A stretch of 64,000 nt of DNA from Chloroflexota bacterium (GTDB taxonomy: Bacteria; Chloroflexota; Limnocylindria; P2-11E): positions 1 to 64,000 of the forward strand of contig JACQAT010000019.1 of NCBI GenBank assembly GCA_016194865.1, read 5' to 3'. Position numbers and translations under genes: made by a program. Shown piece by piece: positions 1 through 64,000 of this stretch. Numbering within the stretch: position 1 is the stretch's first letter; each line of letters starts with the position of its first letter. The notes under the pieces were generated by a model. The model was not told the origin of the DNA and made no database searches. It saw only the letters and a list, made by a program, of their open reading frames with translations.

Positions 1-167
1 ACCTGGCCGACGAGCGTGATGTTCGCCTTGTTCTGCGAGGACGTCGACGCGCCCGTGACGTTGACCGTCACGATGGTGGCGAGCACCCCGATGATCGTCG
101 TCGTGACGAGGAGCTCCACGAGGGTGAAGCCCTTCTCGCGCCTGAGCGCTTGGAAACGTTTCCTCAT
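1..167 (-). CDS. Type IV prepilin-like protein, N-terminal part (runs off the left edge)
   Basis: Only the first 55 or so residues are in the window. They show a class III (type IV prepilin) leader: a short basic stretch beginning MRKRF, then EKG followed by the FTLVELLV hydrophobic helix with Glu at mature position 5. The prepilin peptidase encoded at 6277-6753 would cut after the Gly. The chosen ATG at 167 has GGGAGAG about ten bases upstream; an in-frame ATG at 194 is less well placed. It is the last visible gene of the minus-strand pilus operon and is closely similar in its first 35 residues to the prepilin upstream, so the two are paralogues. Whether it is a major or minor pilin cannot be told from this fragment. 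Confidence 0.85.
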   Translation of the reverse strand, partial: MRKRFQALRREKGFTLVELLVTTTIIGVLATIVTVNVTGASTSSQNKANITLVGQ

Positions 168-186
168 GTTGGTTGCGATCTCTCCC

Positions 187-1050
187 TCAAACATTTAATT
201 GCGACATGCCTTGAGCGCGAACGTGATGGCCGAGCCGACGACGCACTTGAACGTCGCGGCCGTGTTGTTGAGCCGGAAGTTGTCGCTGAACGAATTCGTG
301 GTGGAGGCGAAGTCGATGATCAGGTCGCTCGCGTTGACGAGGACGCCGCCGGCCGTGCCGCTGACGCCGAAGTAGTTCGTCGAGTCCGCCGAGCCGACCG
401 TCCCCGTGGTGGGCACACCGGTGGCTAAATGTCGTAGCGGTAGCAACTACGCATTTGAACGTGCCGGAGCTGTTGTTCAGGCGGAAATTGCTGCTGAACG
501 AGAGCGAGGAGGACGTGAAGTCGATCAGGAAGTCGCTGGTGGTCACGAACGGACCGATCGCCCATGAGCTTGGCCCATGGGCCTTCGTGAACGTGGCGGT
601 AAACGTGGTAGACGTGACCGCCGTGACCGTGACGGTCTCCTGGGCCGTGCTGGTGTCGACAAGCAGGTTCGTGCCGACGGCGATGCCGGTCATGCTGGCG
701 GGCGTCACCACAACCGAGCCGGGCGCGACCGTCGTGGTCGATGTCGTGCTGGCAGCGATGCCGCCGTTGCCGTTCGCGGCGAAGTACGCGGCGTCCACGA
801 CCGCGTTGCCGCTGGTCGGCGCGCCGGTCGCCGATGGGTTCTGCGCGGAGAAGGAGTCGAGGCCCGCCTGTACGGAGTTGAAGAGCGCCTGGTTCGACTT
901 GGTCTGCGCGGTCGTCGACGCTCCGCTCACGCCCACCGTGACGACGGCGGACAGCACGCCGATGATCGTCGTGGTGACGAGGAGCTCGACGAGCGTGAAG
1001 CCCGCCTCGCCCCCGAGGCGCTGAACGCGCTTGAACATTCGCTTGAACAC
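187..1050 (-). CDS. Type IV prepilin with aberrant, frameshifted C-terminus
   Basis: The 287-residue reading frame starts with a type IV prepilin leader (GGEAG before FTLVELLV) and a 25-residue hydrophobic helix, followed by a Ser/Thr-rich head domain with the pattern DFLIDF...FRLNN...FKCVV around residues 170-205. From about residue 210 the frame changes to an Arg/His-rich sequence that does not look like pilin, while the expected pilin sequence continues in another frame (see 195-425). The GTG at 1050 has AAGGA just upstream; an ATG at 1038 is an alternative. It follows PilC by about 110 bp in the same operon. The gene is probably either a recombinant between two tandem paralogues or the result of an assembly or indel error. 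The intact N-terminus could still be processed and assembled. Confidence 0.75.
   Translation of the reverse strand: MFKRMFKRVQRLGGEAGFTLVELLVTTTIIGVLSAVVTVGVSGASTTAQTKSNQALFNSVQAGLDSFSAQNPSATGAPTSGNAVVDAAYFAANGNGGIAASTTSTTTVAPGSVVVTPASMTGIAVGTNLLVDTSTAQETVTVTAVTSTTFTATFTKAHGPSSWAIGPFVTTSDFLIDFTSSSLSFSSNFRLNNSSGTFKCVVATATTFSHRCAHHGDGRLGGLDELLRRQRHGRRRPRQRERPDHRLRLHHEFVQRQLPAQQHGRDVQVRRRLGHHVRAQGMSQLNV
195..425 (-). pseudogene. C-terminal remnant of a second prepilin, out of frame with the gene above
   Basis: In the frame shifted by one base from the 187-1050 prepilin this stretch encodes a head domain ATGVPTTG... followed by DLIIDF, FRLNN, FKCVV and a terminal KACRN before a TAA stop at 195. 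The same landmarks occur in the same order in the head domain of the preceding prepilin, so this is the C-terminal half of a paralogous pilin that has lost its leader and N-terminal helix. The join lies near position 425 inside a GCCACC sequence. It has no start codon or ribosome binding site of its own. Confidence 0.7.
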
Positions 1051-1160
1051 TCTGTCCTTCTTCGACCTCCTGGGCGCTATTTGGCTCGCGGGCGGTGACT
1101 GGATCTCGTGGTCATGTCTTTGTCTTTGGCGCAGCTCTATGCGATCACCCCCTGCCCACG

Positions 1161-2357
1161 TCAGCGGATCGCGCCCGTGAGCGCGTAGATCGCGGAGACG
1201 AGCGAGATCGTCACGAAGCCGATGACGCCGCCGACGCTGAGAAGGAGCGCGGGCTCCAGCAGCTGCACGGCGCCTTGGAGCTTGAACTCCAGCTCGTTCT
1301 CGTAGAAGGCGGCGGCTTCGCCGAGGAATCGCTCGAGCGCGCCGGTCTCCTCGCCCACCCTGATCATCTGGATCACGGTCGGCGGGAACACGCCCGTGTC
1401 GCCGAGCGGCCCCGCGAAGCCTTCGCCGGCGAGCATCCGAGCCTTCACCGGCCGCAGGCGGCGCGCGGTGACGCGGTTCGCCACCGAGCCGAGGACGACG
1501 TCGAGCGAGCGATTGATGGGAACACCGGACTCGATCATGGTGCTGAGCGTCCGGCAGAAGCGCGCCACCGCCGCGTAGCGCGACAGCGTTCCGATCACGG
1601 GGAGCTTGAGCACCATCGTGTCGCGCGCGTAGCGTCCGCGCTCGAAGCGCTGGGACACGACCACGAGCAGGATGAGCGCGCCGAGCCCGGCGAGCAGCTG
1701 CACCTGATTGGCGGTCGTGAACTGCGCGAAGCTCAGGAGGAGCCTCGTCGTGAACGGCAGCTCGGCGTGGAACTCGGCGAACAGGACCGAGAAGCGCGGC
1801 AGGACGAATCCGATGAGCACCCCGACGCTCACGGCGGCCATCAGAAGGACGAGCACCGGGTACATGAGCGCCGAGCTGAACTGGCGCCGCGTCTTGTCCT
1901 CGCGGCTGAGCTGGATGTCGAGGCGCCGAAGGACCACGTCGAGGGTCCCCGTCAGCTCCGCCGCGCGCACGAGGTTCAGATAGAGGGGCGAGAAGACCGC
2001 CCCATGCCGCGCCATGGCCTCCGAGACGCTCGAGCCCTTGCGGAGCTGATCCTGGAGATCCGCGAGGACCGCGCGCATCTTTCGCGACCGCGCCTCCTCG
2101 TACAGCACGGCGATCGCCTGCGTCAGCGGCACGCCGGCGCCAACGAACGTCGCGAGCTGCCGGGAGAAGACGGCGAGATCCTGCTTCTTGACGCCGAAGA
2201 ACATCGGCAGGAGGTCATAGAGCTGGATCGCACGCAGCTGCGCGAGCGCGCGAGCCGGCAACGAGGGCCGGTCGAGGCGTTCTCCCGTGCCAGGATGTGG
2301 GAGGACAGCGACGTCGGCCAGCGGCAGGATGAAGCGGGAGGGTGCCCGGCGCGCCAT
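1161..2357 (-). CDS. pilC: Type IV pilus inner-membrane platform protein PilC/GspF family
   Basis: This 398-residue protein is the polytopic platform that couples the PilB motor to pilin assembly. Two GspF repeats are visible: the first around residues 60-185 (FSRQLATFVGAGVPL motif, then a hydrophobic segment ALMYPVLVLLMAAVSVGVL), the second around 265-390 with FCRTLSTMIESGVPI and a C-terminal membrane segment. Length is normal for the family. It lies between PilB (157 bp upstream) and the prepilins, all on the minus strand. The N-terminal 50 residues are poorly conserved and the true start could be slightly further in. Confidence 0.9.
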   Translation of the reverse strand: MARRAPSRFILPLADVAVLPHPGTGERLDRPSLPARALAQLRAIQLYDLLPMFFGVKKQDLAVFSRQLATFVGAGVPLTQAIAVLYEEARSRKMRAVLADLQDQLRKGSSVSEAMARHGAVFSPLYLNLVRAAELTGTLDVVLRRLDIQLSREDKTRRQFSSALMYPVLVLLMAAVSVGVLIGFVLPRFSVLFAEFHAELPFTTRLLLSFAQFTTANQVQLLAGLGALILLVVVSQRFERGRYARDTMVLKLPVIGTLSRYAAVARFCRTLSTMIESGVPINRSLDVVLGSVANRVTARRLRPVKARMLAGEGFAGPLGDTGVFPPTVIQMIRVGEETGALERFLGEAAAFYENELEFKLQGAVQLLEPALLLSVGGVIGFVTISLVSAIYALTGAIR

Positions 2358-2514
2358 CTACGCGGCCCGGCCCGCGCTACGGGGTCGTTGCGATCTCTTT
2401 TCCAAGGTGTCGCAACTGTCGTGGCGAGCGGTCAGCCGAAGAATACGGTCGCAGAACGAAATCCCCTACGGAACTCGGACTAACCCGGTCGGGTCAGCCC
2501 AGGCGTGCCGAGCG

Positions 2515-4206
2515 CTAACCCGCTCCCTGCAGGATCGCGAGCACGTCGGCGGGGCTCGTGAGGCCCTCGACCACTTTTTGGAGAGCCGCATCGCGGAGGG
2601 TCACCAGACCGGCACGGAGCGCCTTCGTGCGAAGCTCCTGCGCCGAACCGCCCTCGTTGACGGCTGCTCGGATCTCGTCACCGAAGATGAGCAGCTCGAA
2701 CACTCCGACGCGTCCGAGATAGCCCGTATTCGAGCAATAGTTGCAGCCCCCTGGCCCGAAGACGGTATCCGCCGACAGCTTGGCCTGACGAAGCAGCGCC
2801 GCCTCGACGATCTGGGGCCTCCGCTCGACCTTGCATCGCTCGCACAGCCTTCGGACGAGCCGCTGAGCGATGATCGCGACCGTGCTCGAGGTGATCATGA
2901 ATCGAGGTACGCCGAGGTCGACGAGACGGAACACGGAGCCGACGGTGTCGATGGAGTGCAGCGAGCTCAGGACGAGGTGACCTGTGAGGGCCGAGTTCAT
3001 GGCGATCTCGACGGTCTCCTGGTCGCGGATCTCCCCCACCAGGATGACGTCGGGGTCCTGGCGCAGCAGCGATCGGAGGCCGCTCGCGAACGTTCGCCCG
3101 GCCGTGGGGTTGATCGGCACCTGACTCGTGCCCTCGATGATGTATTCGACAGGGTCCTCGATCGTCATGATGTTGCGGCTCACCCGGTCGAGCTCGTTGA
3201 CCGACGCGTACAGCGTCGTGGTCTTGCCCGAGCCGGTCGGCCCGACGACGAGGACCATGCCGAAGGGCGCTTTCAGCAGCTCCTGGTAGCGCTCCAGGAC
3301 ACCGCTTTCCATTCCGAGCTCTTCGACGTTGATGAGCGCGCGGGACTTGTCGAGCATGCGCATGACGGCCTTTTCGCCCCAGATCGTCTCGATGGTGGAG
3401 ACCCGCACATCTGCCTCGCGCCCGTCCATCGTCAGCTGGATCTGGCCATCCTGGCTACGACGCTTCTCGACGATGTTCAGGTTGGCCATCACCTTGAGGC
3501 GCGAGACGATCGCGGGTCCCACGTCCTTCGGGAGCCGCGTCGCCTCGTGGAGGGTCCCGTCGATACGGAAGCGGATGGAGACATCGCGCTCCTGTGGCTC
3601 GACGTGCACGTCGGACGCCCGGTCGCGCAGCGCCTGGGTGAAGATCAGGTTCACGATCTGGACGACCGGAGCGTTCTCGTCGACCCCCACGAGCAGCGGG
3701 GCGACGAATTGCGGCGATGGCTTGTGCTCGACCTCGTACCGCTCCACGGCGGTGACCACGTCTCCGATGACGCGGTAGCGCTGCGTGATGAGCTGGTCGA
3801 TGTCCTCGCGCGGCGCGAGGAACGGACGGATACCGAGGTTGGTGCGCTTCTGGAGCTCGAGGATGGTCCTCTTGTCATCCGGGAACGCCATCGCCACGAC
3901 GACCATCGCTCCCTGGATGCGAAGCGGCAGGAGGTGGTGCTCGCGGGCGAATGACTCCGGCACGAGGCGCAGGGCAGCCTCTTGCGTCTCCTCCAGCCCG
4001 AGATCGATGAGCGGCGTGTCGAACTGCAGCGAAAGCGCGGCAGCGACGTCGTCCCGGCTGATGAGGCCCTCGGCCTGAAGGATCTGTCCGAGAGGCTGCC
4101 GGCTCACCTGCTGGCGCTTCAACGCCTCTTCGAGCGCGCCCGCGTCGACGAAACCCGCGTCGACGAGGATCTGGCCCAGCCGCTTGCGCGCCGTCTCGAC
4201 AGCCAT
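2515..4206 (-). CDS. pilB: Type IV pilus extension ATPase PilB (GspE/PilB family)
   Basis: A 563-residue hexameric assembly ATPase. The N-terminus is an MshEN (GSPII_E_N) domain: two 24-residue motifs starting RLGQIL and PLGQIL, each with a Gly and a downstream L...ALxxQ pattern, about residues 9-60, the arrangement known to bind cyclic di-GMP. The second half of that domain runs to about 140. The motor follows, with Walker A GPTGSGKTT near residue 322, the Asp-box/Walker B region DPDVILVGEIRD and the two CxxC pairs of the zinc loop (CERC, CNYC) in the last 110 residues. The gene sits downstream of a two-component pair and upstream of PilC. No PilT retraction ATPase is seen in the window. Confidence 0.95.
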   Translation of the reverse strand: MAVETARKRLGQILVDAGFVDAGALEEALKRQQVSRQPLGQILQAEGLISRDDVAAALSLQFDTPLIDLGLEETQEAALRLVPESFAREHHLLPLRIQGAMVVVAMAFPDDKRTILELQKRTNLGIRPFLAPREDIDQLITQRYRVIGDVVTAVERYEVEHKPSPQFVAPLLVGVDENAPVVQIVNLIFTQALRDRASDVHVEPQERDVSIRFRIDGTLHEATRLPKDVGPAIVSRLKVMANLNIVEKRRSQDGQIQLTMDGREADVRVSTIETIWGEKAVMRMLDKSRALINVEELGMESGVLERYQELLKAPFGMVLVVGPTGSGKTTTLYASVNELDRVSRNIMTIEDPVEYIIEGTSQVPINPTAGRTFASGLRSLLRQDPDVILVGEIRDQETVEIAMNSALTGHLVLSSLHSIDTVGSVFRLVDLGVPRFMITSSTVAIIAQRLVRRLCERCKVERRPQIVEAALLRQAKLSADTVFGPGGCNYCSNTGYLGRVGVFELLIFGDEIRAAVNEGGSAQELRTKALRAGLVTLRDAALQKVVEGLTSPADVLAILQGAG

Positions 4207-4332
4207 CAGGCGCGCGCGTTCCCCGGAAGATCCATCTCCACAGCCGAAAGAGTGCTCGGTCGGCCCATCGCGCTGCCATACGACCGGAAGAGGATTCGCG
4301 CTACTGCGGAATGAGTAGAGGCATCCGCTCGA

Positions 4333-4953
4333 TCAGCCGAGGAGGCCCCGATCCTTCGCGACCGTGACCGCCTCGAGCTTCGAATGCGCGCCGAGCTTGC
4401 TGAAGATGTTCTGGAGATGCGTGCGCACGGTATTCGCGCTGATCGTGAGCACGTCCGCGATCGCGAGCGTGTCGCGCCCGCGGGACAGAAGCTTCAGGAT
4501 CTCGATCTCGCGCTGGGTCAGCGTCTCACCCGGCTCGAGCTGGCCCCTTCGGGCGATCTCGAGCTGCTCGGGGCTGAGAACGACGGCTCCCGCGGCCACG
4601 TCATCCAGGGCGCGAATGACGTCGTCCAGCGCCCGATCCTTGGTCAGGTATCCCAGGGCGCCCGACTGGATCCCCTTCACCATGCTCGCCTCGGTCTGAT
4701 CGCTCGTGAGGATGACGATCTTCGCGTTGTGGGCGACGGAGTGGAGGCGCGGGCCCAGCACGTCGGCCGAATAGCCGGGCAGGTGGAAATCGAGCAGGAT
4801 GATCTCGGGCTGCTTCTCCTGCGCCATCGAGATCGCCTGAGAGCCGGTCACGGCGATCCCCACGAGGTCGTAGGCGGGGATCTCGCGGATCACGCTCCCC
4901 AACGCTTCCGCGAAGAGGAAATGGTCATCGACGATCTGGACCCTCGTGGGCAT
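4333..4953 (-). CDS. NarL/LuxR-family response regulator of the pilus locus
   Basis: A 206-residue two-domain regulator. The receiver domain (1-120) has the acidic pair in VDDH, the phosphoacceptor Asp in LLDFHLPG near residue 55 and the Lys in LTKDR near 105. The C-terminal GerE/LuxR helix-turn-helix (about 140-205) shows LTQREIEILKLLSRG and NTVRTHLQNIFSKLGAHS. It starts 9 bp after the stop of the adjacent histidine kinase, so the two are almost certainly a cognate pair. Its placement between the prepilin peptidase and PilB suggests that it controls piliation, which is inference from position. Confidence 0.92.
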   Translation of the reverse strand: MPTRVQIVDDHFLFAEALGSVIREIPAYDLVGIAVTGSQAISMAQEKQPEIILLDFHLPGYSADVLGPRLHSVAHNAKIVILTSDQTEASMVKGIQSGALGYLTKDRALDDVIRALDDVAAGAVVLSPEQLEIARRGQLEPGETLTQREIEILKLLSRGRDTLAIADVLTISANTVRTHLQNIFSKLGAHSKLEAVTVAKDRGLLG

Positions 4954-4962
4954 GCGATGAGG

Positions 4963-6249
4963 CTAGCGCAGGCCGCCCTCAGCATCCTCCCCGATCAGGG
5001 GAATACCGAAGCTGAAGACCGTGCCGCCGCCGGCGGGCCAGTCGGCCCACATCTCGCCCTGATGGTCGTTCACGATGCCGCGCGAAATGTAGAGTCCCAG
5101 CCCGGATCCCCGGGTCGCTCCCGCCGTCGAGAGGCGCGCGAACTTCTGGAACAGCCGCTCGCGCTCGGCGGGAGGGATCCCCGGACCGTGGTCGCGCACC
5201 CGTACGATCGCGCTCGCGCGATCCGGTGATACCCCCAGGCTGATCTCGATCTCGCTCCCCTCGGGCGAATACTTCGCGGCGTTACCGACGAGGTTGCGGA
5301 TGACCTGGCCGATGCGCGCGTCGTCCGCCATCACGCGCACCGGAAAGTCGCTCCCGTGCAGCACGACGCGATGTGCCTCCACGTGCAGCCGTCGCACGCT
5401 CTCCGCGAGCAGCTGCGCCAGATCGGTCGGTCGGAGCACGATGCTGATCCGTCCCGACTCGAGGCTCGCCACGTCCGTGAGACCGTCGAGAAGCTCCAGC
5501 GCCGCGTGCGCCTCGGTCGCGATCCCCAGCGCCATCTCCTCGGACTGGCGCCCGACGACATCCTTGGCCACCGCTCGGGCCGCCGCGCGGATACCGAGCA
5601 AGGGGTTCCGCAGCTCGTGCGCGACGAGCGAGAGATACTCGTGACGCGCATCGATCACGCGCTGGACCTCCGCGCTCGTCTCGCGCTCGTCGGCGCCGTG
5701 ACCCGTGCGCGCGGCGGCAAGGAGCTGACGGACCCGCTCCATCGTCCAGGGCAATACGATCGCGCCGCCGGCCAGGACGCCGCCGAGGAGCTCCAGGCGC
5801 ACGCGATCGTCCGTGGCGGCGCCGGGAGACAGCAGCGGGGCCACCGCCGCCGCGGCCACGACCAGCCCGAGCGCGGTACCCGCCGCCCGCGGCGTGCTGA
5901 GCGCGACCGCCGCGAGCGCGATGAACCACAGGGGCGCGAGCGGCGACGCCGATCCGCCGGTCAGCTCCGTCACCCAGGCGATCCATGCCGCGATCGCGAC
6001 ACCCACCGCACCGAACGCCTGCCGAGGCAGGAGGTGCCAGGGGACCGCGGCCGCGGCGAGGACGGCCACGAGGGCGGCGGCGATCGGCCAGACGAGATGG
6101 TCGTCGCGCGACGCGAGCAGGTAGACGACGGCCGCGACGGTCGTGAAGCCGATGAGCAGCACGAGGATCACGCGACGGATCGTCCCATCGAGATCGAGGA
6201 CCGTCCCTGGAAAGAGCCCGGGGAGAAGTGGGGGCGTTCCGCGCATCAC
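4963..6249 (-). CDS. Membrane sensor histidine kinase of the pilus locus
   Basis: A 428-residue kinase. The first 180 residues hold about six hydrophobic segments with short loops and no obvious extracytoplasmic domain, so it probably senses a membrane or intramembrane signal. The HisKA domain has LVAHELRNP near residue 210 (phosphoacceptor His), and the HATPase domain carries NLVGNAAKYS, RDHGPGIP and GSGLGLYIS. It starts with tandem GTG-ATG codons at 6249 and 6246; neither has a strong Shine-Dalgarno. The cognate regulator follows directly. It lies 27 bp after the prepilin peptidase, so the sensor pair is transcribed within the pilus operon. Confidence 0.92.
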   Translation of the reverse strand: MMRGTPPLLPGLFPGTVLDLDGTIRRVILVLLIGFTTVAAVVYLLASRDDHLVWPIAAALVAVLAAAAVPWHLLPRQAFGAVGVAIAAWIAWVTELTGGSASPLAPLWFIALAAVALSTPRAAGTALGLVVAAAAVAPLLSPGAATDDRVRLELLGGVLAGGAIVLPWTMERVRQLLAAARTGHGADERETSAEVQRVIDARHEYLSLVAHELRNPLLGIRAAARAVAKDVVGRQSEEMALGIATEAHAALELLDGLTDVASLESGRISIVLRPTDLAQLLAESVRRLHVEAHRVVLHGSDFPVRVMADDARIGQVIRNLVGNAAKYSPEGSEIEISLGVSPDRASAIVRVRDHGPGIPPAERERLFQKFARLSTAGATRGSGLGLYISRGIVNDHQGEMWADWPAGGGTVFSFGIPLIGEDAEGGLR

Positions 6250-6276
6250 CGTGCGACACGATACTGGTCGGACACG

Positions 6277-6753
6277 TCAGCGCCAGAGCACGGCGAAGGG
6301 CGAGTACGCGCCGACGAGCTCGGGCGTGAGCGCCGCGGCGGTGCCCGCGAGGGCGAGGAACGGGCCGAAGGGAAGGGCGGTGCGCGGGCCCGCGCGCCGC
6401 GCGGCGATCAGGATCACGCCCGAAACCGCCCCACCGGCGAACGCGAGCCAGAGCGCCGCGATGGCGACCGGCGGTGGCTCGGCGAGCGCGATCAGCACGG
6501 CAAGCTTCACGTCGCCCATCCCCATCCAGCCACGGAACGAGAAGAAGAAGAAGAGGGCGGCGACCGCGGACGCGGTCAGGACCTGGTCGAGGGGAACGAG
6601 GCCGAGCGAGCCCGGCCGAGCGACCGGCACGATCGCGAGGAGGGGATACGTGAAGACATTGGGGATCCGTCGCGAGCGGAGGTCGATCACGAAGATCGCT
6701 GCGTACGCGGCGACGTAGACGGCACGCACGATCGTCAGGGCGTCCACCGCCAT
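6277..6753 (-). CDS. Prepilin peptidase, A24 family, peptidase domain only
   Basis: About 158 residues with several membrane segments and the two catalytic aspartates of A24 aspartic peptidases: one in FVIDLRSRRIPN near residue 25 and one in the GMGDVKL motif near residue 75. The N-terminal methyltransferase domain and zinc-binding cysteines of full-length PilD are absent, as in the CpaA/TadV and archaeal type. It would cleave the prepilins at the end of the operon. The start at 6753 is chosen because the protein begins just before the first membrane segment; an ATG at 6777 is possible, and neither has a clear ribosome binding site. Confidence 0.85.
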   Translation of the reverse strand: MAVDALTIVRAVYVAAYAAIFVIDLRSRRIPNVFTYPLLAIVPVARPGSLGLVPLDQVLTASAVAALFFFFSFRGWMGMGDVKLAVLIALAEPPPVAIAALWLAFAGGAVSGVILIAARRAGPRTALPFGPFLALAGTAAALTPELVGAYSPFAVLWR

Positions 6754-6867
6754 GCCGATAGAGTAGCCAGCGAACATGATCAAGGGCGATCGCGCGTAGC
6801 AGCTCAGCCGATCGCGTACGCGCACGCCGCCGATGACTTCGACCGCTCGCTGCTGCGCCGTGCCGGC

Positions 6868-8847
6868 GTGTGGCTCGTGGCGCTCAAGATCGCCGGGATC
6901 ATCGTGGTCTTCCATCCCCTCGCGCTGAGCGCCTTCGACCTGCCCAAGTCGCTCTTCAGCCGGGGACTCGAATGGTGGATCGGCGGTGTGCTCGTCGCGA
7001 GCCTGTTGCGCTTCGGCCCCTCGATCGTGCCGCGCACCCGTCTGCATCTCGCGGTCGGCACGCTGGTCGCCGTCAACCTGCTCTCGACGGCCTTCGCAGA
7101 GGATCGCTACACCGCGCTCTACGGCGAGTTCGGCCGCTACCTCGGACTGACCTTCCTGCTCGACATGGTCGTGCTCTACCTGGCGATCTCGATCTGCGTT
7201 CGCCGGCGGGCCGATTGGCTCGTGCTCGGAGCGGCCATCGGCCTCGCCGCGATCGCCGCGGCCGGCTACGCGGTCGTGCAGGCGATGGGTCTCGACCCGA
7301 TCCCCTGGGGCGCGAACGCTCGCTCGCGTCCCTTCGGAACGCTGGGGAACCCGAACATGCTGGCCCATGTCATGGTGGCCGTCGCCGCGGCGGCGGCGGC
7401 GGTCGCGGCGTTCGCGACCCGGCCGAGCGTGCGCGTCGGCGCGGCGCTGCTGGTCGGCGCGCCGCTGATGGCCGCGGTGCTCTCCGGCACGCGCACCGGC
7501 GCCGTCGGGGTCGGCGCGGCGATCGTCGCGCTGGCCGCGCTGCGCGTGCGCCTCGGGCGCCTGCCGCTGCGCCAGGCGCTCCTCGCCGCGCTGGTCATCG
7601 CCGCCGTCGCGATGCTCGTGCTGGTCGCGACGCCCTTCGGCGCGCGGTTCGACGCCCTCTCGTACAGCGTGCGGGAGCGGCTGACGCTCTGGGACGGCGC
7701 GCTCCAGGCGGCGCGCGACCGGCCGCTGCTGGGCTGGGGACCGGACAGCTTCGGCGTCGCCTTCGCGCAGTACCGCGCGCCGACGGGAGACCTCGAGCTC
7801 CTCTCAAGCCCGTACAACCAGGCGCACGACTGGGTCCTCGAGACCGCGGCGACCACCGGCCTCGCCGGGGTGCTCGCGCTGGTCGTGCTGAACATCGCGG
7901 GCGCCCGCGCGCTGCTGCGCCGCTTCGACGAGGGCCGTGGCGCCGAGCGTGCCCCCTTCGCCGCCGCGCTGGCGGCGCTGGCGGCGTACTGGGCCAGCGG
8001 ACTCATCCTGGTCTCCTCGGTCGAGGCCGATTGGATCCCCTGGGCCTGCCTCGGCGCCGCGGCGACCCAGCAGGGCGCACGAGCGACGCTCGCCGCGCGA
8101 CCGCTCGTGCGGCGATCGCTCCAGCTTGCCGTGCTCGGCGTCGCGCTGGTCGGGCCGACCACCGGGATCGGCGCGCTCCGCGCGGCGCTGGAGGCCAACA
8201 CCGCGATCAACCTGAGCGTCGTCAAGCCGCTCGAAGCCTTCAGTGCCGGCACCGCGGCGACCGACCAGGATCCGGGCCGGGCGTACTACTGGTGGATCCG
8301 CGGCAAGATCGTGCAGCGCATCGGCCTGTTCCGTCTCGCCGGCGACGACTACCTTCTGGCCGCCGAACGCTACCCGTCCCGCTCTGAATATTGGACGTCC
8401 GTGGCGCTCGCGCGCACCTATCAGGCGGTCGCCGGCGACAACTCGTCGGGCGGGCCGGAGGCGGCGATCGCGGCCGCGCGCCGAGCGATCGTCGCCAATC
8501 CCTACTACAGCGATCCGCACGACGCGTTGGCGGAGGTCCTCTCCACGTTCGGTGAGTTCCCCGAGGCATTGCGTGAGATCGTGCGCGCGATCGAGCTCTA
8601 TCAGAGAGATGGTCGCTACGACCGCGTCGCGGAGGAGATCGCCGACGCCGATCCCGACAAGGTCGAGGCCGGAGCGCTGCTGGACCGAGCGCTGCGCGTC
8701 AAGGACACCCTGCCGCTGCGCCGCGCCGCCGCGAAGGCCGCGCTCGCCCGCGGGGACCGCGACGCGGCGCGCGCGCATGCCGCGCGCGCCGTGGAGCTCG
8801 ACCCCGCGGACCAGGACGCCAGGCGCATCTTCAGCGAGACGCGATAG
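6868..8847 (+). CDS. O-antigen ligase/Wzy-like membrane protein with C-terminal TPR region
   Basis: About 659 residues. The first 430 or so are polytopic with the O-antigen ligase (Wzy_C) signature region: a large loop with WDGALQAARDRPLLGWGPDSFG and the following EL.SSPYNQAHDWVLETAATTG, which carries the conserved His. The C-terminal 200 residues are soluble helical repeats of TPR type (YYSDPHDALAEVLSTFGEFPEALREI and similar). Such enzymes transfer or polymerise glycans on undecaprenyl carriers, or glycosylate pilins. It is divergent from the prepilin peptidase. The start is uncertain: GTG at 6868 is the first ordinary start in the frame, without a good Shine-Dalgarno. Confidence 0.8.
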   Translation: MWLVALKIAGIIVVFHPLALSAFDLPKSLFSRGLEWWIGGVLVASLLRFGPSIVPRTRLHLAVGTLVAVNLLSTAFAEDRYTALYGEFGRYLGLTFLLDMVVLYLAISICVRRRADWLVLGAAIGLAAIAAAGYAVVQAMGLDPIPWGANARSRPFGTLGNPNMLAHVMVAVAAAAAAVAAFATRPSVRVGAALLVGAPLMAAVLSGTRTGAVGVGAAIVALAALRVRLGRLPLRQALLAALVIAAVAMLVLVATPFGARFDALSYSVRERLTLWDGALQAARDRPLLGWGPDSFGVAFAQYRAPTGDLELLSSPYNQAHDWVLETAATTGLAGVLALVVLNIAGARALLRRFDEGRGAERAPFAAALAALAAYWASGLILVSSVEADWIPWACLGAAATQQGARATLAARPLVRRSLQLAVLGVALVGPTTGIGALRAALEANTAINLSVVKPLEAFSAGTAATDQDPGRAYYWWIRGKIVQRIGLFRLAGDDYLLAAERYPSRSEYWTSVALARTYQAVAGDNSSGGPEAAIAAARRAIVANPYYSDPHDALAEVLSTFGEFPEALREIVRAIELYQRDGRYDRVAEEIADADPDKVEAGALLDRALRVKDTLPLRRAAAKAALARGDRDAARAHAARAVELDPADQDARRIFSETR

Positions 8848-8938
8848 CGGACGGGCGCGAGCGCCGCGCTCGTACCCGCCGCTCACCCACCCTCGCCGAG
8901 CGGCCGCAGCCTGGTGACGGGCGGCCTACCATCGAGCC

Positions 8939-9577
8939 GTGGGCACGCGCGTCATGGTGGTCGACGACCACGACCTCGCCCGGCAGGGCCTTGTGTCGAT
9001 CCTCGGCGGCGCGGAGGATGTCCAGGTCGTCGCCGAAGCGAAGACCGGGCGGGAGGCGATCGAGCTCGCACGCAGGTCTCTTCCCGACGTCGTCCTCATG
9101 GACGTGCGCATGCCGGATATGGACGGCCTCGAGGCGACGCGGCGCATCAAGGAAGAGCGGCCGCGGACCGCGGTGATCATCGTGACGATGCACGAGAGCC
9201 CCACATACCTTCGGCAGGCGGTCGACGCGGGCGCCGCCGGGTATCTCCTGAAGGACGTCAGCAAAGAGCGCCTCGTCGAAGCGGTGCGCGAGGTCGCGAG
9301 CGGTGGGTCGTTCATCGAGACACAGAAGCTCCGGGGCGTGCTGAGCCAGGTCCGCGCTGACGGCTCGGCGCCGCAGAACCTCACGAGGCGCGAGCGCGAG
9401 ATCCTCTCCCACCTCGCGGAGGGGCTGTCGAATCGCGAGATCGCCGAGAAGCTCGTGCTGTCCTCGGAGACCGTGAAGAGCCACGTCGCGGCGATCCTCA
9501 GCAAGCTCGACCTCTCCGATCGCACGCAGGCGGCCGTGTACGCGGTCCGCAACGGGCTCGCGCAGCCGATGCTCTAG
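8939..9577 (+). CDS. NarL/LuxR-family response regulator (orphan)
   Basis: A 212-residue receiver plus GerE helix-turn-helix protein. The receiver has VDDHD, the phosphoacceptor Asp in VLMDVRMPDMDG near residue 55 and Lys in LLKDVSKE. The DNA-binding domain reads LTRREREILSHLAEGLSNREIAEKL (broken here after 20 residues by convention only) with ETVKSHVAAILSKL. GTG at 8939 is used. No kinase is adjacent, so the partner is unknown; the kinase at 50472 belongs to the HisKA_3 class that usually pairs with such regulators. Its TAG stop overlaps the Trm112-like gene on the other strand through a shared CTAG. Confidence 0.9.
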   Translation: MGTRVMVVDDHDLARQGLVSILGGAEDVQVVAEAKTGREAIELARRSLPDVVLMDVRMPDMDGLEATRRIKEERPRTAVIIVTMHESPTYLRQAVDAGAAGYLLKDVSKERLVEAVREVASGGSFIETQKLRGVLSQVRADGSAPQNLTRREREILSHLAEGLSNREIAEKLVLSSETVKSHVAAILSKLDLSDRTQAAVYAVRNGLAQPML

Positions 9578-9756
9578 CCGGTCCCCTCCGAGCGCGGCTC
9601 CTCGGCCTGATCCAGCAGCATGACCGGGATGTCGTCACGGACCGGGTAGCGTCGGCCGCAGCTGAGGCATTCGAGACGATCGCCGTCGACGCGTAGCTCT
9701 CCGTGATCCTCCGCGGGGCAGCGCAGCAGCCCCAGTAGCTCCTCATCCAGCGGCAT
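9574..9756 (-). CDS. Trm112/UPF0434-like small zinc-ribbon protein
   Basis: A 60-residue protein starting MPLDEELLGLLRCP with a later CLSCGRRYPVRDDIPVML, the standard Trm112p-like fold with three or four metal-ligand cysteines. Eukaryotic and archaeal relatives activate methyltransferases; in bacteria the role is less clear and such genes often sit beside glycan or lipid biosynthesis genes, as here. The ATG at 9756 has GGAGG at good spacing. It overlaps the end of the upstream membrane glycosyltransferase gene by 14 bases, indicating translational coupling. Confidence 0.88.
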   Translation of the reverse strand: MPLDEELLGLLRCPAEDHGELRVDGDRLECLSCGRRYPVRDDIPVMLLDQAEEPRSEGTG

Positions 9757-11452
9757 CTCGCGCACCTCCAGTCAGCTGATCAGAGCGTAGCCCGTCGCTC
9801 TCGCTCGTGACCATGAGCTCGCTGTCGGCCATCATCGAGAAGGTCGCGACGAACGCGAAGTAGTTCTGCAGCGAGCGCCAGGCGAACCACAGCGGCACGA
9901 GCGGGAACGCGAGCGAGCCCGTCGCGAGACGCTGCCAGCGCCGCCACAGGAGCAGGAGCAGCGAGGCGAGGATCCCGATCGACAGCGCGGCGTAGGCGCC
10001 GCGGTGCAGCAGGGGGATGACGCCATTGATGGCCAGGCGCACGAGACCGACGCCGTACGGCTCGAGGTCGCCGACGATCGGCGTGAGGATGCCCGAGACG
10101 AACGCCCCCGGGTCCATGAGCAGGTATGGCAGGTCCGGCACCGCGAACGTCGAGAAGACGATGACCGCGCGGCGACCGGCCTCCGCTCGCCCATCGCGCT
10201 TCCAGACGGCGAGCAGATAGAAGGGCACGAAGAACCAGGCGGGCTGCCGCGCGGCGCAGGCCAGCCCCAGCGCGACCGGCGATAGCCAGCGGGTCGGGAT
10301 GTACAGGTACGCCACGGCGACGAACGCCGCCCAGAGCGGATCGACGCCGGCGAGGACGAACTGTCGCGTGATGACCACGTTGCCGACGATGGTCGCGGCG
10401 ATGAGCGGCCGCCAGGGCACGCGGGCACGACGCAGCAGGAGCAGCGTCAACAGGACGATCTCAGTGAGATAGAGCACGCGGACGTCGCGTAGACCGGCGG
10501 CGATGAAGGGCGCCGGGACGAGGAACGACAGCGCGGGATAGTTGAGCGAGCGGAGCGCCTCACCGTTCTCGAGATGCGTCGCGAGCGTGGGATCGAGGCC
10601 GAACTCCGCCAGCGCTTCGCTGACATCGAGCGCGACGTAGGGATCCTTGCCCTGCAGCGCGAGCTCGGCGGAGCGATGGACGATCGCCACCACGTCGACG
10701 TGGTACGGCTTGCCAAGGATGAGCGCGGCAGCGACGAGCACGTAGGTCGCGAGCACCAGGCCGATCGCCAGCGCGTCGCGCAGGCTCGCGCGGAAGCGCA
10801 CGGATGCCAGGATCGGCAACGCCACGACGATCACGAGCGCCATCAGGTCATCGGGGGCCGCGACCAGCGACGCGACGACGGTGTGGCGCTCGATCACGGT
10901 CGAGACGCACGCGACACCCAGGAGCCCGTAGCCGATGGACCGCATTCGGTCTGCGCCATCGGGTTGGACGACGATGAGGGTCGCGACCAGGAAGACAAGC
11001 GAGCCGACGCCCGCGATCGCCAGGAACGGCGGGAACCCGACGCCGAACGGATCCTGATCGAAGAAGCGCAGCGCCGGGGTCCACAGGGCGAACCCAGCGA
11101 CCGCCAGGGGGCGGAAGGGCGCCCGAGTGACCACGAACGCGAGCGCCATCGCGCCGACGTAGAGCACGAGCCCGACCGCGTTCTCGCCCGGGTCGAAGGC
11201 CGCGCTCAGATACATGGCCGCCACGACGAGGAACGCGACGACGTCGGCGTGCCGGATGCGCGTCCGCGGCACGGCCAGCGCCATCAGGCCCAGGTACGCC
11301 GCGAACCCGATCGCGAGCGCGGCATCGGGCTGGGCGTCGAACGTGTGCAGCACGCTCGCGGCCGAGACGACGCCGACGCCCGTGAGGATGATGCCGGCGC
11401 GGAAGAGCGCGCCGGACCGTGGGTCCGAGCGGCGCTCTTCGCCGAGGATCAC
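9743..11452 (-). CDS. Polytopic GT87/DUF2029-like glycosyltransferase
   Basis: A membrane protein of about 569 residues with a dozen or more hydrophobic segments. The middle carries a loop with GKPYHVDVVAIV and LQGKDPYV, the kind of Gly-x-x-Pro-Tyr motif found in GT87/DUF2029 lipid-linked mannosyltransferase-like proteins. It probably uses a polyprenyl-phosphate sugar donor on the outer face of the membrane, though substrate cannot be read from the sequence. GTG at 11452 overlaps the stop of the flippase gene by four bases, so the two are co-translated. The last residues overlap the Trm112-like gene. Confidence 0.7.
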   Translation of the reverse strand: MILGEERRSDPRSGALFRAGIILTGVGVVSAASVLHTFDAQPDAALAIGFAAYLGLMALAVPRTRIRHADVVAFLVVAAMYLSAAFDPGENAVGLVLYVGAMALAFVVTRAPFRPLAVAGFALWTPALRFFDQDPFGVGFPPFLAIAGVGSLVFLVATLIVVQPDGADRMRSIGYGLLGVACVSTVIERHTVVASLVAAPDDLMALVIVVALPILASVRFRASLRDALAIGLVLATYVLVAAALILGKPYHVDVVAIVHRSAELALQGKDPYVALDVSEALAEFGLDPTLATHLENGEALRSLNYPALSFLVPAPFIAAGLRDVRVLYLTEIVLLTLLLLRRARVPWRPLIAATIVGNVVITRQFVLAGVDPLWAAFVAVAYLYIPTRWLSPVALGLACAARQPAWFFVPFYLLAVWKRDGRAEAGRRAVIVFSTFAVPDLPYLLMDPGAFVSGILTPIVGDLEPYGVGLVRLAINGVIPLLHRGAYAALSIGILASLLLLLWRRWQRLATGSLAFPLVPLWFAWRSLQNYFAFVATFSMMADSELMVTSESDGLRSDQLTGGARDAAG

Positions 11453-12711
11453 GCGCGCAAGGGTATCGTCGGCCGGCGCGCGGGCCGGTCGATCGCGAAG
11501 GTGGCGACGGCGCAGAGCTGCGTGGCGAATGCGACGCCGGTCACCACGAGCGTCGCGGTGAGCGCGTCGTGCGCGTAGGTCGAGAGCAGCGCGACCTCGA
11601 CGATCAGCGCGAGGCCGAGGAGCAGGCCGATGCGCATGCGCCCGCGGCCGATGAAGTAGGCGTTCCAGATGCTCAGCAGCGCGTTGCAGAGCGCGGCGAG
11701 GCCGTAGACGGGGATCACCTCGGCGGCTCGCGGGTACTGCGGTCCGACGATGATCGCCGCGAACAACCCCGGCCGGATGATGTACGCGAGCGCCACGGCG
11801 CCGCTCGTGGCAAGCACGAAGCCGAGCGCGATCAGCAGCGGCCGGTCGGTGTCGTGACCGCGCTCGTGCGCGCGTGCCGTGCGCTCCAGCACGAGGTAGC
11901 CGACGGCGACGGGCGCGAAGAGGATGACCTTGGCCATCGTGATCGCGGCGCTGTAGTTGCCCGCGTCGTCGGCGCTCATGAGCGCGCGCGCCATGACCGC
12001 GTCGACGTTCGTGAGTCCGGCGTAGGCGAGCAGCACGAGCGCCGCGAGCAGGAAGAAGCGCGTCTCGTCGCGCGCGAGATGAGCGGCCGGTGTCGCCGCC
12101 CGCGCGCTCTTGAACAACGGACGCAGGGGGATGAGGCTGATCAACAGACCGACGAGCAGCGCGGCCGAGGCGCCCGCGAAGGCGCCATCCACCCCGGCGC
12201 CCGCGAGCACGAGCCCGGTGCCGAGCGCGAGACGCGCGCCCGCCTGGGCGACGAGATCGCCACCCAGCCATACGAAGCGGCCGAGACCCTGGAGCAGACC
12301 CATGGTGAAGGTCAGCACGATCGCCAGGAAGAGCGTGATGCCGAGCAGGACCACCGAGGCCGTTGACACCCTGATCGCCTGTGAGAGCGGCCCGGCGAAC
12401 AGCGCGAGCAGCAGCGCCGGCGGCGCGCCGAAGGTGACGATGCGCACGAGCCAGCGCCGGACGAAGACGTGGAGGGCCGCGTCGTCGTCGCGCGCTCGAT
12501 ACTGCGCAGCCAGCTTGGCCATCGCGGTCTGGATGACCTGCGTGCCGATCGACTCGACGAGGAGGATGCCGAAGAGCTGCGTGAGGATGGCGAACTCGCC
12601 CGGCCGCAGGAACCGTGGCATCACGAACTGGTAGCCGAACGCGAGCACGTTGGCGAAGCCGGTCAGGAGGTAGAGGAGGACCGGTCCCCGCGCGCCGCGC
12701 AGGCGATCCAC
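11449..12711 (-). CDS. Wzx-like polysaccharide flippase (MATE/MOP superfamily)
   Basis: A 420-residue protein with about twelve membrane segments. The N-terminus (LLYLLTGFANVLAFGYQFVMPRFL followed by EFAILTQLFGILL; written in parts) matches the start of polysaccharide biosynthesis/flippase proteins, which move lipid-linked oligosaccharides across the membrane. It starts with GTG a few bases after the Mrp stop and is coupled by GTGA overlap to the GT87-like gene. Together with the O-antigen ligase-like protein it points to a surface glycan or glycoprotein pathway. Confidence 0.8.
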   Translation of the reverse strand: MDRLRGARGPVLLYLLTGFANVLAFGYQFVMPRFLRPGEFAILTQLFGILLVESIGTQVIQTAMAKLAAQYRARDDDAALHVFVRRWLVRIVTFGAPPALLLALFAGPLSQAIRVSTASVVLLGITLFLAIVLTFTMGLLQGLGRFVWLGGDLVAQAGARLALGTGLVLAGAGVDGAFAGASAALLVGLLISLIPLRPLFKSARAATPAAHLARDETRFFLLAALVLLAYAGLTNVDAVMARALMSADDAGNYSAAITMAKVILFAPVAVGYLVLERTARAHERGHDTDRPLLIALGFVLATSGAVALAYIIRPGLFAAIIVGPQYPRAAEVIPVYGLAALCNALLSIWNAYFIGRGRMRIGLLLGLALIVEVALLSTYAHDALTATLVVTGVAFATQLCAVATFAIDRPARRPTIPLRA

Positions 12712-12717
12712 GCGGGG

Positions 12718-13785
12718 CTAGTGAGCGGCGGCGGGAACGAGCGCGGGCGCGACCGCGATGAAGTTCGCGACGAGCTCGTCGAACTCCGGCGAGGTGTAGT
12801 CCTCGATCATGCCGGTGTCCGCGAGGTGCGCGATCTCCGGATCGATCGGGATCTTCGCCAGGAGCGGCGCGTTCGAGGCGATCACGAGCTTGAGTCCCTG
12901 CGAGGGACCGAAGACCTCCATCCGACTGCCGTCGGGAGCGCTGACATAGGACATGTTCTCGACGATGCCGAGGATGTCACCGCCCAGCTGCTTCACGAGC
13001 CGCACGGCCTTCGTGACGACCATCGTGGCGAGCGCCTGCGGCGTCGTGACGAGCACCACGCCCGCGATCGGCAGCGCCTGCATCACGGTGAGCGGCGCGT
13101 CGCTCGTCCCCGGCGGAAGGTCGACGATGAGGTGGTCGAGCGTCCCCCACTCCACGTCGGAGTAGAACTGCCGGATCGCTCCGGACACCATGGGGCCGCG
13201 CCAGATGACGGCCTCCTCCTCGCCCGGGAGCAGCAGGTTCATGGACATGATCGGGATGCCGCCGCGCGACTTCGGCGGCATCAGCCGCTGCGCGCCCGCG
13301 ACCGCGGGCTTTTCGCGGACGCCGAACATGCGCGGGATGGACGGGCCGGTGATGTCCCCGTCGAGGATGCCCACGGACATGCCCCTGCGCTTCAGTCCGA
13401 CCGCAAGAAGCCCGGCGACGAGCGATTTCCCGACGCCGCCCTTGCCCGACATCACCGCGATGACGCTGCCGATCCCGGTCTGCGGCGCGGCCATGCCCTT
13501 CGGCGCCCCCATGCCCGCTCCGGCGCCGGCGGTCGCGTTCGCGGCCGGCAGGTTCGCGGGCAGCTTGCCGGTGTCGGCGAGCGTGTTGAGATCGCGCATC
13601 AGCTCGTTCATGTCGATGCGTCCACCGCCGTGCCCCGCGGCGCCGGCGGCGATCGTCTCGCTCTTGCTGATCGAGCACGAGGCGCAGCTGAGCCCGTAGC
13701 GCGCGAAGATCCGCGCCGCGTCGGGCCAGCGGTCGACGACCGACGCGATCGTCATGTCAACGGTGATCAATGTTGATTGCGCCAA
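12718..13785 (-). CDS. mrp: Mrp/NBP35-type P-loop ATPase with N-terminal DUF1858 domain
   Basis: A 355-residue iron-sulfur carrier ATPase. Residues 1-70 form a DUF1858-like domain with a CASC pair (YGLSCASCSISKSETI). The ATPase follows with the deviant Walker A SGKGGVGKS near residue 117, GILDGDITGPSIPRMFG, the DLPPGTSD motif and VENMSY. The usual CxxC after ENMSY that bridges the Fe-S cluster in Mrp/ApbC is replaced by SAPDG. The TTG start at 13785 has GGAGG eight bases upstream. It is the first gene of a minus-strand group that continues into the flippase. Confidence 0.9.
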   Translation of the reverse strand: MAQSTLITVDMTIASVVDRWPDAARIFARYGLSCASCSISKSETIAAGAAGHGGGRIDMNELMRDLNTLADTGKLPANLPAANATAGAGAGMGAPKGMAAPQTGIGSVIAVMSGKGGVGKSLVAGLLAVGLKRRGMSVGILDGDITGPSIPRMFGVREKPAVAGAQRLMPPKSRGGIPIMSMNLLLPGEEEAVIWRGPMVSGAIRQFYSDVEWGTLDHLIVDLPPGTSDAPLTVMQALPIAGVVLVTTPQALATMVVTKAVRLVKQLGGDILGIVENMSYVSAPDGSRMEVFGPSQGLKLVIASNAPLLAKIPIDPEIAHLADTGMIEDYTSPEFDELVANFIAVAPALVPAAAH

Positions 13786-13856
13786 CGAGACGTCCTCCAG
13801 AACGCGCGAGATGACATCAGTCTAGCGGGCCGCACGTGCAGGACCGATGGTGTCGT

Positions 13857-14576
13857 TCAGATCGAGACGAGCCGCGTGACGACGAAGATCAGCACCGCAC
13901 CGGCGATCGTCGCGATCATCACCAGGCTCGAGCGCTCCTTGCGATGCGCCTCGGGGAGCAGCTCGGCCGCACCGACGTAGAGGAAGAATCCGACGAACAG
14001 TCCGAGGATGGCGCCGAGCGCCGGGCCCTCGACGGTCACGGCGAACGCGACGACGGCGCCGATGACCGGCGCGAGCGCGTCGACGAACAGCCAGCGGTAC
14101 GCCGTCGACCGGCGCGCGTCGTTGGCCAGGAGGACCGCGACCGTCGCGATGCCATCGCCGAAGTCGTGCAGGATCACGACGACCGCGACGATGAGGCCGA
14201 GCTCGGCGCCCGCGTGGAACGCGGCGCCGATCGCGACGCCGTCGAGGAGGCTGTGGACCGACATCCCGCCGGCGCCGAGGATCCCCACGTGCTCGTGCTT
14301 GTCGAGCGCGGCGCCGGCTTCGTGTCCGACGTGCAGGAGCGTCAGCCGCTCCAGCAGGTAGAACGCGAGGAATCCGATACCGGCGAAGAGCATCGATGTC
14401 TGCACCGAGTCGAGCTCCTTCGCGGACTCGGGCGCCAGATCGAAGAACGCGGCGCCGATCCGCACGCCGGCGCCGAGCGCGATCAGCACGCCAAGGTGCT
14501 TCGTCGCGCGCAGGGCGGCGAGGCCGCCCAGCATCGTCGACAGGAACGTCGCCAGGGCGACGAGCGCGACCGTCAT
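13857..14576 (-). CDS. ZIP-family divalent metal transporter
   Basis: A protein of about 239 residues with seven to eight membrane segments. Segment IV holds GMSVHSLLDGVAIGAAF and segment V ILHDFGDGIATV, the His-rich metal-binding helices of ZIP transporters, and the loop after segment III is His-containing (LLHVGHEAG, DKHEHVG). It most likely imports zinc or a related divalent metal. It begins 10 bp after the stop of the Fur-family regulator at 14587-15006 and is probably co-transcribed and controlled by it. Confidence 0.9.
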   Translation of the reverse strand: MTVALVALATFLSTMLGGLAALRATKHLGVLIALGAGVRIGAAFFDLAPESAKELDSVQTSMLFAGIGFLAFYLLERLTLLHVGHEAGAALDKHEHVGILGAGGMSVHSLLDGVAIGAAFHAGAELGLIVAVVVILHDFGDGIATVAVLLANDARRSTAYRWLFVDALAPVIGAVVAFAVTVEGPALGAILGLFVGFFLYVGAAELLPEAHRKERSSLVMIATIAGAVLIFVVTRLVSI

Positions 14577-14586
14577 GAGCGCATCG

Positions 14587-15006
14587 TCAATGGCAGTCCT
14601 GGCAGAGTCCCTGGATCTCCACCGCGTGCGACAGCGCCCGAAATCCGTGACCGCGCGCGACCGAGTCGAGACGCGCGTCGAGACGGCGCGCGTCGATCTC
14701 CTCCACCTTGCCGCAGGCGCGGCAGACGAGGTGGTGATGGTGCTCGGGAGCGCAGCGCGTGTAGTGGAAGCAGCGCTCGCCGCCCTCAATGCCGTGAATG
14801 CGGGAGAGGACGCCCGCGCGGACCAGAAGGTCCAGCGTCCGAAAGACCGTCGCACGGCCGATCCCGCGGCGCGCGAGGCGCGCGACGAGCTCGCGCGCGG
14901 TGACCGGCTGGCTTCGGCTGAGCACGGCGGTGATCACCGCCCGGCGTGCTGAGGTCGACCGCAGGTCGAGACGGTCGAGGACAGCGCTGGCGCTGCGGAG
15001 CGACAT
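14587..15006 (-). CDS. Fur-family regulator, probably Zur
   Basis: A 139-residue Fur-family repressor: winged helix with ATVFRTLDLLVRAGVL, a sensor segment EHHHHLVCRACGKVEEID and C-terminal LCQDCH, giving two CxxC pairs for the structural zinc. Being first in an operon with a ZIP transporter argues for zinc sensing, but Fur and Zur cannot be separated by sequence alone. A near-perfect 7-1-7 Fur/Zur-type inverted repeat sits immediately before the ATG, implying autoregulation of the whole operon. Confidence 0.88.
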   Translation of the reverse strand: MSLRSASAVLDRLDLRSTSARRAVITAVLSRSQPVTARELVARLARRGIGRATVFRTLDLLVRAGVLSRIHGIEGGERCFHYTRCAPEHHHHLVCRACGKVEEIDARRLDARLDSVARGHGFRALSHAVEIQGLCQDCH

Positions 15007-15007
15007 T

Positions 15008-15022
15008 TGAGACTGAGTATCA
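15008..15022 (-). promoter_or_regulatory. 7-1-7 Fur/Zur-type operator
   Basis: On the minus strand the sequence is TGATACT-C-AGTCTCA, an inverted repeat with seven-base arms, one central base and one mismatch. It agrees at 11 of 14 arm positions with the classical Fur/Zur/PerR consensus TGATAAT-N-ATTATCA. It ends two bases before the ATG of the Fur-family gene, and there is no Shine-Dalgarno between them, so the transcript may be leaderless or very short. Confidence 0.65.
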
Positions 15023-15073
15023 GGAAGGGAGACGGTGCCGTCAACTTCGACCCCCGGCGCGTTGAGGGGAGCC

Positions 15074-16141
15074 TTACTCGCGGACCAAGCGGACGGCGAT
15101 CGCGGTCGTGACCGGAACGCAGCAGACCAGGCCGATGCTCGCGATGACGACGCTGAGGATCGACACCACGATCGTCTCGCTGTTGATGGTGACGAGCAAT
15201 GGCGAGTTGCCGAGCGACAGCAGGACGATGAGCGGAAGAGCTCCCCCGAAGTAGGCGAGCGCGAGCGTGTTCACGAGCGAGCCGATGTGGTCCCTTCCGA
15301 CGTTGAGCGCCGAGCCGTAGAGCGCCCGCCCGCGCAGATTCCCATCGACCGCCGCGAGCTCGAAGGTGGTCGACGCCTGCCCGACCGCCATGTCGACGAG
15401 CGCGCCGAGCGACCCGACGATGACGCCCGCCAGGACCAGGCGCGAGAGGTCGACCTTGTAGTCCGTGCCCACGGCCAGGAAGACCGCTTCCTCGCTCCCG
15501 AGGCCCGTGATGTGCCCCGCGCCGAGCGAGATCGCGGCGAGCAGCGCGACCACGGCGAGCGCGATCAGCGTGCCGGCGAGCGCCGCGGTGCTCTTGCGAT
15601 TGAAGCCGTGCACGAGATACACGGTGATCACCAGGATGATCGCGGTCCCGACCAGGGTCGCGACCAGCGGATCGTCGCCGCGCTGGAGCGCCGGCACGAT
15701 CGCGAGCAGGAACACCCCGACGCTCGCCGCGAGACCGCCGAGCGAGCTCAATCCCTTGAGCCGCGCGACCAGCAGCAGCGCGACAACGAGCATGGCGACG
15801 AAGGGAAGCAACGAGGGAAGCCGGACCACCTCTTCGATCGTGTAGATGCGCTCGTCCTTGTCGCCACGGCGCTGCGTCACGAGGACGCGGTCGCCCTCGC
15901 GCAGGAGGCCGTTCGCGTTGATCGGGCTGCGGCCGCCCCACCCCGTCTGCACGCGATCGCCTCGGTACAGCGACCCGTCGAGCTCGATCTCGAGCTGCTG
16001 CACGGGCCCCCCGCTCGGACCCGTCGTGCTCGTCGAGATGACCTTCGTGACGTGCGCGTCGAAGACCGTGCCGGCCCGTCCGACGCCGGGATCGGCGCAG
16101 GAGATGAGCAGGAGAGCGACGAGCGCGAGGAGGATGCGCAT
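15074..16141 (-). CDS. YibE/F-family membrane protein
   Basis: A 355-residue protein. The N-terminus is lipoprotein-like (basic start, hydrophobic core, LISC at about residues 12-15), followed by a soluble beta-rich part of about 90 residues and then seven or more membrane segments with the YibE/F pattern (LVLAGVIVGSLGALVDMAVGQ, GRDHIGSLVNTLALAYFGGALP; each shown in part). Function of this family is not established. It lies 29 bp after the nickel transporter on the same strand, so a link to metal handling is possible but unproven. Confidence 0.8.
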   Translation of the reverse strand: MRILLALVALLLISCADPGVGRAGTVFDAHVTKVISTSTTGPSGGPVQQLEIELDGSLYRGDRVQTGWGGRSPINANGLLREGDRVLVTQRRGDKDERIYTIEEVVRLPSLLPFVAMLVVALLLVARLKGLSSLGGLAASVGVFLLAIVPALQRGDDPLVATLVGTAIILVITVYLVHGFNRKSTAALAGTLIALAVVALLAAISLGAGHITGLGSEEAVFLAVGTDYKVDLSRLVLAGVIVGSLGALVDMAVGQASTTFELAAVDGNLRGRALYGSALNVGRDHIGSLVNTLALAYFGGALPLIVLLSLGNSPLLVTINSETIVVSILSVVIASIGLVCCVPVTTAIAVRLVRE

Positions 16142-16170
16142 TCGGTCAGAGACTACGAGGGAGGCGGAGG

Positions 16171-17085
16171 TCAGTAGGCGGGCTCTGTCCCGAATAGGAG
16201 CTCTTGGAGATCCGGGAGGCTGGTGCCCGAGCCGGCGATGAAGAAGAACCCCACGATCAGGCTCGCGATCCCCGCAACGAGGCCGACGCCGACGTAGAGC
16301 GATCGCAGCCGCTGCGCGCCGATGAACCCGCTCGCGCTCACGACCGCGACCAGGGTGTTCGATGCGAGCAGCCCGAGCACGAACGCGGCCAGGATGACCA
16401 CACCCTGGCCGCCGGTGACGCCTGCGACGCCCGCGAGGAGCAGCGCCTGCGAGCCGGTCTCGGCGCCGATGCCGTGGATGACGCCGACGCCGAACGCGGT
16501 GCGCGGACCGTATTGGGTCGAGTGCGCCGTCGGACGGTGCTCGTGGCCGTGGATTCGCGCCTGCAACGCGCCCCACGCGTTCCGGGAGACGTCGAACACG
16601 AGCATCCAGCGGCTGCGCATGCGGAACTCACCCTTGCCGCGCATGTACTGGACGACCGAGTAGAGCACCCACACGCCGAGCAGCACGAGCGTCACGCCGA
16701 CGACGCGCTCGAGGATCGGGTCGACCCACCCGGGGAGGATCGCGCCGACCAGCAGCGCGAGCACGCCGAGCAGCGTCACCATCGAGGCGTGTCCGAGCGC
16801 GTACAGCGTCGCGAGCTCGATCGCGTGGCGCTGCTCGTGCGCGAACCGCGACTCGCTCAGCACGTGGAGCGGGGCCGCGGCCTGGTGCGAGTGCGCGTGA
16901 GTGGTGACGTGGTCGTGGCCTCGCGCCGCGACCGGTGCGCCGAGCGCCACGGTGCTCACGTCGGCATGGCTCGCGGTCGTCGTGCTCGTGATGTCGGTGA
17001 TGGCCGCGATGTGATCCCAATCGAAGCCGTGGCGAAAGCCGAGGGCCACCATGCCGAGAAGGACGGCGAGTGAGCCGAGGTCCAT
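16171..17085 (-). CDS. NiCoT-family nickel/cobalt permease
   Basis: A 304-residue membrane protein. Segment II carries RHGFDWDHIAAITD, the nickel/cobalt-binding signature of the HoxN/NixA family, and later segments show LGHASMVTLLG and GVIHGIGAETGSQALLL, which also match. A His-rich loop (around residues 55-80: HDHVTTHAHSH) probably helps gather metal. It is transcribed divergently from a Fur-family regulator with a Nur-type box between them, so it is likely repressed by nickel-loaded Nur. Nickel would serve enzymes such as the LarA homologue at 47215. Confidence 0.9.
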   Translation of the reverse strand: MDLGSLAVLLGMVALGFRHGFDWDHIAAITDITSTTTASHADVSTVALGAPVAARGHDHVTTHAHSHQAAAPLHVLSESRFAHEQRHAIELATLYALGHASMVTLLGVLALLVGAILPGWVDPILERVVGVTLVLLGVWVLYSVVQYMRGKGEFRMRSRWMLVFDVSRNAWGALQARIHGHEHRPTAHSTQYGPRTAFGVGVIHGIGAETGSQALLLAGVAGVTGGQGVVILAAFVLGLLASNTLVAVVSASGFIGAQRLRSLYVGVGLVAGIASLIVGFFFIAGSGTSLPDLQELLFGTEPAY

Positions 17086-17124
17086 GGCTGGGAAGATATC
17101 GCAACTCCCTGCAATAGCGCCTAC

Positions 17125-17141
17125 TTGCGACCCGAGTGCAA
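17125..17141. promoter_or_regulatory. Nur-type nickel operator
   Basis: The sequence TTGCGA-CCCGA-GTGCAA fits the Streptomyces Nur box tTGCaa-N5-ttGCAa with two mismatches. It lies in the 75-bp gap between the NiCoT permease and the Fur-family regulator. A related pair of half sites, TCGCAA and TGCAAT, is found at 17099-17115, so the gap may hold two overlapping binding sites, one for each promoter. Confidence 0.6.
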
Positions 17142-17160
17142 CAGCGTCACGCTGGACCGA

Positions 17161-17583
17161 ATGAAGATCGAGGACGCGCTCCGACAGCGTGGCGGCCGGA
17201 TGACCATGCAGCGCAGGCTGATCCTCGACGCGCTCGCCCGGGCTCGACATCACACGACCGCCGACGACATCCAGCGCCAGCTGCGCGCGAAGGGTTTCGA
17301 GATCGACGCGTCCACGATCTACCGGAACCTCGAGGTGCTCGAGGGACTCGGTCACGTCACGCACACGCATCTCGACGATCGGGTGACGCGCTGGCACCGC
17401 GCGGACGAGGAACGGCACGGTCACCTGGTCTGCACGGTCTGCGGGGCGGAGACGGAGGTCCCGATGGCGGCATTGCGCCCGCTCGCGCGCCGCCTGATGG
17501 AGCGCTACGGCTTCGCCGCCGACCTCGCGCACGCGGCGGTGAGCGGCATCTGCGAGCAATGCCGGGTCGTACAGTCTTCGTGA
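17161..17583 (+). CDS. Fur-family regulator, probably nickel-responsive Nur
   Basis: A 140-residue Fur-family protein: winged helix with MTMQRRLILDAL and STIYRNLEVLEGLG, a metal-sensor segment RHGHLVCTVCGAE, and the C-terminal GICEQC pair. Divergent arrangement with a NiCoT permease and the Nur-type box in the shared gap support nickel sensing. ATG at 17161 begins the conserved region; the frame is open further upstream but through the operator. Its TGA overlaps the ATG of the next gene. Confidence 0.85.
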   Translation: MKIEDALRQRGGRMTMQRRLILDALARARHHTTADDIQRQLRAKGFEIDASTIYRNLEVLEGLGHVTHTHLDDRVTRWHRADEERHGHLVCTVCGAETEVPMAALRPLARRLMERYGFAADLAHAAVSGICEQCRVVQSS

Positions 17584-17972
17584 TGGGACGGCTGCTCGCG
17601 GTCGCCGTCTTCGCGCTGGCGGCCGCCGGAACGACGCTCGCGGGCATGGGTCTGTTCGTCGCGCCGCACGTCGACCCTCCGGGAACGCCGCGCTACCACG
17701 ACCACGTCTTCGCGGCGTATCGGTACTCCATCTATCTCCTTCGCCTGGCGCGGCCGCTGACCGATGGCGCTCGCTTCGATGTCGTCGCGCCCGCCGCGGA
17801 GCTCGCGGGAGCGCTCACGCTCGCGCTGCTCGCGATCCTCGCTCCCCGACTCCCCCGCCCGACGCGGCGCGTCCTTGCGCGGCTCGCTCTGCCCTCGCTC
17901 GCGCTGCCGCAGTGGGACGCGACGCTCGCGCTCGGACCTCCTCGGACCACGACCCTCCGCTCTTTCGCGTAG
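17583..17972 (+). CDS. Small membrane protein of unknown function
   Basis: A 129-residue protein that starts within the stop codon of the Nur-like gene (TGATG), so the two are translationally coupled. It has an N-terminal membrane segment (about residues 5-27) and a second one (about 75-93, ELAGALTLALLAILAP). The segment between is polar with HVDPPGTPRYHDH. I do not recognise a family. Coupling to a metal regulator suggests a metal or redox link, which is only inference. Confidence 0.6.
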   Translation: MGRLLAVAVFALAAAGTTLAGMGLFVAPHVDPPGTPRYHDHVFAAYRYSIYLLRLARPLTDGARFDVVAPAAELAGALTLALLAILAPRLPRPTRRVLARLALPSLALPQWDATLALGPPRTTTLRSFA

Positions 17973-17999
17973 CCCGCAAAACCAACAAGGAGGGTCCTC

Positions 18000-18593
18000 A
18001 TGTCGCGCATCCTGTCCGCGCTGGCGGCGCTCGCCGTCGTCGTGGCTTCGCTTCTCGTCACGGGCACGCCCGCGGCGGCGCACGAGCGCCGCACCGTCGG
18101 CCCGTACCAGCTGGCCGTCGGCTTCCTTGATGAGCCCCCGTTCGAGGGCGTCAAGAACAGCGTCGACTTCCGCGTGACCGATACGCGCACGAGCAAGCCG
18201 GTCGAGGGCCTCGAGAAGACCGTGAAGGTCGACATCTTCTCCGGTGGCCTCACGACGCCGCTGTCGCTCGCGCTGGAGACGCGCTTCGGAAATCCGGGCG
18301 CGTATGCCGCGTACTTCGTGCCGACGAAGGCCGGAAGCTACCGATTCGTGTTCAAGGGCAAGATCGACACGACGGACCTGAATGAAACGTTCGAATCGGG
18401 CCCTGGCCGCTTCGATGATGTCGGATCGACCGTCGCGATCCAGTATCCCCAGAAGGTCCCCACGGGCGGCGACCTCTCGACGAAGCTCGCGGACGTCCAG
18501 TCCGCGGTCGATCAGGCGCGGATCCTCGCGATCGTGGCGCTCGCGCTGAGCGTCGTCGGGCTCGGCCTCGCGGTGAGGCGCCGCGGGAAGTGA
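18000..18593 (+). CDS. Secreted, C-terminally anchored YtkA/FixH-like protein
   Basis: A 197-residue protein with a clear signal peptide ending near AAAHERR, a soluble beta-rich domain (GPYQLAVGFLDEPPFEGVKN onward in parts, FRVTDTRTSKPVEGL, GAYAAYFVPTKAGSYRFVF) and a C-terminal membrane helix followed by RRRGK. Such domains occur in copper-handling and cytochrome oxidase assembly loci. AAGGAGG lies six bases before the ATG, the strongest ribosome site of this operon. It overlaps the CopC-CopD gene by GTGA, so the two proteins probably act together in the periplasm-like space. Confidence 0.7.
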   Translation: MSRILSALAALAVVVASLLVTGTPAAAHERRTVGPYQLAVGFLDEPPFEGVKNSVDFRVTDTRTSKPVEGLEKTVKVDIFSGGLTTPLSLALETRFGNPGAYAAYFVPTKAGSYRFVFKGKIDTTDLNETFESGPGRFDDVGSTVAIQYPQKVPTGGDLSTKLADVQSAVDQARILAIVALALSVVGLGLAVRRRGK

Positions 18594-20500
18594 TCCGGCG
18601 CGCCCTCGCGGTCCTGCTGCTCGCGCTCGCGGTCGCAGGCCTACGGGCCGGCGCCGCGGACGCGCACGCCAACTACATCCGCTCGAATCCGGCGGCGGAC
18701 GCGCGTCTGGTGCGCCCGCCGACCGAAGTCCGCATCTCGTTCAGCGAGTCTCCCGATGCCAAGGGCAGCGAGATCGCGGTCTTCGACGAGAGCGGCAAGC
18801 ACTACGAGACCGGCACGCTCCATCCGTCAGGAGACGAGAACGGACTGGCGATCGCTGTGGGGTCGCTCGGCGATGGCGGCTACACGGTCGCCTGGACGGC
18901 GTTGTCCGCCATCGACGGCCACACGACGAAGGGCAACTTCGTGTTCGCCGTCGGGAACGCGCCGCTGCCACGCATCCCCGACGTCGGCGACGGGTCGACC
19001 GCGCCCGCTCCGGCGGAGGTCATCGGACGGGCATTGTCGTTCGGCGGGATCGCGCTCGTGCTGGGCGTCGCCTCCTTCGGGGTGTTCATCACGCGACCGC
19101 GTGACGAACGCGCGCGAGCGGCGGAGAGACAGCTCCGCGTCGCGGGAGGCGTCGCCCTGCTCCTGGGCAGCGAGCTGATCTTCGCGGAGTCGGCGACGGT
19201 CCCGGCACGGCTGGGGGCGCTGCTCCTGCTGCGCGCGCTGTCCGGTGGCGTCGTCCTGGCCCTCCTGCGGGTACCCGAGCGGCTCCTCGGCGACGGGCCG
19301 AAGCGCGAGATCACGGTCGCCGCCGGGCTGCTCGCCGCGCTCAGCGCGACGCTGGTGTCGCACGCCGCCGCGAGCGGCGACGTGAAGCAGCTGGTGCTCG
19401 ACCTCGCGCACGTCCTCGCGATCTCCGTGTGGGCGGGCGGCATCGCCGCGCTGTTCTGGACCGTGGTGCGCGACGCGACGGTCCGCGACGCGCGCGAGTC
19501 GCGCGAGCTCGGCGGGATCGTGTGGCGCTTCTCCCTCACGGCGCTCGTCGCGGTCGCGGTCGTGGTGACGACGGGCACGCTGCAGTCGCTCGACCGGCTC
19601 GTGCTGATCCAGGATCTTGTCGAGACGCCGTACGGCGTCGCGCTGCTGGCCAAGATCGTGTTGCTCCTGCTCACCCTCGCGCTCGGCGCGCTGAACCTCG
19701 TCGTCTGGGGACCGCGGCTCCAGCGCGCGCTCGCGCCGGAGCGCGCAAGGAGGGCTCTGGCACGAAGCGTCATGGCGGAGGCCGCGCTGCTCTCGCTGGT
19801 GCTCGTCGCGAGCGGGGTGCTCACCGCGCTGTACCCGCCGGCGCAGGCGAACGCGGCGGCGTACGACTCGACGCAGCACGTCGAGGGCCTTCGCCTCGAG
19901 CTGCTGCTCGCGACGACGGCCCCCGGCCGCAACCGCTACGTCCTGCGCGTCCACGAGGGACTGCGTCCCGTCGTCGGCACGCAGAAGGTGGCGTTCCGCT
20001 TCACGATGATCGAGCACGACATGGGCGAGAACGAGCTGGTCGCCGAGGAGCGCGCGCCGGGCGAGTACGTGGCGCAGGGCAGCGCGACCGCGATGTACGG
20101 GACCTGGCGGATCCAGACGATCGTGCGGCTTGTTGGCCGCGACGACATCCGCGCTGTCTTTACGGTCCCGATCACCGCGCAGCAGGGCGCGAGCACGGCG
20201 AAGGCGATCGTCGCCGGGCCCTACACGCTCCTGCTCTTCCTCGATCCGAGTCAGCCGACCGCGGGCGCGCCGTTCACCATCAACCTCGTCCTCATCGACA
20301 GCAAGGGCGACCCCGTGCCGACGAAGTCCCCCCGCGTGACGCTGCAGGGCCCGGCCGCGGCGGCGCCGGTGGACGGCAGCGAGAGCACGCCTGGGCGGTA
20401 CACGTTCGCGGTCGCGGGACTCGATGCGGGTTCGTGGCAGGCGACGGTGAGCGTCGGTCCCGAGGCACAGGCGGTGTACGGTCTCGATGTTGCCCGCTGA
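18590..20500 (+). CDS. CopC-CopD fusion copper protein with C-terminal YtkA-like domain
   Basis: A 636-residue protein. After a signal peptide ending DAHA, a CopC domain (about 24-122) starts with the metal-ligand His and contains SNPAADARL and AIDGHTTKGNFVFAVG, the Asp-x-His copper ligands. A CopD membrane part with eight or so helices follows (about 140-425). The last 200 residues form a soluble beta-rich YtkA-like domain. Such fusions take up or traffic copper across the membrane. It is coupled to genes on both sides by overlaps (GTGA upstream, 14 bases downstream). Confidence 0.88.
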   Translation: MIRRALAVLLLALAVAGLRAGAADAHANYIRSNPAADARLVRPPTEVRISFSESPDAKGSEIAVFDESGKHYETGTLHPSGDENGLAIAVGSLGDGGYTVAWTALSAIDGHTTKGNFVFAVGNAPLPRIPDVGDGSTAPAPAEVIGRALSFGGIALVLGVASFGVFITRPRDERARAAERQLRVAGGVALLLGSELIFAESATVPARLGALLLLRALSGGVVLALLRVPERLLGDGPKREITVAAGLLAALSATLVSHAAASGDVKQLVLDLAHVLAISVWAGGIAALFWTVVRDATVRDARESRELGGIVWRFSLTALVAVAVVVTTGTLQSLDRLVLIQDLVETPYGVALLAKIVLLLLTLALGALNLVVWGPRLQRALAPERARRALARSVMAEAALLSLVLVASGVLTALYPPAQANAAAYDSTQHVEGLRLELLLATTAPGRNRYVLRVHEGLRPVVGTQKVAFRFTMIEHDMGENELVAEERAPGEYVAQGSATAMYGTWRIQTIVRLVGRDDIRAVFTVPITAQQGASTAKAIVAGPYTLLLFLDPSQPTAGAPFTINLVLIDSKGDPVPTKSPRVTLQGPAAAAPVDGSESTPGRYTFAVAGLDAGSWQATVSVGPEAQAVYGLDVAR

Positions 20501-20657
20501 TCCGCCGCTGGTCCTCGCCCACGGCGTCACCGGCACGTGGCTCGACGAATTCGTCGAGCTCGGGCTGCCGCTGCTGATCTTCATCGGCCTCTACATCTGG
20601 TCGAACCGGAAGGAGAAGGCGAAGGAGAAGGCCCGGAAGGCGCAGGACCAGGAGTGA
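20487..20657 (+). CDS. 56-residue single-span membrane protein in copper/cytochrome operon
   Basis: A short gene that starts 14 bases before the CopC-CopD stop and ends in the GTGA start of the cytochrome c gene. The protein has an N-terminal outside part (LDEFVELG), one membrane helix (LPLLIFIGLYIW) and a Lys/Glu-rich cytoplasmic tail (RKEKAKEKARKAQDQE). Tight coupling on both sides makes it very likely to be real. Its layout resembles small assembly or subunit proteins of cytochrome complexes, but no family is recognised. Confidence 0.7.
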   Translation: MLPADPPLVLAHGVTGTWLDEFVELGLPLLIFIGLYIWSNRKEKAKEKARKAQDQE

Positions 20658-21190
20658 CCTTCCCGGTCTCGCGGCAGGGCATGGAGCAGATCGCCCTGCT
20701 GCTGCTCGTGGGCGCGGCGTTCTTCGCGTTCATGAGCTGGAGGACGCGCCGCCGCGGGCTGCCCTGGCGGCGCAACGGCATCTCCGCCGGGATCCTCGGC
20801 AGTCTCGCCGCGGTGTCGCTCGTCCTCGGCTATACGGTCGCGCCGAACATCCCGACGCCGCCCGTGCCGTTGACCGCGCGCTTCGCGCAGAACCCCGTGC
20901 CGAACGACGCCGCCAACATCGACAGCGGTCGCGCGCTCTTCCAGAAGAACTGTGTCGTGTGCCACGGCGCGCGGGGCCTCGGTGACGGGCCGGCCGCGTT
21001 GAGCTTCAATCCGCGCCCTGTGAACCTCCAGCTGCACGTCCCGCAGCACGCGCCCGGCGAGGTCTTCTATTGGATCAGCGAGGGCGTTCCCGGGACGGCG
21101 ATGCCCGCGTGGAAGGATCAGCTGTCGGACACGGAGCGCTGGCAGCTCGTCCGCTACCTGCAGCAGCTCGCGGCGAGCGGGCAGCCGTAG
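20654..21190 (+). CDS. Membrane-anchored mono-haem cytochrome c
   Basis: A 178-residue protein with two N-terminal hydrophobic segments (about 10-25 and 42-60) and a C-terminal class I cytochrome c domain: CVVCH haem site near residue 99, GLGDGPAALSFNPRP, and MPAWKDQLSDTERWQLVRYL containing the axial Met. It is the kind of domain found in oxidase and alternative complex III modules. GTG at 20654 overlaps the stop of the small upstream gene; ATG at 20681 is an alternative. The TAG stop is the first triplet of the structured repeat that follows. Maturation would depend on the ccm operon at 31.6 kb. Confidence 0.88.
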   Translation: MTFPVSRQGMEQIALLLLVGAAFFAFMSWRTRRRGLPWRRNGISAGILGSLAAVSLVLGYTVAPNIPTPPVPLTARFAQNPVPNDAANIDSGRALFQKNCVVCHGARGLGDGPAALSFNPRPVNLQLHVPQHAPGEVFYWISEGVPGTAMPAWKDQLSDTERWQLVRYLQQLAASGQP

Positions 21191-21253
21191 GTGGTACGCC
21201 TCTGCTCCGCAGCGGCGTACCGTCCTGCTGCTGCGCCTGCGGCTTCGCAGTAG
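21187..21253 (+). repeat. Structured repeat A, copy 1
   Basis: About 67 bp starting GTAGGTGGT. It forms two hairpins: GGTACGCC...GGCGTACC with an inner CTGC/GCAG, and CTGCTGC...GCAGTAG. Copy 2 is at 21828-21897 with the same ends and the same two hairpins but different bases in the stems. The TAG in its first bases is the stop codon of the cytochrome gene, and its last base abuts the ATG of the DUF421 gene. Confidence 0.65.
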
Positions 21254-21754
21254 ATGTTCGACCTGACCGTCTCGATCCCCGAGCTGATCGCGCGCGCCGC
21301 GCTCATCTACCTCGCGCTGCTCGTCGCCTTCCGCGCGTTCGGCAAGCGTGAGGTCGGGCAGTTCACCCTGTACGACCTCGTCTTCGTGCTCCTGGTCGCG
21401 AACGCGGTGCAGCCCGCCGTCACAGGACCGGACAATTCCGCCCTGGGCGGCGTCGTGGTCATCCTCACGCTCGCGGTCCTCAACTTCGCCGTCTCGCGGG
21501 TGCACTTCCTCCAACACCTTCTCGTGTCGCCGCCCACCGTGCTCGTCCGCGATGGCGCGTTCCAAGAGGAGGCGATGGAGAAGGAGGGCGTCGACCAGGA
21601 GGAGGTCGAGACCGCGATGCGCGAGCACGGCGTCGACGACATGAAGCACGTGAAGCTCGCGGTCCTCGAGCCCGATGGCGACATCTCGATCGTCGAGAAG
21701 GACGGCAGCGGCGGGCGGCGCAGGCGTCGCCGGCGCTACAAGAGAAGGAGCTGA
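21254..21754 (+). CDS. DUF421 (YetF-family) membrane protein
   Basis: A 166-residue protein with three N-terminal membrane helices and a cytoplasmic domain. The segment FGKREVGQFTLYDLVFVLL is the family signature, and the cytoplasmic part has SPPTVLVRDGAFQEEAMEKE and VKLAVLEPDGDISI. The C-terminus is a run of Arg/Lys residues. YetF-type proteins are linked to envelope and spore phenotypes in Bacillus, but their biochemical role is not settled. The ATG directly follows repeat A copy 1 and has no Shine-Dalgarno, so its translation start may depend on the repeat. Confidence 0.85.
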   Translation: MFDLTVSIPELIARAALIYLALLVAFRAFGKREVGQFTLYDLVFVLLVANAVQPAVTGPDNSALGGVVVILTLAVLNFAVSRVHFLQHLLVSPPTVLVRDGAFQEEAMEKEGVDQEEVETAMREHGVDDMKHVKLAVLEPDGDISIVEKDGSGGRRRRRRRYKRRS

Positions 21755-21756
21755 CC

Positions 21757-21831
21757 GTGTCCGACTTCACCGAGGTCCTGGACGCGCTGGACGCCAGTCA
21801 TCGCGCGAAGGCGGACGCGATCGGCGCGTAG
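21757..21831 (+). CDS. 24-residue micro-ORF cut short by repeat A
   Basis: GTG at 21757 follows a strong AAGGAG site with good spacing, two bases after the DUF421 stop. The predicted peptide is MSDFTEVLDALDASHRAKAD plus four residues. Its TAG stop is the first triplet of repeat A copy 2. It may be a genuine small peptide or the start of a longer protein truncated by arrival of the repeat. Confidence 0.45.
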   Translation: MSDFTEVLDALDASHRAKADAIGA

Positions 21832-21897
21832 GTGGTCACAGCACCGCCAAGCGGTGCCGCGACAGTCCTGCTACTTCGCCTGGCGGCTACGTAGTGG
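21828..21897 (+). repeat. Structured repeat A, copy 2
   Basis: About 70 bp starting GTAGGTGGT and containing GTCCTGCT as in copy 1. Hairpins are GCACCGC-CAA-GCGGTGC and CTGCTAC...GTAGTGG. Relative to copy 1, the second stem has changed on both sides (GC pair to AT pair) while still pairing, which is compensatory change. It ends at the stop codon of TldE on the other strand. Confidence 0.65.
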
Positions 21898-23280
21898 CTA
21901 GGCGGGCGACGACCCCGTGATGGTCGCGCGCGAGACCTTCATCGCGGGCGCGAGGCACACGATCGAGCCCATGCCGTTCGTGCTCCACCAGTCGCGCACG
22001 AGGCGCTGCGGCCCGAGCAGATCGATGCCGCTGAACAGCTCGAGCGCGCTCATCGTGTAGCGCACGTTCGCGAGCGCTCCCACGATGCGCCCGTCCTCAA
22101 TGAGGAAGGTGCCGTCGCGCGTCGTGCCCGTCATGGTCGCGCGCTTCGGGTCCGGGGTGTTCGTGTAGTGGAAGCGCGTGATGAGGATGCCTCGCGTGAC
22201 GGCCCCGATCAGCTGTTCACGGGTCGCGGATCCGCCCGCCATCACCAGATTCCCGGCGTGGCCGCCGCGGGCGTAGCGGTCGGGGTCCGCGGCATGACCG
22301 GTCGACCGCGTTCCCATGAGCTTCGCGCCGGTGCGGTCGTGCACGGGCCCGCGGACCACGCCGTTCTCGACCAGCGTCACCCGCTCCTTCGGCGTCCCTT
22401 CGACGTCGAAGGGGATCGCGAGCTGGCGCGGATCGAGCGCGTCGTCGTGCAACGTGAAGCGCGCACCGGTGACCGCCTCGCCGATGCGGCCCGCCATGAA
22501 GGAGCGGCCTTCGCGCACCGCCTGCCCACCGCACCCGGTCAACGACACGAAGCGGAGAATCTCGGCGACGGCATCCTCCTCGAACACGGCCTCGTAGTCG
22601 CCCGGGGCGAGCCGCGCGCGATCGTGGTCAAGCTCGCACTTCTCGCGCGCGCGCCGCGCGATGCCCGCCGGGTCCAGGCCGCGATGGTCGCGGCTCAGGT
22701 CGTCCGCATAGCCCGCGCCGCCATGCTCTCCCTGCACGAGGGCGCGCAGGTACGCGACGGTCGCCGGTGCGTACGCCGCGACGCCGTGGGTGTTCGCGAT
22801 CGCGTCCTCGGTCACGTCCACCGAATGGGTGCCGGCCGCTCGCTGACCGGACGCGAGCGAGGCGCAGATCGCGGCGATGGCGCGCGCCTGGCCGGCCGGA
22901 TCGAGATCGGCGGTCGCGGCATCGAACGCGTGCGGCGCGCGGTACGGCGCTGGATCGGCGAACCCGGGCCACGTCGGATTCGCGGGCTGGAGCTTCGCGA
23001 GCGCGGCCGCACGAGAGATGAGGTCGCGCAGCGCGTCCGGCGCCAGCGACCCCCCTTCGGCGGTGCCCACCGCGCCGTCGACCGCGACCCGGGCGTGCAC
23101 GTCGAGCTCGTCCGATGCCGCGCTCTGATGGATGGAGGAATGCGAATAGCGCACGACGGAGGCGCGACGACGATGGACCCACAGCTCGGCCCCTTCGGCG
23201 CCCGCGCCCTTCAGCGCGCGCTGCAGGGGATCGAGCAGCGCGTCCACGCCGAGGAGCGTGGACGCCGCGGTCGTCGTCAC
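21898..23280 (-). CDS. TldE/PmbA-family metalloprotease component
   Basis: A 460-residue TldE-like protein, the partner of TldD in a heterodimeric metalloprotease that trims leader peptides of modified peptides such as microcins and PQQ precursors. The visible family features are SHSSIHQSAASDELDVHARV (in part), the GGHAGNLVMAGG segment and the C-terminal RYTMSALELFSGIDLLGP. As in other TldE proteins the HExxxH motif is absent. GTG at 23280 overlaps the TldD stop by four bases. No substrate peptide gene is obvious nearby. Confidence 0.88.
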   Translation of the reverse strand: MTTTAASTLLGVDALLDPLQRALKGAGAEGAELWVHRRRASVVRYSHSSIHQSAASDELDVHARVAVDGAVGTAEGGSLAPDALRDLISRAAALAKLQPANPTWPGFADPAPYRAPHAFDAATADLDPAGQARAIAAICASLASGQRAAGTHSVDVTEDAIANTHGVAAYAPATVAYLRALVQGEHGGAGYADDLSRDHRGLDPAGIARRAREKCELDHDRARLAPGDYEAVFEEDAVAEILRFVSLTGCGGQAVREGRSFMAGRIGEAVTGARFTLHDDALDPRQLAIPFDVEGTPKERVTLVENGVVRGPVHDRTGAKLMGTRSTGHAADPDRYARGGHAGNLVMAGGSATREQLIGAVTRGILITRFHYTNTPDPKRATMTGTTRDGTFLIEDGRIVGALANVRYTMSALELFSGIDLLGPQRLVRDWWSTNGMGSIVCLAPAMKVSRATITGSSPA

Positions 23281-24713
23281 GCGCGGACCTCGATGGGCCG
23301 GTCGCGGAAGCGCGCGTGCGCCGCCCCGTGGCCGACGCGCATGCTCTGGAGCGGCTCCCCCTTCGCGCAGGTGAGGAAGCCGTGCAGCTCCCAATCGTCG
23401 GCGGCGACGCCGTCGCAGGAGCCCCACCAGTCCTTCGTCAGCGACTGAAAGCCGACGCCACGGACGTAGCCCCCGACCTCACCGTGGCGGATCACGCGCG
23501 CCACCTGGGCCGAGAAGTGGAAGTTCTCGCGCTTGTCGTCGAGGGAATAGGACGCGGGCGATTCCAGCAGCAGCCCGTCGTCGACCTCGCCAACGAGGTC
23601 CGCGTAGCTCCGATCGCCGGGCTCGAGGCTCACGTTGACCATGCGCACGAGCGGGGAGTGCTGCCAGCCCTCCGCGCGGCTGGACCCGCCGCTCGCGACC
23701 AGCCCGAGCGCCGCGGCGGTCTCGCGGGACGTGAGGTAGCCGGTGAAGATGCCGCGCTCGATCAGCGGCGTCCGCGTGGCGGGCACGCCGTCGTCGTCCC
23801 AGCCGAAGGTCCCCATGCCGCCCGGGACCCTCGCGTCGGCGGTGATGCTCACGTGCGTCGAGCCATAGCGGAGCGTCCCGCGGTCCTTGGGCCACATGAA
23901 CGACGTCCCCGCGAACGCGACCTCGTGCTCGAGGACACGATCCGACTCGGTGGGATGGCCGCAGGATTCGTGGACCATCAGCGCGAGGAAGCTCTGATCG
24001 AGGATCAGCGTGGTCGGCTTCGCGGCCGCGGCGGGCGCGTCGAGCGTGGCCTCGGCATCGTCTCGGTAGCGCGCCCCGAGCGAGACCAGATCGAGCTCCT
24101 CGACGAACTCCCACCCCGCCTGCCGCGCGCTGCGCATGTCGCCGCGGATCGCGGGGGGTACGCCGCCCTTGACCGCGACGATGTTGAGCCCGGCCGCCGA
24201 CTCGACGATCTCCTGCCGCACGTCGGTCCCCTCGCTGGTCACGAGACGCTTGCGCGTGCGGTACGCCGCGATCGAACCGCGCCGCGTCGTCACGCGCGGG
24301 CCGCGCATCGCGTCGTCCGCGGCGCGCAGCAGCTCGACGCGGCGCGGGATCGGGACCGCGAACGGATCCTGCTCCAGGGGCGTGCGGTATTCGCCGCGCT
24401 GCGGCGCCTGCGGCACGAGACGCGCCGCGCGCCGTTGCACGGTCCGCGCGGCGTCCGCGAGACGCGCGGCCTGATCGAGCAGCGCGCGCAGGCCGGCCTC
24501 GTCGGCGACGCGCGCCGATGCCGCGAATCCCCACGAGCCATCGCGCAGCACGCGCAGGCCGATACCGCGATCGCCCTTGCGCTCGATGGACTCGATCTCG
24601 CCATCCTGGAGGTCGACGAGCTCCGACTCGCGCTCGACGTCCCGCACGTCGCAGTAGCTCGCGCCGCGCGCGATGGCCGCGTCGACGATCGCGGGCAAAA
24701 GCCCATCGAGCAT
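23277..24713 (-). CDS. tldD: TldD-family metalloprotease, catalytic subunit
   Basis: A 478-residue protein with the TldD zinc-binding motif HESCGHPTE near residue 240. Other family landmarks are VRDVERESELVDLQDGEIES near the N-terminus (in part), DARVPGGMGTFGWDDDG, the EGWQHSPLVRMVN segment and a C-terminal GVGFQSLTKDWWGSCDGV. Together with the coupled TldE-like gene it should form the active protease. ATG at 24713 opens the conserved region. It is divergent from the NYN-domain gene with a palindrome in the gap. Confidence 0.92.
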   Translation of the reverse strand: MLDGLLPAIVDAAIARGASYCDVRDVERESELVDLQDGEIESIERKGDRGIGLRVLRDGSWGFAASARVADEAGLRALLDQAARLADAARTVQRRAARLVPQAPQRGEYRTPLEQDPFAVPIPRRVELLRAADDAMRGPRVTTRRGSIAAYRTRKRLVTSEGTDVRQEIVESAAGLNIVAVKGGVPPAIRGDMRSARQAGWEFVEELDLVSLGARYRDDAEATLDAPAAAAKPTTLILDQSFLALMVHESCGHPTESDRVLEHEVAFAGTSFMWPKDRGTLRYGSTHVSITADARVPGGMGTFGWDDDGVPATRTPLIERGIFTGYLTSRETAAALGLVASGGSSRAEGWQHSPLVRMVNVSLEPGDRSYADLVGEVDDGLLLESPASYSLDDKRENFHFSAQVARVIRHGEVGGYVRGVGFQSLTKDWWGSCDGVAADDWELHGFLTCAKGEPLQSMRVGHGAAHARFRDRPIEVRA

Positions 24714-24785
24714 CGCGTCAGGCTAGACTGTGGCGAAACGGCGCGCGCTCCGGCTGGAGCGCTCAGAGGAAGGCTCGCGGACATG

Positions 24786-24802
24786 GCGTCCCAATGGGAC
24801 GC
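24786..24802. promoter_or_regulatory. Perfect 7-3-7 palindrome between tldD and the NYN gene
   Basis: GCGTCCC-AAT-GGGACGC lies in the 168-bp divergent gap. It could be an operator for either promoter or a small hairpin in the NYN-gene leader. Nothing else structured stands out in this gap. Confidence 0.4.
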
Positions 24803-24881
24803 GATGGACGGGGAGACGGAACGAGCGGGTCCTCGAGCGAGTCGGGTGGATCGCGAAGCCCACATATGACGGAGAATCACC

Positions 24882-26588
24882 TTGCCCGACGTCGCCCTGC
24901 TCATTGACTGGGAGAACGTCTACTACACCATGCGGCAGCACACGGATGGCCCGCTGCCGTCGTCCCTCGCGATCCTGCAGGCCATCCTCAAGAAGGCCGC
25001 CGAGTTCGGCCCGGTCCGCGTGAAGCAGGCCATCTTCGGCCAGGAGGTCGCCTCGCAGGACGAGACGCTCCTCATGGCCCTCGAGTTCACCGGCATCGAG
25101 CCCATCGCGGTCGCGCAGCGCATGAGCGGGCGGCTCCTCAAGGGCCGCTCCGACGCCGTGCTCATCACGCGGACCATGAAGCTCCTCTACAAGGAGCGTC
25201 CGGAGATCCAGGTCTGGGTCATCGTGTCCGGCGACCGCGACCTGAACGCGCTCTGCAAAGCGCTGAAGGACGAGGACAAGAACGTGTATCTCGTCGCGGG
25301 CGACAAGTCGCTCGCGAACGAGCTGCGCGATTCGCCGTACCTCCGCGACGACGTGTTCCTCCTCGAGGACCTGATCCCCGAGGCGCGCTGGATCCGGAAC
25401 GGGATCCTGCGGACCGACGACACGCAGGCCGGCAAGGAGGACCGCGGCGCGCCGCTCAAGCGAGCACGCGGGGGCCGCGGGCGCGGCCCCACGCCGATGC
25501 GTCCGACCAGGGCGCCGGTCGTCCCCGCCGTCGTCCCGACCGCGTCGCCGGAGTCCGAGAAGGAGCAGCGTCGCCTGGCGGTGCTGCTCTTGGATCAACT
25601 GGTGGCACTCAGACAGGACTCGATGTCGCGCACCGACTTCGTCCGCTCGGTGGTCCCGCTCTCGGAGAGCGAGGCCTCGAGCGTGCTCGAGCAGCGGCTC
25701 GACGCCGCGATCGAGCAGGGCCACGTCATCGCGACGATGCCGGCCCGCATGCGCCTGAAGGCCCGGCAGATGCTGTCGCCGAACTTCAGCTCGCCGCTCG
25801 TCGCGGAGACGTATTTCCACCTGGTCCGCGTGCTGCGACGGATCGACTCGGTCACGAGCAGGGACACGCGCCGCATCCCGGCGGTGGAGGCCGTGCTCGA
25901 CCCGCTGTCCCGCGCCGACCAGCCGGGTGGCCTGGTGAAGGGCCGCACCCAGCGCCGCGTGCTCCTGGAGATGCTCTTCAACATCGCCGAGGAGCGCGGC
26001 GCGATCCAGACCGAGCAGGTCGCCCGCGACGAGCGCCAGATCACGATGTGCTGGCTGGCCGAAGGCCACCCGCTCGTGCGCTACGCGCGGCAGCCCTCCG
26101 CGGCGATCGTGCACCTGTTCAACTTCGTCGCGTCGAACCGCGCGGCGGGCGACGCGCCCGACTGGGTCAACAACGCGCTGTTCGCCGAGCTCCTCTCGCG
26201 TGTCGAGGGCGACGCGCTCGAGTCCGGCATGAAGCGCGCCGTGGAGCGCGGTGTCATGCGTCCGGAGGATCACGGCAAGAAGGCCGGCTACGTGCTGACC
26301 CGCTCCTCACGCGAGGTCCAGGCGCTCCTGGGCAAGTTCGGCGAGCTCAACGGCGTCGAAGCGCACGGTGAGCCCGCGGCGGCAGGTGACGACGCACCCG
26401 GAGCGCCGGTCGCGTCCCCCACCACGGCGCCCATACCGGCCACGGCCGACGCGGCGGCGGCCGGTGTCGTGCCGCGCAAGACGACGCGGCGCGGATCGCG
26501 CGGTGGACGAGGACGACGCGGTGGTCGTGGACGTCACCGTCCCGATGCGGCGGGCACGACGACGCCGAGCCCGGAGGCCGCGGACTGA
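24882..26588 (+). CDS. NYN-domain putative ribonuclease with RGG-rich tail
   Basis: A 568-residue protein. Residues 1-155 are a NYN (LabA/DUF88-type, PIN-like) nuclease domain: DVALLIDWENVYY with the first acidic residue, LMALEFTGIEPI, VIVSGDRDLNALCKAL with the catalytic SGDRD, and a final VYLVAGDKSLANELR. A middle region of about 330 residues is helical and may contain winged helices. The last 50 residues are Ala/Pro-rich and then RRGSRGGRGRRGGRGR, an RGG box typical of RNA binding. TTG at 24882 has GGAG seven bases upstream. The likely role is RNA turnover or silencing; the target is unknown. Confidence 0.85.
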   Translation: MPDVALLIDWENVYYTMRQHTDGPLPSSLAILQAILKKAAEFGPVRVKQAIFGQEVASQDETLLMALEFTGIEPIAVAQRMSGRLLKGRSDAVLITRTMKLLYKERPEIQVWVIVSGDRDLNALCKALKDEDKNVYLVAGDKSLANELRDSPYLRDDVFLLEDLIPEARWIRNGILRTDDTQAGKEDRGAPLKRARGGRGRGPTPMRPTRAPVVPAVVPTASPESEKEQRRLAVLLLDQLVALRQDSMSRTDFVRSVVPLSESEASSVLEQRLDAAIEQGHVIATMPARMRLKARQMLSPNFSSPLVAETYFHLVRVLRRIDSVTSRDTRRIPAVEAVLDPLSRADQPGGLVKGRTQRRVLLEMLFNIAEERGAIQTEQVARDERQITMCWLAEGHPLVRYARQPSAAIVHLFNFVASNRAAGDAPDWVNNALFAELLSRVEGDALESGMKRAVERGVMRPEDHGKKAGYVLTRSSREVQALLGKFGELNGVEAHGEPAAAGDDAPGAPVASPTTAPIPATADAAAAGVVPRKTTRRGSRGGRGRRGGRGRHRPDAAGTTTPSPEAAD

Positions 26589-26616
26589 GCGACGCTGAAG
26601 GCCGCCTGGAGATCGA

Positions 26617-27915
26617 CTAGAGCTGCAGCGCCTTCATGCGCTCGTTCGCCTCGGCCTCGAGGTCGGAACGGGCCGCGGCGCTGCTCGTCACGATGCGCTC
26701 GAAGCTCGCGCGATCCATCACCAGGACCTCGGTATCGGTCTTTGCCTTGACGGTCGCGCTCCTCGCGGTGCCCTTGAGGAGGCCGATCTCGCCGAAGTGG
26801 TCACCGTTCTCGAGCGTCGTCACGACCGTGCCATCGTCGCGCACCGCCACGGCCTCGCCGTGCAGCACGATGAAGAAACGATCCGAGACGTCGCCCTTCT
26901 TGATGATGGTCTCGCCCGGGACGTAGCGGATCGTCCGCACGCGCTCGGTCTCTTCGGCGAGCACGCGCGGCTCGGCCTTGGGAAAGGTCTTCTCCGCGTG
27001 CTTGAGCTCCTCGATGTAGCGCTCGGCATGGAGCACGGCGGTCGTCGCGTCGCCCACGGCGGTCGTGATCTGCTTCGCGAGCTGCGCCCGCGTGTCACCG
27101 GCGGCGTACACGCCCGGGATGTTCGTCCGCATGTACTGGTCGGTGATGAGGTAGCCGTTGTCGTCATGATCGATGTGCTCCTCGAACAGGTGGCGGCCGA
27201 CGGGCTTGAACCCGACGAAGATGAAGACGCCTTCCACGGGGATGCGCTCGACCTTGCCGTTACGCTCGATGTCGATCCATTTCACGTCGGCGTCGCCGCC
27301 GATCTCCTTCACGTGCGCCGGCGTGACGGTCTTGACCTTCTCCATCCCCAGCAGGCGGTCCTGCAGGATCGCCTGGGCGCGGTACTCGTTTCGCCGGTGG
27401 ACGACGTGCAGCTTCTTGGCGAAGCGCGTGAGGAACAGACCCTCCTGGAACGCGGAATCGCCGCCGCCGATGACGGCGAGGTCGAGTCCCTTGAAGAAGG
27501 CGCCGTCGCACACCGCGCAGTACGACACGCCGCGCCCGTGGAACTTCTCCTCGCCGGGGACGCCGAGCTTGATGGGCTCCCCGCCGACGGTCACGATCAC
27601 GGCGTAGGCGGTGTGCTCGGTCCCATCGGCCATCCGGATGATCTTCCGGTCGCCCTCGCTGCGGATCTTGTCGACGGCCTTGAGCTCGATCTTGAGGCCG
27701 AATCTCTCTGCATGCTCCGCCATCTTCTCCGCGAGCGCCCGGCCGGTGATGGACTGCTCGCCCGGCCAGTCCTCGATCAGGTCGGTGTTGAGGATCTCGC
27801 CGCCCACGCCCTTCGATTCGAAGAGGATGGCGTTCATGTTGGCGCGCGCCGCGTACAGGCCGGCGGTCAGGCCCGCCGGGCCTCCACCGATGATGACGAG
27901 GTCGAAATGTGCCAT
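26617..27915 (-). CDS. Thioredoxin reductase fused to a cyclic nucleotide-binding domain
   Basis: A 432-residue fusion. Residues 1-310 are a low-Mr thioredoxin reductase: FAD motif IIGGGPAGLTAGLYAAR, redox CAVC near residue 132, NADPH motif VIGGGDSAFQEG, and the C-terminal YAAGDTRAQ. Residues 330-432 form a cNMP-binding (CAP_ED) domain with GETIIKKGDVSDRFFIVLHGEA in parts and FGEIGLLKGTARSATV, which keeps the Glu and Arg of the phosphate-binding cassette. The fusion suggests that disulfide reduction is gated by a cyclic nucleotide or that the domain tethers the enzyme. No thioredoxin gene is nearby. Confidence 0.93.
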   Translation of the reverse strand: MAHFDLVIIGGGPAGLTAGLYAARANMNAILFESKGVGGEILNTDLIEDWPGEQSITGRALAEKMAEHAERFGLKIELKAVDKIRSEGDRKIIRMADGTEHTAYAVIVTVGGEPIKLGVPGEEKFHGRGVSYCAVCDGAFFKGLDLAVIGGGDSAFQEGLFLTRFAKKLHVVHRRNEYRAQAILQDRLLGMEKVKTVTPAHVKEIGGDADVKWIDIERNGKVERIPVEGVFIFVGFKPVGRHLFEEHIDHDDNGYLITDQYMRTNIPGVYAAGDTRAQLAKQITTAVGDATTAVLHAERYIEELKHAEKTFPKAEPRVLAEETERVRTIRYVPGETIIKKGDVSDRFFIVLHGEAVAVRDDGTVVTTLENGDHFGEIGLLKGTARSATVKAKTDTEVLVMDRASFERIVTSSAAARSDLEAEANERMKALQL

Positions 27916-27980
27916 GTTCAGACTCTAGAACAGCGCGGCGCGGCGTCGTATTCGCGCCTGCGCGAGGATGGGCAGCGAAT

Positions 27981-28586
27981 GTGACGGACGCGACGGTGGC
28001 GTACCTGGCGCTCGGCGACTCGTTCACGATCGGCACCGGAACGAGCCCGGACGTCGCGTTCCCGGCCGTGCTCGTCCGTCTGTGGCGCGATCAGGGTCGC
28101 AGCGTCGTGCTCACGAACCCGGCGATGAATGGCTACACGACGGACGACCTCATCGCGAAGGAGCTCCCGCTCGCGGCACGCGTGCGACCGGGCTTGGTGA
28201 CGCTGCTCGTCGGGGCCAACGACATCGTGCGCGGCCACGACGAAGGCCGCTATCGAGACCAGCTCCGCTCGATCCACGCCGGTCTGCGCTCCCAGGGGGT
28301 GCGCGCGCACGACGTCGTCGTGCTCCCCCAGCCCTACTGGTCCGCCTCGCCGAGCGCAGCGGGATTCGGCGATCCGCGCGCGCTGGAGGAGACGATCGAC
28401 CGCTTCAACCAGATCGCGCGCGACGAGGCCGAGCGCGCCGGGTCGCGCTACATCGACCTGTCGCCGCTGATGCGCACGCAGGCCGAGCAGCGGATGTTCG
28501 CGCCCGACGGCCTGCATCCGTCCGGTGAGGCACACGCGCAATGGGCGACCGCACTCGCCACGACGCTGCTCACGTCCGCGCCGTGA
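27981..28586 (+). CDS. SGNH/GDSL-family hydrolase
   Basis: A 201-residue esterase-type protein. Block I is LALGDSFTIG with the catalytic Ser, block III is VGANDIVRG, and block V is DGLHPSGEAH with Asp and His of the triad. No signal peptide is visible, so it is probably cytoplasmic. GTG at 27981 starts the domain. Substrate cannot be told. Its last 17 bases overlap the end of the convergent SDR gene. Confidence 0.87.
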   Translation: MTDATVAYLALGDSFTIGTGTSPDVAFPAVLVRLWRDQGRSVVLTNPAMNGYTTDDLIAKELPLAARVRPGLVTLLVGANDIVRGHDEGRYRDQLRSIHAGLRSQGVRAHDVVVLPQPYWSASPSAAGFGDPRALEETIDRFNQIARDEAERAGSRYIDLSPLMRTQAEQRMFAPDGLHPSGEAHAQWATALATTLLTSAP

Positions 28587-29292
28587 CCGGTATCGCGGCG
28601 CCGGTGACGCCGCTGGCCTCATCCGAGCAGAGGAACAGGATCACCGACGACAGCTCGTCGGGCGTGACCCACGTCGCGGGATCCGCTTTCGGCATGTTCT
28701 TGCGGTTGGTCGGGTGGTCGATCGTCGACGGCAGCACCACATTCGCGGTGATGCCCCCAGCCTTGAGTTCCTGCGCGAGCGCCTCGGTCCAGCGCACCAG
28801 CGCGCCCTTCGCCATCGCGTAGCCCGCCACGTTGGCGCCGGCCTTCAGCGCGGACAGCGCGCCGACGCTCACGACGCGCCCGCGGCCGCGCGCGCGCATG
28901 GGCCGCAGGCAGGCCGCCGTCGCCACGATGGCGGGGCGCACGTTGGCACCCCAGAGCTCCTCGATCTTCGCCAGATCCGTCGCGGGACCGTTGCCGAACG
29001 TGCCCGCGAGGTTGACGATCGCGTCGACGCGTCCCCACGCGCGGAGCACTGTCTCGACGAACGCCTCCATCGCGCGCTGATCGTTCAGGTCAAGCTCGCG
29101 CACGAGCAGGCGCGGATCTGCCGCATCCACGGCGAGGCCGCCGAGCTCCGCACGCAGCGCCTCGCCCTTCGCGAGGTCGCGCACCGGGCACGCGACGTGC
29201 GCGCCGCTCTCGATGGCGCGCCGCACGAAGGTATGACCGAGGTTCCCGGTCGCCCCGGTGACGACGATCACGTGCCGTGAGAGATCGGGCAT
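28570..29292 (-). CDS. Short-chain dehydrogenase/reductase
   Basis: About 240 residues with a Rossmann fold: VTGATGNLGHTF for the cofactor, NLAG, a Ser in VGALSALKAGAN and the catalytic YAMAK. The Gly pattern fits a classical NAD(P)-dependent SDR. The C-terminal part LCSDEASGVTGAAIPV also matches. Substrate is unknown. The ATG at 29292 lies only 18 bp from the dxs start on the other strand, so the two promoters must overlap each other's coding sequence or use leaderless transcripts. Confidence 0.88.
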   Translation of the reverse strand: MPDLSRHVIVVTGATGNLGHTFVRRAIESGAHVACPVRDLAKGEALRAELGGLAVDAADPRLLVRELDLNDQRAMEAFVETVLRAWGRVDAIVNLAGTFGNGPATDLAKIEELWGANVRPAIVATAACLRPMRARGRGRVVSVGALSALKAGANVAGYAMAKGALVRWTEALAQELKAGGITANVVLPSTIDHPTNRKNMPKADPATWVTPDELSSVILFLCSDEASGVTGAAIPVTART

Positions 29293-29310
29293 CACACCTA
29301 GTATTGGCCC

Positions 29311-31203
29311 ATGAGCGTGCTCGAGCGCATCGGGTCACCGAGCGACCTGCGCGGCCTCTCGCGCTACGAGCTGCTCGAGCTCTGCAGGGAGATCCGGGCG
29401 TTCACCGTCGATGCCGTGCAGAAGACCGGCGGGCACATCAGCTCGAGCCTCGGAGCGACGGAGCTGACGGTCGCCCTGCATCGCGTCTTCTCCTCGCCCA
29501 CGGACAAGCTGGTGTGGGACACCGGTCATCAGGGATACGTGCACAAGATCCTCACCGGCCGGCGCGAGCGCTTCGACAAGCTGCGGCAATTCGGCGGGAT
29601 CTCGGGGTTCCTGACGCGCACGGAATCCGAGCACGACCAATTCGGGGCCGGGCACGCGGGGACCTCGGTCTCCGCGGCGCAGGGCATGGCCGTCGCGCGC
29701 GACCTCAAGGGGGAGACGCACCACGTCGTCGCGATCATCGGCGACGGCGCGCTCACCGCCGGCATGGCCTGGGAGGCGCTCAACGCGATCGGTCACATGC
29801 GCACGAGGATGATCGTCGTGCTCAACGACAACGGCATGAGCATCTCGCCGAACGTCGGAGCGGTCTCGCGGATGCTGGAGACCGTCCGCGTCGCGGCGCC
29901 CTATCGCGAGATCAAGCAGCTCGCGCGCTCGGTCATCGATCACCTGCCCGCGTCGGATCTCGCCGAGGAGGCGCGCCGCCGGCTGTTCAACAGCCTGAAG
30001 GCGCTCTTCATCCCGAACATCCTGTTCGAGCAGTTCGGGTTCACGTACTTCGGACCCGTGAACGGCCACGACCTGTTCGCGGTCGAGAGCGTCCTGCACA
30101 AAGCGCGCGACTTCCCCGACGGTCCGGTCTTCGTGCACGTCCACACGCAGAAGGGACACGGCTACGCGCCGGCCGAAGAGGACAACCAGAAGTGGCACGG
30201 CGTATCCGCGACCGGCGCGACGGCGGCGACCGCGCCGCAGTACACCGCCGTTTTCGCGAACGCCGTCCGAGAGGCCATGAACGCGGACGAGCGCGTCGTC
30301 GCGATCACCGCCGCCATGCCCGGCGGCACCGGGCTCGCGCCGCTCTTCAAGGAGTTCCCTACCCGGGTCTTCGACGTCGGGATCTGCGAGCAGCACGCGG
30401 TGACGTTCGCCGCGGGCCTCGCGACGCAGGGGATCGTGCCGATCGCCGCGATCTACTCGACCTTCCTGCAGCGCGGCTACGACCAGGTGGTGCACGACGT
30501 CGCCATCCAGGAGCTGTCCGTCGTGCTCGCGATGGATCGGGCGGGCATCGTCGGCGACGACGGCCGGACCCACCAGGGCCTGTTCGACATCGCGTACCTG
30601 CGGCCGCTGCCGGGGATCGTGCTCATGGCGCCGAAGGACGAGGCGGAGCTGCGGCAGATGGTCTGGACGGCGACGCGTCACGCGGCGGCGGGCCGTGGCC
30701 CGATCGCGCTGCGCTATCCCCGCGGCACCGGGACCGGCGTCGCGCTCGACGCGCCGCTCGCCGAGCTCCCGATCGGCGTGTCCGAGACGCTGCGCGACGG
30801 GAGCGATGTCGTGATCATCGCCTATGGCACGCTCGCTGGCCCGGCCCTCGCCGCGGCGAACGCGCTCGCCGCGATGGGGATCGAGGCGACCGTCGTGAAC
30901 GCGCGCTTCGCGAAGCCGCTCGACGCGGAGCGCTTCCTGGCGCTGGCCGCGCGCATCCCCCGTGTCGTCACGATCGAGGAGCACGTCGCGAGCGGCGGGT
31001 TCGGCTCGGCCGTCGCCGAGCTGTTCGCGGAGCGTGGCGCCAGGGTCGACCTCGAGATCCTCGCGGTCCCCGACGAGTGGGTCGACCACGGCGCGCAGAA
31101 GATCTGGCGAACGCGCTTCGGCCTCGACGCGGAGGGCATCGCGGCGGCGGTGCGTCGCCGCTGGCCGCAGCTCGCGCGCGCGGCGCGGGAGTCCGCCGGC
31201 TAG
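29311..31203 (+). CDS. dxs: 1-deoxy-D-xylulose-5-phosphate synthase
   Basis: A 630-residue thiamine-diphosphate enzyme that joins pyruvate and glyceraldehyde-3-phosphate in the first step of the MEP isoprenoid pathway. Visible features are GHQGYVHKILTGR, the ThDP-binding GDGALTAGMAWEALN near residue 148, the Pyr domain with CEQHAVTFAAGLA and DRAGIVGDDGRTHQGLFD, and a complete transketolase C-terminal domain. Length is normal. ATG at 29311 is the first codon of the conserved start. Downstream are two hairpins before the convergent cytochrome gene. Confidence 0.96.
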   Translation: MSVLERIGSPSDLRGLSRYELLELCREIRAFTVDAVQKTGGHISSSLGATELTVALHRVFSSPTDKLVWDTGHQGYVHKILTGRRERFDKLRQFGGISGFLTRTESEHDQFGAGHAGTSVSAAQGMAVARDLKGETHHVVAIIGDGALTAGMAWEALNAIGHMRTRMIVVLNDNGMSISPNVGAVSRMLETVRVAAPYREIKQLARSVIDHLPASDLAEEARRRLFNSLKALFIPNILFEQFGFTYFGPVNGHDLFAVESVLHKARDFPDGPVFVHVHTQKGHGYAPAEEDNQKWHGVSATGATAATAPQYTAVFANAVREAMNADERVVAITAAMPGGTGLAPLFKEFPTRVFDVGICEQHAVTFAAGLATQGIVPIAAIYSTFLQRGYDQVVHDVAIQELSVVLAMDRAGIVGDDGRTHQGLFDIAYLRPLPGIVLMAPKDEAELRQMVWTATRHAAAGRGPIALRYPRGTGTGVALDAPLAELPIGVSETLRDGSDVVIIAYGTLAGPALAAANALAAMGIEATVVNARFAKPLDAERFLALAARIPRVVTIEEHVASGGFGSAVAELFAERGARVDLEILAVPDEWVDHGAQKIWRTRFGLDAEGIAAAVRRRWPQLARAARESAG

Positions 31204-31216
31204 GACTCCTGCCCGA

Positions 31217-31277
31217 TCTCTCGCTTCGCGAGAGACCCGCTCAAGGCTGGTGGGCTCACTCCTCGCGGCAAAGCCGC
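31217..31277. terminator. Two hairpins between convergent dxs and cytochrome c genes
   Basis: TCTCTCGC-TTC-GCGAGAGA at 31217-31235 is a perfect 8-bp stem, and GCGGC-AAA-GCCGC at 31265-31277 a 5-bp stem. Neither is followed by a T-run on either strand, so they are at best weak intrinsic or Rho-assisted ends. Confidence 0.35.
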
Positions 31278-31290
31278 TCGTCGTTCGCTC

Positions 31291-31650
31291 TCAACGCAGC
31301 GACGCCAGGTACGCGATCAGCGCGTCGAGATCGGCCGCCGACAGTCCGAGCTGAAGACCGTGGGGCATGGTGTCGGGATAGCCGCGGACCACGTAGGCGC
31401 TCGGCGACACGATCGACTGGCGCAGGTACTCCTCCGCGGTGACGCCCGGCACCCGCGCCGCGGCGACGGTCCCGATGTTGGTCAGCTCCGGGCCGAGGCG
31501 CGCACCCTCCCCCGCGATCTGATGGCAGCGCCCGCAGTCGAGCGCGCGATAGACCTGCCGGCCGCGCGCGACGGGCTCGCTGGCGGGGGCCTCGGTGCAC
31601 GAGAGCAGCAGCGCGGAAGCCATGCACGCGCCGATGAGGAGCCGCATCAT
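31291..31650 (-). CDS. Lipoprotein cytochrome c
   Basis: A 119-residue lipoprotein: MMRLL start, hydrophobic core and lipobox LLSC near residue 18, then a small class I cytochrome c domain with CGRCH near residue 43, GPELTNIG and a TMPHGLQLG segment with the axial Met. It would sit on the outer face of the membrane and carry electrons. The gene is divergent from ccmA and the two start codons overlap, so it is likely co-regulated with the maturation operon. Confidence 0.85.
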   Translation of the reverse strand: MMRLLIGACMASALLLSCTEAPASEPVARGRQVYRALDCGRCHQIAGEGARLGPELTNIGTVAAARVPGVTAEEYLRQSIVSPSAYVVRGYPDTMPHGLQLGLSAADLDALIAYLASLR

Positions 31651-32248
31651 GCCCGCGATGGAGGCTAGCGCACGTCTGGACGATGTCAGCGTCGTGCTCG
31701 ACGACCGCCCCGTGCTGCGCGGGGTCGATCTCGACGTGCGACCCGGGCTGACGGTCGTGCGCGGCGCGAACGGCTCGGGAAAGACCACGCTCCTGCGCGC
31801 GCTCGCGGGTCTGCTGCCGATCGCCTCTGGAACGAGGACGGTCTCTGGCGAGGTGCTGATCCTCGGTCACCGGCCGCAGCTGCTGCGCGGGCTCTCCGCG
31901 CGCGAGAATCTGTCCTTCTTCGCGCGCTTCCGCGGTGGCGATGCCGGCGGCGTCGGCGACGCGCTCGCGCGCTGGGGTCTCGCTGCCGACGCGGATCGGC
32001 CGGTCGAGCGCCTCTCGGCGGGCCAGCGGCGGCGCGCGGCGCTCGCGCGCATCGATCAGGAGCGCTGCGGCCTCGTGCTGTTGGACGAGCCGTTCGCCGA
32101 GCTCGACCGCGACGCGAGCGAGCTGCTCGAGAAGGCGCTCGCGCGGCTCGGCGACGACGGCCGGGCCGTCGTCGTGGCCACGCATGGACACGAATCGCTC
32201 GACGCCGCGGCCCACGTGCGGACGCTGGACGGCGGGACGCTGCGCTGA
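31649..32248 (+). CDS. ccmA: Haem exporter ABC ATPase CcmA
   Basis: A 199-residue ABC ATPase: Walker A GANGSGKTTLLRALAGLL, signature LSAGQRRRAALAR and Walker B LVLLDEPFAELD, with the final His switch in ATHGHES. Short length and position at the head of the ccm genes identify it as CcmA, which with CcmB and CcmC loads haem onto CcmE. ATG at 31649 has GAGGAG seven bases upstream; ATG at 31658 is possible. Confidence 0.9.
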   Translation: MPAMEASARLDDVSVVLDDRPVLRGVDLDVRPGLTVVRGANGSGKTTLLRALAGLLPIASGTRTVSGEVLILGHRPQLLRGLSARENLSFFARFRGGDAGGVGDALARWGLAADADRPVERLSAGQRRRAALARIDQERCGLVLLDEPFAELDRDASELLEKALARLGDDGRAVVVATHGHESLDAAAHVRTLDGGTLR

Positions 32249-32913
32249 ACAGCGCGACGCGGGCGCGACTGGTCGCCGGTCGCGAGCTCCGCGCTGAGCG
32301 GCGTCAGCCCGACGGGATCGTGGCGGCGGTCAGCTTCACCGCGATCCTCGTCCTCCTCGAGAGCCTGGTGGTCGGCCCGAGCCTCGCGCGCCAGCCGCAG
32401 CTCGCGAGCGCGCTGCTCTGGATCGCGGTCCTCTTCGCGGCGCTCCTTGCGGCGACGCGCTCGTTCGACCGAGAGCTCGAGGACGACGCGCTCGACGCGG
32501 TCATCGCGCTGCCCGGCGGCAAGGACGCGTTGTTCGCGGGAAAGACGCTCGCGCTCGCGCTGCTCCTCGGGATCGTCGCATTGCTGGGCACGATCCTGTC
32601 GATCGGTCTGCTGGATCTTGCCGTCGCCCTGCCCGGACACCTTCTGCTCGTCGCGGTCCTCGGCGTTGCCGCCCTCGCGCCGGTCGTCGTGCTCGTCGTC
32701 GCGCTCACCGTGCGGCTGCGCGCGCGCGCCATCCTCGTCCCGGTGCTCGCCCTGCCCATGCTCGTGCCGCAGCTGGTCGCCTCGACGCAGGGGTCGAGCG
32801 CCGCGCTGGCAGGCGACGCGACGGGCTCGCTCGGCTGGTCCGGATTGCTCTTCGCGTTCGCATTGGTGTATGCGGTACTCGGCCTTACCATCGTCCCTGC
32901 CGCCATCGAATGA
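32245..32913 (+). CDS. ccmB: Haem exporter membrane subunit CcmB (probable CTG start)
   Basis: A 222-residue six-helix membrane protein matching CcmB in length, order and content (FDRELEDDALDAVIALPG, then alternating helices). The family's N-terminal basic helix is encoded upstream of the first ordinary start codon (GTG 32320): the residues GRELRAERR are in frame from a CTG at 32245 that overlaps the ccmA stop as CTGA. Starting at GTG would cut off 25 residues and the first conserved segment. I therefore take CTG 32245, which is unusual. Confidence 0.8.
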   Translation: MNSATRARLVAGRELRAERRQPDGIVAAVSFTAILVLLESLVVGPSLARQPQLASALLWIAVLFAALLAATRSFDRELEDDALDAVIALPGGKDALFAGKTLALALLLGIVALLGTILSIGLLDLAVALPGHLLLVAVLGVAALAPVVVLVVALTVRLRARAILVPVLALPMLVPQLVASTQGSSAALAGDATGSLGWSGLLFAFALVYAVLGLTIVPAAIE

Positions 32914-33614
32914 CCACAACGACGCTCACTCCCTCCCTCACGATGCGCGTCCGGCCCTGGCTCGCGGTCGCGAGCCTCGCCGCGGCCGGTATCGCCACGT
33001 TCATGGCGCTCGTCTGGGCGCCACCGGACGCCACGCAGGGCGACGTCTACCGCGTCATGTTCGTCCACGTGCCGAGCGCGTGGCTCGCCTACCTCGCGTT
33101 CGTGATCGTGTTCCTTGCGAGCGTCGGCTGGCTCTGGACGAAGAGCGCGTGGTTCGACAGCGTGGCCGTCGCGTCCGCCGAGATCGGCGTGATGTTCACC
33201 GGGCTCACGCTCGTCCTCGGCTCCATCTGGGCGAAGCCGACATGGGGCGTCTGGTGGACGTGGGAGCCGCGTCTGGTCACGACGGCGGTCATGTTCTCCA
33301 TGTACGTCGGCTACCTGCTGCTCCGCGGCCTGTCCAGCGACTTCGGGCGACGCGCGACGCGCGCCGCGGTCCTCGGCATCATCGCGGTCGTCAACGTGCC
33401 GATCGTCCACCTGTCGGTCCTCTGGATGAACGCGCTCCATCAGCTTCCCACGGTGCTTCGACCCAGCGGCGGACCGACGCTCGATGGGCGCATGCTCGCG
33501 ACGCTGCTTTCCGGCGTCGCCGCGTTCACGCTCATCTACCTGTACTGCATGGCGACGAGGGTCGAGATCGAGCAGGCCCGGCGTGCACGGGCGCTCGCGA
33601 GCGCGCGCCCGTGA
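32910..33614 (+). CDS. ccmC: Haem handling protein CcmC
   Basis: A 234-residue six-helix protein. The tryptophan-rich WWD motif is present as WGVWWTWEPRLVT, flanked by haem-ligand histidines (VHVPSAW in the first loop, VHLSVLWMNALHQ in the third). It delivers haem to CcmE. ATG overlaps the ccmB stop by four bases and its stop overlaps the next start. Confidence 0.93.
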   Translation: MTTTTLTPSLTMRVRPWLAVASLAAAGIATFMALVWAPPDATQGDVYRVMFVHVPSAWLAYLAFVIVFLASVGWLWTKSAWFDSVAVASAEIGVMFTGLTLVLGSIWAKPTWGVWWTWEPRLVTTAVMFSMYVGYLLLRGLSSDFGRRATRAAVLGIIAVVNVPIVHLSVLWMNALHQLPTVLRPSGGPTLDGRMLATLLSGVAAFTLIYLYCMATRVEIEQARRARALASARP

Positions 33615-33709
33615 TCGAGAACCTCGGCTTCATCGTCGCGGCGTTCGCCATCACCTGGGGGACCCTGTTCGCCTACCTCATCTCCCTGCGTGTCCGCAGC
33701 TCGCGCTAG
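33611..33709 (+). CDS. ccmD: CcmD-like small membrane protein
   Basis: A 32-residue single-span protein (GFIVAAFAITWGTLFAYLIS) with a basic C-terminus RVRSSR, located exactly where CcmD lies between ccmC and ccmE. It starts with GTG in a GTGA overlap. CcmD helps release haem-CcmE from CcmABC. The identification rests on size, topology and position. Confidence 0.75.
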   Translation: MIENLGFIVAAFAITWGTLFAYLISLRVRSSR

Positions 33710-34133
33710 CGTCCTCGGAGGCCGCCGGGTCCTCGCGATCTGCGCGCTCGCGGTCGCCGTGATCGTCGGCTTCGTCGCGGTGCAGGGGCTTCAGGGCGCG
33801 ACCGTCTACTACCTCACGCCGACCGAGGCGCTCTCGCGGCCGGTCACACCGGGCGCGACGGTCCGCCTGGGCGGCCAGGTGCTCACAGGCACGCTTCGCT
33901 ACACACCGGGCACGCGCGACCTTCGCTTCACGATCGGGGACGGCGTCACGCAGGTGCGGGTCGTCGGCGCGGGCGCTCCACCGGGTCTGCTGCGCGAGGG
34001 CGCGGGCGCCGTCGTCGAGGGCACCTTCGCGACCGACGGGACGTTCCACGCGACACAGGTCCTCGCGAAGCACGACGAGGTCTACCAGGCGCCCTCCCCC
34101 GGCGCGACGCCGCAGCACCGGAGCTCGCCATGA
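33690..34133 (+). CDS. ccmE: Haem chaperone CcmE, histidine type
   Basis: A 147-residue protein with one N-terminal membrane helix, an OB-fold (VRLGGQVLTGTLR, FTIGDG, VRVVGAGAPPGLLREG) and the haem-binding LAKHDEVY near residue 130. The His in this motif binds haem covalently in the bacterial form; the Cys variant is not used here. GTG at 33690 overlaps the ccmD end by 20 bases. Confidence 0.92.
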   Translation: MSAARASVLGGRRVLAICALAVAVIVGFVAVQGLQGATVYYLTPTEALSRPVTPGATVRLGGQVLTGTLRYTPGTRDLRFTIGDGVTQVRVVGAGAPPGLLREGAGAVVEGTFATDGTFHATQVLAKHDEVYQAPSPGATPQHRSSP

Positions 34134-36154
34134 CACCGCTGGCATGGGCCGGCGACGCCGGCGCGGGCGCCCTGCGCGCCGCATTGCCACTGGCGCTGGC
34201 CGGGCTGGTCGCGGCCGCATATGCGGCGCGCACGCGCGACGCGCGCCTGCTGTCGAGCGCGCGCTGGTGCGCGCTCGTCGCGTTCGCGCTCGTCGTCATC
34301 GCCGACCTCGCGATGGTGGCGGCGCTCGTCACGCACGACTTCTCGCTGCGCTACGTGGCCGACAACAACGCGCGCGAGACGCCGCTGTTCTACTCGGCCA
34401 TCTCGCTGTGGGCGGCGCTCGAGGGCTCGATCCTCCTATGGGCCGCGATCCTCTCGGGAGCGACCGCGTACGTGGCCTGGCGCGGGACGCGCGCGATGCC
34501 GCGGCTCGCGACGACGGCGCTCGCGGTGTGCTTCGCGATGCTCGCGTTCTTCCTCGCGCTCGTGGTGACGGCCGCCGATCCGTTCACCCGGCTCGCACAG
34601 AGCGAGATCCCGGACAACGGACGCGGCCCCAACGCGCTGCTGCAGAACCACCCGCTCATGGCCCTGCATCCGCCGCTTCTCTACCTCGGCTACGTCCTCG
34701 CGGCGGTCCCCTTCGCGTACGCGATGGCCTCGCTCATCCTGGGCGAGGCCGGCGATCGCTGGCTCGTCGCGACCCGTCGCTTCGCGCTGGTGTCCTGGGC
34801 GCTCCTCGGCGTCGGCATCGTCGCCGGCGCGTGGTGGTCGTACGCGGTGCTCGGCTGGGGCGGCTATTGGGCGTGGGACCCGGTCGAGAACGCGGCGATC
34901 ATGCCGTGGCTCACGGCGACCGCGTACCTCCACTCGGTCATGGTCGAGGAGAAGCGGCGCCTGCTGCGCATGTGGAACGTCTCGCTCGTGATCGCGACCT
35001 TCGCGCTCACGATCCTCGGCACGTTCCTCACCCGCAGCGGCGTGGTCAACTCGGTCCACGCGTTCACTCAATCGGCCATCGGCCCGCTGTTCCTCGCCTA
35101 CCTCACGGCGATCCTCGTCTTCGGCATCGGACTGCTGCTGTGGCGGGCGCGATCGCTGACGGACGCGGGGACGATCGGAGCGCCGCTGTCGCGCGAGGCC
35201 ATCTTCCTGTTCCAGAACGTGCTCTTCGTCGCCGCCACGCTCACGGTGCTGCTCGGGACGCTCTACCCGCTCATCGCGGAGGCGCTCACGGGCGCGCAGC
35301 TCTCGATCGGCGCGCCGTACTTCGACCGCGTCGAGGTCCCGCTCGTGCTCGCCCTGCTGTTCCTCATGGGGATCGGCCCGCAGCTGCCGTGGCACGGCGC
35401 GTCGCGCGCGACCCTGGAGCGCCAGCTCACGGTCCCGCTCGTGTGTGCCGCGCTGGGCGCGTTCGTCGCGCTGCTCGCCGGCCTCGACGGGGTCGCGCCG
35501 GTGTTGACCATCGCGCTCGCGTCGTTCGTCACGGCGACGATCGGCCAGGAGGTGGCGCGTGGCGTGCGCGCCAGGCGCGCGTTGCACGGTGAACAGACGG
35601 CGACCGCCTTCGCGAACCTCTTCCTGCGCAACGGCCGCCGCTACGGCGGCTACGTCGTGCATCTCGGGATCGTCCTCGTCGCCATCGCGGTCGCGGTGAG
35701 CCAGGCAAAGACCGTCGAAGCGGAGCGGACGCTGTCACCGGGCGGCTCGCTCGTCGCCGCCGGTTACACGATCACCCTCGACACGATCCGCGACGTGAAC
35801 GAGCCGCAGCGCTCGCTGACCGTCGCGGACCTCACGATCACCGGGAACGGCGCGAGCGAGCGATCGCGCCCCGCGCTGGTCCGCTACCCGAACACGCTGC
35901 AGGCGATCGGCTCGCCGGGGATCGCCGCCGGAATGCGGGACGACATCTACACGATCCTCGTCGCGTACGACGGGCGCGCGCAGACGTGGGCGACGGTCCG
36001 CGTCCGCGTGATCCCGCTCGTCTCATGGCTCTGGGTGGGCGGCGGAGTGGTCGGGCTCGGCGCGATCATCAGCGCGCTGCCGCCCGCGAAGCGACGCGCG
36101 CGGCGCGAGCTGGCGGTGCCCGTCCCTGCGGGAGCCGATCGATGGCCCGCGTGA
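34130..36154 (+). CDS. ccmF: Cytochrome c haem lyase subunit CcmF
   Basis: A 674-residue polytopic protein with the WWD motif WGGYWAWDPVENA near residue 245, LHPPLLYLGYV with a conserved His and a C-terminal periplasm-facing domain. With CcmH and CcmI it attaches haem to the CxxCH cysteines of apocytochromes. Length is normal for CcmF. ATG overlaps the ccmE stop. Confidence 0.95.
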   Translation: MTPLAWAGDAGAGALRAALPLALAGLVAAAYAARTRDARLLSSARWCALVAFALVVIADLAMVAALVTHDFSLRYVADNNARETPLFYSAISLWAALEGSILLWAAILSGATAYVAWRGTRAMPRLATTALAVCFAMLAFFLALVVTAADPFTRLAQSEIPDNGRGPNALLQNHPLMALHPPLLYLGYVLAAVPFAYAMASLILGEAGDRWLVATRRFALVSWALLGVGIVAGAWWSYAVLGWGGYWAWDPVENAAIMPWLTATAYLHSVMVEEKRRLLRMWNVSLVIATFALTILGTFLTRSGVVNSVHAFTQSAIGPLFLAYLTAILVFGIGLLLWRARSLTDAGTIGAPLSREAIFLFQNVLFVAATLTVLLGTLYPLIAEALTGAQLSIGAPYFDRVEVPLVLALLFLMGIGPQLPWHGASRATLERQLTVPLVCAALGAFVALLAGLDGVAPVLTIALASFVTATIGQEVARGVRARRALHGEQTATAFANLFLRNGRRYGGYVVHLGIVLVAIAVAVSQAKTVEAERTLSPGGSLVAAGYTITLDTIRDVNEPQRSLTVADLTITGNGASERSRPALVRYPNTLQAIGSPGIAAGMRDDIYTILVAYDGRAQTWATVRVRVIPLVSWLWVGGGVVGLGAIISALPPAKRRARRELAVPVPAGADRWPA

Positions 36155-36681
36155 TCCGCTACGCGCCGCTCGTCCTGGTCGCCGGCGTGATCGTCGTGCT
36201 CGCCGTCGCGTTCCGGTACGACCCTCACGACGTGCGCAGCGCCGCGGTCGGCAAGCCCGCGCCCGCCTTCTCGCTGGAGGCCCTCGAGGGCGGCGGCCGC
36301 ATCGACCTCGCGTCGTACCGGGGCAAGGTCGTCGTCGTGAACTTCTTCGCGTCGTGGTGCGTGCCGTGCCGGCAGGAGCACGCCGCGCTGGCCAACGCGT
36401 GGACGCGCTACGGCGGCAGCGGCGTGGTGCTCATCGGCGTGCTCTATCAGGACGACCCGAGCAGCGGCCGCGAGTTCATGCGGCGGCTCGGTGGCGGCTG
36501 GCCGACCGCCATCGATGAGGACGGCCGCGTCGCGCTGTCGTTCGGGGTCTTCGGGATCCCCGAGACGTTCTTCATCGGACCAGACGGCATCATCGCGGGC
36601 CGTCACATCGGCCCCATCGACGAAGCCACGCTCGCGACGGGGATCGACGCGCTGCGGCGCGCGTCGTTGAGCCCGCCGTGA
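36142..36681 (+). CDS. ccmG: Thiol-disulfide oxidoreductase CcmG/ResA-like
   Basis: A 179-residue protein with an N-terminal membrane anchor and a thioredoxin fold: NFFASWCVPCRQEH near residue 73 and the cis-Pro in FGIPETFF. It reduces the haem-binding cysteines of apocytochrome c. ATG at 36142 lies 13 bases inside the ccmF end, and its own stop overlaps ccmH. Confidence 0.92.
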   Translation: MARVIRYAPLVLVAGVIVVLAVAFRYDPHDVRSAAVGKPAPAFSLEALEGGGRIDLASYRGKVVVVNFFASWCVPCRQEHAALANAWTRYGGSGVVLIGVLYQDDPSSGREFMRRLGGGWPTAIDEDGRVALSFGVFGIPETFFIGPDGIIAGRHIGPIDEATLATGIDALRRASLSPP

Positions 36682-37139
36682 CGCGGACCCGGGTCGCGCT
36701 CCTCCTCGCCGTCATCGCGATCGCCTGCGCGCTGGCGCTCGCGGCCCGGGCGCCCGCGCCGACGAACGAAGCGCGCGCCGACCGGCTCGCCGAAGAGCTG
36801 CGCTGCCCGGTCTGCCAGGGACTTTCGGTGCGCGACTCGCCGTCTGAGACGGCGCGCCAGATGCGCGAGCTCGCGGCGCAGCGGGTCGCGGAGGGCCGCA
36901 ACGACGACCAGATCCGTGACGAGTTCCGCGCTTCGTACGGCGACTGGGTGCTCCTCGCGCCGCCGCTCCTCGCGTGGAGCGGCCTCGTCTGGGTCGTTCC
37001 GTTCGCGCTCGTGGTGCTGGGCTTCGTGCTCGCGGGCGGCCTGTTGCGACGCCGTCAGGTCTCCGAGGCGGCGCCGACGGCCGCCCAGCTCGCGACGCTT
37101 CGCGAGCGCGTCGCGAACGACCCGGGCGTGTACGAGTGA
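36678..37139 (+). CDS. ccmH: CcmH/CycL thiol reductase subunit of haem lyase
   Basis: A 153-residue protein: signal-anchor helix, the redox motif LRCPVCQGLS near residue 43, SETARQMRELAAQRVAEG in part, FRASYGDWVLLAPP and a C-terminal membrane helix. This is the short CcmH; the TPR part is encoded separately as the next gene. GTG start in GTGA overlap. Confidence 0.93.
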   Translation: MTRTRVALLLAVIAIACALALAARAPAPTNEARADRLAEELRCPVCQGLSVRDSPSETARQMRELAAQRVAEGRNDDQIRDEFRASYGDWVLLAPPLLAWSGLVWVVPFALVVLGFVLAGGLLRRRQVSEAAPTAAQLATLRERVANDPGVYE

Positions 37140-37939
37140 CCACGCTCGTCGTGTTCGCCGTCGCGCTCGCGATCGGCGGCTTCCTCGCGTTCCGGCCGCT
37201 CCTGGGAACCGCGCGGCCGTGGCCCAGCGATCCCGCCGACCAGCGCGATGACATCGAGCGGGCGGTCTCGTCGCTTCGCGATCTCGAGTTCGCGCGCGCG
37301 GCCGGCACCATCGATCCGCGCGATGCGGTGCGGCTGCGCGCGATCCTCGAGCGCGGCGCGTTCGCGACGCGACCGACACCCGCCGCAGGCGGTGCGCCGG
37401 TGCGCACGCTGATCGTCGGCGCGCTGCTCGCGGCGATCGCGGCGGTCCTCGTCGCGGCGTACCTGCCGCGCGCCGCGGGCGATCGCGCGCCGGGCACCAC
37501 CATCACGGGCACGCTGCCACGTGGGGCGCCGACGACCGCCGAGCTCGAGGCGCGCGCGGCCGCGAGCCCGAACGACGTCCCGACGCTGCTCGCCCTGGCC
37601 GACGCGTATCGCGACGACCAGCGCGCGAGCGACGCAGCGAGCGTCTACCGCCGCGTGCTGGCCATCGATCGCGACAACGTCCCGGCGCTCTATGGCGTCG
37701 CGCTGATCCTCTTCCGCTCCGGTGAGCCAGAGGGCGCGCGCCTCGCGAACGACCGAGTGCTGGCGCTGCGGCCGCGCGATACCGACGCCCTGTTCCTGGG
37801 CGGTCTCATCCGCTACCAAAAGGCGGACTACAATGGAGCGGTGGAGCTGTGGAACATCTACCTCGACGTTGGTGAGTTCCACCCCGCGTTCCCGATGGTC
37901 AAGCAGCTGTACGACGACGCGAAGCGGAAGGGTAGCTGA
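37136..37939 (+). CDS. CcmI-like TPR protein
   Basis: A 267-residue protein with two membrane helices (residues 2-20 and about 84-104) around a short cytoplasmic loop and a C-terminal TPR domain of about 140 residues (TLLALADAYRDDQRASDAAS, YRRVLAIDRDNVPALYGVAL). It would hold the apocytochrome for CcmF/H. It ends the ccm operon, four bases before the tandem hairpin array. Confidence 0.85.
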   Translation: MTTLVVFAVALAIGGFLAFRPLLGTARPWPSDPADQRDDIERAVSSLRDLEFARAAGTIDPRDAVRLRAILERGAFATRPTPAAGGAPVRTLIVGALLAAIAAVLVAAYLPRAAGDRAPGTTITGTLPRGAPTTAELEARAAASPNDVPTLLALADAYRDDQRASDAASVYRRVLAIDRDNVPALYGVALILFRSGEPEGARLANDRVLALRPRDTDALFLGGLIRYQKADYNGAVELWNIYLDVGEFHPAFPMVKQLYDDAKRKGS

Positions 37940-37943
37940 GCGC

Positions 37944-38063
37944 TACGGGGCGGCCGTACGAAGTACGGGGCGGCCGTACGAAGTACGGGGCGGCCGTACG
38001 AAGTACGGGGCGGCCGTACGAAGTACGGGGCGGCCGTACGAAGTACGGGGCGGCGTACGAGGA
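37944..38063. repeat. Five-plus copies of a 20-bp tandem repeat abutting tRNA-His
   Basis: The 20-bp unit TACGGGGCGGCCGTACGAAG is repeated five times without variation from 37944 to 38043, followed by a partial, diverged sixth unit that is the 3' end of the tRNA-His gene. Neighbouring units form identical hairpins CCGTAC-GAA-GTACGG. The array lies between the convergent ccm operon and tRNA-His. There are no spacers, so it is not a CRISPR. Confidence 0.95.
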
Positions 38064-38120
38064 TCGAACTCGTCTAACTGGATCCACAATCCAGGGCCTT
38101 GCCACTAGGCTAACGCCGCC
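38049..38120 (-). tRNA. tRNA-His (GTG)
   Basis: The minus strand folds as a cloverleaf: acceptor GCGGCGT/ACGCCGC with the extra G at -1 opposite C73 that marks tRNA-His, D stem GCC/GGC, anticodon stem CTGGA/TCCAG with loop TTGTGGA (anticodon GTG) and T stem ACGAG/CTCGT with TTCGATC loop. CCA is not encoded. The 3' end runs straight into the tandem hairpin array. Confidence 0.95.
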
Positions 38121-38159
38121 GCGACGCGAACCCGATGTTCGCAGCGTCATTCTAGTGCG

Positions 38160-39863
38160 CTAGTCGCCGCGACCCTTCTGCACGCGATCCAGGATGCCGC
38201 GGATGCGATCACGGATGCGATCGTTGTTGTCGTCGGAGTCCTTGCCCTTGTCGGCGGCCTTTTCGTTGCCCTTGCCGTTCTGCGGCGCGTCCTTCTTTGG
38301 AGCGGCCTCCTTCACGGGCGCCGCCTCTTTCACGGGCGCCGCTTCCTTCGCAGGGGCCGCCTCCTTCGCGGGCGCCGCTTCCTTCGCGGGCGCCGCTTCC
38401 TTCGCGGGCGCCGCTTCCTTCGCGGGAGCGGGAGCCTCTTTCACGGCCGACCTTCCCGCATTGTCCTTTGATGCGTTCGGGACATTGAACTCGATCGGAT
38501 TCGGCAGGAACCCGCCCGCGCCGCGACCGGGGTCGCCGCCGCTGGGCGGTCGTCCCGGGCCGTTGTCCGACTTCTTCTCGCTCTGCTTCTGTTTGTCGCT
38601 CGCGGCACTCTCAGAGGCCTTCTTGGCGTCGTCGACCTTCTTCGCGGCATCGTCCGCGTCCGCGGAGATCTGCGCGGGGGTGCCGTTCGTCGTCGGCTCG
38701 GTCTTCGTCGTGTCGGCGGCCTTCTGCTCGTTCGACGTCGTCCGGCTGTTGGTATTCGCCTCCTGGTTCGAGCTGCCGGTCCTGGTGCTCGCGCTGGACG
38801 TCGTCCCGTCCTTTGTGGCGCTCGTGACCGGCGAAGCGACCTTCGCGTCCGGGAGCGCCTTCTTCTCGGAGTCGCTGACGGCGCGAAGGACCGCGGACGA
38901 TGATCCGTCGCCCTTCCTGACCTCGTTGACCTCGACGCCGCTCACGGCCTTCGCCGTGTCGGCGTTGATCTTCACGGACTCGGTGACCCTGACCGCGTCC
39001 TTGCCCTTCTCCCGCACGACGGTCACGACCTCGACGGTGTCGTCCGACTTGTTGTGTTTGTCGGACACCGTCGCGACCTTGCCATCGGGGAGATCGGGCA
39101 TCGTCACCACGATCTTCCCGTTCTCGGTGGAGACCTTGGCACCCGGCGTCTGGACGATGACCTTGCCATCCTTGACGCCGTTCGACCTGCCGAGCGGGTC
39201 GATCACGAGCGAGCTCGAGGAGTCGACCGTGACGGTGTGGGTGCGCTGTGGCGCGGGCGCGACCTTCGGAGGCTCCGGCGCGGTGTCCTTCCTGACCGTC
39301 GTCTGGAGGCCCTGGGTGACGAGCACCTCGGTCGTCTTCGCGCTGTCGGCGGTCGCGACGCGACCCTCCGTTGTCGTGACCGTGGTGGTCTGATCCTCGG
39401 CGACATCGATCTGGAACGCGGTGCCGCGCACCGACGCGGTGGAGACCGGGGTCTTCACGTCGTAGCGCGAGCCAGGCGTCAGCAGATGGGTGACGACATG
39501 CCACGTGCGGCCGAGGTTCTGTGTCATGAGGATGACGGTCGAGCCGTCCGGACGAGCCGAGGCATCGTCGATCGCCAGCTCGCTGGCGGGCTCGATCTCG
39601 ACGGTGGAGCCTTCGAAGTAGGTGATGACGGCACGGGCGTCCGGATCGGTGCGGACGGTGTCACCCGGTGCGATGAAGTCCCCGTCCTGTGCCTCGACGA
39701 ACTCGCCGCCCGCGTGTCTGATGAAGACGGTCCCGCCGACGATGGTGATCGTGGAGGAGGCGCCGAGCGCGACGTTCCCGCCGCGTGGGCCCAGGATGCC
39801 GGTGGCCGCAAGGACGAGCGAGAGGATGAAGGCCGTGGCGACGACGCCAACAGCCGGTCGCAT
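38160..39863 (-). CDS. Secreted/anchored FecR-domain protein with PAKEAA repeats
   Basis: A 567-residue protein with an N-terminal membrane helix, then a FecR domain (about 40-150): GTVFIRHAGGEF, GDTVRTDPDARAVITYFEG, SVRGTAFQIDV. The remaining 400 residues are low-complexity, rich in Lys, Asp, Ser and Thr, with a block of 6-residue PAKEAA/PVKEAA repeats near residues 475-520 and a basic end. It may be an envelope-attached protein with an extended wall-spanning tail. FecR domains outside iron uptake have no settled role. ATG at 39863 is preceded by CAGGGAT; an in-frame start at 39908 is less likely. Confidence 0.8.
   Translation of the reverse strand: MRPAVGVVATAFILSLVLAATGILGPRGGNVALGASSTITIVGGTVFIRHAGGEFVEAQDGDFIAPGDTVRTDPDARAVITYFEGSTVEIEPASELAIDDASARPDGSTVILMTQNLGRTWHVVTHLLTPGSRYDVKTPVSTASVRGTAFQIDVAEDQTTTVTTTEGRVATADSAKTTEVLVTQGLQTTVRKDTAPEPPKVAPAPQRTHTVTVDSSSSLVIDPLGRSNGVKDGKVIVQTPGAKVSTENGKIVVTMPDLPDGKVATVSDKHNKSDDTVEVVTVVREKGKDAVRVTESVKINADTAKAVSGVEVNEVRKGDGSSSAVLRAVSDSEKKALPDAKVASPVTSATKDGTTSSASTRTGSSNQEANTNSRTTSNEQKAADTTKTEPTTNGTPAQISADADDAAKKVDDAKKASESAASDKQKQSEKKSDNGPGRPPSGGDPGRGAGGFLPNPIEFNVPNASKDNAGRSAVKEAPAPAKEAAPAKEAAPAKEAAPAKEAAPAKEAAPVKEAAPVKEAAPKKDAPQNGKGNEKAADKGKDSDDNNDRIRDRIRGILDRVQKGRGD
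38300..38445 (-). repeat. 18-bp tandem repeats inside the FecR-protein gene
   Basis: Seven to eight in-frame 18-bp units encode PAKEAA (five), PVKEAA (two) and a diverged PKKDAP. Differences at third positions and Ala/Val changes show that the repeats have begun to diverge. Copy number may vary between strains. Confidence 0.85.
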
Positions 39864-40026
39864 GCGAGATCCCTGCACTAGCCCTGAGCCCCCCACCAAA
39901 AGAGTCAACGCGAGTATCGGGTCGACGGTCCGGTCGGCGGGCGACTATGTGGTCTCAAACGGGTTGCATCAGGTCAATTTGCCGACACATGTGACGCGAG
40001 ACACAGGCGTTCGGACGCGTGCTCGC

Positions 40027-40491
40027 TCACTCCCGCGGGGGTGAGTACTCGGACAGCGCGACGAGGAACGGGCGGCTGCGGCCGGGCTGGATCGTCAGCG
40101 GCTCGCTCTGCCCTTCCCGTGCGAAGACGGGGACGCGCAGCCCATGCAACCGCTGGGTGCGTTTTTGCCACACGGACCCGTCCACCGGGCAGCGGAACGG
40201 GCCGTCGCCGAGCCGTTCCCCGTACGCGAGCAGCAGCTTCGCGCAGCAGCGCTCCACGTTGGGCTCGTGACCGTCGGCCGAGGCCAGATACGGGAACTCG
40301 GCCTCGGGCCCGCGCCGGCTGCGCAGCTGGAACTCGCGACCGTCGGCCCTGCGGTACGCGCCCTTCGCGGTCTTCGTCCACTCGGTCGCGTCCTCCGGAC
40401 ATGCGAACGCCTGGCCAACGGCGTAGAAGCCGCCCCAGTCGATGATCCAGTCCTCGCAGCAGTCGGCGAGGATCACGCGCTCTTCGCTCAT
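40027..40491 (-). CDS. Cys-rich protein of unknown function
   Basis: A 154-residue protein, no membrane segment. Cysteines occur as CC near residue 10, a CPED near 31, CC near 82 and RCPVDG near 100, and tryptophans fall at regular places (DWIIDWGGFY, ATEWTKT, SVWQKRT). The spacing suggests a metal-binding fold but no known zinc-ribbon pattern is clear. It starts four bases after the argF stop, so it is probably co-transcribed with argF and yvcK. Confidence 0.65.
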   Translation of the reverse strand: MSEERVILADCCEDWIIDWGGFYAVGQAFACPEDATEWTKTAKGAYRRADGREFQLRSRRGPEAEFPYLASADGHEPNVERCCAKLLLAYGERLGDGPFRCPVDGSVWQKRTQRLHGLRVPVFAREGQSEPLTIQPGRSRPFLVALSEYSPPRE

Positions 40492-40495
40492 GCGC

Positions 40496-41440
40496 TCATG
40501 CGACCTGACCACCAGCCGCGGGCGCTGCAAGGAGCCAGCACAGGAGTGCCTTCAGCACGTGCATCTTGTTCTCGGCCTGATCGAAGACCACGCTCCGCGG
40601 GCCATCGAGCACCTCGTCGGTGATCTCCTCGCCTCGATGGGCCGGCAGGTCGTGCATCACGACCGCGTCCGGCTTGGCCTTGGCCAAGAGCGCGGCGTTC
40701 AGCTGGAAGCCCTGGAACGCGCGACGGCGACGTTCGTACTCCTGCTCCTGACCCATGCTCGTCCACACATCGGTGTACACGACGTCCGCGTCGCGCACCG
40801 CCGCGGCCGGATCGTTGCCGATCTCGATCCGCGCCCCGCTCTCCCTGGCGGCCTGCTGCGCGAGCTCGCGGTAGCGCGCGAGCGGCTCGAAGCCGGCGGG
40901 CGACGCGATACGCAGCGTGAGGCCGGTCTTCGCCGCGCAAAGCATCAGCGAGTGCGCGACGTTGTTGCCGTCGCCGACGTACGCGGCCGTCACCTTCCTC
41001 AGATCGCCCTTGCGCTCGCGGATGGTGAAGATGTCGGCCAGCCCCTGACAGGGATGCGAGAGGTCGGAGAGCCCGTTGATCACCGGGATCGACGAGCTGC
41101 GCGCGAACTCCTCGATCGTCTCGTGCGCGTGCGTGCGCAGGACGACGACGTCGACGAGCCGGCTCACGACCCGCGCGACATCGGCGACGCTCTCCCGGCG
41201 CCCGAGGCCGACCTCCTGCGGCGAGAGGTACGAGCTGTGCCCGCCGAGCTCGACCATCGCCATATCGAAGGACAGGCGCGTGCGCAGGCTCGGCTTCTCG
41301 AAGATCTGCGCGAGCGACCGGCCGCGCAGCGGCGTCCCCGCCGACCGCCGGTCGCGTTTCATGGCCGCCGCGCGCTCGAGCAGCGCCGCGAGCTCGGCCG
41401 ACTGTAAATCTGCGATCGAGATGAAGCTGCGGACGCTCAT
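40496..41440 (-). CDS. argF: Ornithine carbamoyltransferase family protein
   Basis: A 314-residue carbamoyltransferase. Carbamoyl-phosphate site FEKPSLRTRLSF near residue 47, HPCQGLADIFT, the ornithine loop DVWTSMGQE and HDLPAHRGEEIT near 265. In typical ornithine carbamoyltransferases the last motif starts HCLP; here Asp replaces the Cys. The rest fits ArgF, which forms citrulline in arginine synthesis; putrescine or another acceptor is not excluded. ATG overlaps the yvcK stop. No other arginine gene is nearby. Confidence 0.87.
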   Translation of the reverse strand: MSVRSFISIADLQSAELAALLERAAAMKRDRRSAGTPLRGRSLAQIFEKPSLRTRLSFDMAMVELGGHSSYLSPQEVGLGRRESVADVARVVSRLVDVVVLRTHAHETIEEFARSSSIPVINGLSDLSHPCQGLADIFTIRERKGDLRKVTAAYVGDGNNVAHSLMLCAAKTGLTLRIASPAGFEPLARYRELAQQAARESGARIEIGNDPAAAVRDADVVYTDVWTSMGQEQEYERRRRAFQGFQLNAALLAKAKPDAVVMHDLPAHRGEEITDEVLDGPRSVVFDQAENKMHVLKALLCWLLAAPAAGGQVA

Positions 41441-42465
41441 GGGCCGACCGCGCGCAGCGCGGGCCGACGCTCCGGCCGGACCAGGCGCACCAGCGCCTCG
41501 GCGACCCGCTCGCTGTCGTGGCGGATCGTGTCCTGCTTGTTCCACAGCTCGCGCGGACCCGACCACTTGTCGATGACCGGCGCGAGCTCGGGGCGCACGC
41601 CGAGCGCCCGGATGCGCTCGAGCTCCTCGGTCGTCGGATCGAGGTAGTTCAGGCCCTGCTCCGCGTAGTGATCGCGGAGGTGGAGCGGCGGCGGATCGTC
41701 GTTGATCAGCGCGACGTCCAGTCCGGTGCCGCCGAGGTAGTCGAGCACCGCCGCGACGTGCTCCGAGAGGGTCATGCCATCGGTCTGGCCGGGCTGGCGC
41801 GTCGTGTTCGCGATGTAGACGACGAGCGCGTCGCTGTGCGCGATGGCGCGCGCGACGTCGGGCACGAGAAGGCACGCGCACACGGTCGTGTACAGGCTGC
41901 CGGGTCCGAGCGTGATGAGATCGGCGCCGCGGATCGCCTCGACCGCGCCGTCCGCCGCGGCCACGTCCGGATCGCGTAGGAAGATGCGCTCGATCGGCGC
42001 CTTGCCCAGCGCGCGGACGTTGACCTCTTCCTCGACGACGGTGCCGTCGCGGAGCTTCGCGCAGATGTGCGTGTTGTAGAGCGTCACCGGCAGGACGCGG
42101 CCGCGCAGCCGCAGGAGCCGCGACGCCTCCTCGACGGCCTTCAGGAACGAGCCCTGCTGCTGGGTGAGCGCGGCGAGGAAGAGATTCCCGAAGGCCATCC
42201 CGTCCAGCTCGTCGCTCTTGTCCGTGCGGAAGCGCTGATCGAAGAGCGCGCGCAGCACGGGATCGCCCTCGGAGAGCACGACCAGGGCGTTGCGGATGTC
42301 GCCCGGCGCTGGGACGTCGAGCGCGATGCGGACCTTGCCGGTCGAGCGACCCGAGTCGGTCACGGCGATGAGGCCGGTGATGTCGTCCGTCCGAGCGCGC
42401 AGCCCCGCCATGACGGTCGGCGCGCCGAGGCCGCCGCCCACACAGACGACGCGAAGGGGTTCCAT
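41437..42465 (-). CDS. yvcK: YvcK/GlmR (CofD-like) family protein
   Basis: A 342-residue protein with GGGLGAPTVMAGLR at the N-terminus, TDSGRSTGKVR, PAPGDIRNALVVLSEGD, GMAFGNLFLAALT and LGPGSLYTTVCACLLVPDV (in part), all typical of YvcK. Members bind UDP-GlcNAc and steer carbon into cell wall precursors in Gram-positive bacteria. The usual neighbours RapZ and WhiA are missing here; instead it is coupled to argF. Confidence 0.9.
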   Translation of the reverse strand: MEPLRVVCVGGGLGAPTVMAGLRARTDDITGLIAVTDSGRSTGKVRIALDVPAPGDIRNALVVLSEGDPVLRALFDQRFRTDKSDELDGMAFGNLFLAALTQQQGSFLKAVEEASRLLRLRGRVLPVTLYNTHICAKLRDGTVVEEEVNVRALGKAPIERIFLRDPDVAAADGAVEAIRGADLITLGPGSLYTTVCACLLVPDVARAIAHSDALVVYIANTTRQPGQTDGMTLSEHVAAVLDYLGGTGLDVALINDDPPPLHLRDHYAEQGLNYLDPTTEELERIRALGVRPELAPVIDKWSGPRELWNKQDTIRHDSERVAEALVRLVRPERRPALRAVGP

Positions 42466-42492
42466 GACGGAATGGTCGCAGAAACGGCCCCG

Positions 42493-43788
42493 CTAATAGC
42501 CTCCGGCCCAGACGAGGTAGCCGTACGACCGCCGCGCGACGCCGTGCGCCGGGTCGCCGCTGAATCCATTGGTGGCGGTCGCGTGCGACTCGGCGTCGGC
42601 GCGGATGCGCGCGATGACCGCGTTCGGCGCGAGCCCGGCACAGGGTCCACGCTGGCCGCCCGAGCCGAAGCAGAGCGCGACCGTGCCGCTCACGTGCGGC
42701 GCCGCCATGCTCGTCCCGGAGATCGTCTGGTAGGCGCCACCCGGCCACGTCGACGTCACGCACACGCCTGGCGCGCTGATCAGGTGCTTCTGCTCGCGCT
42801 CAGTGACCGCGAAGTTGGAGAACCGCGCGTACGAGTCGGGGCGTTCGACGGGACGGCAGCCCAGTGGCCCTTCGAGAGCGCGCGGCAGGCCATCGCCATC
42901 GGTCATGGCGCTGACCGTGAGCACCTCCGGGTAGGCCGCGGGCGTCGTCGTCGCGAGATCGGTCGCGCCGTTGCCGGCCGCGACCACGAGCGTGACGCCC
43001 GCGCTCGTCACGCTGCACACCGCCTTGCGCAGCGCGTCGGTCGTCGTCGCGCAGGTCGCGTCGTCGATGGTGCCCGGTCCGCCGACGCTCAGGCTCGCCA
43101 CTCGGATGCCGAGCGGCACGCCGTGCCGCGCGACCCACTCGAGACCGCAGATGAGCTGCGAGATCGTCCCCGCGCCCTGGGCGTTCAGCACCTTGACCGC
43201 GTAGACCCTCGTGCCCGGCGCGACGCCGACAACCCCCGCGCCGTCGTTCCGCGCGGCGATCGTGCCCGCGACGTGCGTGCCGTGACCGTGATCGTCGTTC
43301 GGCGGCGCGCCCCGCGCGACGCAGTTCGTGCCGGCCGCGGCGTCGAGGTCGCGATGGCCGAGGTCGATCCCGGTATCGATGACCGCGACGGCGACGTCCG
43401 CCGCCTCGTGCGCCTGCGTCGTGGTCGCCGCGCCGATCCGCCGCACGCCGCTCGGGGCGCGATCGCCGCGGGCCAGCGGGACCATGCCGCTCGCGACGAC
43501 GATGCGATCGGCGCCGTGGAAGGCGACGTCAGGATCGCCCGCGACCGCCGACAGCTGGGCCGCGCTGAGCTGCGCGCTGAATCCCGAGAGCGCGCTCACA
43601 TAGCGGTGGCCGGCGACGAAGCCGTGCCGCCCCTCGAGCCGCGCCGTGGCGGCCTCCGGGTCGACGCCGTCGCGGAAGACGACGACGTAGCCGGACGGCG
43701 GCAACGCGGCAGCGACCCGCTCCCGCAGTGGCCCGACCGCGATCAGGACGGCGACGAGGACGACGGCGAGCTGTGAGGCACGACGCAC
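42493..43788 (-). CDS. Subtilisin-like serine protease (S8) with I9 propeptide
   Basis: A secreted protease of about 431 residues: signal peptide (QLAVVLVAVLIAVG), inhibitor-I9-type prodomain (SGYVVVFRDGVDPEAA to about residue 95) and catalytic domain with Asp in VIDTGID near 138, His in HGTHVAG near 169 and Ser in SGTSMAAPHVSG near 360. Several cysteines in the catalytic domain may form disulfides. GTG at 43788 begins right before the signal peptide; an in-frame TTG at 43818 is possible. The gene is divergent from the next one. Confidence 0.92.
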   Translation of the reverse strand: MRRASQLAVVLVAVLIAVGPLRERVAAALPPSGYVVVFRDGVDPEAATARLEGRHGFVAGHRYVSALSGFSAQLSAAQLSAVAGDPDVAFHGADRIVVASGMVPLARGDRAPSGVRRIGAATTTQAHEAADVAVAVIDTGIDLGHRDLDAAAGTNCVARGAPPNDDHGHGTHVAGTIAARNDGAGVVGVAPGTRVYAVKVLNAQGAGTISQLICGLEWVARHGVPLGIRVASLSVGGPGTIDDATCATTTDALRKAVCSVTSAGVTLVVAAGNGATDLATTTPAAYPEVLTVSAMTDGDGLPRALEGPLGCRPVERPDSYARFSNFAVTEREQKHLISAPGVCVTSTWPGGAYQTISGTSMAAPHVSGTVALCFGSGGQRGPCAGLAPNAVIARIRADAESHATATNGFSGDPAHGVARRSYGYLVWAGGY

Positions 43789-43858
43789 TTCCGTCCATAT
43801 CGGCCCCAACTTGCCCAAAACTTCCGACTTGGTACGCCGCTTGCCCGCTCGGCTGGGT

Positions 43859-44296
43859 ATGAAACGAGCGCGCGGCTACGTCCCGGTGTGGGCCATCCAG
43901 GGCGTTGTCGGCCTCGCGATCCTCTTGGTCGCCATCGGGATCTTCGGCGCGACGGTCAGCGCGGTGGTCCGCGGGCCGACCGCCTTCTTCGACGGGATCG
44001 GGCAGACGATCGCGAAGGTCATCCCCCAGTCGCAGGCGGACCTACGCAGCGACGCGCAGGTCCGCGCCGTGATCACCGCGATGCCCGAGGGCAGGCTGCG
44101 GGTCGCGACGATCGTCGAGGATCAGGATCGGGTCGTCTTCACGATCACCGCTGACCGTGGCGCGGTCCGCGCGCTGGTGAAGCCGGGGGATGAGATCCGC
44201 ATCGGCCGGGACGGCAACGTCGAGGTGGTGCCCACCGGGATACCGGGAATCATCGATCGGCTCCAGGAGCAGCTCCGCAAATTGTTCGGGCGATAG
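43859..44296 (+). CDS. Membrane-anchored protein of unknown function
   Basis: A 145-residue protein with one N-terminal membrane helix (about residues 8-33) and a soluble part of about 110 residues that ends in a basic helix (RLQEQLRKLFGR). The soluble part reads like a small beta fold (GRLRVATIVEDQDRVVFTI, GDEIRIGRDGNVEVV). I do not recognise the family. ATG at 43859 is chosen; a TTG at 43811 is in frame. Repeat B copy 1 follows the stop. Confidence 0.6.
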   Translation: MKRARGYVPVWAIQGVVGLAILLVAIGIFGATVSAVVRGPTAFFDGIGQTIAKVIPQSQADLRSDAQVRAVITAMPEGRLRVATIVEDQDRVVFTITADRGAVRALVKPGDEIRIGRDGNVEVVPTGIPGIIDRLQEQLRKLFGR

Positions 44297-44298
44297 TC

Positions 44299-44400
44299 GG
44301 CGAGGGAGGACTTCGCCCGACTGAGCGTTGGGCCCACATTCGCGCGGGGGCAGGGGCCCCCGGCGCGTAGCGCGGCGAAGCCAGCGCAGCGAATGGGGAT
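44299..44400 (+). repeat. Structured repeat B, copy 1
   Basis: About 102 bp shared with 45670-45772. The last 60 bp differ at only two positions; the first 42 are more variable. The core folds with an outer stem ATTCGC/GCGAAT enclosing the hairpin CGCGC-GGGGGC / GCCCCC-GCGCG with an AGGG loop and a short GCGC-flanked segment. It lies just after the stop of the 43859 gene. Confidence 0.85.
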
Positions 44401-44427
44401 GGAAAGGGCCGCCCTTACGGACGGCCC
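44401..44427 (-). terminator. Intrinsic terminator-like hairpin after the 63-residue gene
   Basis: On the minus strand GGGCCGTCC-GTAA-GGGCGGCCC (one internal mismatch) is followed by TTTCC. It lies 29 bases beyond the stop of the small membrane gene at 44456, so it fits a transcription end for that gene. Confidence 0.5.
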
Positions 44428-44455
44428 AGTTGACCGGGGTTCGGGAGCGCGCTCT

Positions 44456-44647
44456 CTAGCTGGCCTTGCGAACCGGCTGGAACGAGCGCGCCGCGACCGT
44501 CTGGCGGGCGACGAGCTCGGCGCGCCAGACCTTGCGGCCCTGCTGCGCCTCCTCGAAGCCACGGTTGTAGGCGTTGATGGCGAGGAAGCCGACGACCAGG
44601 ACTCCCAACGCGACGCCTGCGATCAACCCGAATGCGAAGAGGACCAT
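44456..44647 (-). CDS. 63-residue single-span membrane protein
   Basis: The protein starts MVLFAFGLIAGVALGVLVVG, one membrane helix, followed by a polar helical tail (NRGFEEAQQGRKVWRAELVAR). ATG at 44647 has AAGGAG six bases upstream, a very good site, which supports expression. No family is recognised. A hairpin with a short T-run follows. Confidence 0.7.
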   Translation of the reverse strand: MVLFAFGLIAGVALGVLVVGFLAINAYNRGFEEAQQGRKVWRAELVARQTVAARSFQPVRKAS

Positions 44648-44774
44648 GTCGTTCGCTCCTTCATGTCCACCACCTGTTTCGCGTGGACGGTCGAGCCTCA
44701 CCTAAGCAACCGCCATGCCACATGAGAAAAGAGAGAGCGGCTGCGCCCGTTCAAAGACAACAGTTCCGTGACGC

Positions 44775-45665
44775 TCAGGCGCCGCGGAGCTCCGGGAGCG
44801 CGAAGAGCTCGTCCAGCGAGCGGATGACGTGGTCGGGTCGCGCCTCGCCCGTCGCCGCCGACTCGGCGCCCGGCTCGGTGAGGCCGGTGAGGATGAGCAC
44901 GCCGGTCGCGCCGACGCGGTGCGCGGCGACGATGTCGTAGTCGGGCGCGTCGCCGATGACCATGACCGGCCCGGACCGCGGGCCGGCGCGCTCGATCGCC
45001 TCCTGGAAGAGCCACGGCTCCGGCTTCCCGATGCAGACCGCCTCACGGCCGTTCGTCGCGATCTCGAGCGCGCGCACGATGCTGCCGGCGCCCGGCAGGA
45101 GCCGGCCCTCCACCGGATACGCGCGGTCCTTGTTCGACGCGATGAACCGGGCGCCGGCCAAGAGACAGCGCTGGGCCTCCGCGAGGGCGGCGTAGGTGAG
45201 GTGGAGGTCGAGGCCGACGACGACCGTGTCGGCGACGGGCGGCAGCTCCGCCTCCACGAGGTAGCGACGCATCGCGCCCGAGTCACCCGCGCCGTCCGCC
45301 GCGGCCTCGGGTGGGGGGTGCGAGCCCGGGATCGAGCCGCGGTCGCGCACCCTGATCCCGACCGCGCGGATCTCCTCGCGCAGGCCCTCGCCGCCGATCA
45401 CCAGCACGTCGGACGGACGGGGATCCAGGCGCGCCAGGTAGCGAGCGGTCGCGTACGCGCTCGTCACGACGTGCTCGACATCGCCGCCGAGCCGGAGGTC
45501 CACGAGCCGCCGGACATACTCGTCACGCGAGGCGCTCGAGTTGTTCGTGGCGAAGAACACCTGCCACCCGGCCCTGCGCAGGCGCTCCAGCGTCTCGCGC
45601 GCGTGCGGCAGCACCTGGCTTCCGCGATAGAGCACGCCGTCCATATCAAAGATCGCTACAGGCAT
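44775..45665 (-). CDS. HAD-superfamily (IIA, NagD/PGPase-like) phosphatase
   Basis: A 296-residue HAD hydrolase: motif I FDMDGVLYRG, motif II FFATNNSSAS, a C2-type cap in the middle and the C-terminal KPEPWLFQEA with motif IV VIGDAPDYDI. The layout matches the NagD/phosphoglycolate/4-nitrophenyl phosphatase group. A low-complexity insert (GSHPPPEAAADGAGDSGA) lies at about residue 110-128. Substrate unknown. Repeat B copy 2 sits just before its start codon. Confidence 0.9.
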   Translation of the reverse strand: MPVAIFDMDGVLYRGSQVLPHARETLERLRRAGWQVFFATNNSSASRDEYVRRLVDLRLGGDVEHVVTSAYATARYLARLDPRPSDVLVIGGEGLREEIRAVGIRVRDRGSIPGSHPPPEAAADGAGDSGAMRRYLVEAELPPVADTVVVGLDLHLTYAALAEAQRCLLAGARFIASNKDRAYPVEGRLLPGAGSIVRALEIATNGREAVCIGKPEPWLFQEAIERAGPRSGPVMVIGDAPDYDIVAAHRVGATGVLILTGLTEPGAESAATGEARPDHVIRSLDELFALPELRGA

Positions 45666-45669
45666 GTTT

Positions 45670-45772
45670 GGCCGAGGGAGGGCTGAGCCCGACCGAGGCC
45701 CGGGCCCCCTTTCGCGCGGGGGCAGGGGCCCCCGGCGCGTAGCGCGGCGCAGCCAGCGCAGCGAATAGGGAT
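45670..45772 (+). repeat. Structured repeat B, copy 2
   Basis: About 103 bp in the same orientation as copy 1 and 1.37 kb away. It lies between the HAD gene start and the alcohol dehydrogenase stop. The hairpin core is identical; the outer stem is TTCGC/GCGAA. Confidence 0.85.
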
Positions 45773-45780
45773 CAAAAGAG

Positions 45781-46917
45781 TCAAAGCGCAGTGCGGTAGA
45801 GCGCTTCGATGTCCCTCTGCTCGGTCGTGCGCGGGTTGACGAGGACGTTGCCCGAGAGCATCGCGTCCTTCGCCATGCTCGGGACCACGCCCTCGTCGAC
45901 GCCGAGCGGGCCCAGCCGCGGGGGGATGCCGATCTCGTCGTTGAGGTCGAAGATGCGCCGCACGGCCTTCGCGTCGTCGCGGCCCACGCCGAGCGCCTCG
46001 CCGACCGCGGCGTAGCGGTCGCGCGCGGCGGTGCGGTTGAACTCCATGACGTGCGGCAGCAGCACCGCGACCGCGGTGCCGTGGGCGACGTGGCACCAGC
46101 CACCGAGGGGCAGCGCCATGGCGTGGACGTTCCCGAGCCGCGTGTTGCTGAAGGCCAGGCTGGCGGTGACGACCGCGCGCATCATCCGCTCGCGCGCGTC
46201 GATGTCCTTCCCATCCTTCACCGCGGCGGGCAGCGCGCTCGCGGCGTCGCGGATCGCCTGGAGCGCGAGCGCCTCGGTCATGGGATAGGAGCTCTTCGAG
46301 CAGAACGACTCGATCGCGTGGACGAGGGTGTCCATCCCGGTGATCGCCGTGAGGAAGGGCGGCAGGCCGACCGTGAGCTCGGGGTCCTCGAGCGCGAACA
46401 GCGCCGTCGCGTTCGGGCTGATGATCACGAGCTTCTTGTGCTGCTCCGGGTCGGCGATGACGCTGTTGATCGTGATCTCGGCGCCCGTGCCCGCGGTGGT
46501 GGGGATCGCGACCACGGGCGCCGCCGGCTTCGGGACCTTGTCCAGGCCGACGTAATCGAGGACGGTGCCGCCGTTCGTGAGCAGCACGGCGGCCATCTTC
46601 GCGGTGTCGATCGACGAGCCGCCGCCCACCGCGACGAAGGCGTCGGCGCCGACCTCCCTGGCGCGCTCGTAGCAGCGCTGGACCTCGCCCATCCCGGGAT
46701 CGGGGACGACCTCGTCGTAGATCTCGTACGCGATCCGCGCGTCGCGCAGGCGCTCCTCGAGCGGCGCGACGAGGCCGGCCTTGCGCACGCCGGGATCGGT
46801 GACCAGGAGGACCTTCTTCGCGCCGAGCTGCCGGAGCGGCTCGGCGAGCGTGAGCGAGACGCCGCGGCCGAAGGAGATGCGCGTCGGGATACGGAAGACG
46901 TCGATGCGTTCGGGCAC
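45781..46917 (-). CDS. Iron-containing alcohol dehydrogenase (group III)
   Basis: A 378-residue NAD(P)-dependent dehydrogenase: GGGSSIDTAKMAA for the cofactor near residue 99, TTAGTGAEITINSVI, and the iron ligands in GMDTLVHAIESFCS and GNVHAMALPLGGWCHVAHG (in part). Full length for the family. Preferred alcohol is not predictable. It is upstream of the HAD gene on the same strand, separated by repeat B. Confidence 0.92.
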   Translation of the reverse strand: MPERIDVFRIPTRISFGRGVSLTLAEPLRQLGAKKVLLVTDPGVRKAGLVAPLEERLRDARIAYEIYDEVVPDPGMGEVQRCYERAREVGADAFVAVGGGSSIDTAKMAAVLLTNGGTVLDYVGLDKVPKPAAPVVAIPTTAGTGAEITINSVIADPEQHKKLVIISPNATALFALEDPELTVGLPPFLTAITGMDTLVHAIESFCSKSSYPMTEALALQAIRDAASALPAAVKDGKDIDARERMMRAVVTASLAFSNTRLGNVHAMALPLGGWCHVAHGTAVAVLLPHVMEFNRTAARDRYAAVGEALGVGRDDAKAVRRIFDLNDEIGIPPRLGPLGVDEGVVPSMAKDAMLSGNVLVNPRTTEQRDIEALYRTAL

Positions 46918-46942
46918 GGCGCGAGTTTAGGTCCGCGCGCCG

Positions 46943-47194
46943 CTACGCCTTCGGGCGGCCCTCGGTGTCGATGGCGCTGCCCGCGTCGGGCGGCGCGCCG
47001 CGCTTGACCTTCTTGCCGGTCTTGCTCGTCCGCGAGCGGTACGTGCGCCAGACCTTGCCCGCCGGCGAGTCGCCGTGCGTGCGATCCACGTAGTCGTCGA
47101 CGCGCGCGAGCAGGATCGCCAGCCCGGCCGCGACGAGCATCCGCCACAGGGCGAAGAACACCAACCGAAGGCATCCCGTCAGGCAACAACCCAT
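46943..47194 (-). CDS. Small membrane protein, unknown
   Basis: An 83-residue protein with Cys-rich start (MGCCLTGC), one hydrophobic segment (LVFFALWRMLVAAGLAILLA) and a basic, Lys/Arg-rich tail. No strong ribosome binding site. It is between LarA and the alcohol dehydrogenase on the same strand. No family recognised. Confidence 0.5.
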   Translation of the reverse strand: MGCCLTGCLRLVFFALWRMLVAAGLAILLARVDDYVDRTHGDSPAGKVWRTYRSRTSKTGKKVKRGAPPDAGSAIDTEGRPKA

Positions 47195-47214
47195 GTCCCG
47201 ACCCTATGCGGAAG

Positions 47215-48573
47215 TCATGCCGGGGCGCCGGCCCGCACGATCGGCAGGGTATGGAGCGCGCGCGGCACGAGCAGCACCGAGGCGCGCGGCGGCCGGCCGA
47301 TGTGCTCGTAGGCGATGTCGAGCGCCTCCTCGACGTCCACCGCGGCGCGCAGCTTCGCGAGCCGGACGACCTCCGGCGCCTCCGAGGCCGCGACGATGAT
47401 CTGGCACCACTGCAGCGTCAGGGCGACCATGACCGCGCGCTGCTCCCCGCCGCTGAAGCTCCTGCGTGCGGCCTCGACCACGGCGGACGGTGACTCCGCC
47501 TGCTCGAGCGCGGCCAGGAAGCGCTGCTCGCCGAGACCCTCCCCCGCTCCCTCGCCCAGCTGCGCCGGGATGATGATCGCGCCGCCCTCGCGCACGACCG
47601 GCGTGGGCGCGAAGCGCAGGTACGTCGCGGCGCGCGACGCCTGGTACAGGTTCACGTCCTTCGGCGCGCCGACGCCCGCGATCGCGATGTCGTACTGCTT
47701 CTCGATGGGGCGCGTGTAGATCTCGGCCGCTCGCGCGGCGAGCTCGTCGAGCACGTGCGTGGGCTCTCCGGCGGCGACCGCGACGACGTGCTCGCGATCG
47801 TCGGTCACGACGTTCAGGCAGAACCGCAGGCCGGCGCGGCGCGCGATCTCGGTGACGGTCTGGTGGAAGGGATTCCCTTCGAGCTTGCCAAGCCGCACCC
47901 CGGGGTCCTCGAGGAAGCGCATGCCGTGCGTGGCGGTGATGACGGGCTCGCCGCAACATCCGATCGCGACGGTCTTGCGTCCACCCGAATAGCCCGCGTA
48001 CTGATGCGGCTCGACGATGCCCGTCGCGATGACCAGGTCGGCGTCCTTCACGATCTTCTGGGTCCACCCGGGCACGTCGTAGGGCGGGATCGGCCCGAGG
48101 TCCGCCCACTTCGCGGGGTCGAGGCCGTCGGAGTCGATGACCCGCACGCGGTCGACGACCGTGTCGCCGAGCTTCTCGCGCTTCTCCGCGTCGGTCGTGG
48201 CGCGATGCAGGCCCACGCCGATCATGACCGTGATCCGCTCGTTGGGGATGCCGCCGCGGTTCAGCTCGTCGAGCAGGGGCGGCACGAGCACGTCGTCGGG
48301 GCAGGCCCGCGTCAGGTCGGTGACGGCGATGACGGCGACCGCCTCTCGCGGACCCGCGTCCGAGACCGACTTGCGCGCGAGCTCGTTGACCGACGCCGAG
48401 CCCAGGGGACGCGCGAGCGCGCGGGCGATCGTCGCGGGCATGTCGGCGACGGGCGCGACCCGCGCGGACTCGACGACGTCCACGTCGAACCAGGGCTGGA
48501 TCATGAACTCGATCTCCTGGTGCCCGTACGGGACGCGTTGGAACGGCGCGCCCCCAGCCGGTGCGTTGCGCAT
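47215..48573 (-). CDS. LarA-family (DUF2088) nickel-pincer enzyme homologue
   Basis: A 452-residue protein matching lactate racemase LarA. Family landmarks are VPYGHQEIEF near the start, GVGLHRATT with the first catalytic His, EPHQYAGYSGGRKTVAIG with the second His and the Lys that anchors the nickel-pincer nucleotide, and ITATHGMRF with the nickel-ligand His. Many LarA homologues act on other 2-hydroxyacids, so the substrate is open. Cofactor genes larB, larC and larE are not in the window. ATG 48573 is preferred over 48504 because the VPYG segment is conserved. Confidence 0.87.
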   Translation of the reverse strand: MRNAPAGGAPFQRVPYGHQEIEFMIQPWFDVDVVESARVAPVADMPATIARALARPLGSASVNELARKSVSDAGPREAVAVIAVTDLTRACPDDVLVPPLLDELNRGGIPNERITVMIGVGLHRATTDAEKREKLGDTVVDRVRVIDSDGLDPAKWADLGPIPPYDVPGWTQKIVKDADLVIATGIVEPHQYAGYSGGRKTVAIGCCGEPVITATHGMRFLEDPGVRLGKLEGNPFHQTVTEIARRAGLRFCLNVVTDDREHVVAVAAGEPTHVLDELAARAAEIYTRPIEKQYDIAIAGVGAPKDVNLYQASRAATYLRFAPTPVVREGGAIIIPAQLGEGAGEGLGEQRFLAALEQAESPSAVVEAARRSFSGGEQRAVMVALTLQWCQIIVAASEAPEVVRLAKLRAAVDVEEALDIAYEHIGRPPRASVLLVPRALHTLPIVRAGAPA

Positions 48574-48616
48574 GGCCGAAACTGTATCGGCGCCGCGCCC
48601 TACGCGCGGCGCGTCG

Positions 48617-48805
48617 TCAGGACACGCCGAGGAGCCGCAGGATCACCAGGATCACGACGATGACCAGCAGCGTGTGGACCCAGCTGCCGCCCCACGGCGG
48701 CGCGTCGGCCACGGCAGGCCCGCGCGCATACAGGCGCCCGCGGCCGAAGTACCCGAACAGCCAGAGCAGGAGCAGGATCACGATGATCAGCTCGATGAGT
48801 CCCAT
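48617..48805 (-). CDS. 62-residue two-span membrane protein
   Basis: The protein starts MGLIELIIVILLLLWLFGYF, has a short hydrophilic loop and a second helix LLVIVVILVILRLL. It resembles the many small stress-type two-helix membrane proteins of bacteria. ATG at 48805 has AGGAGG at ideal distance. The site lies within the 5' coding part of the divergent DNA ligase gene, whose ATG is only three bases away. Confidence 0.75.
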   Translation of the reverse strand: MGLIELIIVILLLLWLFGYFGRGRLYARGPAVADAPPWGGSWVHTLLVIVVILVILRLLGVS

Positions 48806-48808
48806 GCG

Positions 48809-50461
48809 ATGACCTCCTCGAGCGCCCCGGCGGGCGCCTTCAGCCAATGGGTGAGCACGGCCGATGCCGTGCGGGCGACGACCAAGAAGCTTGCCAAGCT
48901 CGAGACCCTCGGCGCTTACCTGCCCGGCCTCTCGGACGAGGATCTCGGCATCGCGGCGAGGCTGTTCGCGGGCACCCCCTTCTCGCGAACGGATGAGCGT
49001 GTGCTCTCCGTCGGCTGGCGTGCCCTGTCCGACGTGTTGCTCGAGCGGTCGGGCAGGACGGAGGAGGATCTCGCGCGCGCCTACCATACCCACGCCGACA
49101 TCGGCGACGGCGCCGCCGATCTCCTCGCGGGCAGCGTGCCGAGCGGACCGCCGCTCGCGCTGCGCGACGTGCGCGACGCGTTCTCCGCGATCGCCGCGGC
49201 TCGCGGCAACGCCGCGAAGCGCGAGCTGCTGCGCGCGCTGTTCGCGCGCGCCGACGCTGGCGCGGCGCGCTACCTCGCCAAGGTCATGTCGGGCGAGACC
49301 CGGATCGGCCTGCGCGAGGGGCTCCTGGAGGACGCGATCGCGCGCGCCTTCGGGCAGGACCGTGAGGCCGTCGGCCGCGCGCACATGCTCTCGGGCGACA
49401 TCGGCGAGACGGCCGTGCGCGCGCGGAACGGCGCGCTCGCGGATGCGGCGATCGCGCACTTCGCGCCGATCGGCATGATGCTCGCGACGCCGGTGCTCGA
49501 TCTCGGCGAGGTCGAGAAGCGCTTCCCGCCGCCGTACGTCGTCGAGGACAAGTACGACGGCGTGCGGACGCAGGTCCACAAGCATGGTGACGGCGTGGAG
49601 CTGTACTCGCGCACCTTCGATCGCGTGACCGATCGTTTCCCGGAGGTGCTCCCCGCGTTGCGCGCGATCCCCGGCGACTACGTGCTCGACGCCGAGGTGC
49701 TCGCGCTGCGCGACGGGCGTGCCATCCCGTTCAAGCGGTTCCAGCGTCGCCTCGGCCGCAAGGTCGTGAGCGACGAGCTGTCGGCCGAGCTGCCCGCGAG
49801 CCTGATCGTCTTCGACGTGATCGAACGCGACGGAGAGGTGCTGCTCGACCGACCGCTGTCGGGTCGGCTCGCAGTACTGAAGACGCTGCCGCTGACGCCG
49901 CCCCTGCTGCCCGCGCGCTCGCGCACGATCGAGCTCCGCGGCGACGAGCTCGTCCGCGCGCTCGATGAGGAGTTCGCGAGCGCGCGCGAGCGCGGCAACG
50001 AGGGCCTGATGGTGAAGGACCCCCGCTCGCCGTACCGGCCCGGGCGCCGCGGCATGGAGTGGCTGAAGGTGAAGCGCGCGCTGCGCACGCTCGACGTCGT
50101 CGTCACCGCCGTCGAATGGGGCCACGGGAAGCGGCGCGATGTGCTGTCCGACTACACCTTCGCGGTCCGCGACGGCGATCGGCACCTCAACATCGGCAAG
50201 GCCTACTCGGGTCTGACGGACCGCGAGATCGCGGAGATGACCGAGCACTTCAAGCGGCACACCGTCAAGGACTTCGGCCGGGCGCGGCTCGTGGAGCACG
50301 ACACCGTGATCGAGGTCGCCTTCGATGCGATCCACGAGAGCGCACGCCACACGTCCGGCTACGCGATGCGGTTCCCACGGATCGTGCGCCTGCGACCCGA
50401 CAAGCCGGTCTCGGACATCGACACGCTCGACACCGTGAGGTCCATCGCCGAAGGCTCCTAA
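48809..50461 (+). CDS. ATP-dependent DNA ligase
   Basis: A 550-residue ligase with an N-terminal DNA-binding domain (to about 215), adenylation domain with motif I VEDKYDGVR (active-site Lys near residue 248), ELYSRTFDRVTDRF, LDAEVLA, EGLMVKDP and MEWLKVKR, and the C-terminal OB domain. It belongs to the Lig1/LigB-type group common in archaea and some bacteria. It would act in repair alongside the usual NAD-dependent LigA, which is not in this window. ATG 48809 opens the conserved region. Confidence 0.93.
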   Translation: MTSSSAPAGAFSQWVSTADAVRATTKKLAKLETLGAYLPGLSDEDLGIAARLFAGTPFSRTDERVLSVGWRALSDVLLERSGRTEEDLARAYHTHADIGDGAADLLAGSVPSGPPLALRDVRDAFSAIAAARGNAAKRELLRALFARADAGAARYLAKVMSGETRIGLREGLLEDAIARAFGQDREAVGRAHMLSGDIGETAVRARNGALADAAIAHFAPIGMMLATPVLDLGEVEKRFPPPYVVEDKYDGVRTQVHKHGDGVELYSRTFDRVTDRFPEVLPALRAIPGDYVLDAEVLALRDGRAIPFKRFQRRLGRKVVSDELSAELPASLIVFDVIERDGEVLLDRPLSGRLAVLKTLPLTPPLLPARSRTIELRGDELVRALDEEFASARERGNEGLMVKDPRSPYRPGRRGMEWLKVKRALRTLDVVVTAVEWGHGKRRDVLSDYTFAVRDGDRHLNIGKAYSGLTDREIAEMTEHFKRHTVKDFGRARLVEHDTVIEVAFDAIHESARHTSGYAMRFPRIVRLRPDKPVSDIDTLDTVRSIAEGS

Positions 50462-50471
50462 CATCGCGCTG

Positions 50472-51638
50472 GTGGAGCAGGCCGATCAGCTGAACGCGTT
50501 GCTCGAGCTGCAGCGCGAGCTCGCGCTCGAGGCCGACACCGACAAGGTCTTACAACGGATCACTGGTGCGGCCATTGATCTGCTCGGTGCGGAGCGCGCG
50601 ACCCTCTATCTCGTCGACGAGGCGAAGAACGAGGTCTGGTCGCGGACGTTCACCGAGAGCGAGCTGCGCGAGATCCGCCTCCCGCTCGACGGCCGGAGCC
50701 TGGCCGCGGAGACGGCGCGCGACGGCCGCATCCTGCGCATCGACGACCCGTACAACGACCCCCGCTTCGACCCGAGCGTGGACGCGCGGACCGGCTACCG
50801 GACGCGCTCGATCCTCGTGCTTCCGGTCGACGCGCGCGACCGGCGGCGCCTCGGCGTTCTGCAGATCGTGAATCACCGCGACGGCGGGTTCGGCGCCCAG
50901 GACGAACGGATCGGCGCGGCGCTCGCGGCCGCGGCGGGCGTGATCCTGGAGTACCTCCAGCTGCACCGGCAGCTCGCGGAAGAGCGCCTCCGGGTCGTGC
51001 AGGTCGCGCAGGAGACCCGCCATCGGCTGGCGCGCGACCTCCACGACGGCGTCGCGCAAACGCTCGCGAACGCGGCGGTCGGTATCGAGATCGCGCAGAA
51101 GCACCTCCCGAATGACGTGGATGGCGCGCTCCAGGAGCTGGGTGCGCTGCGCGAACGGCTCGTCGAATCGCAGAAGGGCCTGCGCGACATCCTGTTCGCG
51201 CTGCGGCCGGTCGCGCTCGAGGAGGCGGGGCTCGCGGCGGCTGCGCGGGCGCTCGCCGAACGGATGGACGGGCTCAACGCCTCGCGAGTCCTGGCGCGGC
51301 GGGTCGACAGCGTGATGCGGCTCGATCCGTCCGTCGAGGCCGGCGCGTTCACCGTGCTGCGCGAGGCGGCGAACAACGCCGTGAAGACCGGTCGCGCGGC
51401 CAACGTCGCCATCGACCTCTACGAGGATGATGGCTTCGTGCACGCGCTGGTCGAGGACGACGGCACAGGATTCGACGTGGCTTCGACGCTCGCCCGCTAC
51501 GCGGAGCGCGGCAGCCTCGGGCTGCTGCAGATGCGCGAGTCCGCGAGGCTGATCGGCGCGCGGCTGACGATCGATTCGAGCCCGGGTCACGGCACGCGCA
51601 TCCTGCTGCGCATCCCGGCGGTGCGCGCCGGTGGCTGA
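50472..51638 (+). CDS. GAF-domain sensor histidine kinase, HisKA_3 (NarX/DesK-like)
   Basis: A 388-residue soluble kinase: GAF domain about 15-160 (GAERATLYLVDEAKNEVWSR in parts, SILVLPVDARDRRRLGVLQI), HisKA_3 with RDLHDGVAQTLANA near residue 192 and HATPase with REAANNAVKTG and GSLGLLQMRESA. Kinases of this class normally pair with NarL/LuxR regulators, yet the coupled regulator here is OmpR-like; the orphan LuxR-type regulator at 8939 is one candidate partner. It starts with GTG 10 bp after the ligase gene. Confidence 0.9.
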   Translation: MEQADQLNALLELQRELALEADTDKVLQRITGAAIDLLGAERATLYLVDEAKNEVWSRTFTESELREIRLPLDGRSLAAETARDGRILRIDDPYNDPRFDPSVDARTGYRTRSILVLPVDARDRRRLGVLQIVNHRDGGFGAQDERIGAALAAAAGVILEYLQLHRQLAEERLRVVQVAQETRHRLARDLHDGVAQTLANAAVGIEIAQKHLPNDVDGALQELGALRERLVESQKGLRDILFALRPVALEEAGLAAAARALAERMDGLNASRVLARRVDSVMRLDPSVEAGAFTVLREAANNAVKTGRAANVAIDLYEDDGFVHALVEDDGTGFDVASTLARYAERGSLGLLQMRESARLIGARLTIDSSPGHGTRILLRIPAVRAGG

Positions 51639-52716
51639 CCGCCGCGCGATCCGCGGCCGCCGCGCGGAGGACGCGGTCGAACGCATCGCGTTCGAGGACG
51701 CCTTCATCGCGCTGACGGATGGCGTTGTCCTGAGTGATACGACCGGCGTGATCCGCAGCGCGAATCCGGCGGCGTTCCGCCTGCTCGGAGAGAACGACCT
51801 CGTGGGCCGCGCCTTCGAGGACCTGCTGCTCGTGAACGGGGCGACGAGCGTGCAGGACGCCTCCGGCCAGCGGGTCCGGCGCGCATGGTTCCCGCGCGAG
51901 GATCGGATGGGCGTGCTCGAGATCGTCACCACCCCCCTGAGCAGCCCGGGCCCGTCCGGTCTCATCCACACGATCCGTGACGTCACCGCGCAGGCCGAGC
52001 TGCTCCGGCTCAAGGAGGACTTCCTGCTGCAGGTCGCGCACGAGCTGCGCACGCCGATCGCCGCGATGTCCGCGTCGCTCGACCTGCTGCAGCAGGACGC
52101 GCTCAGCATGCCGCGGGACGAGCTCATGGTCATGATCGGCACGCTCCGGCGCAGCGCCTTCCGCCTGGAGCATCTCGTCGAGAACCTGCTCGACGCCGGC
52201 AGCATCGAGGCGGGCACGTTCCAGGTCCGCCTGATGCCGATGAGCATCCGGCGCGCGCTCGAGGAGTCGCTCCTCTTCGTGCAGCCCCTCGCGGAAGCCA
52301 AAGGCCAAAAAATAGTGCAGCAGCTCGCGCGCGGCGCGGACCGCGTCGTCGCGGACCCGCGGCGCACGCCGCAGGTGTTCTCGAACCTCATCGGCAACGC
52401 GAGCAAGTACGCGCCGGAGGACAGCCGGATCACCGTGTCCTCCGAGCGAAGCGACGGCTTCGTGCGCGTGACCATCCAAGACGACGGGCCCGGCATCGCG
52501 CTGGAGGAGCAGTCGCGCCTCTTCCAGCGGTTCTTCCGCGCGCGCGACGTGCGCGATGCGGCGGGCGGGCTGGGCCTCGGCCTGACGATCTGTCGCGCGA
52601 TCGTTCAGGCGATGGGCGGCGAGATCCATCTCGAGAGCGCGCCCGGGCAGGGCACGGCTGTACGCTTCACCATCCCTCGGGCCAGAGACCTCGCTGAGGA
52701 GGCAGGCCGGCCGTGA
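51631..52716 (+). CDS. PAS-domain sensor histidine kinase
   Basis: A 361-residue kinase without membrane segments: PAS domain about 20-130 (ALTDGVVLSDTTGVIRSANP in parts, LLVNGATSV), HisKA with LLQVAHELRTPIAAM (His near 137) and HATPase with NLIGNASKYAPED, QDDGPGIALEEQ and GGLGLGLTICRAIV. It overlaps the preceding kinase by eight bases and the following OmpR-type regulator by four, so the three genes form one unit. Confidence 0.93.
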   Translation: MADRRAIRGRRAEDAVERIAFEDAFIALTDGVVLSDTTGVIRSANPAAFRLLGENDLVGRAFEDLLLVNGATSVQDASGQRVRRAWFPREDRMGVLEIVTTPLSSPGPSGLIHTIRDVTAQAELLRLKEDFLLQVAHELRTPIAAMSASLDLLQQDALSMPRDELMVMIGTLRRSAFRLEHLVENLLDAGSIEAGTFQVRLMPMSIRRALEESLLFVQPLAEAKGQKIVQQLARGADRVVADPRRTPQVFSNLIGNASKYAPEDSRITVSSERSDGFVRVTIQDDGPGIALEEQSRLFQRFFRARDVRDAAGGLGLGLTICRAIVQAMGGEIHLESAPGQGTAVRFTIPRARDLAEEAGRP

Positions 52717-53438
52717 AGCTGCTGGTCGTCGATGATGACCGCGACCTTGTGGAGCTGCTGGACTACGCGCTGCGCCGAGAAGGCTACGAGACGTCACGGG
52801 CCTTCGACGGTGAGGCCGCGCTCGAGGCGATCGCGCGTGACCGCCCCGACCTCGTGATCCTCGACATCAACCTGCCGAAGCTCGCGGGCTTCGTCGTGCT
52901 CGAGCGTATCCGCCACATCGACGAGCACACCGCCGTGCTCCTGCTCTCGGCGCGCCAGGACGAGAGCGACGTCCTTCGCGGCCTGCAGCTCGGCGCCGAC
53001 GACTACCTCACCAAGCCGTTCCGTCCGAAGGAGCTGGTCGCGCGCGTCAAGGCGATCCTGCGGCGCGCCGCGAAGACCCGTGGACGTCCGGCGCCCGCCG
53101 TCTACAGGACGGGCGACGTCGTGCTGGACGAGGCGACGCATCAGGTGCGCGCGGCGGACGTCCCGATCCACCTGTCGCCGACCGAGTTCAAGCTGCTGCG
53201 TCACTTCATGGCCAACGCGGGACGGGTGCTGACGCAGGAGGAGATCCTCGAAGGCGTGTGGGGCTACGACGCCGACGTCGGCGGCGATCTCGTGAAGCTC
53301 AACGTCTCGCGGCTGCGGCGCAAGCTCGGCGCCGACGGGAACGCCCGCGACGTCATCCAGACCGTGCCCGGTGTCGGGTACCTGTTCCGTGGCACCGAGG
53401 GTGGCGTCACGCGTGAGGAGGCGGGCCCCTCGCGCTAG
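52713..53438 (+). CDS. OmpR/PhoB-family response regulator
   Basis: A 241-residue regulator: receiver with VVDDDRDL, phosphoacceptor Asp in LVILDINLPKL near residue 51, Lys in DDYLTKPFRPKEL, and a C-terminal winged helix with LSPTEFKLLRHFMANAGRVL (in part) and SRLRRKLGADG. It is the likely partner of the PAS kinase. Its TAG stop shares a CTAG with the stop of the diguanylate cyclase on the other strand. Confidence 0.94.
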   Translation: MKLLVVDDDRDLVELLDYALRREGYETSRAFDGEAALEAIARDRPDLVILDINLPKLAGFVVLERIRHIDEHTAVLLLSARQDESDVLRGLQLGADDYLTKPFRPKELVARVKAILRRAAKTRGRPAPAVYRTGDVVLDEATHQVRAADVPIHLSPTEFKLLRHFMANAGRVLTQEEILEGVWGYDADVGGDLVKLNVSRLRRKLGADGNARDVIQTVPGVGYLFRGTEGGVTREEAGPSR

Positions 53439-54748
53439 TGCTGGACGGTGCTGAGCCGAAGCCTCGTCGCCTCGAGATCCAGCGCGTTGCTGTAGACGGG
53501 GTAGATCGCGAAACCTGACACCTTCGACAGCGCGTCCACGGCCGCGCTGTTCGGATGCGGCATCGCGACGGTGAGCACGTGCCCTTCCTTGCCGACGACC
53601 ACCGCGTTCCATTCCGACGCGAGCCCGCGCGGGATGTTCGTCTGGAGCTCGGCCGTGGCGAGGCGCGACGGGTCGGCCAGGTACGGCGCCGGTTGCATCG
53701 CTTCGCGCGTGGTCGCGCGGTTCGTGCCGCGCGGGCCATCGGCCAACGCGTGCTCCCACACGCGCAGGCCGCCGCCGGCGTACTTCGCGCGGTACATCGC
53801 CGTGTCGGCGGCCTCGACCAGCGCGGCCGCGTCCATCGACGGCCGTGGGAACGTCGCGATGCCGATCGAGAGCGACAGCACCTCGTTGTTCTTGGCGAGC
53901 TCCTCGGGCAGCGCGATCGAAGAGAGCTTCTCGAGGATGCGGCGGCCCACGCGCGACGCCGCCTCGGTGTCCGCCTCTGGCAGCAGGATCGCGAACTCGT
54001 CACCGCCGTAGCGCGTCGGGACGTCGTACAGGCGCACGGCCTGCTTCAACGCCGAGGCGACGGATCTGAGGACCTGGTCACCGACGCGGTGGCCGTGGCG
54101 ATCGTTGATCGCCTTGAAGCGGTCGACGTCGATCATGAGCAGCGCGAGCAGGTGCTCGGCACGCATCGCCCGGTTCGCCTCGGCCTCGAGGCGCTTGTCG
54201 AAGTGGCGACGGTTGAACAGCCAGGTCAGCGGATCGGTCTCCGCGAGGCGCTGCAGCGCCTCGTCCTGCTCCTTCTGCACGAGGCACGCGCCGATGTGGG
54301 CGGCGAGGACCTCCAGCGTCGAGAGGTCGGTCTCCTCGAACGGCAGACCGCCGATCGGATCCGCGACGTTGATGACCCCTCGCAGCACGTCGTCGATGAG
54401 GATGGGCACCGACATGAAGGACTCGGTCCGGTACTTGCGATCGTGCTCCGGGACCGGCCCGTCGGCGCGCTCGCGGACGAGGATCGAGCGCTTCGAGGCG
54501 GCGACGCGGCCGACGATGCCCTCGCCCTCGCGGACGCGGACCTTCCTGCGGACCGAGTCGGCGAGGCCGACGGCCCGCGCGATCACGAAGTCCGCCGAGG
54601 CGTCGTCGCGGAGCATCAACGACGTTCGCTCGCCGCGGACGAGCTCGGTCGCGACCTTGAAGATCGAATCGAGGAGATCCTCGGCTCGGATCCGCTCTAC
54701 GTGTTCGATGTCCCCTACCCCCGCGGGCAGTGTCAGGGGTGGTCGCAT
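53435..54748 (-). CDS. GAF-GGDEF diguanylate cyclase with C-terminal MshEN-like half domain
   Basis: A 437-residue enzyme making cyclic di-GMP. GAF domain about 20-175 (VGLADSVRRKVRVREGEGIVG in parts, ESFMSVPILIDDVLRGVINV), GGDEF domain about 185-345 with the intact catalytic RYGGDEFAI near 246 and DVDRFKAINDRHGHRVGD. The last 80 residues (NIPRGLASEWNAVVVGKEG, LTVAMPHPNSAAVDAL, GFAIYPVYSNALDLEA) follow the pattern of the second half of MshEN/GSPII_E_N domains. No RxxD inhibitory site is obvious before GGDEF. ATG 54748 has no clear Shine-Dalgarno. Confidence 0.9.
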   Translation of the reverse strand: MRPPLTLPAGVGDIEHVERIRAEDLLDSIFKVATELVRGERTSLMLRDDASADFVIARAVGLADSVRRKVRVREGEGIVGRVAASKRSILVRERADGPVPEHDRKYRTESFMSVPILIDDVLRGVINVADPIGGLPFEETDLSTLEVLAAHIGACLVQKEQDEALQRLAETDPLTWLFNRRHFDKRLEAEANRAMRAEHLLALLMIDVDRFKAINDRHGHRVGDQVLRSVASALKQAVRLYDVPTRYGGDEFAILLPEADTEAASRVGRRILEKLSSIALPEELAKNNEVLSLSIGIATFPRPSMDAAALVEAADTAMYRAKYAGGGLRVWEHALADGPRGTNRATTREAMQPAPYLADPSRLATAELQTNIPRGLASEWNAVVVGKEGHVLTVAMPHPNSAAVDALSKVSGFAIYPVYSNALDLEATRLRLSTVQH

Positions 54749-54898
54749 TGATACCAAGTGCTAGGTGGTATCGGTCTCCGCTTGACGTCGCTCTATCAGC
54801 TCGGCCAAAAGGCCTCGCTGGGGCTCAGGGCTGATGGAGGTCGCGTCCCGGGATGAACCCGGGCCGCTCCTTTGCGCGCCTGGACGGCCCTAAACTGG

Positions 54899-54922
54899 GT
54901 CTAGAAGCTAACTGGTCTAGAC
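54899..54922. repeat. Inverted repeat at the end of the anti-sigma gene
   Basis: GTCTAGA and TCTAGAC are perfect arms separated by ten bases, and the second arm contains the TAG stop of the anti-sigma gene. The 170-bp gap to the diguanylate cyclase also holds GGCC-AAAA-GGCC and CCCGGG-ATGAA-CCCGGG hairpins. These may act in transcription termination or as operator sites for the cyclase promoter. Confidence 0.4.
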
Positions 54923-55609
54923 GCGCCCGGCCAGCACCGGGCGGGTGGTCGGCTGGCTCGCCCCGCCGCTCCGCTCCAGGGTGACGGCGACCTGGTCGCC
55001 GGCCGCCGGGGCCTCGGTCAGCGCGACCGTGAGCACGCCGGCGCGGTCCTCGACCAGCCCCGCGGGGATGGCTCGGTCGCCCCGGACCACCCAGGCCTCC
55101 CAGGCGTGCCCCGCCGGCGCGCTCGGCAGCTCGAGGATCAGATAAGGCGCGCTCGCGCCAGGGTCGACCGGGACCACCAGCGTGCCGCGCGCGCCGGGCG
55201 CTTCACCGGTGTCGGAGAGCGCCACCAGGCGGGCGCCGACGACGGCCGCGACGGCCCGCGTGTAGGTATCCGCGTCGCGCCGGGCGCTCCCGAGACCGAC
55301 CAGGGCGACGATCAGCGCGAGCGCGAGCGCGAGGGGGATCGCGAGCGGCACCGGTGCGCGCAGGCCGCCGAAGAGCGCGCCGAGCCGGCCGCGCGGCGCG
55401 CGCTCTCGCGAGACGATGCGCTCGCGCAACCGCGCGGGCGCGGGCGCGGCCGCGGTCTCGGCCAGCGCCCACGCCGCCTCCTCGAGCGCGTCGAGCTCCT
55501 CGCGGCAGGTCGCGCACGAGTCGAGATGCGCCCCCACCATGCGCTGCTCGGCGGTATCCAGGGTGCCGAGCGCGTAGGCCGCGAGGTCATCGCGCGGGTG
55601 ATCGGTCAT
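54917..55609 (-). CDS. Zinc-finger anti-sigma factor with RskA-like domain
   Basis: A 230-residue membrane protein. The N-terminal ZAS domain has AYALGTLD and HLDSCATC (the HxxxCxxC zinc motif) at about residues 28-36, followed by one membrane helix near 95-115 and an extracytoplasmic RskA-type domain (PYLILELPSAPAGHAWEAWV in parts). It would hold the coupled ECF sigma factor inactive until a surface signal releases it. ATG overlaps the sigma stop by four bases. Confidence 0.92.
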   Translation of the reverse strand: MTDHPRDDLAAYALGTLDTAEQRMVGAHLDSCATCREELDALEEAAWALAETAAAPAPARLRERIVSRERAPRGRLGALFGGLRAPVPLAIPLALALALIVALVGLGSARRDADTYTRAVAAVVGARLVALSDTGEAPGARGTLVVPVDPGASAPYLILELPSAPAGHAWEAWVVRGDRAIPAGLVEDRAGVLTVALTEAPAAGDQVAVTLERSGGASQPTTRPVLAGRV

Positions 55610-56202
55610 GCCTGCTCCGCCTCGCCCGCGAGCCGCTCCCTGAGCTTCGTCATGCCCAGGCGCACGCGGCTCTTCACCGTGCCGAGCGGGGTGCCGGTGC
55701 GCTCGGCGATCTCCGATTGCGACAGGCCGCCCCAGAAGGCCAGCGCCAGCACCTGGCGCTGCTCGACCGGCAACGTGCCGACGGCCGCGCGGATGCGCTC
55801 CGCGCGAAGGCTCGCGAGCACCCGATCCTCGACGCGAAGCTCCTCGAACAGCTCCGCGGCCTCGTCGATCACGGCTTCGCGCTCGGTGCGCTTGCCCCTC
55901 GTCCGGCGCCAATCGATCGCCGCGTTGCGGCCGATCGCGAGCAGCCAGGTCCGGACCGCCCCGCGCTCGGGCCGGTAGCTCCCCGCCTGCCGCCAGACCG
56001 AGTGGAACGCATCCTGGGTCACCTCCTCGGCGACCTCCGGACTGCCCAGCATCCGGTAGAGCACGCCGAACACGACCCGGCCGTACCGGTCATAGAGCTC
56101 GCCGAGCGCCTCGGCGTCGCCCGCGGCGATGCGCCCAATGAGCCCGACATCGACCAGACCTGCTGCTGCCTTGTCGCGGGATACGACATCGGGCGTGCTC
56201 AC
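55606..56202 (-). CDS. ECF sigma factor (SigK-like)
   Basis: A 198-residue sigma-70 family protein. Region 2 reads LYDRYGRVVFGVLYRMLGS with EEVTQDAFHSVWRQ and RTWLLAIGRNAAIDWRR, and region 4 LPVEQRQVLALAFWGGLSQS with GTVKSRVRLGMTKLRE. The pairing with an RskA-type anti-sigma places it near the SigK group. It starts with GTG at 56202. Its regulon is unknown. Confidence 0.93.
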   Translation of the reverse strand: MSTPDVVSRDKAAAGLVDVGLIGRIAAGDAEALGELYDRYGRVVFGVLYRMLGSPEVAEEVTQDAFHSVWRQAGSYRPERGAVRTWLLAIGRNAAIDWRRTRGKRTEREAVIDEAAELFEELRVEDRVLASLRAERIRAAVGTLPVEQRQVLALAFWGGLSQSEIAERTGTPLGTVKSRVRLGMTKLRERLAGEAEQA

Positions 56203-56299
56203 GGATGCGTGCCGAGAGTAAATGTTCGGTCGCCGTCATCCAGGCGTCCGCCGCGACCGCCTAAATGGTGCTCGCGCCCTTAAGAGGAGATCGGCATCG

Positions 56300-56440
56300 A
56301 CCGCGCTCACGCCCGATGCGCTCATCGCGGCGACCGCGCTCGAGCGCGGACTGCAGCTGGTGACGCGGCGACGCGACTTCGACCGTGTCGCGGATCTGCG
56401 CCTACGGGATCCCGGCACCCTTCAGTCCATGAGCCGCTGA
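56300..56440 (+). pseudogene. Remnant of a VapC-like PIN toxin
   Basis: The plus strand encodes LTPDALIAATALERGLQLVT, then RRRDFDRVADLRLRDP, which is the C-terminal third of PIN-domain VapC toxins (second acidic patch and final strand). Nothing upstream resembles the N-terminal PIN half or a VapB antitoxin. It lies in the 440-bp gap between the sigma factor and the zinc-ribbon gene. The rest of that gap (56441-56644) shows no convincing gene. Confidence 0.6.
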
Positions 56441-56644
56441 AGGAACCACTCCCCACTGCGCCCATCGACGACACGTGCGCGCACGACCGCGCCTGGCCCG
56501 AGACGGGTGCGCAGGTGCAACAGGACGGAGCTGGGGAGCACCAGCTCAGATAGAACGGATGTTTTAGAACAGCGGGCCGGCTGGGGCTGTCAATGATGTC
56601 TTTGGCGTCATTTGTGCAACCTGCGAACGCCCAAGGGGAAACTC

Positions 56645-56812
56645 ATGAAGACGCGTAATTCCTCGCCCTCCGCGGCTCCCGGGACCTGCGCGAGCTGTGG
56701 CGACGACGCCTACATCAGGCTCAAGGACGACACGCTCGTCTGCGCCCAATGCTTCAGTGACGTCAAGACGCACGAAGCGCAAGCGAACCCGCAGGACGCC
56801 ACGCAGCGGTAG
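56645..56812 (+). CDS. Small zinc-ribbon protein
   Basis: A 55-residue protein with CASC and CAQC pairs separated by 18 residues, a rubredoxin-like or treble-clef zinc ribbon, and polar ends. AAGGGGA lies about seven bases before the ATG. Its stop directly adjoins the stop of the convergent MFS gene. Function unknown. Confidence 0.7.
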   Translation: MKTRNSSPSAAPGTCASCGDDAYIRLKDDTLVCAQCFSDVKTHEAQANPQDATQR

Positions 56813-58177
56813 TCAGACGACCGCGCGGAGCTCCCGCAGCTGGGGCGCGCGGATCGCCACGTAGACGACGACGAGCATCAGCACCGCGCCGCCCGCGAGG
56901 ATCGCGACGTCGATGCCGACGATCGTCCCGACCGATCCGAGGATGAGCTGTCCGAGCGGCATGAGCCCGACCATCATCACCGTCTGCATGCTCATCACCC
57001 GCCCGCGGAGCTGATCTGGCGTCCCGGTCTGCAGCAGCGTGTTGAGCATCCCGAGGAAGATCATCATCGCGAACCCCACCAGCGCCAGCAGCGGGAGCGC
57101 GCTGAGCAGCGTGCGCTGCAACGAGAACAGCACCAGGAACAGCCCCATCAGGAACGCGCCGCCCAGCAAGAGCAGACCGCGGCGGCGCACGTTCCCGAGC
57201 GCCGCGGTCGCGATCGTGCCGAGCAGCGCGCCGACACCCGCGGCCGTGAGCATCCACGAGAGCTCGACCGCGCCGACCCGCAGCGTGTGCTCGGCGAAGG
57301 CGGGCAGCAGCTGGATGTAGCAGCGCGCGGCGAGGGCGCTGACGACCGCGACCGCGACCGTCCAGAACAGGATCACGTCGCGCCGGACGTACGCGAGGCC
57401 TTCGCGTATCGATTCGAGGACGCTCGCGTCCCGGGTCCGCACCGCGAGGGGCACCGGACGCATGAGCAGGAGGGCGACCACAACCGCGAGATATGAAAGG
57501 GAGTTGACGAGGAACAGGCTGCCGATGCCGGCCATCGTCGGCGACGTCGAGCTGCCTCCGACCGCGACCACGATGAGGCCACCGAGCACCGGCCCGATGA
57601 TCTGCGGGCCGTTGAACGCGGCGGAGTTGAGGCCGATCGCGCTCACGAGGTGACGCGGGCCGACGAGGCGCGGCACCATGGCGTGCCGCGTCGGCGCGTC
57701 GAACGAGAAGATCGTCGAGTTGAGCGCGGCGAGCAGCAGGATCTCGACGATCGTGACCTGACCGCTGATCGTCCGCCACGAGAGCACCGCCGCGGTGAAC
57801 AACGCGCAGAGCTGGGTGGCGAGGAGGAGCCGGCGGCGATCGGCGCGATCGGCGACCGCGCCACCGAAGAGCCCGAGCGCGAGCCCGGGCACCGCGCGCG
57901 CGAGGCCGACGAGCCCCAGGTAGAGGGCGCCGAGCTGCGGGGTGCCGTCGCGGATCGCGAGCTGCACCACGAGATAGCCCTGACCGAACATCTGCATCGT
58001 GGTGCCCGTGTTCGACACGAGCAGCCCGAACCAGAAGAGACGGAAATCGCGGTACGCGAAGGCCGCCAGGAGGCTTGTGCGGCCGGGCTCGATGACGGCC
58101 GCGTTATCGGTCTCGGGACCTTCGAGCTCCTCGGCGACCTCGAGGTCGGCCGCCTTGGCGAGCGCGGCGTCCGTCAC
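56813..58177 (-). CDS. Major facilitator superfamily exporter (EntS-like)
   Basis: A 454-residue protein with twelve membrane segments. Segment 1 region YRDFRLFWFGLLVSNTGTTM and loop 2-3 GAVADRADRRRLLL match the EntS/DUF894 drug and siderophore exporter group of MFS. The N-terminal 35 residues are acidic and cytoplasmic. GTG at 58177 follows 20 bp after the tRNA-Sec gene, and the two may share a transcript. Confidence 0.88.
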   Translation of the reverse strand: MTDAALAKAADLEVAEELEGPETDNAAVIEPGRTSLLAAFAYRDFRLFWFGLLVSNTGTTMQMFGQGYLVVQLAIRDGTPQLGALYLGLVGLARAVPGLALGLFGGAVADRADRRRLLLATQLCALFTAAVLSWRTISGQVTIVEILLLAALNSTIFSFDAPTRHAMVPRLVGPRHLVSAIGLNSAAFNGPQIIGPVLGGLIVVAVGGSSTSPTMAGIGSLFLVNSLSYLAVVVALLLMRPVPLAVRTRDASVLESIREGLAYVRRDVILFWTVAVAVVSALAARCYIQLLPAFAEHTLRVGAVELSWMLTAAGVGALLGTIATAALGNVRRRGLLLLGGAFLMGLFLVLFSLQRTLLSALPLLALVGFAMMIFLGMLNTLLQTGTPDQLRGRVMSMQTVMMVGLMPLGQLILGSVGTIVGIDVAILAGGAVLMLVVVYVAIRAPQLRELRAVV

Positions 58178-58197
58178 ACGGTGCGTCGGGGTGAAGA

Positions 58198-58294
58198 TGG
58201 CGAGAGTGCATGGGAGTCGAACCCACCACGGAACGTTCTACGCCCCGTCAGCGGTTTTGAAGACCGAGGCCTGCACCGGCAGACGCGCACTCTC
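58198..58294 (-). tRNA. selC: tRNA-Sec (TCA)
   Basis: The minus strand gives an 8-bp acceptor GAGAGTGC/GCACTCTC with G73 and an encoded CCA, a 6-bp D stem GTCTGC/GCAGGC, anticodon loop CTTCAAA with anticodon TCA, a long variable arm (ACGG.GCGT/ACGT.CCGT) and a 5-bp T stem around TTCGACT. The 8+5 acceptor-T stack, 6-bp D stem, long arm and UCA anticodon are the hallmarks of bacterial selenocysteine tRNA. Confidence 0.95.
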
Positions 58295-58541
58295 ATCGGC
58301 ACTTGCTGAGGAAACTGTAGCCGTCGTGGTCGCCACGTACCCGCCTGAGGTGCGGTCAGGCTGCGGTGCATTTCAAGAAATGAACCCGTCGCATCTGCCA
58401 TGCTCACCGCAGGAAAGCTCGAACCCGGAGAGCAATGGCAGTGGCATTCCTGAGGCCACCGCTGAGGCTGTCGGCCGCGTACGCGAACCACCGGCGTAGC
58501 GCTGATGGACGGCGCTCGGCGGCACCGATAGGCTGCGCGCC

Positions 58542-60032
58542 GTGCGCGAACAGGATCCTCTCGACGTCAGTGCTTTCGGCGCCGCGTTCAAGCGGTTCGT
58601 CGACAACATGAACGCGACCGCCGCGAGGGAGACGAACCCGCTCCTCGAGCGGCTGAAGCAGTACCTCGGCGATGAGCCGGACCACGTGCCGATCGTCGCG
58701 GAGGAATTCGAGTCGTACGAGCATCCAAACGCTCAGGTCGCGCTCGAGGCTGTGCTCGCCAAGCGAGACCGAAGGTACGAGCTCGTCGGCGTCGCGGCGC
58801 AGAACAAGCGATGGGGCGCTATCACCTTCTCCGACCTGCTCAGCGGGAGCGGACCGACCGGACGCATCTCCGAAGGATCGGTCGACTACGTCAACTTCCG
58901 CCTCGAGGACGACAACGTCCTCGCCTGCGTGCAGTTCGGGCTCTACCTGGTCACCGATGGCGATGAGCGGTTCGCGATCTGGGTCGGCGGTCCGCCGCAA
59001 GCCGAGATGGGGCCGCGGACGCGCATGCGCGTCGAGATCGCGTCCCCGCGGCGCGAGGCGGCGGCGGAGCTCCTGAAGGAGATCACCGCCGCGATGAGCG
59101 AGCGCAATGTCTACCGCGGCAAGGCGATCTCCCTCGCCCCGGGTCAGTACGGCGTGCAAGCCCTGATCAAGTTCCATCGCCTCCGGAACGTGGAGCGCGA
59201 CGATATCGTCTTCCCACCGGGTGTTCTCGACCGCATCGAGCGTCAGTCGGTCGAGTTCACCACGCACGCGGAGGCGCTCACCGCGGGCGGACGCTCGCTC
59301 AAACGCGGGATCCTGCTGTACGGACCACCCGGCACGGGTAAGACGCTGACGGTGATGTACCTCGCCTCGCGAATGCCGGGTCGCACGCACATCATCATGA
59401 CCGGTCACGGCCTCGGCGCCGTCGGCAACGTCGGCCATTTCGCGAAGATGCTCGCGCCGACGACGGTGATCATCGAGGACGTCGATCTCATCGCGCAGGA
59501 GCGCGGGTTCCCCGGGATGCAGACGCAGCCCCTGCTCTTCGAGCTGTTGAATCAGATGGACGGCATCGCCGACGATGCGGACATCCTCTACGTCCTCACG
59601 ACGAACCGTCCCGACATCCTCGAGCCCGCGCTGGCGGCGCGCCCAGGACGGATCGATCTCGCCGTGGAGCTTCCGATGCCCGACGCCGACGGGCGGCGGC
59701 GCCTGCTGCAGCTGTACGCGCGCGGCCTGCGGCTCAAAGGCGTCGATCTCGACCGCTACGTCGAGCGCACGGCCGGCGCGAGCCCCGCCTACATCAAAGA
59801 GATGCTTCGCCGCGCGGCGCTGCTCGCGGCGATCGCCGGAGCGCCGAACGTCGGCCATGAACACCTGGATTCCGCGATGACCGAGCTCGAGGCCGGTGGG
59901 GAGCTCGCGAAACGGATCGTCGGCTTTGGGACCGCGGCATATCTCCCGCCGTCACCATCGGTCGGCCCGATGCGACCCGCCGGCTTCCCCAGCGCGACCG
60001 TTGAGACGATTGAGGTCAAGCGACCCTCGTAA
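58542..60032 (+). CDS. AAA+ ATPase with unrecognised N-terminal domain
   Basis: A 496-residue protein. The first 220 residues are of unknown family. A classical AAA domain follows: Walker A GPPGTGKT near residue 261, Walker B VIIEDVDLIAQERG, sensor 1 VLTTNRPD and the arginine finger region ARPGRIDLAVELP, with a C-terminal lid to about 455. The fold resembles the single-AAA remodelling type (Bcs1/FtsH/CbbX-like). No partner gene is next to it; tRNA-Sec lies upstream on the other strand. GTG at 58542. Confidence 0.85.
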   Translation: MREQDPLDVSAFGAAFKRFVDNMNATAARETNPLLERLKQYLGDEPDHVPIVAEEFESYEHPNAQVALEAVLAKRDRRYELVGVAAQNKRWGAITFSDLLSGSGPTGRISEGSVDYVNFRLEDDNVLACVQFGLYLVTDGDERFAIWVGGPPQAEMGPRTRMRVEIASPRREAAAELLKEITAAMSERNVYRGKAISLAPGQYGVQALIKFHRLRNVERDDIVFPPGVLDRIERQSVEFTTHAEALTAGGRSLKRGILLYGPPGTGKTLTVMYLASRMPGRTHIIMTGHGLGAVGNVGHFAKMLAPTTVIIEDVDLIAQERGFPGMQTQPLLFELLNQMDGIADDADILYVLTTNRPDILEPALAARPGRIDLAVELPMPDADGRRRLLQLYARGLRLKGVDLDRYVERTAGASPAYIKEMLRRAALLAAIAGAPNVGHEHLDSAMTELEAGGELAKRIVGFGTAAYLPPSPSVGPMRPAGFPSATVETIEVKRPS

Positions 60033-60167
60033 GGCCATGCAGCTCGACGCGGCGCCGCGATGCTCGACTCTGCGTCAATAGCGCCATGAATAGCGCCAAC
60101 ACGTGCGGATATCACCAGATCAGGACCCGAGTGACGAGGACCCGCCGTCCATGGCGCGAGCGACACT

Positions 60168-61295
60168 GTGTGCGTGCGTATCCTCGAAGTGGCGCCGCTC
60201 GTCAGTCCGATCGACGAGACCGGCGAGCAGCTCGGTGGCGCGCAGGTGCTGGTCGCGGACCTCGCGCGCGGGCTCGCGGCGCGCGGCCACGAGGTCACGC
60301 TCGCCGCAGCGAACGGATCCCGCGTCAGCGGGGTCCGCATCGCGCCGCTCGACATCGACAGCGGCGAGCTGCGTCCGGCGGCGTTGGGTGTCACGGCGGC
60401 TGAGCGGCTCGACACGGCGCTACAGGCACGTGCCTTCGCGAGGGTGCAGGCGTGGCTCGAGACGCGGCGGGATGCCTTCGATGTCGCGCACGCGCACGCC
60501 TACGACGCGCCCGCGTTCGAGCTCCTCACCGCGCCTCAGCCCGTGATCCACACGCTCCACCTGCCGCCCTACGAGGCGGGCGTCGTCCGCGCCGCGCGCG
60601 CCGCGACGGCCGCGATCACGGTGACCGTGTCGGAGGCGAACGCTCGGGCCTGGCGCGAGGCGGGCGTACCGGTGCGACACGTGATCTACAACGGTGTCGA
60701 CGTCACGAGCATCCACGTCGGCGAGCGCAAAGGTCCGCACCTGTTGTGCGCGGGTCGCATCTCACCAGAAAAGGGCGTGCATCTCGCCATCGCGCTCGCC
60801 CGTCGCCTTGGGCGATCGCTGCTCATCGTCGGCGGGATCTACGACCAAGCGTATTTCGACGAGCTCGTGTCCCCGCATGCGCGCGCGATGCCAACGTGGC
60901 GGACCGGTGATGACGTCGACGGCATCGTGTGGATCGGCTCGCGACGGCGCGAAGAGGTGCATGCGCTGATGGGCGACGCGGCCGCGACGCTGATGCCGGT
61001 GCTCTGGGACGAGCCGTTCGGACTGGTCGCCGTCGAGTCGCTTGCCGCCGGGACACCGGTCGCGGGCTTCCGCCGCGGCGGTCTCGCCGAGATCGTCGAC
61101 GACAGCTGCGGCGCGCTGGCCGAGCCGGACGACGAGCGCGCGCTCGAGCGGGCAACATTCAAGGCCCTGGCATGCTCGCCCGGAGCGTGCCGCCGCCGAG
61201 CGGAGCGGTTCTCACTTGATGCGATGCTGAGCGGGTACGAAGAGCTCTTCGCCGAAGTGCGGAGTGACCGGAGGGGCACACATGGCGAAGGCTGA
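60168..61295 (+). CDS. GT4-family glycosyltransferase
   Basis: A 375-residue GT-B enzyme. The N-terminal domain has GGAQVLVADLARGLAARGHE and HAHAYDAP, and the C-terminal domain the GRISPEKGVHLAI nucleotide-binding loop and the EPFGLVAVESLAAGTPVAGF (in part) motif with the catalytic EX7E. It transfers a sugar from a nucleotide donor to an unknown acceptor. GTG at 60168 or 60174. It overlaps the start of folE. Confidence 0.9.
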   Translation: MCVRILEVAPLVSPIDETGEQLGGAQVLVADLARGLAARGHEVTLAAANGSRVSGVRIAPLDIDSGELRPAALGVTAAERLDTALQARAFARVQAWLETRRDAFDVAHAHAYDAPAFELLTAPQPVIHTLHLPPYEAGVVRAARAATAAITVTVSEANARAWREAGVPVRHVIYNGVDVTSIHVGERKGPHLLCAGRISPEKGVHLAIALARRLGRSLLIVGGIYDQAYFDELVSPHARAMPTWRTGDDVDGIVWIGSRRREEVHALMGDAAATLMPVLWDEPFGLVAVESLAAGTPVAGFRRGGLAEIVDDSCGALAEPDDERALERATFKALACSPGACRRRAERFSLDAMLSGYEELFAEVRSDRRGTHGEG

Positions 61296-61971
61296 TCGGG
61301 GCCACGGCGCGGTCGAGCACACGCACCTTCCGCCCGACGACGAGGAGGTCCGCGCACCCGAGCTGGTGCAGCACCGTGAGCTGTCGAGCGAGCAGTGGGA
61401 GCGATTCGAGGGCTACGCGAAGGAGATCTTCACCGCGTTCGGCCTCAACGTCGACACCCCCGGCACGCGCGACACGCCGCGCCGCTTCGTGCGCGCGCTG
61501 TACGACGCGACCGACGGGTACGAGGGCGACCCGAAGCTCCTCACCGCCTTCCCCACCGAGTGCAAGGGCGGCAAGGGCTGCGAGATCAACCAGATCGTCG
61601 AGGGGCCGATCCCCTTCTTCGCGCTCTGCGAGCACCATGCCTTGCCGTTCTTCGGGAGCGCCTACGTCGGCTACATCGCGCACGAGCAGATCATCGGCAT
61701 CTCGAAGCTGACGCGGCTCGTGCGCGTGTGGGCGCGGCGGTTCACCGTGCAGGAGCGCATGGGCGACCAGATCGCCGACACGCTCCAGAGCCTGGTCCAG
61801 GCGCATGGCGTCGCGGTGACGATCGAGGCGCATCACCTCTGCACGCAGATGCGTGGCGTGCGCGAGCTGCACCCACGCACGCGCACCGCGGTCTGGCGTG
61901 GCGAGTACGCGAACAACGGGGATCTCCGCAGCGAATTCTTCCACCTGAGCGGCTCCAAGAACGGTGCATAG
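61282..61971 (+). CDS. folE: GTP cyclohydrolase I
   Basis: A 229-residue enzyme that opens GTP to dihydroneopterin triphosphate for folate or pterins. Zinc and active site CEHHALPFFG near residue 119, GISKLTRLV, QERMGDQIADTL and HLCTQMRG are all intact. The N-terminal 40 residues are an extension. ATG at 61282 has GGAGG eight bases upstream. The reductase gene follows without a gap. Confidence 0.95.
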   Translation: MAKADRGHGAVEHTHLPPDDEEVRAPELVQHRELSSEQWERFEGYAKEIFTAFGLNVDTPGTRDTPRRFVRALYDATDGYEGDPKLLTAFPTECKGGKGCEINQIVEGPIPFFALCEHHALPFFGSAYVGYIAHEQIIGISKLTRLVRVWARRFTVQERMGDQIADTLQSLVQAHGVAVTIEAHHLCTQMRGVRELHPRTRTAVWRGEYANNGDLRSEFFHLSGSKNGA

Positions 61972-62796
61972 CTGAGCGCCTCGCTCGAGACGCTGCTCGA
62001 TGGGAGCGCGGGGGTCGCGCTCCCGCTCCTCGCGGACCTGACGGAGCGCTACGACGGCGAGCTGCGCTTCCCCGCTCCCGGAAAGGGTCCACACGTCTTC
62101 GCGAACTTCGTCAGCAGCATCGACGGGACGGTGTCGTACGCGCTACCAGGTCGCTCGCAGGCGAGCCTCATCAGCGGTGGCCATCCCGGCGATCGCTTCG
62201 TGCTCGCGCTGCTGCGCGCGGTCGCGGACGCCGTCATCGTCGGCGCGGGCACGCTGCGGAGCGAGCCCGGCGTCATCTGGTCATCAGAGTCGGTGTTCCC
62301 CGAAGCGGGCGACGCCTTCGCGCAGGTGCGCGCGCGGATGGGGCTGCCGGCGCGCGCGCTCACGGTGCTCGTGACGCGGTCGGGAAAGATCGACCTTCGC
62401 GCACCGGCATTGAGGGAGGGCGTGCCGGTCCTCATCCTCACGACAGCCGCCGGCGCGACGGCGCTCGGTGGGGTCCCGGGGCACGTCAGGGTGCGCACGA
62501 TGACGCAAGGGACGGGCGCCGAGATGATCAGGGTCGCGGCGGAGGAGTCGGGTGGCCGGCTGCTCCTCACCGAAGGCGGGCCGACGCTGTTCGGCCAACT
62601 CGTCCGCGAGCGCGTCGTCGACGAGCTGTTCCTCACCGTCGCGCCGCTGCTGACCGGCCGCGCGAAAGACGCGCCGCGGCTCTCTCTCGTCGCGGAGATG
62701 GCCTTCACGCCCGAGGACGCGCCGAAAGGCAGGCTCGTGTCGGCGAAGACCGCCGACGACTACCTGTTCCTGCGCTACGCGATGGCGGCGCCCTGA
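61972..62796 (+). CDS. RibD C-terminal/dihydrofolate reductase-like protein (probable CTG start)
   Basis: About 274 residues if started at CTG 61972, the codon right after the folE TAG. In-frame residues before the first ordinary start (GTG 62131) include PHVFANFVSSIDG, the conserved first strand and NADPH/substrate segment of RibD-C/DHFR-fold reductases, so the gene must begin upstream of it. Further motifs are DAVIVGAGTLR, TEGGPTLFGQL and VDELFLTVAPLL. It is probably a pteridine or pyrimidine reductase working with FolE; its exact substrate is unknown. Confidence 0.8.
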   Translation: MSASLETLLDGSAGVALPLLADLTERYDGELRFPAPGKGPHVFANFVSSIDGTVSYALPGRSQASLISGGHPGDRFVLALLRAVADAVIVGAGTLRSEPGVIWSSESVFPEAGDAFAQVRARMGLPARALTVLVTRSGKIDLRAPALREGVPVLILTTAAGATALGGVPGHVRVRTMTQGTGAEMIRVAAEESGGRLLLTEGGPTLFGQLVRERVVDELFLTVAPLLTGRAKDAPRLSLVAEMAFTPEDAPKGRLVSAKTADDYLFLRYAMAAP

Positions 62797-62850
62797 TCGA
62801 AGCGACGCGAGGGAACGCGACGTGCGGCCTCCGCCGAGCTCAGACCGTCC

Positions 62851-64000
62851 TCACTCCGTCAGGTACCAGTCGGCAGCGTTCCATGTCGCGATGTCCCAGC
62901 CATTCGCCAGGTAGCCGCGCACCTTCGAACGGAACGCGTCGAAGCGTCCGCGGTCGTACAGCCAGATCGCGATCGCGCGATCGTTCAGGATGCCGAGGAT
63001 CTCGCGGTATCGCGCTGCCCGCTGGTCGCGATCGAGCGTGCGCCCCGCGTCGTCGATGAGCTGATCGACGCGTGCGTCGCAGAACCGCTCGTAATTCGCG
63101 CCGGCACCGTCGTTCGCGGCTCGCGGGATCGCGTCGCAGCGGTGCCGCTGCGCGAGGTAGCTCTGCGGATCGGGGCTGTTGACACCGAGTCCGGCCTGCG
63201 CCAGCAGCAGATCGAAGTCGCCGCGCTTGCGGATGCCGCCCGATCGCCACGATCCCGTCAGCGTCGCGGATGGCACGTTCTGGATGCGCAGCTCGACGCC
63301 GATCGCGCGCCACTCGTCCACGATGACCTGCTCGATCTGCTCGCGGAGCCGGTTGCCTGTCGTGCTGACGACGCGCAGCGACAGCCGAACGCCGTCCTTC
63401 GCGCGAACGCCGTCCGCGCCGAGCGGCCAGCCCGCGTCCGCCAGCAGCCCCTCGGCCCTCGCCGGGTCGTAGACATCCTGCGCGGTCCCGGTCGCGGCCG
63501 CCCAGCCGATCGGGATCTCGCTCGTGCCCGGCCGCGTGCGGCCGAGCAGGAGGCGCTCGACGATCCGCGCTTTCGGCGTGGCCAGCATGAGCGCGCGCCT
63601 CACAGCGACATCTCCAAGCACCGGATGGGGCCCGCTCGCGCCCGGACGCTCCAGGTTGAACGCGATCGCCTCGACCAACGGTGACGGGACGCTGGTGATC
63701 TGTATCGCCGGATCACGCTCGAGCTCCGCGGCGTCGGCCTCGCCGAGGCTGGCCGCGGCGTCGACCTCGGCAGCGCGCAGCTGCGCTTTCGCGGCCTCGA
63801 CCGAGGAGACGAAGCGGAAGATCAGCCGGTCGAGCGATGGCCGGCCCGCGACGCGGTAGCGCTCGTTGCGCTCGGCGGTGACGTGATCGCCCGATACGTA
63901 TTCGGTGATGCGGAACGGGCCGGTACCCAGAGGTGCCCTCGCGTACGCCGCGACGGCGGCCTCGTCCGCGCCCTCGAGCAGATGCCGAGGCAGAAGGGCG
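62851..64000 (-). CDS. ABC transporter substrate-binding protein, family 5 (partial)
   Basis: The C-terminal 380 or so residues of a dipeptide/oligopeptide-type binding protein run to the right edge of the window. Family features are GTGPFRITEY, FVSSVEAAKAQLRAAEVDAA (in part), VEAIAFNLERP, VRRALMLATPKARI, YDPARAEGLLADAGW, and RYREILGILNDRAIAIWLY near the end. It captures peptides, nickel chelates or similar ligands; the ligand cannot be told here. The start and signal peptide lie outside the window. Confidence 0.88.
   Translation of the reverse strand, partial: ALLPRHLLEGADEAAVAAYARAPLGTGPFRITEYVSGDHVTAERNERYRVAGRPSLDRLIFRFVSSVEAAKAQLRAAEVDAAASLGEADAAELERDPAIQITSVPSPLVEAIAFNLERPGASGPHPVLGDVAVRRALMLATPKARIVERLLLGRTRPGTSEIPIGWAAATGTAQDVYDPARAEGLLADAGWPLGADGVRAKDGVRLSLRVVSTTGNRLREQIEQVIVDEWRAIGVELRIQNVPSATLTGSWRSGGIRKRGDFDLLLAQAGLGVNSPDPQSYLAQRHRCDAIPRAANDGAGANYERFCDARVDQLIDDAGRTLDRDQRAARYREILGILNDRAIAIWLYDRGRFDAFRSKVRGYLANGWDIATWNAADWYLTE

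Follow-up and report, generated by a model that had tools for sequence, protein, structure and literature searches.

In REPs, a GT[A/G]G tag marks the foot of the hairpin, and the repeats look like the ends of IS200/IS605 elements; IS608-type elements have guide tetranucleotides that select the cut sites by pairing with them (PMC6006769, PMC8266576). In REPINs, changes in the stems compensate each other, and the doublet is known to be excised (PMC3116915); one group of REPs, the CGTC REPs, has no known transposase and so sets a precedent (PMC3733652). The way in which REP-like palindromes spread is poorly understood (PMC8266576).

The repeat described here, found twice in the window (the whole 64,000-nucleotide stretch of a Chloroflexota contig that was analysed), shares with REPs and REPINs the GT[A/G]G tag at the hairpin foot, with the consensus GTAG-GT-GGTC..GACC, as well as intergenic copies that number in the tens, palindromes peculiar to one lineage, compensatory changes and evidence of mobility. 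Unlike them, it has two distinct hairpins in direct order, GTAG or TAG at both outer junctions, a TAG that the target has before insertion, no inverted doublet, and no Y1/RAYT gene found. The likeness to IS200/IS605 elements and their non-autonomous derivatives lies in the subterminal hairpins, the lack of terminal inverted repeats, the strand-specific insertion directly 3' of a tetranucleotide target, which flanks the left end, and an internal sequence complementary to the putative cleavage sites. It differs from them in that no TnpA (Y1) gene was found in 177 genomes of the class, the internal block is single and the right end equals the target (TAG). No description of the present repeat was found in the literature.

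Results

Two copies between the cytochrome c and TldE genes

The preliminary description of this site reported two like-oriented elements of about 70 bp, 640 bp apart; both are real, with a spacing of 641 bp, and both contain the shared blocks GTAGGTGGT and GTCCTGCT..CGCCTG (Table 1). The two hairpins per copy are recovered in the predicted folds and in the covariance model, hairpin 2 of copy 2 by the pairing of the model; the free fold favours an alternative pairing there that involves the flank. Folded as RNA, the + strand gives z-scores against shuffles of -5.1 for copy 1 and -3.6 for copy 2. The compensatory change noted in the second stem is also present: between the copies, one G-C pair has become A-T through a double change, and an additional A-to-G change leaves a T.G pair.

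Table 1. Coordinates of the two copies and their parts, as positions in the window.
Feature	Position	Strand	Basis
Target RTAG of copy 1 (GTAG)	21187..21190	+	sequence; target role from empty orthologous sites elsewhere
Copy 1 mobile unit, GTGGTACGCC...GCAGTAG, 63 bp	21191..21253	+	covariance model, 77.2 bits, E 2e-17
Copy 1 including target	21187..21253		
Copy 1 hairpin 1, GGTACGCC/GGCGTACC, inner CTGC/GCAG	21193..21221	+	fold
Copy 1 internal CCTGCT, complementary to GTAGG (left) and AGTAG (right end)	21224..21229	+	sequence; conserved in alignment
Copy 1 hairpin 2, CTGCTGC/GCAGTAG	21225..21253	+	fold and covariation
Target RTAG of copy 2 (GTAG)	21828..21831	+	sequence
Copy 2 mobile unit, GTGGTCACAG...GTAGTGG, 66 bp	21832..21897	+	covariance model, 66.8 bits, E 1e-14
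Copy 2 including target	21828..21897		
Copy 2 hairpin 1	21834..21864	+	fold
Copy 2 hairpin 2, CTGCTAC/GTAGTGG	21868..21897	+	sequence; paired in covariance model
711-bp island, from copy 1 through the DUF421 gene (21254-21754) and the 24-codon frame to copy 2	21187..21897	+	

Copy 1 runs exactly up to the DUF421 gene, as had been noted, with its last base at 21253 and the ATG at 21254. In both copies the TAG had been taken for the stop codon of the preceding gene. This holds for copy 1, whose TAG ends the cytochrome c gene (20654-21190); it fails for copy 2, as DUF421 ends with TGA at 21754, and what the TAG terminates there is a frame of 24 codons (21757-21831) that shows no further sign of being a gene. 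When this frame was considered as the start of the gene that follows DUF421 in relatives, nothing similar was found there. The base 3' of copy 2 opens CTA, the TldE stop codon on the opposite strand, and copy 1, DUF421, the short frame and copy 2 occupy the entire interval from one stop codon to the other. The island is absent from five relatives (L262, L263, L264, L267, L268), whose cytochrome c and TldE genes directly adjoin, 14-49 nt apart. DUF421 encodes a short protein of 166 aa; relatives have no such gene at the equivalent place, and their homologues, at 40-47% identity, are located elsewhere.

Copy number and taxonomic range

The two-block pattern GTAGGTGGTN{15,40}GTCCTGCT has 15 matches in the source genome (G000, a 1.38-Mb bin, 66% complete) and none in the reversed control. 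The covariance-model search that the preliminary description had proposed did yield further copies: model R1, built from 33 copies, detects 25 in the source genome, with E-values from 4e-20 to 8e-13. Across the 28 genomes of the family, which belongs to uncultured Chloroflexota, it detects 84 copies, spread over 15 genomes and seven of the eight genera. With 15 pattern matches against none, 25 model copies and the fold z-scores, the repeats are far beyond chance. R1 found no copies in the 149 remaining genomes of the class and, among 400 genomes sampled from the phylum, none beyond the family, all genomes being incomplete draft bins. Plasmid and phage records held no match to the element. Three pattern matches in viral contigs each fitted the covariance model poorly, and an exact-pattern scan of genome contigs proved unspecific, returning in the main chance matches across phyla. 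Within the source genome, 21 of the 25 copies lie on the + strand of their contigs, although the orientation of contigs is expected to be arbitrary.

Insertion 3' of a pre-existing TAG

Flanks of ten copies from one genus (g4) were compared with the corresponding sites of congeners. At L205, the occupied site reads CGATAG/GTGGTC..GCAGTAG/CCGGCG (slashes mark the junctions), and the empty site in six congeneric species is CGATAG/CCGGCG-like. The empty sites read GGTTAG/ in four congeners at L204 (between rpmJ and rpsM), CAATAG/ in five at L064 and TAG/ in six at L212 (between rplN and rplX), where the occupied site has TAA at both ends; at L024, three congeners have GTAG/ and three GTAC. L077 and L078 have one agreeing relative each, L018 and L210 were unreadable, and L065 gave no usable pair. 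Several of the empty-site relatives carry additional small differences at the junction. The clean empty sites define what is inserted, at which target and with which junctions: 57-67 bp are inserted precisely 3' of a pre-existing TAG, leaving TAG at both junctions. RTAG is already there in the empty sites, and the terminal TAG of the right end is gained on insertion; a duplicated target and an element-borne TAG both fit this pair. Past RTAG, the flank logo contains zero information, and the target is mainly GTAG or ATAG.

Where copies are multiple they form direct tandems of a single oriented unit, with no inverted doublet. Tandem copies have a GTAG in common (L201, L066; remnants at L028, L019 and L068), which is what insertion of a further copy into the right end of an earlier one, used as target, would produce.

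Anatomy and covariation

Units of 57-67 bp follow the scheme RTAG/GTGGTC-hairpin 1-GACCGTCCTGCTNC-hairpin 2-GNAGTAG, with the consensus RTAG/GTGGTC-hairpin 1-GACC GTCCTGCTNC-hairpin 2-GNAGTAG. There are no terminal inverted repeats, as the ends GTGGTC.. and ..AGTAG are not mutually complementary. The inner arms vary between copies, even inside one genome, while complementarity is kept. Across 33 copies, 87% of cells are paired, and the covariation score is 0.199 versus 0.090 after shuffling, a value reached by none of 500 shuffles; sliding the partners gives at most 0.108. In hairpin 1 of 61 copies, 57 cells have a two-sided change where 15 are expected, and at its six variable pairs (columns 11, 12 and 17-20) there are 56 two-sided versus 4 one-sided changes, so the arms behave as a palindrome maintained at the DNA level. 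Template switching perfects imperfect palindromes; it could contribute to the paired arms and is inseparable from selection in these data. Pairing is also preserved between orthologous copies from two species of one genus (L061/L208), in which a GGTC/GACC stem has become GGAC/GTCC.

The internal CCTGCT is complementary to GTAGG at the left junction and to AGTAG at the right end, with one T.G pair each, and the two pairings are mutually exclusive. Conserved T.G pairs become C.A mismatches on the opposite strand, suggesting that the strand that folds is the one reading RTAG.

Gene context

According to a simple gene model based on codon scoring, nearly all of 80 copies are intergenic: 38 lie in the same sense as both neighbours, 20 antisense to both, 12 between divergent and 7 between convergent genes. 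The suspected enrichment at gene ends is evident, as the TAG of the element is the stop codon of the upstream gene in 28 of 46 co-directional cases, while TAG makes up 36% of other nearby stops. Such insertions occur even within ribosomal-protein operons, where landing right after a stop codon leaves the genes unbroken. The simplest reading is a choice of TAG as target together with survival of harmless insertions. No replication-strand bias of the kind that the lagging-strand preference of IS200/IS605 elements would give was seen in the GC skew: the oriented value for the flanks is 0.004 +/- 0.003, in a source genome whose skew is itself weak.

Where the upstream gene lies on the opposite strand, the reversed element can provide an in-frame start, ATG/GTG-ACC-ACC-TAC, near element position 12 (L034, L038, L059, L028, L071); possibly these are merely over-long gene predictions.

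Search for the mobiliser

The preliminary description had suggested looking for a RAYT-type transposase; none turned up in the 177 genomes of the class. The survey covered the Y1_Tnp family (PF01797), for which E. coli and other controls were positive, and gave no hit above the cut-off in any of the 28 family genomes or the 177 class genomes, all incomplete bins. A model of hairpin 1 alone, run on eight genomes, detected no lone left ends, hence no extended form of the element whose separated ends enclose an enzyme gene.

Discussion

We propose that the copies are probably non-autonomous miniature transposons of about 57-67 bp, which insert 3' of TAG in a single-strand manner of the IS200/IS605 or REP type. 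The element would move as a folded single strand, namely the strand reading RTAG, and an enzyme acting in trans would bind the hairpins. Target and right end may be chosen through pairing with the internal CCTGCT, complementary to GTAGG and AGTAG, which would resemble the pairing of guide and cleavage sequences in IS200/IS605 elements; the putative guide here is one block between the hairpins, whereas in the known cases a guide precedes each hairpin on its 5' side. Insertions would then persist where they are harmless, immediately 3' of a stop codon or at a TAG elsewhere between genes. Against this proposal stand a class without a Y1 gene above the cut-off (177 genomes), the failure to find a copy with separated ends in the eight genomes searched and a GC skew, weak in the source genome, in which no replication-strand bias was seen. 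A more specific version, in which miniature elements enter TAG sites as folded single-stranded DNA (or RNA) with a single internal guide for both ends, moved by a non-Y1 enzyme in a class without detectable Y1, is offered tentatively. We consider the element a new family of miniature single-strand-type transposon.

How does this proposal fare against other explanations? One of these is a classical REP/RAYT family, that is, GTAG-tagged palindromes whose REP-associated tyrosine transposase has been lost, is unassembled or resides on another replicon. A GTAG 1-2 nt before the hairpin, intergenic positions, palindromes that vary between genomes and compensatory changes are all known from REPs and REPINs (PMC3733652, PMC6006769, PMC3116915), but the missing Y1 gene, a TAG that is present at the target beforehand and does not come with the element, the absence of inverted GTAG doublets and a copy number far under the usual >100 make such a family unlikely. 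We give similarly little credence to an unrelated mechanism, be it bridge-RNA targeting (IS110-type), a short-core serine recombinase, an integrase that works on folded DNA as in integrons, or RNA-based copying. The failure to find a Y1 enzyme, the same TAG at both junctions, which is compatible with a short recombination core, and pairing that is G.U-compatible in an element without terminal inverted repeats would all suit one or other of these. However, bridge-RNA targeting would be expected to need an extended target, and there is none past RTAG; RNA-based copying by target-primed reverse transcription would leave truncated copies or tails, which are not seen. Like integron attC sites, the element keeps structure over sequence, would fold as a single strand and occurs at gene 3' ends; unlike them, it has two hairpins, no R boxes (GTTRRRY/RYYYAAC) in the consensus and scattered single copies in place of cassette arrays, and the site inserts alone. 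MITEs of DDE transposons are likewise short, gene-less and present in many copies, with a 3-bp direct repeat at the junctions, but they have the complementary terminal inverted repeats that the present element lacks.

The preliminary description, which had left the choice between a small mobile and a regulatory element, is partly supported: mobility with conserved pairing is borne out by the many copies, the covariation in both hairpins and the precise empty sites in relatives, whereas a regulatory RNA does not agree with copies that are sense, antisense, divergent or convergent to unrelated genes. A cis-acting RNA of mRNA 3' ends, controlling decay or coupling, under selection and passively dispersed, would account for the stem covariation, the position directly 3' of stop codons and the retention of orthologous copies in species pairs (L061/L208, L016/L080, L076/L207). 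This reading is already disfavoured, and in our estimate very improbable, given the 20 of 80 copies antisense to both neighbours and the 12 between divergent genes, the unrelated host genes, the equivalent junctions in congeners that lack the element, two-sided changes in a proportion unlike that of typical G.U-rich RNA helices, and an Rfam scan of the window that returned, above the gathering score, two tRNA matches alone and none for the element. A separate question is whether the copy pair carried DUF421 jointly, as a composite unit or cassette. It is possible, in that the whole 711 bp occur only here, between genes that adjoin in five relatives, and that contig C3 of the same genome has a bactofilin gene between a second pair of copies, 653 bp apart (two close pairs by chance, p ~0.035). 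Yet the cargo is seen in no other genome, G000 is the sole available species of its genus, the bactofilin gene is perhaps native at its own site, and separate insertions plus a gene gain suffice as an explanation; joint transfer seems rather improbable to us.

Returning to the miniature transposon that we favour, should these bacteria really lack the usual enzyme, their hairpin DNA is moved by something else, and the genomes rich in copies (G000, G001, G004, G009) are where to look for it.

Apart from the repeat, the window contains a selenocysteine tRNA (58202-58294, - strand; Rfam RF01852, 73.9 bits), so the source organism probably makes selenoproteins.
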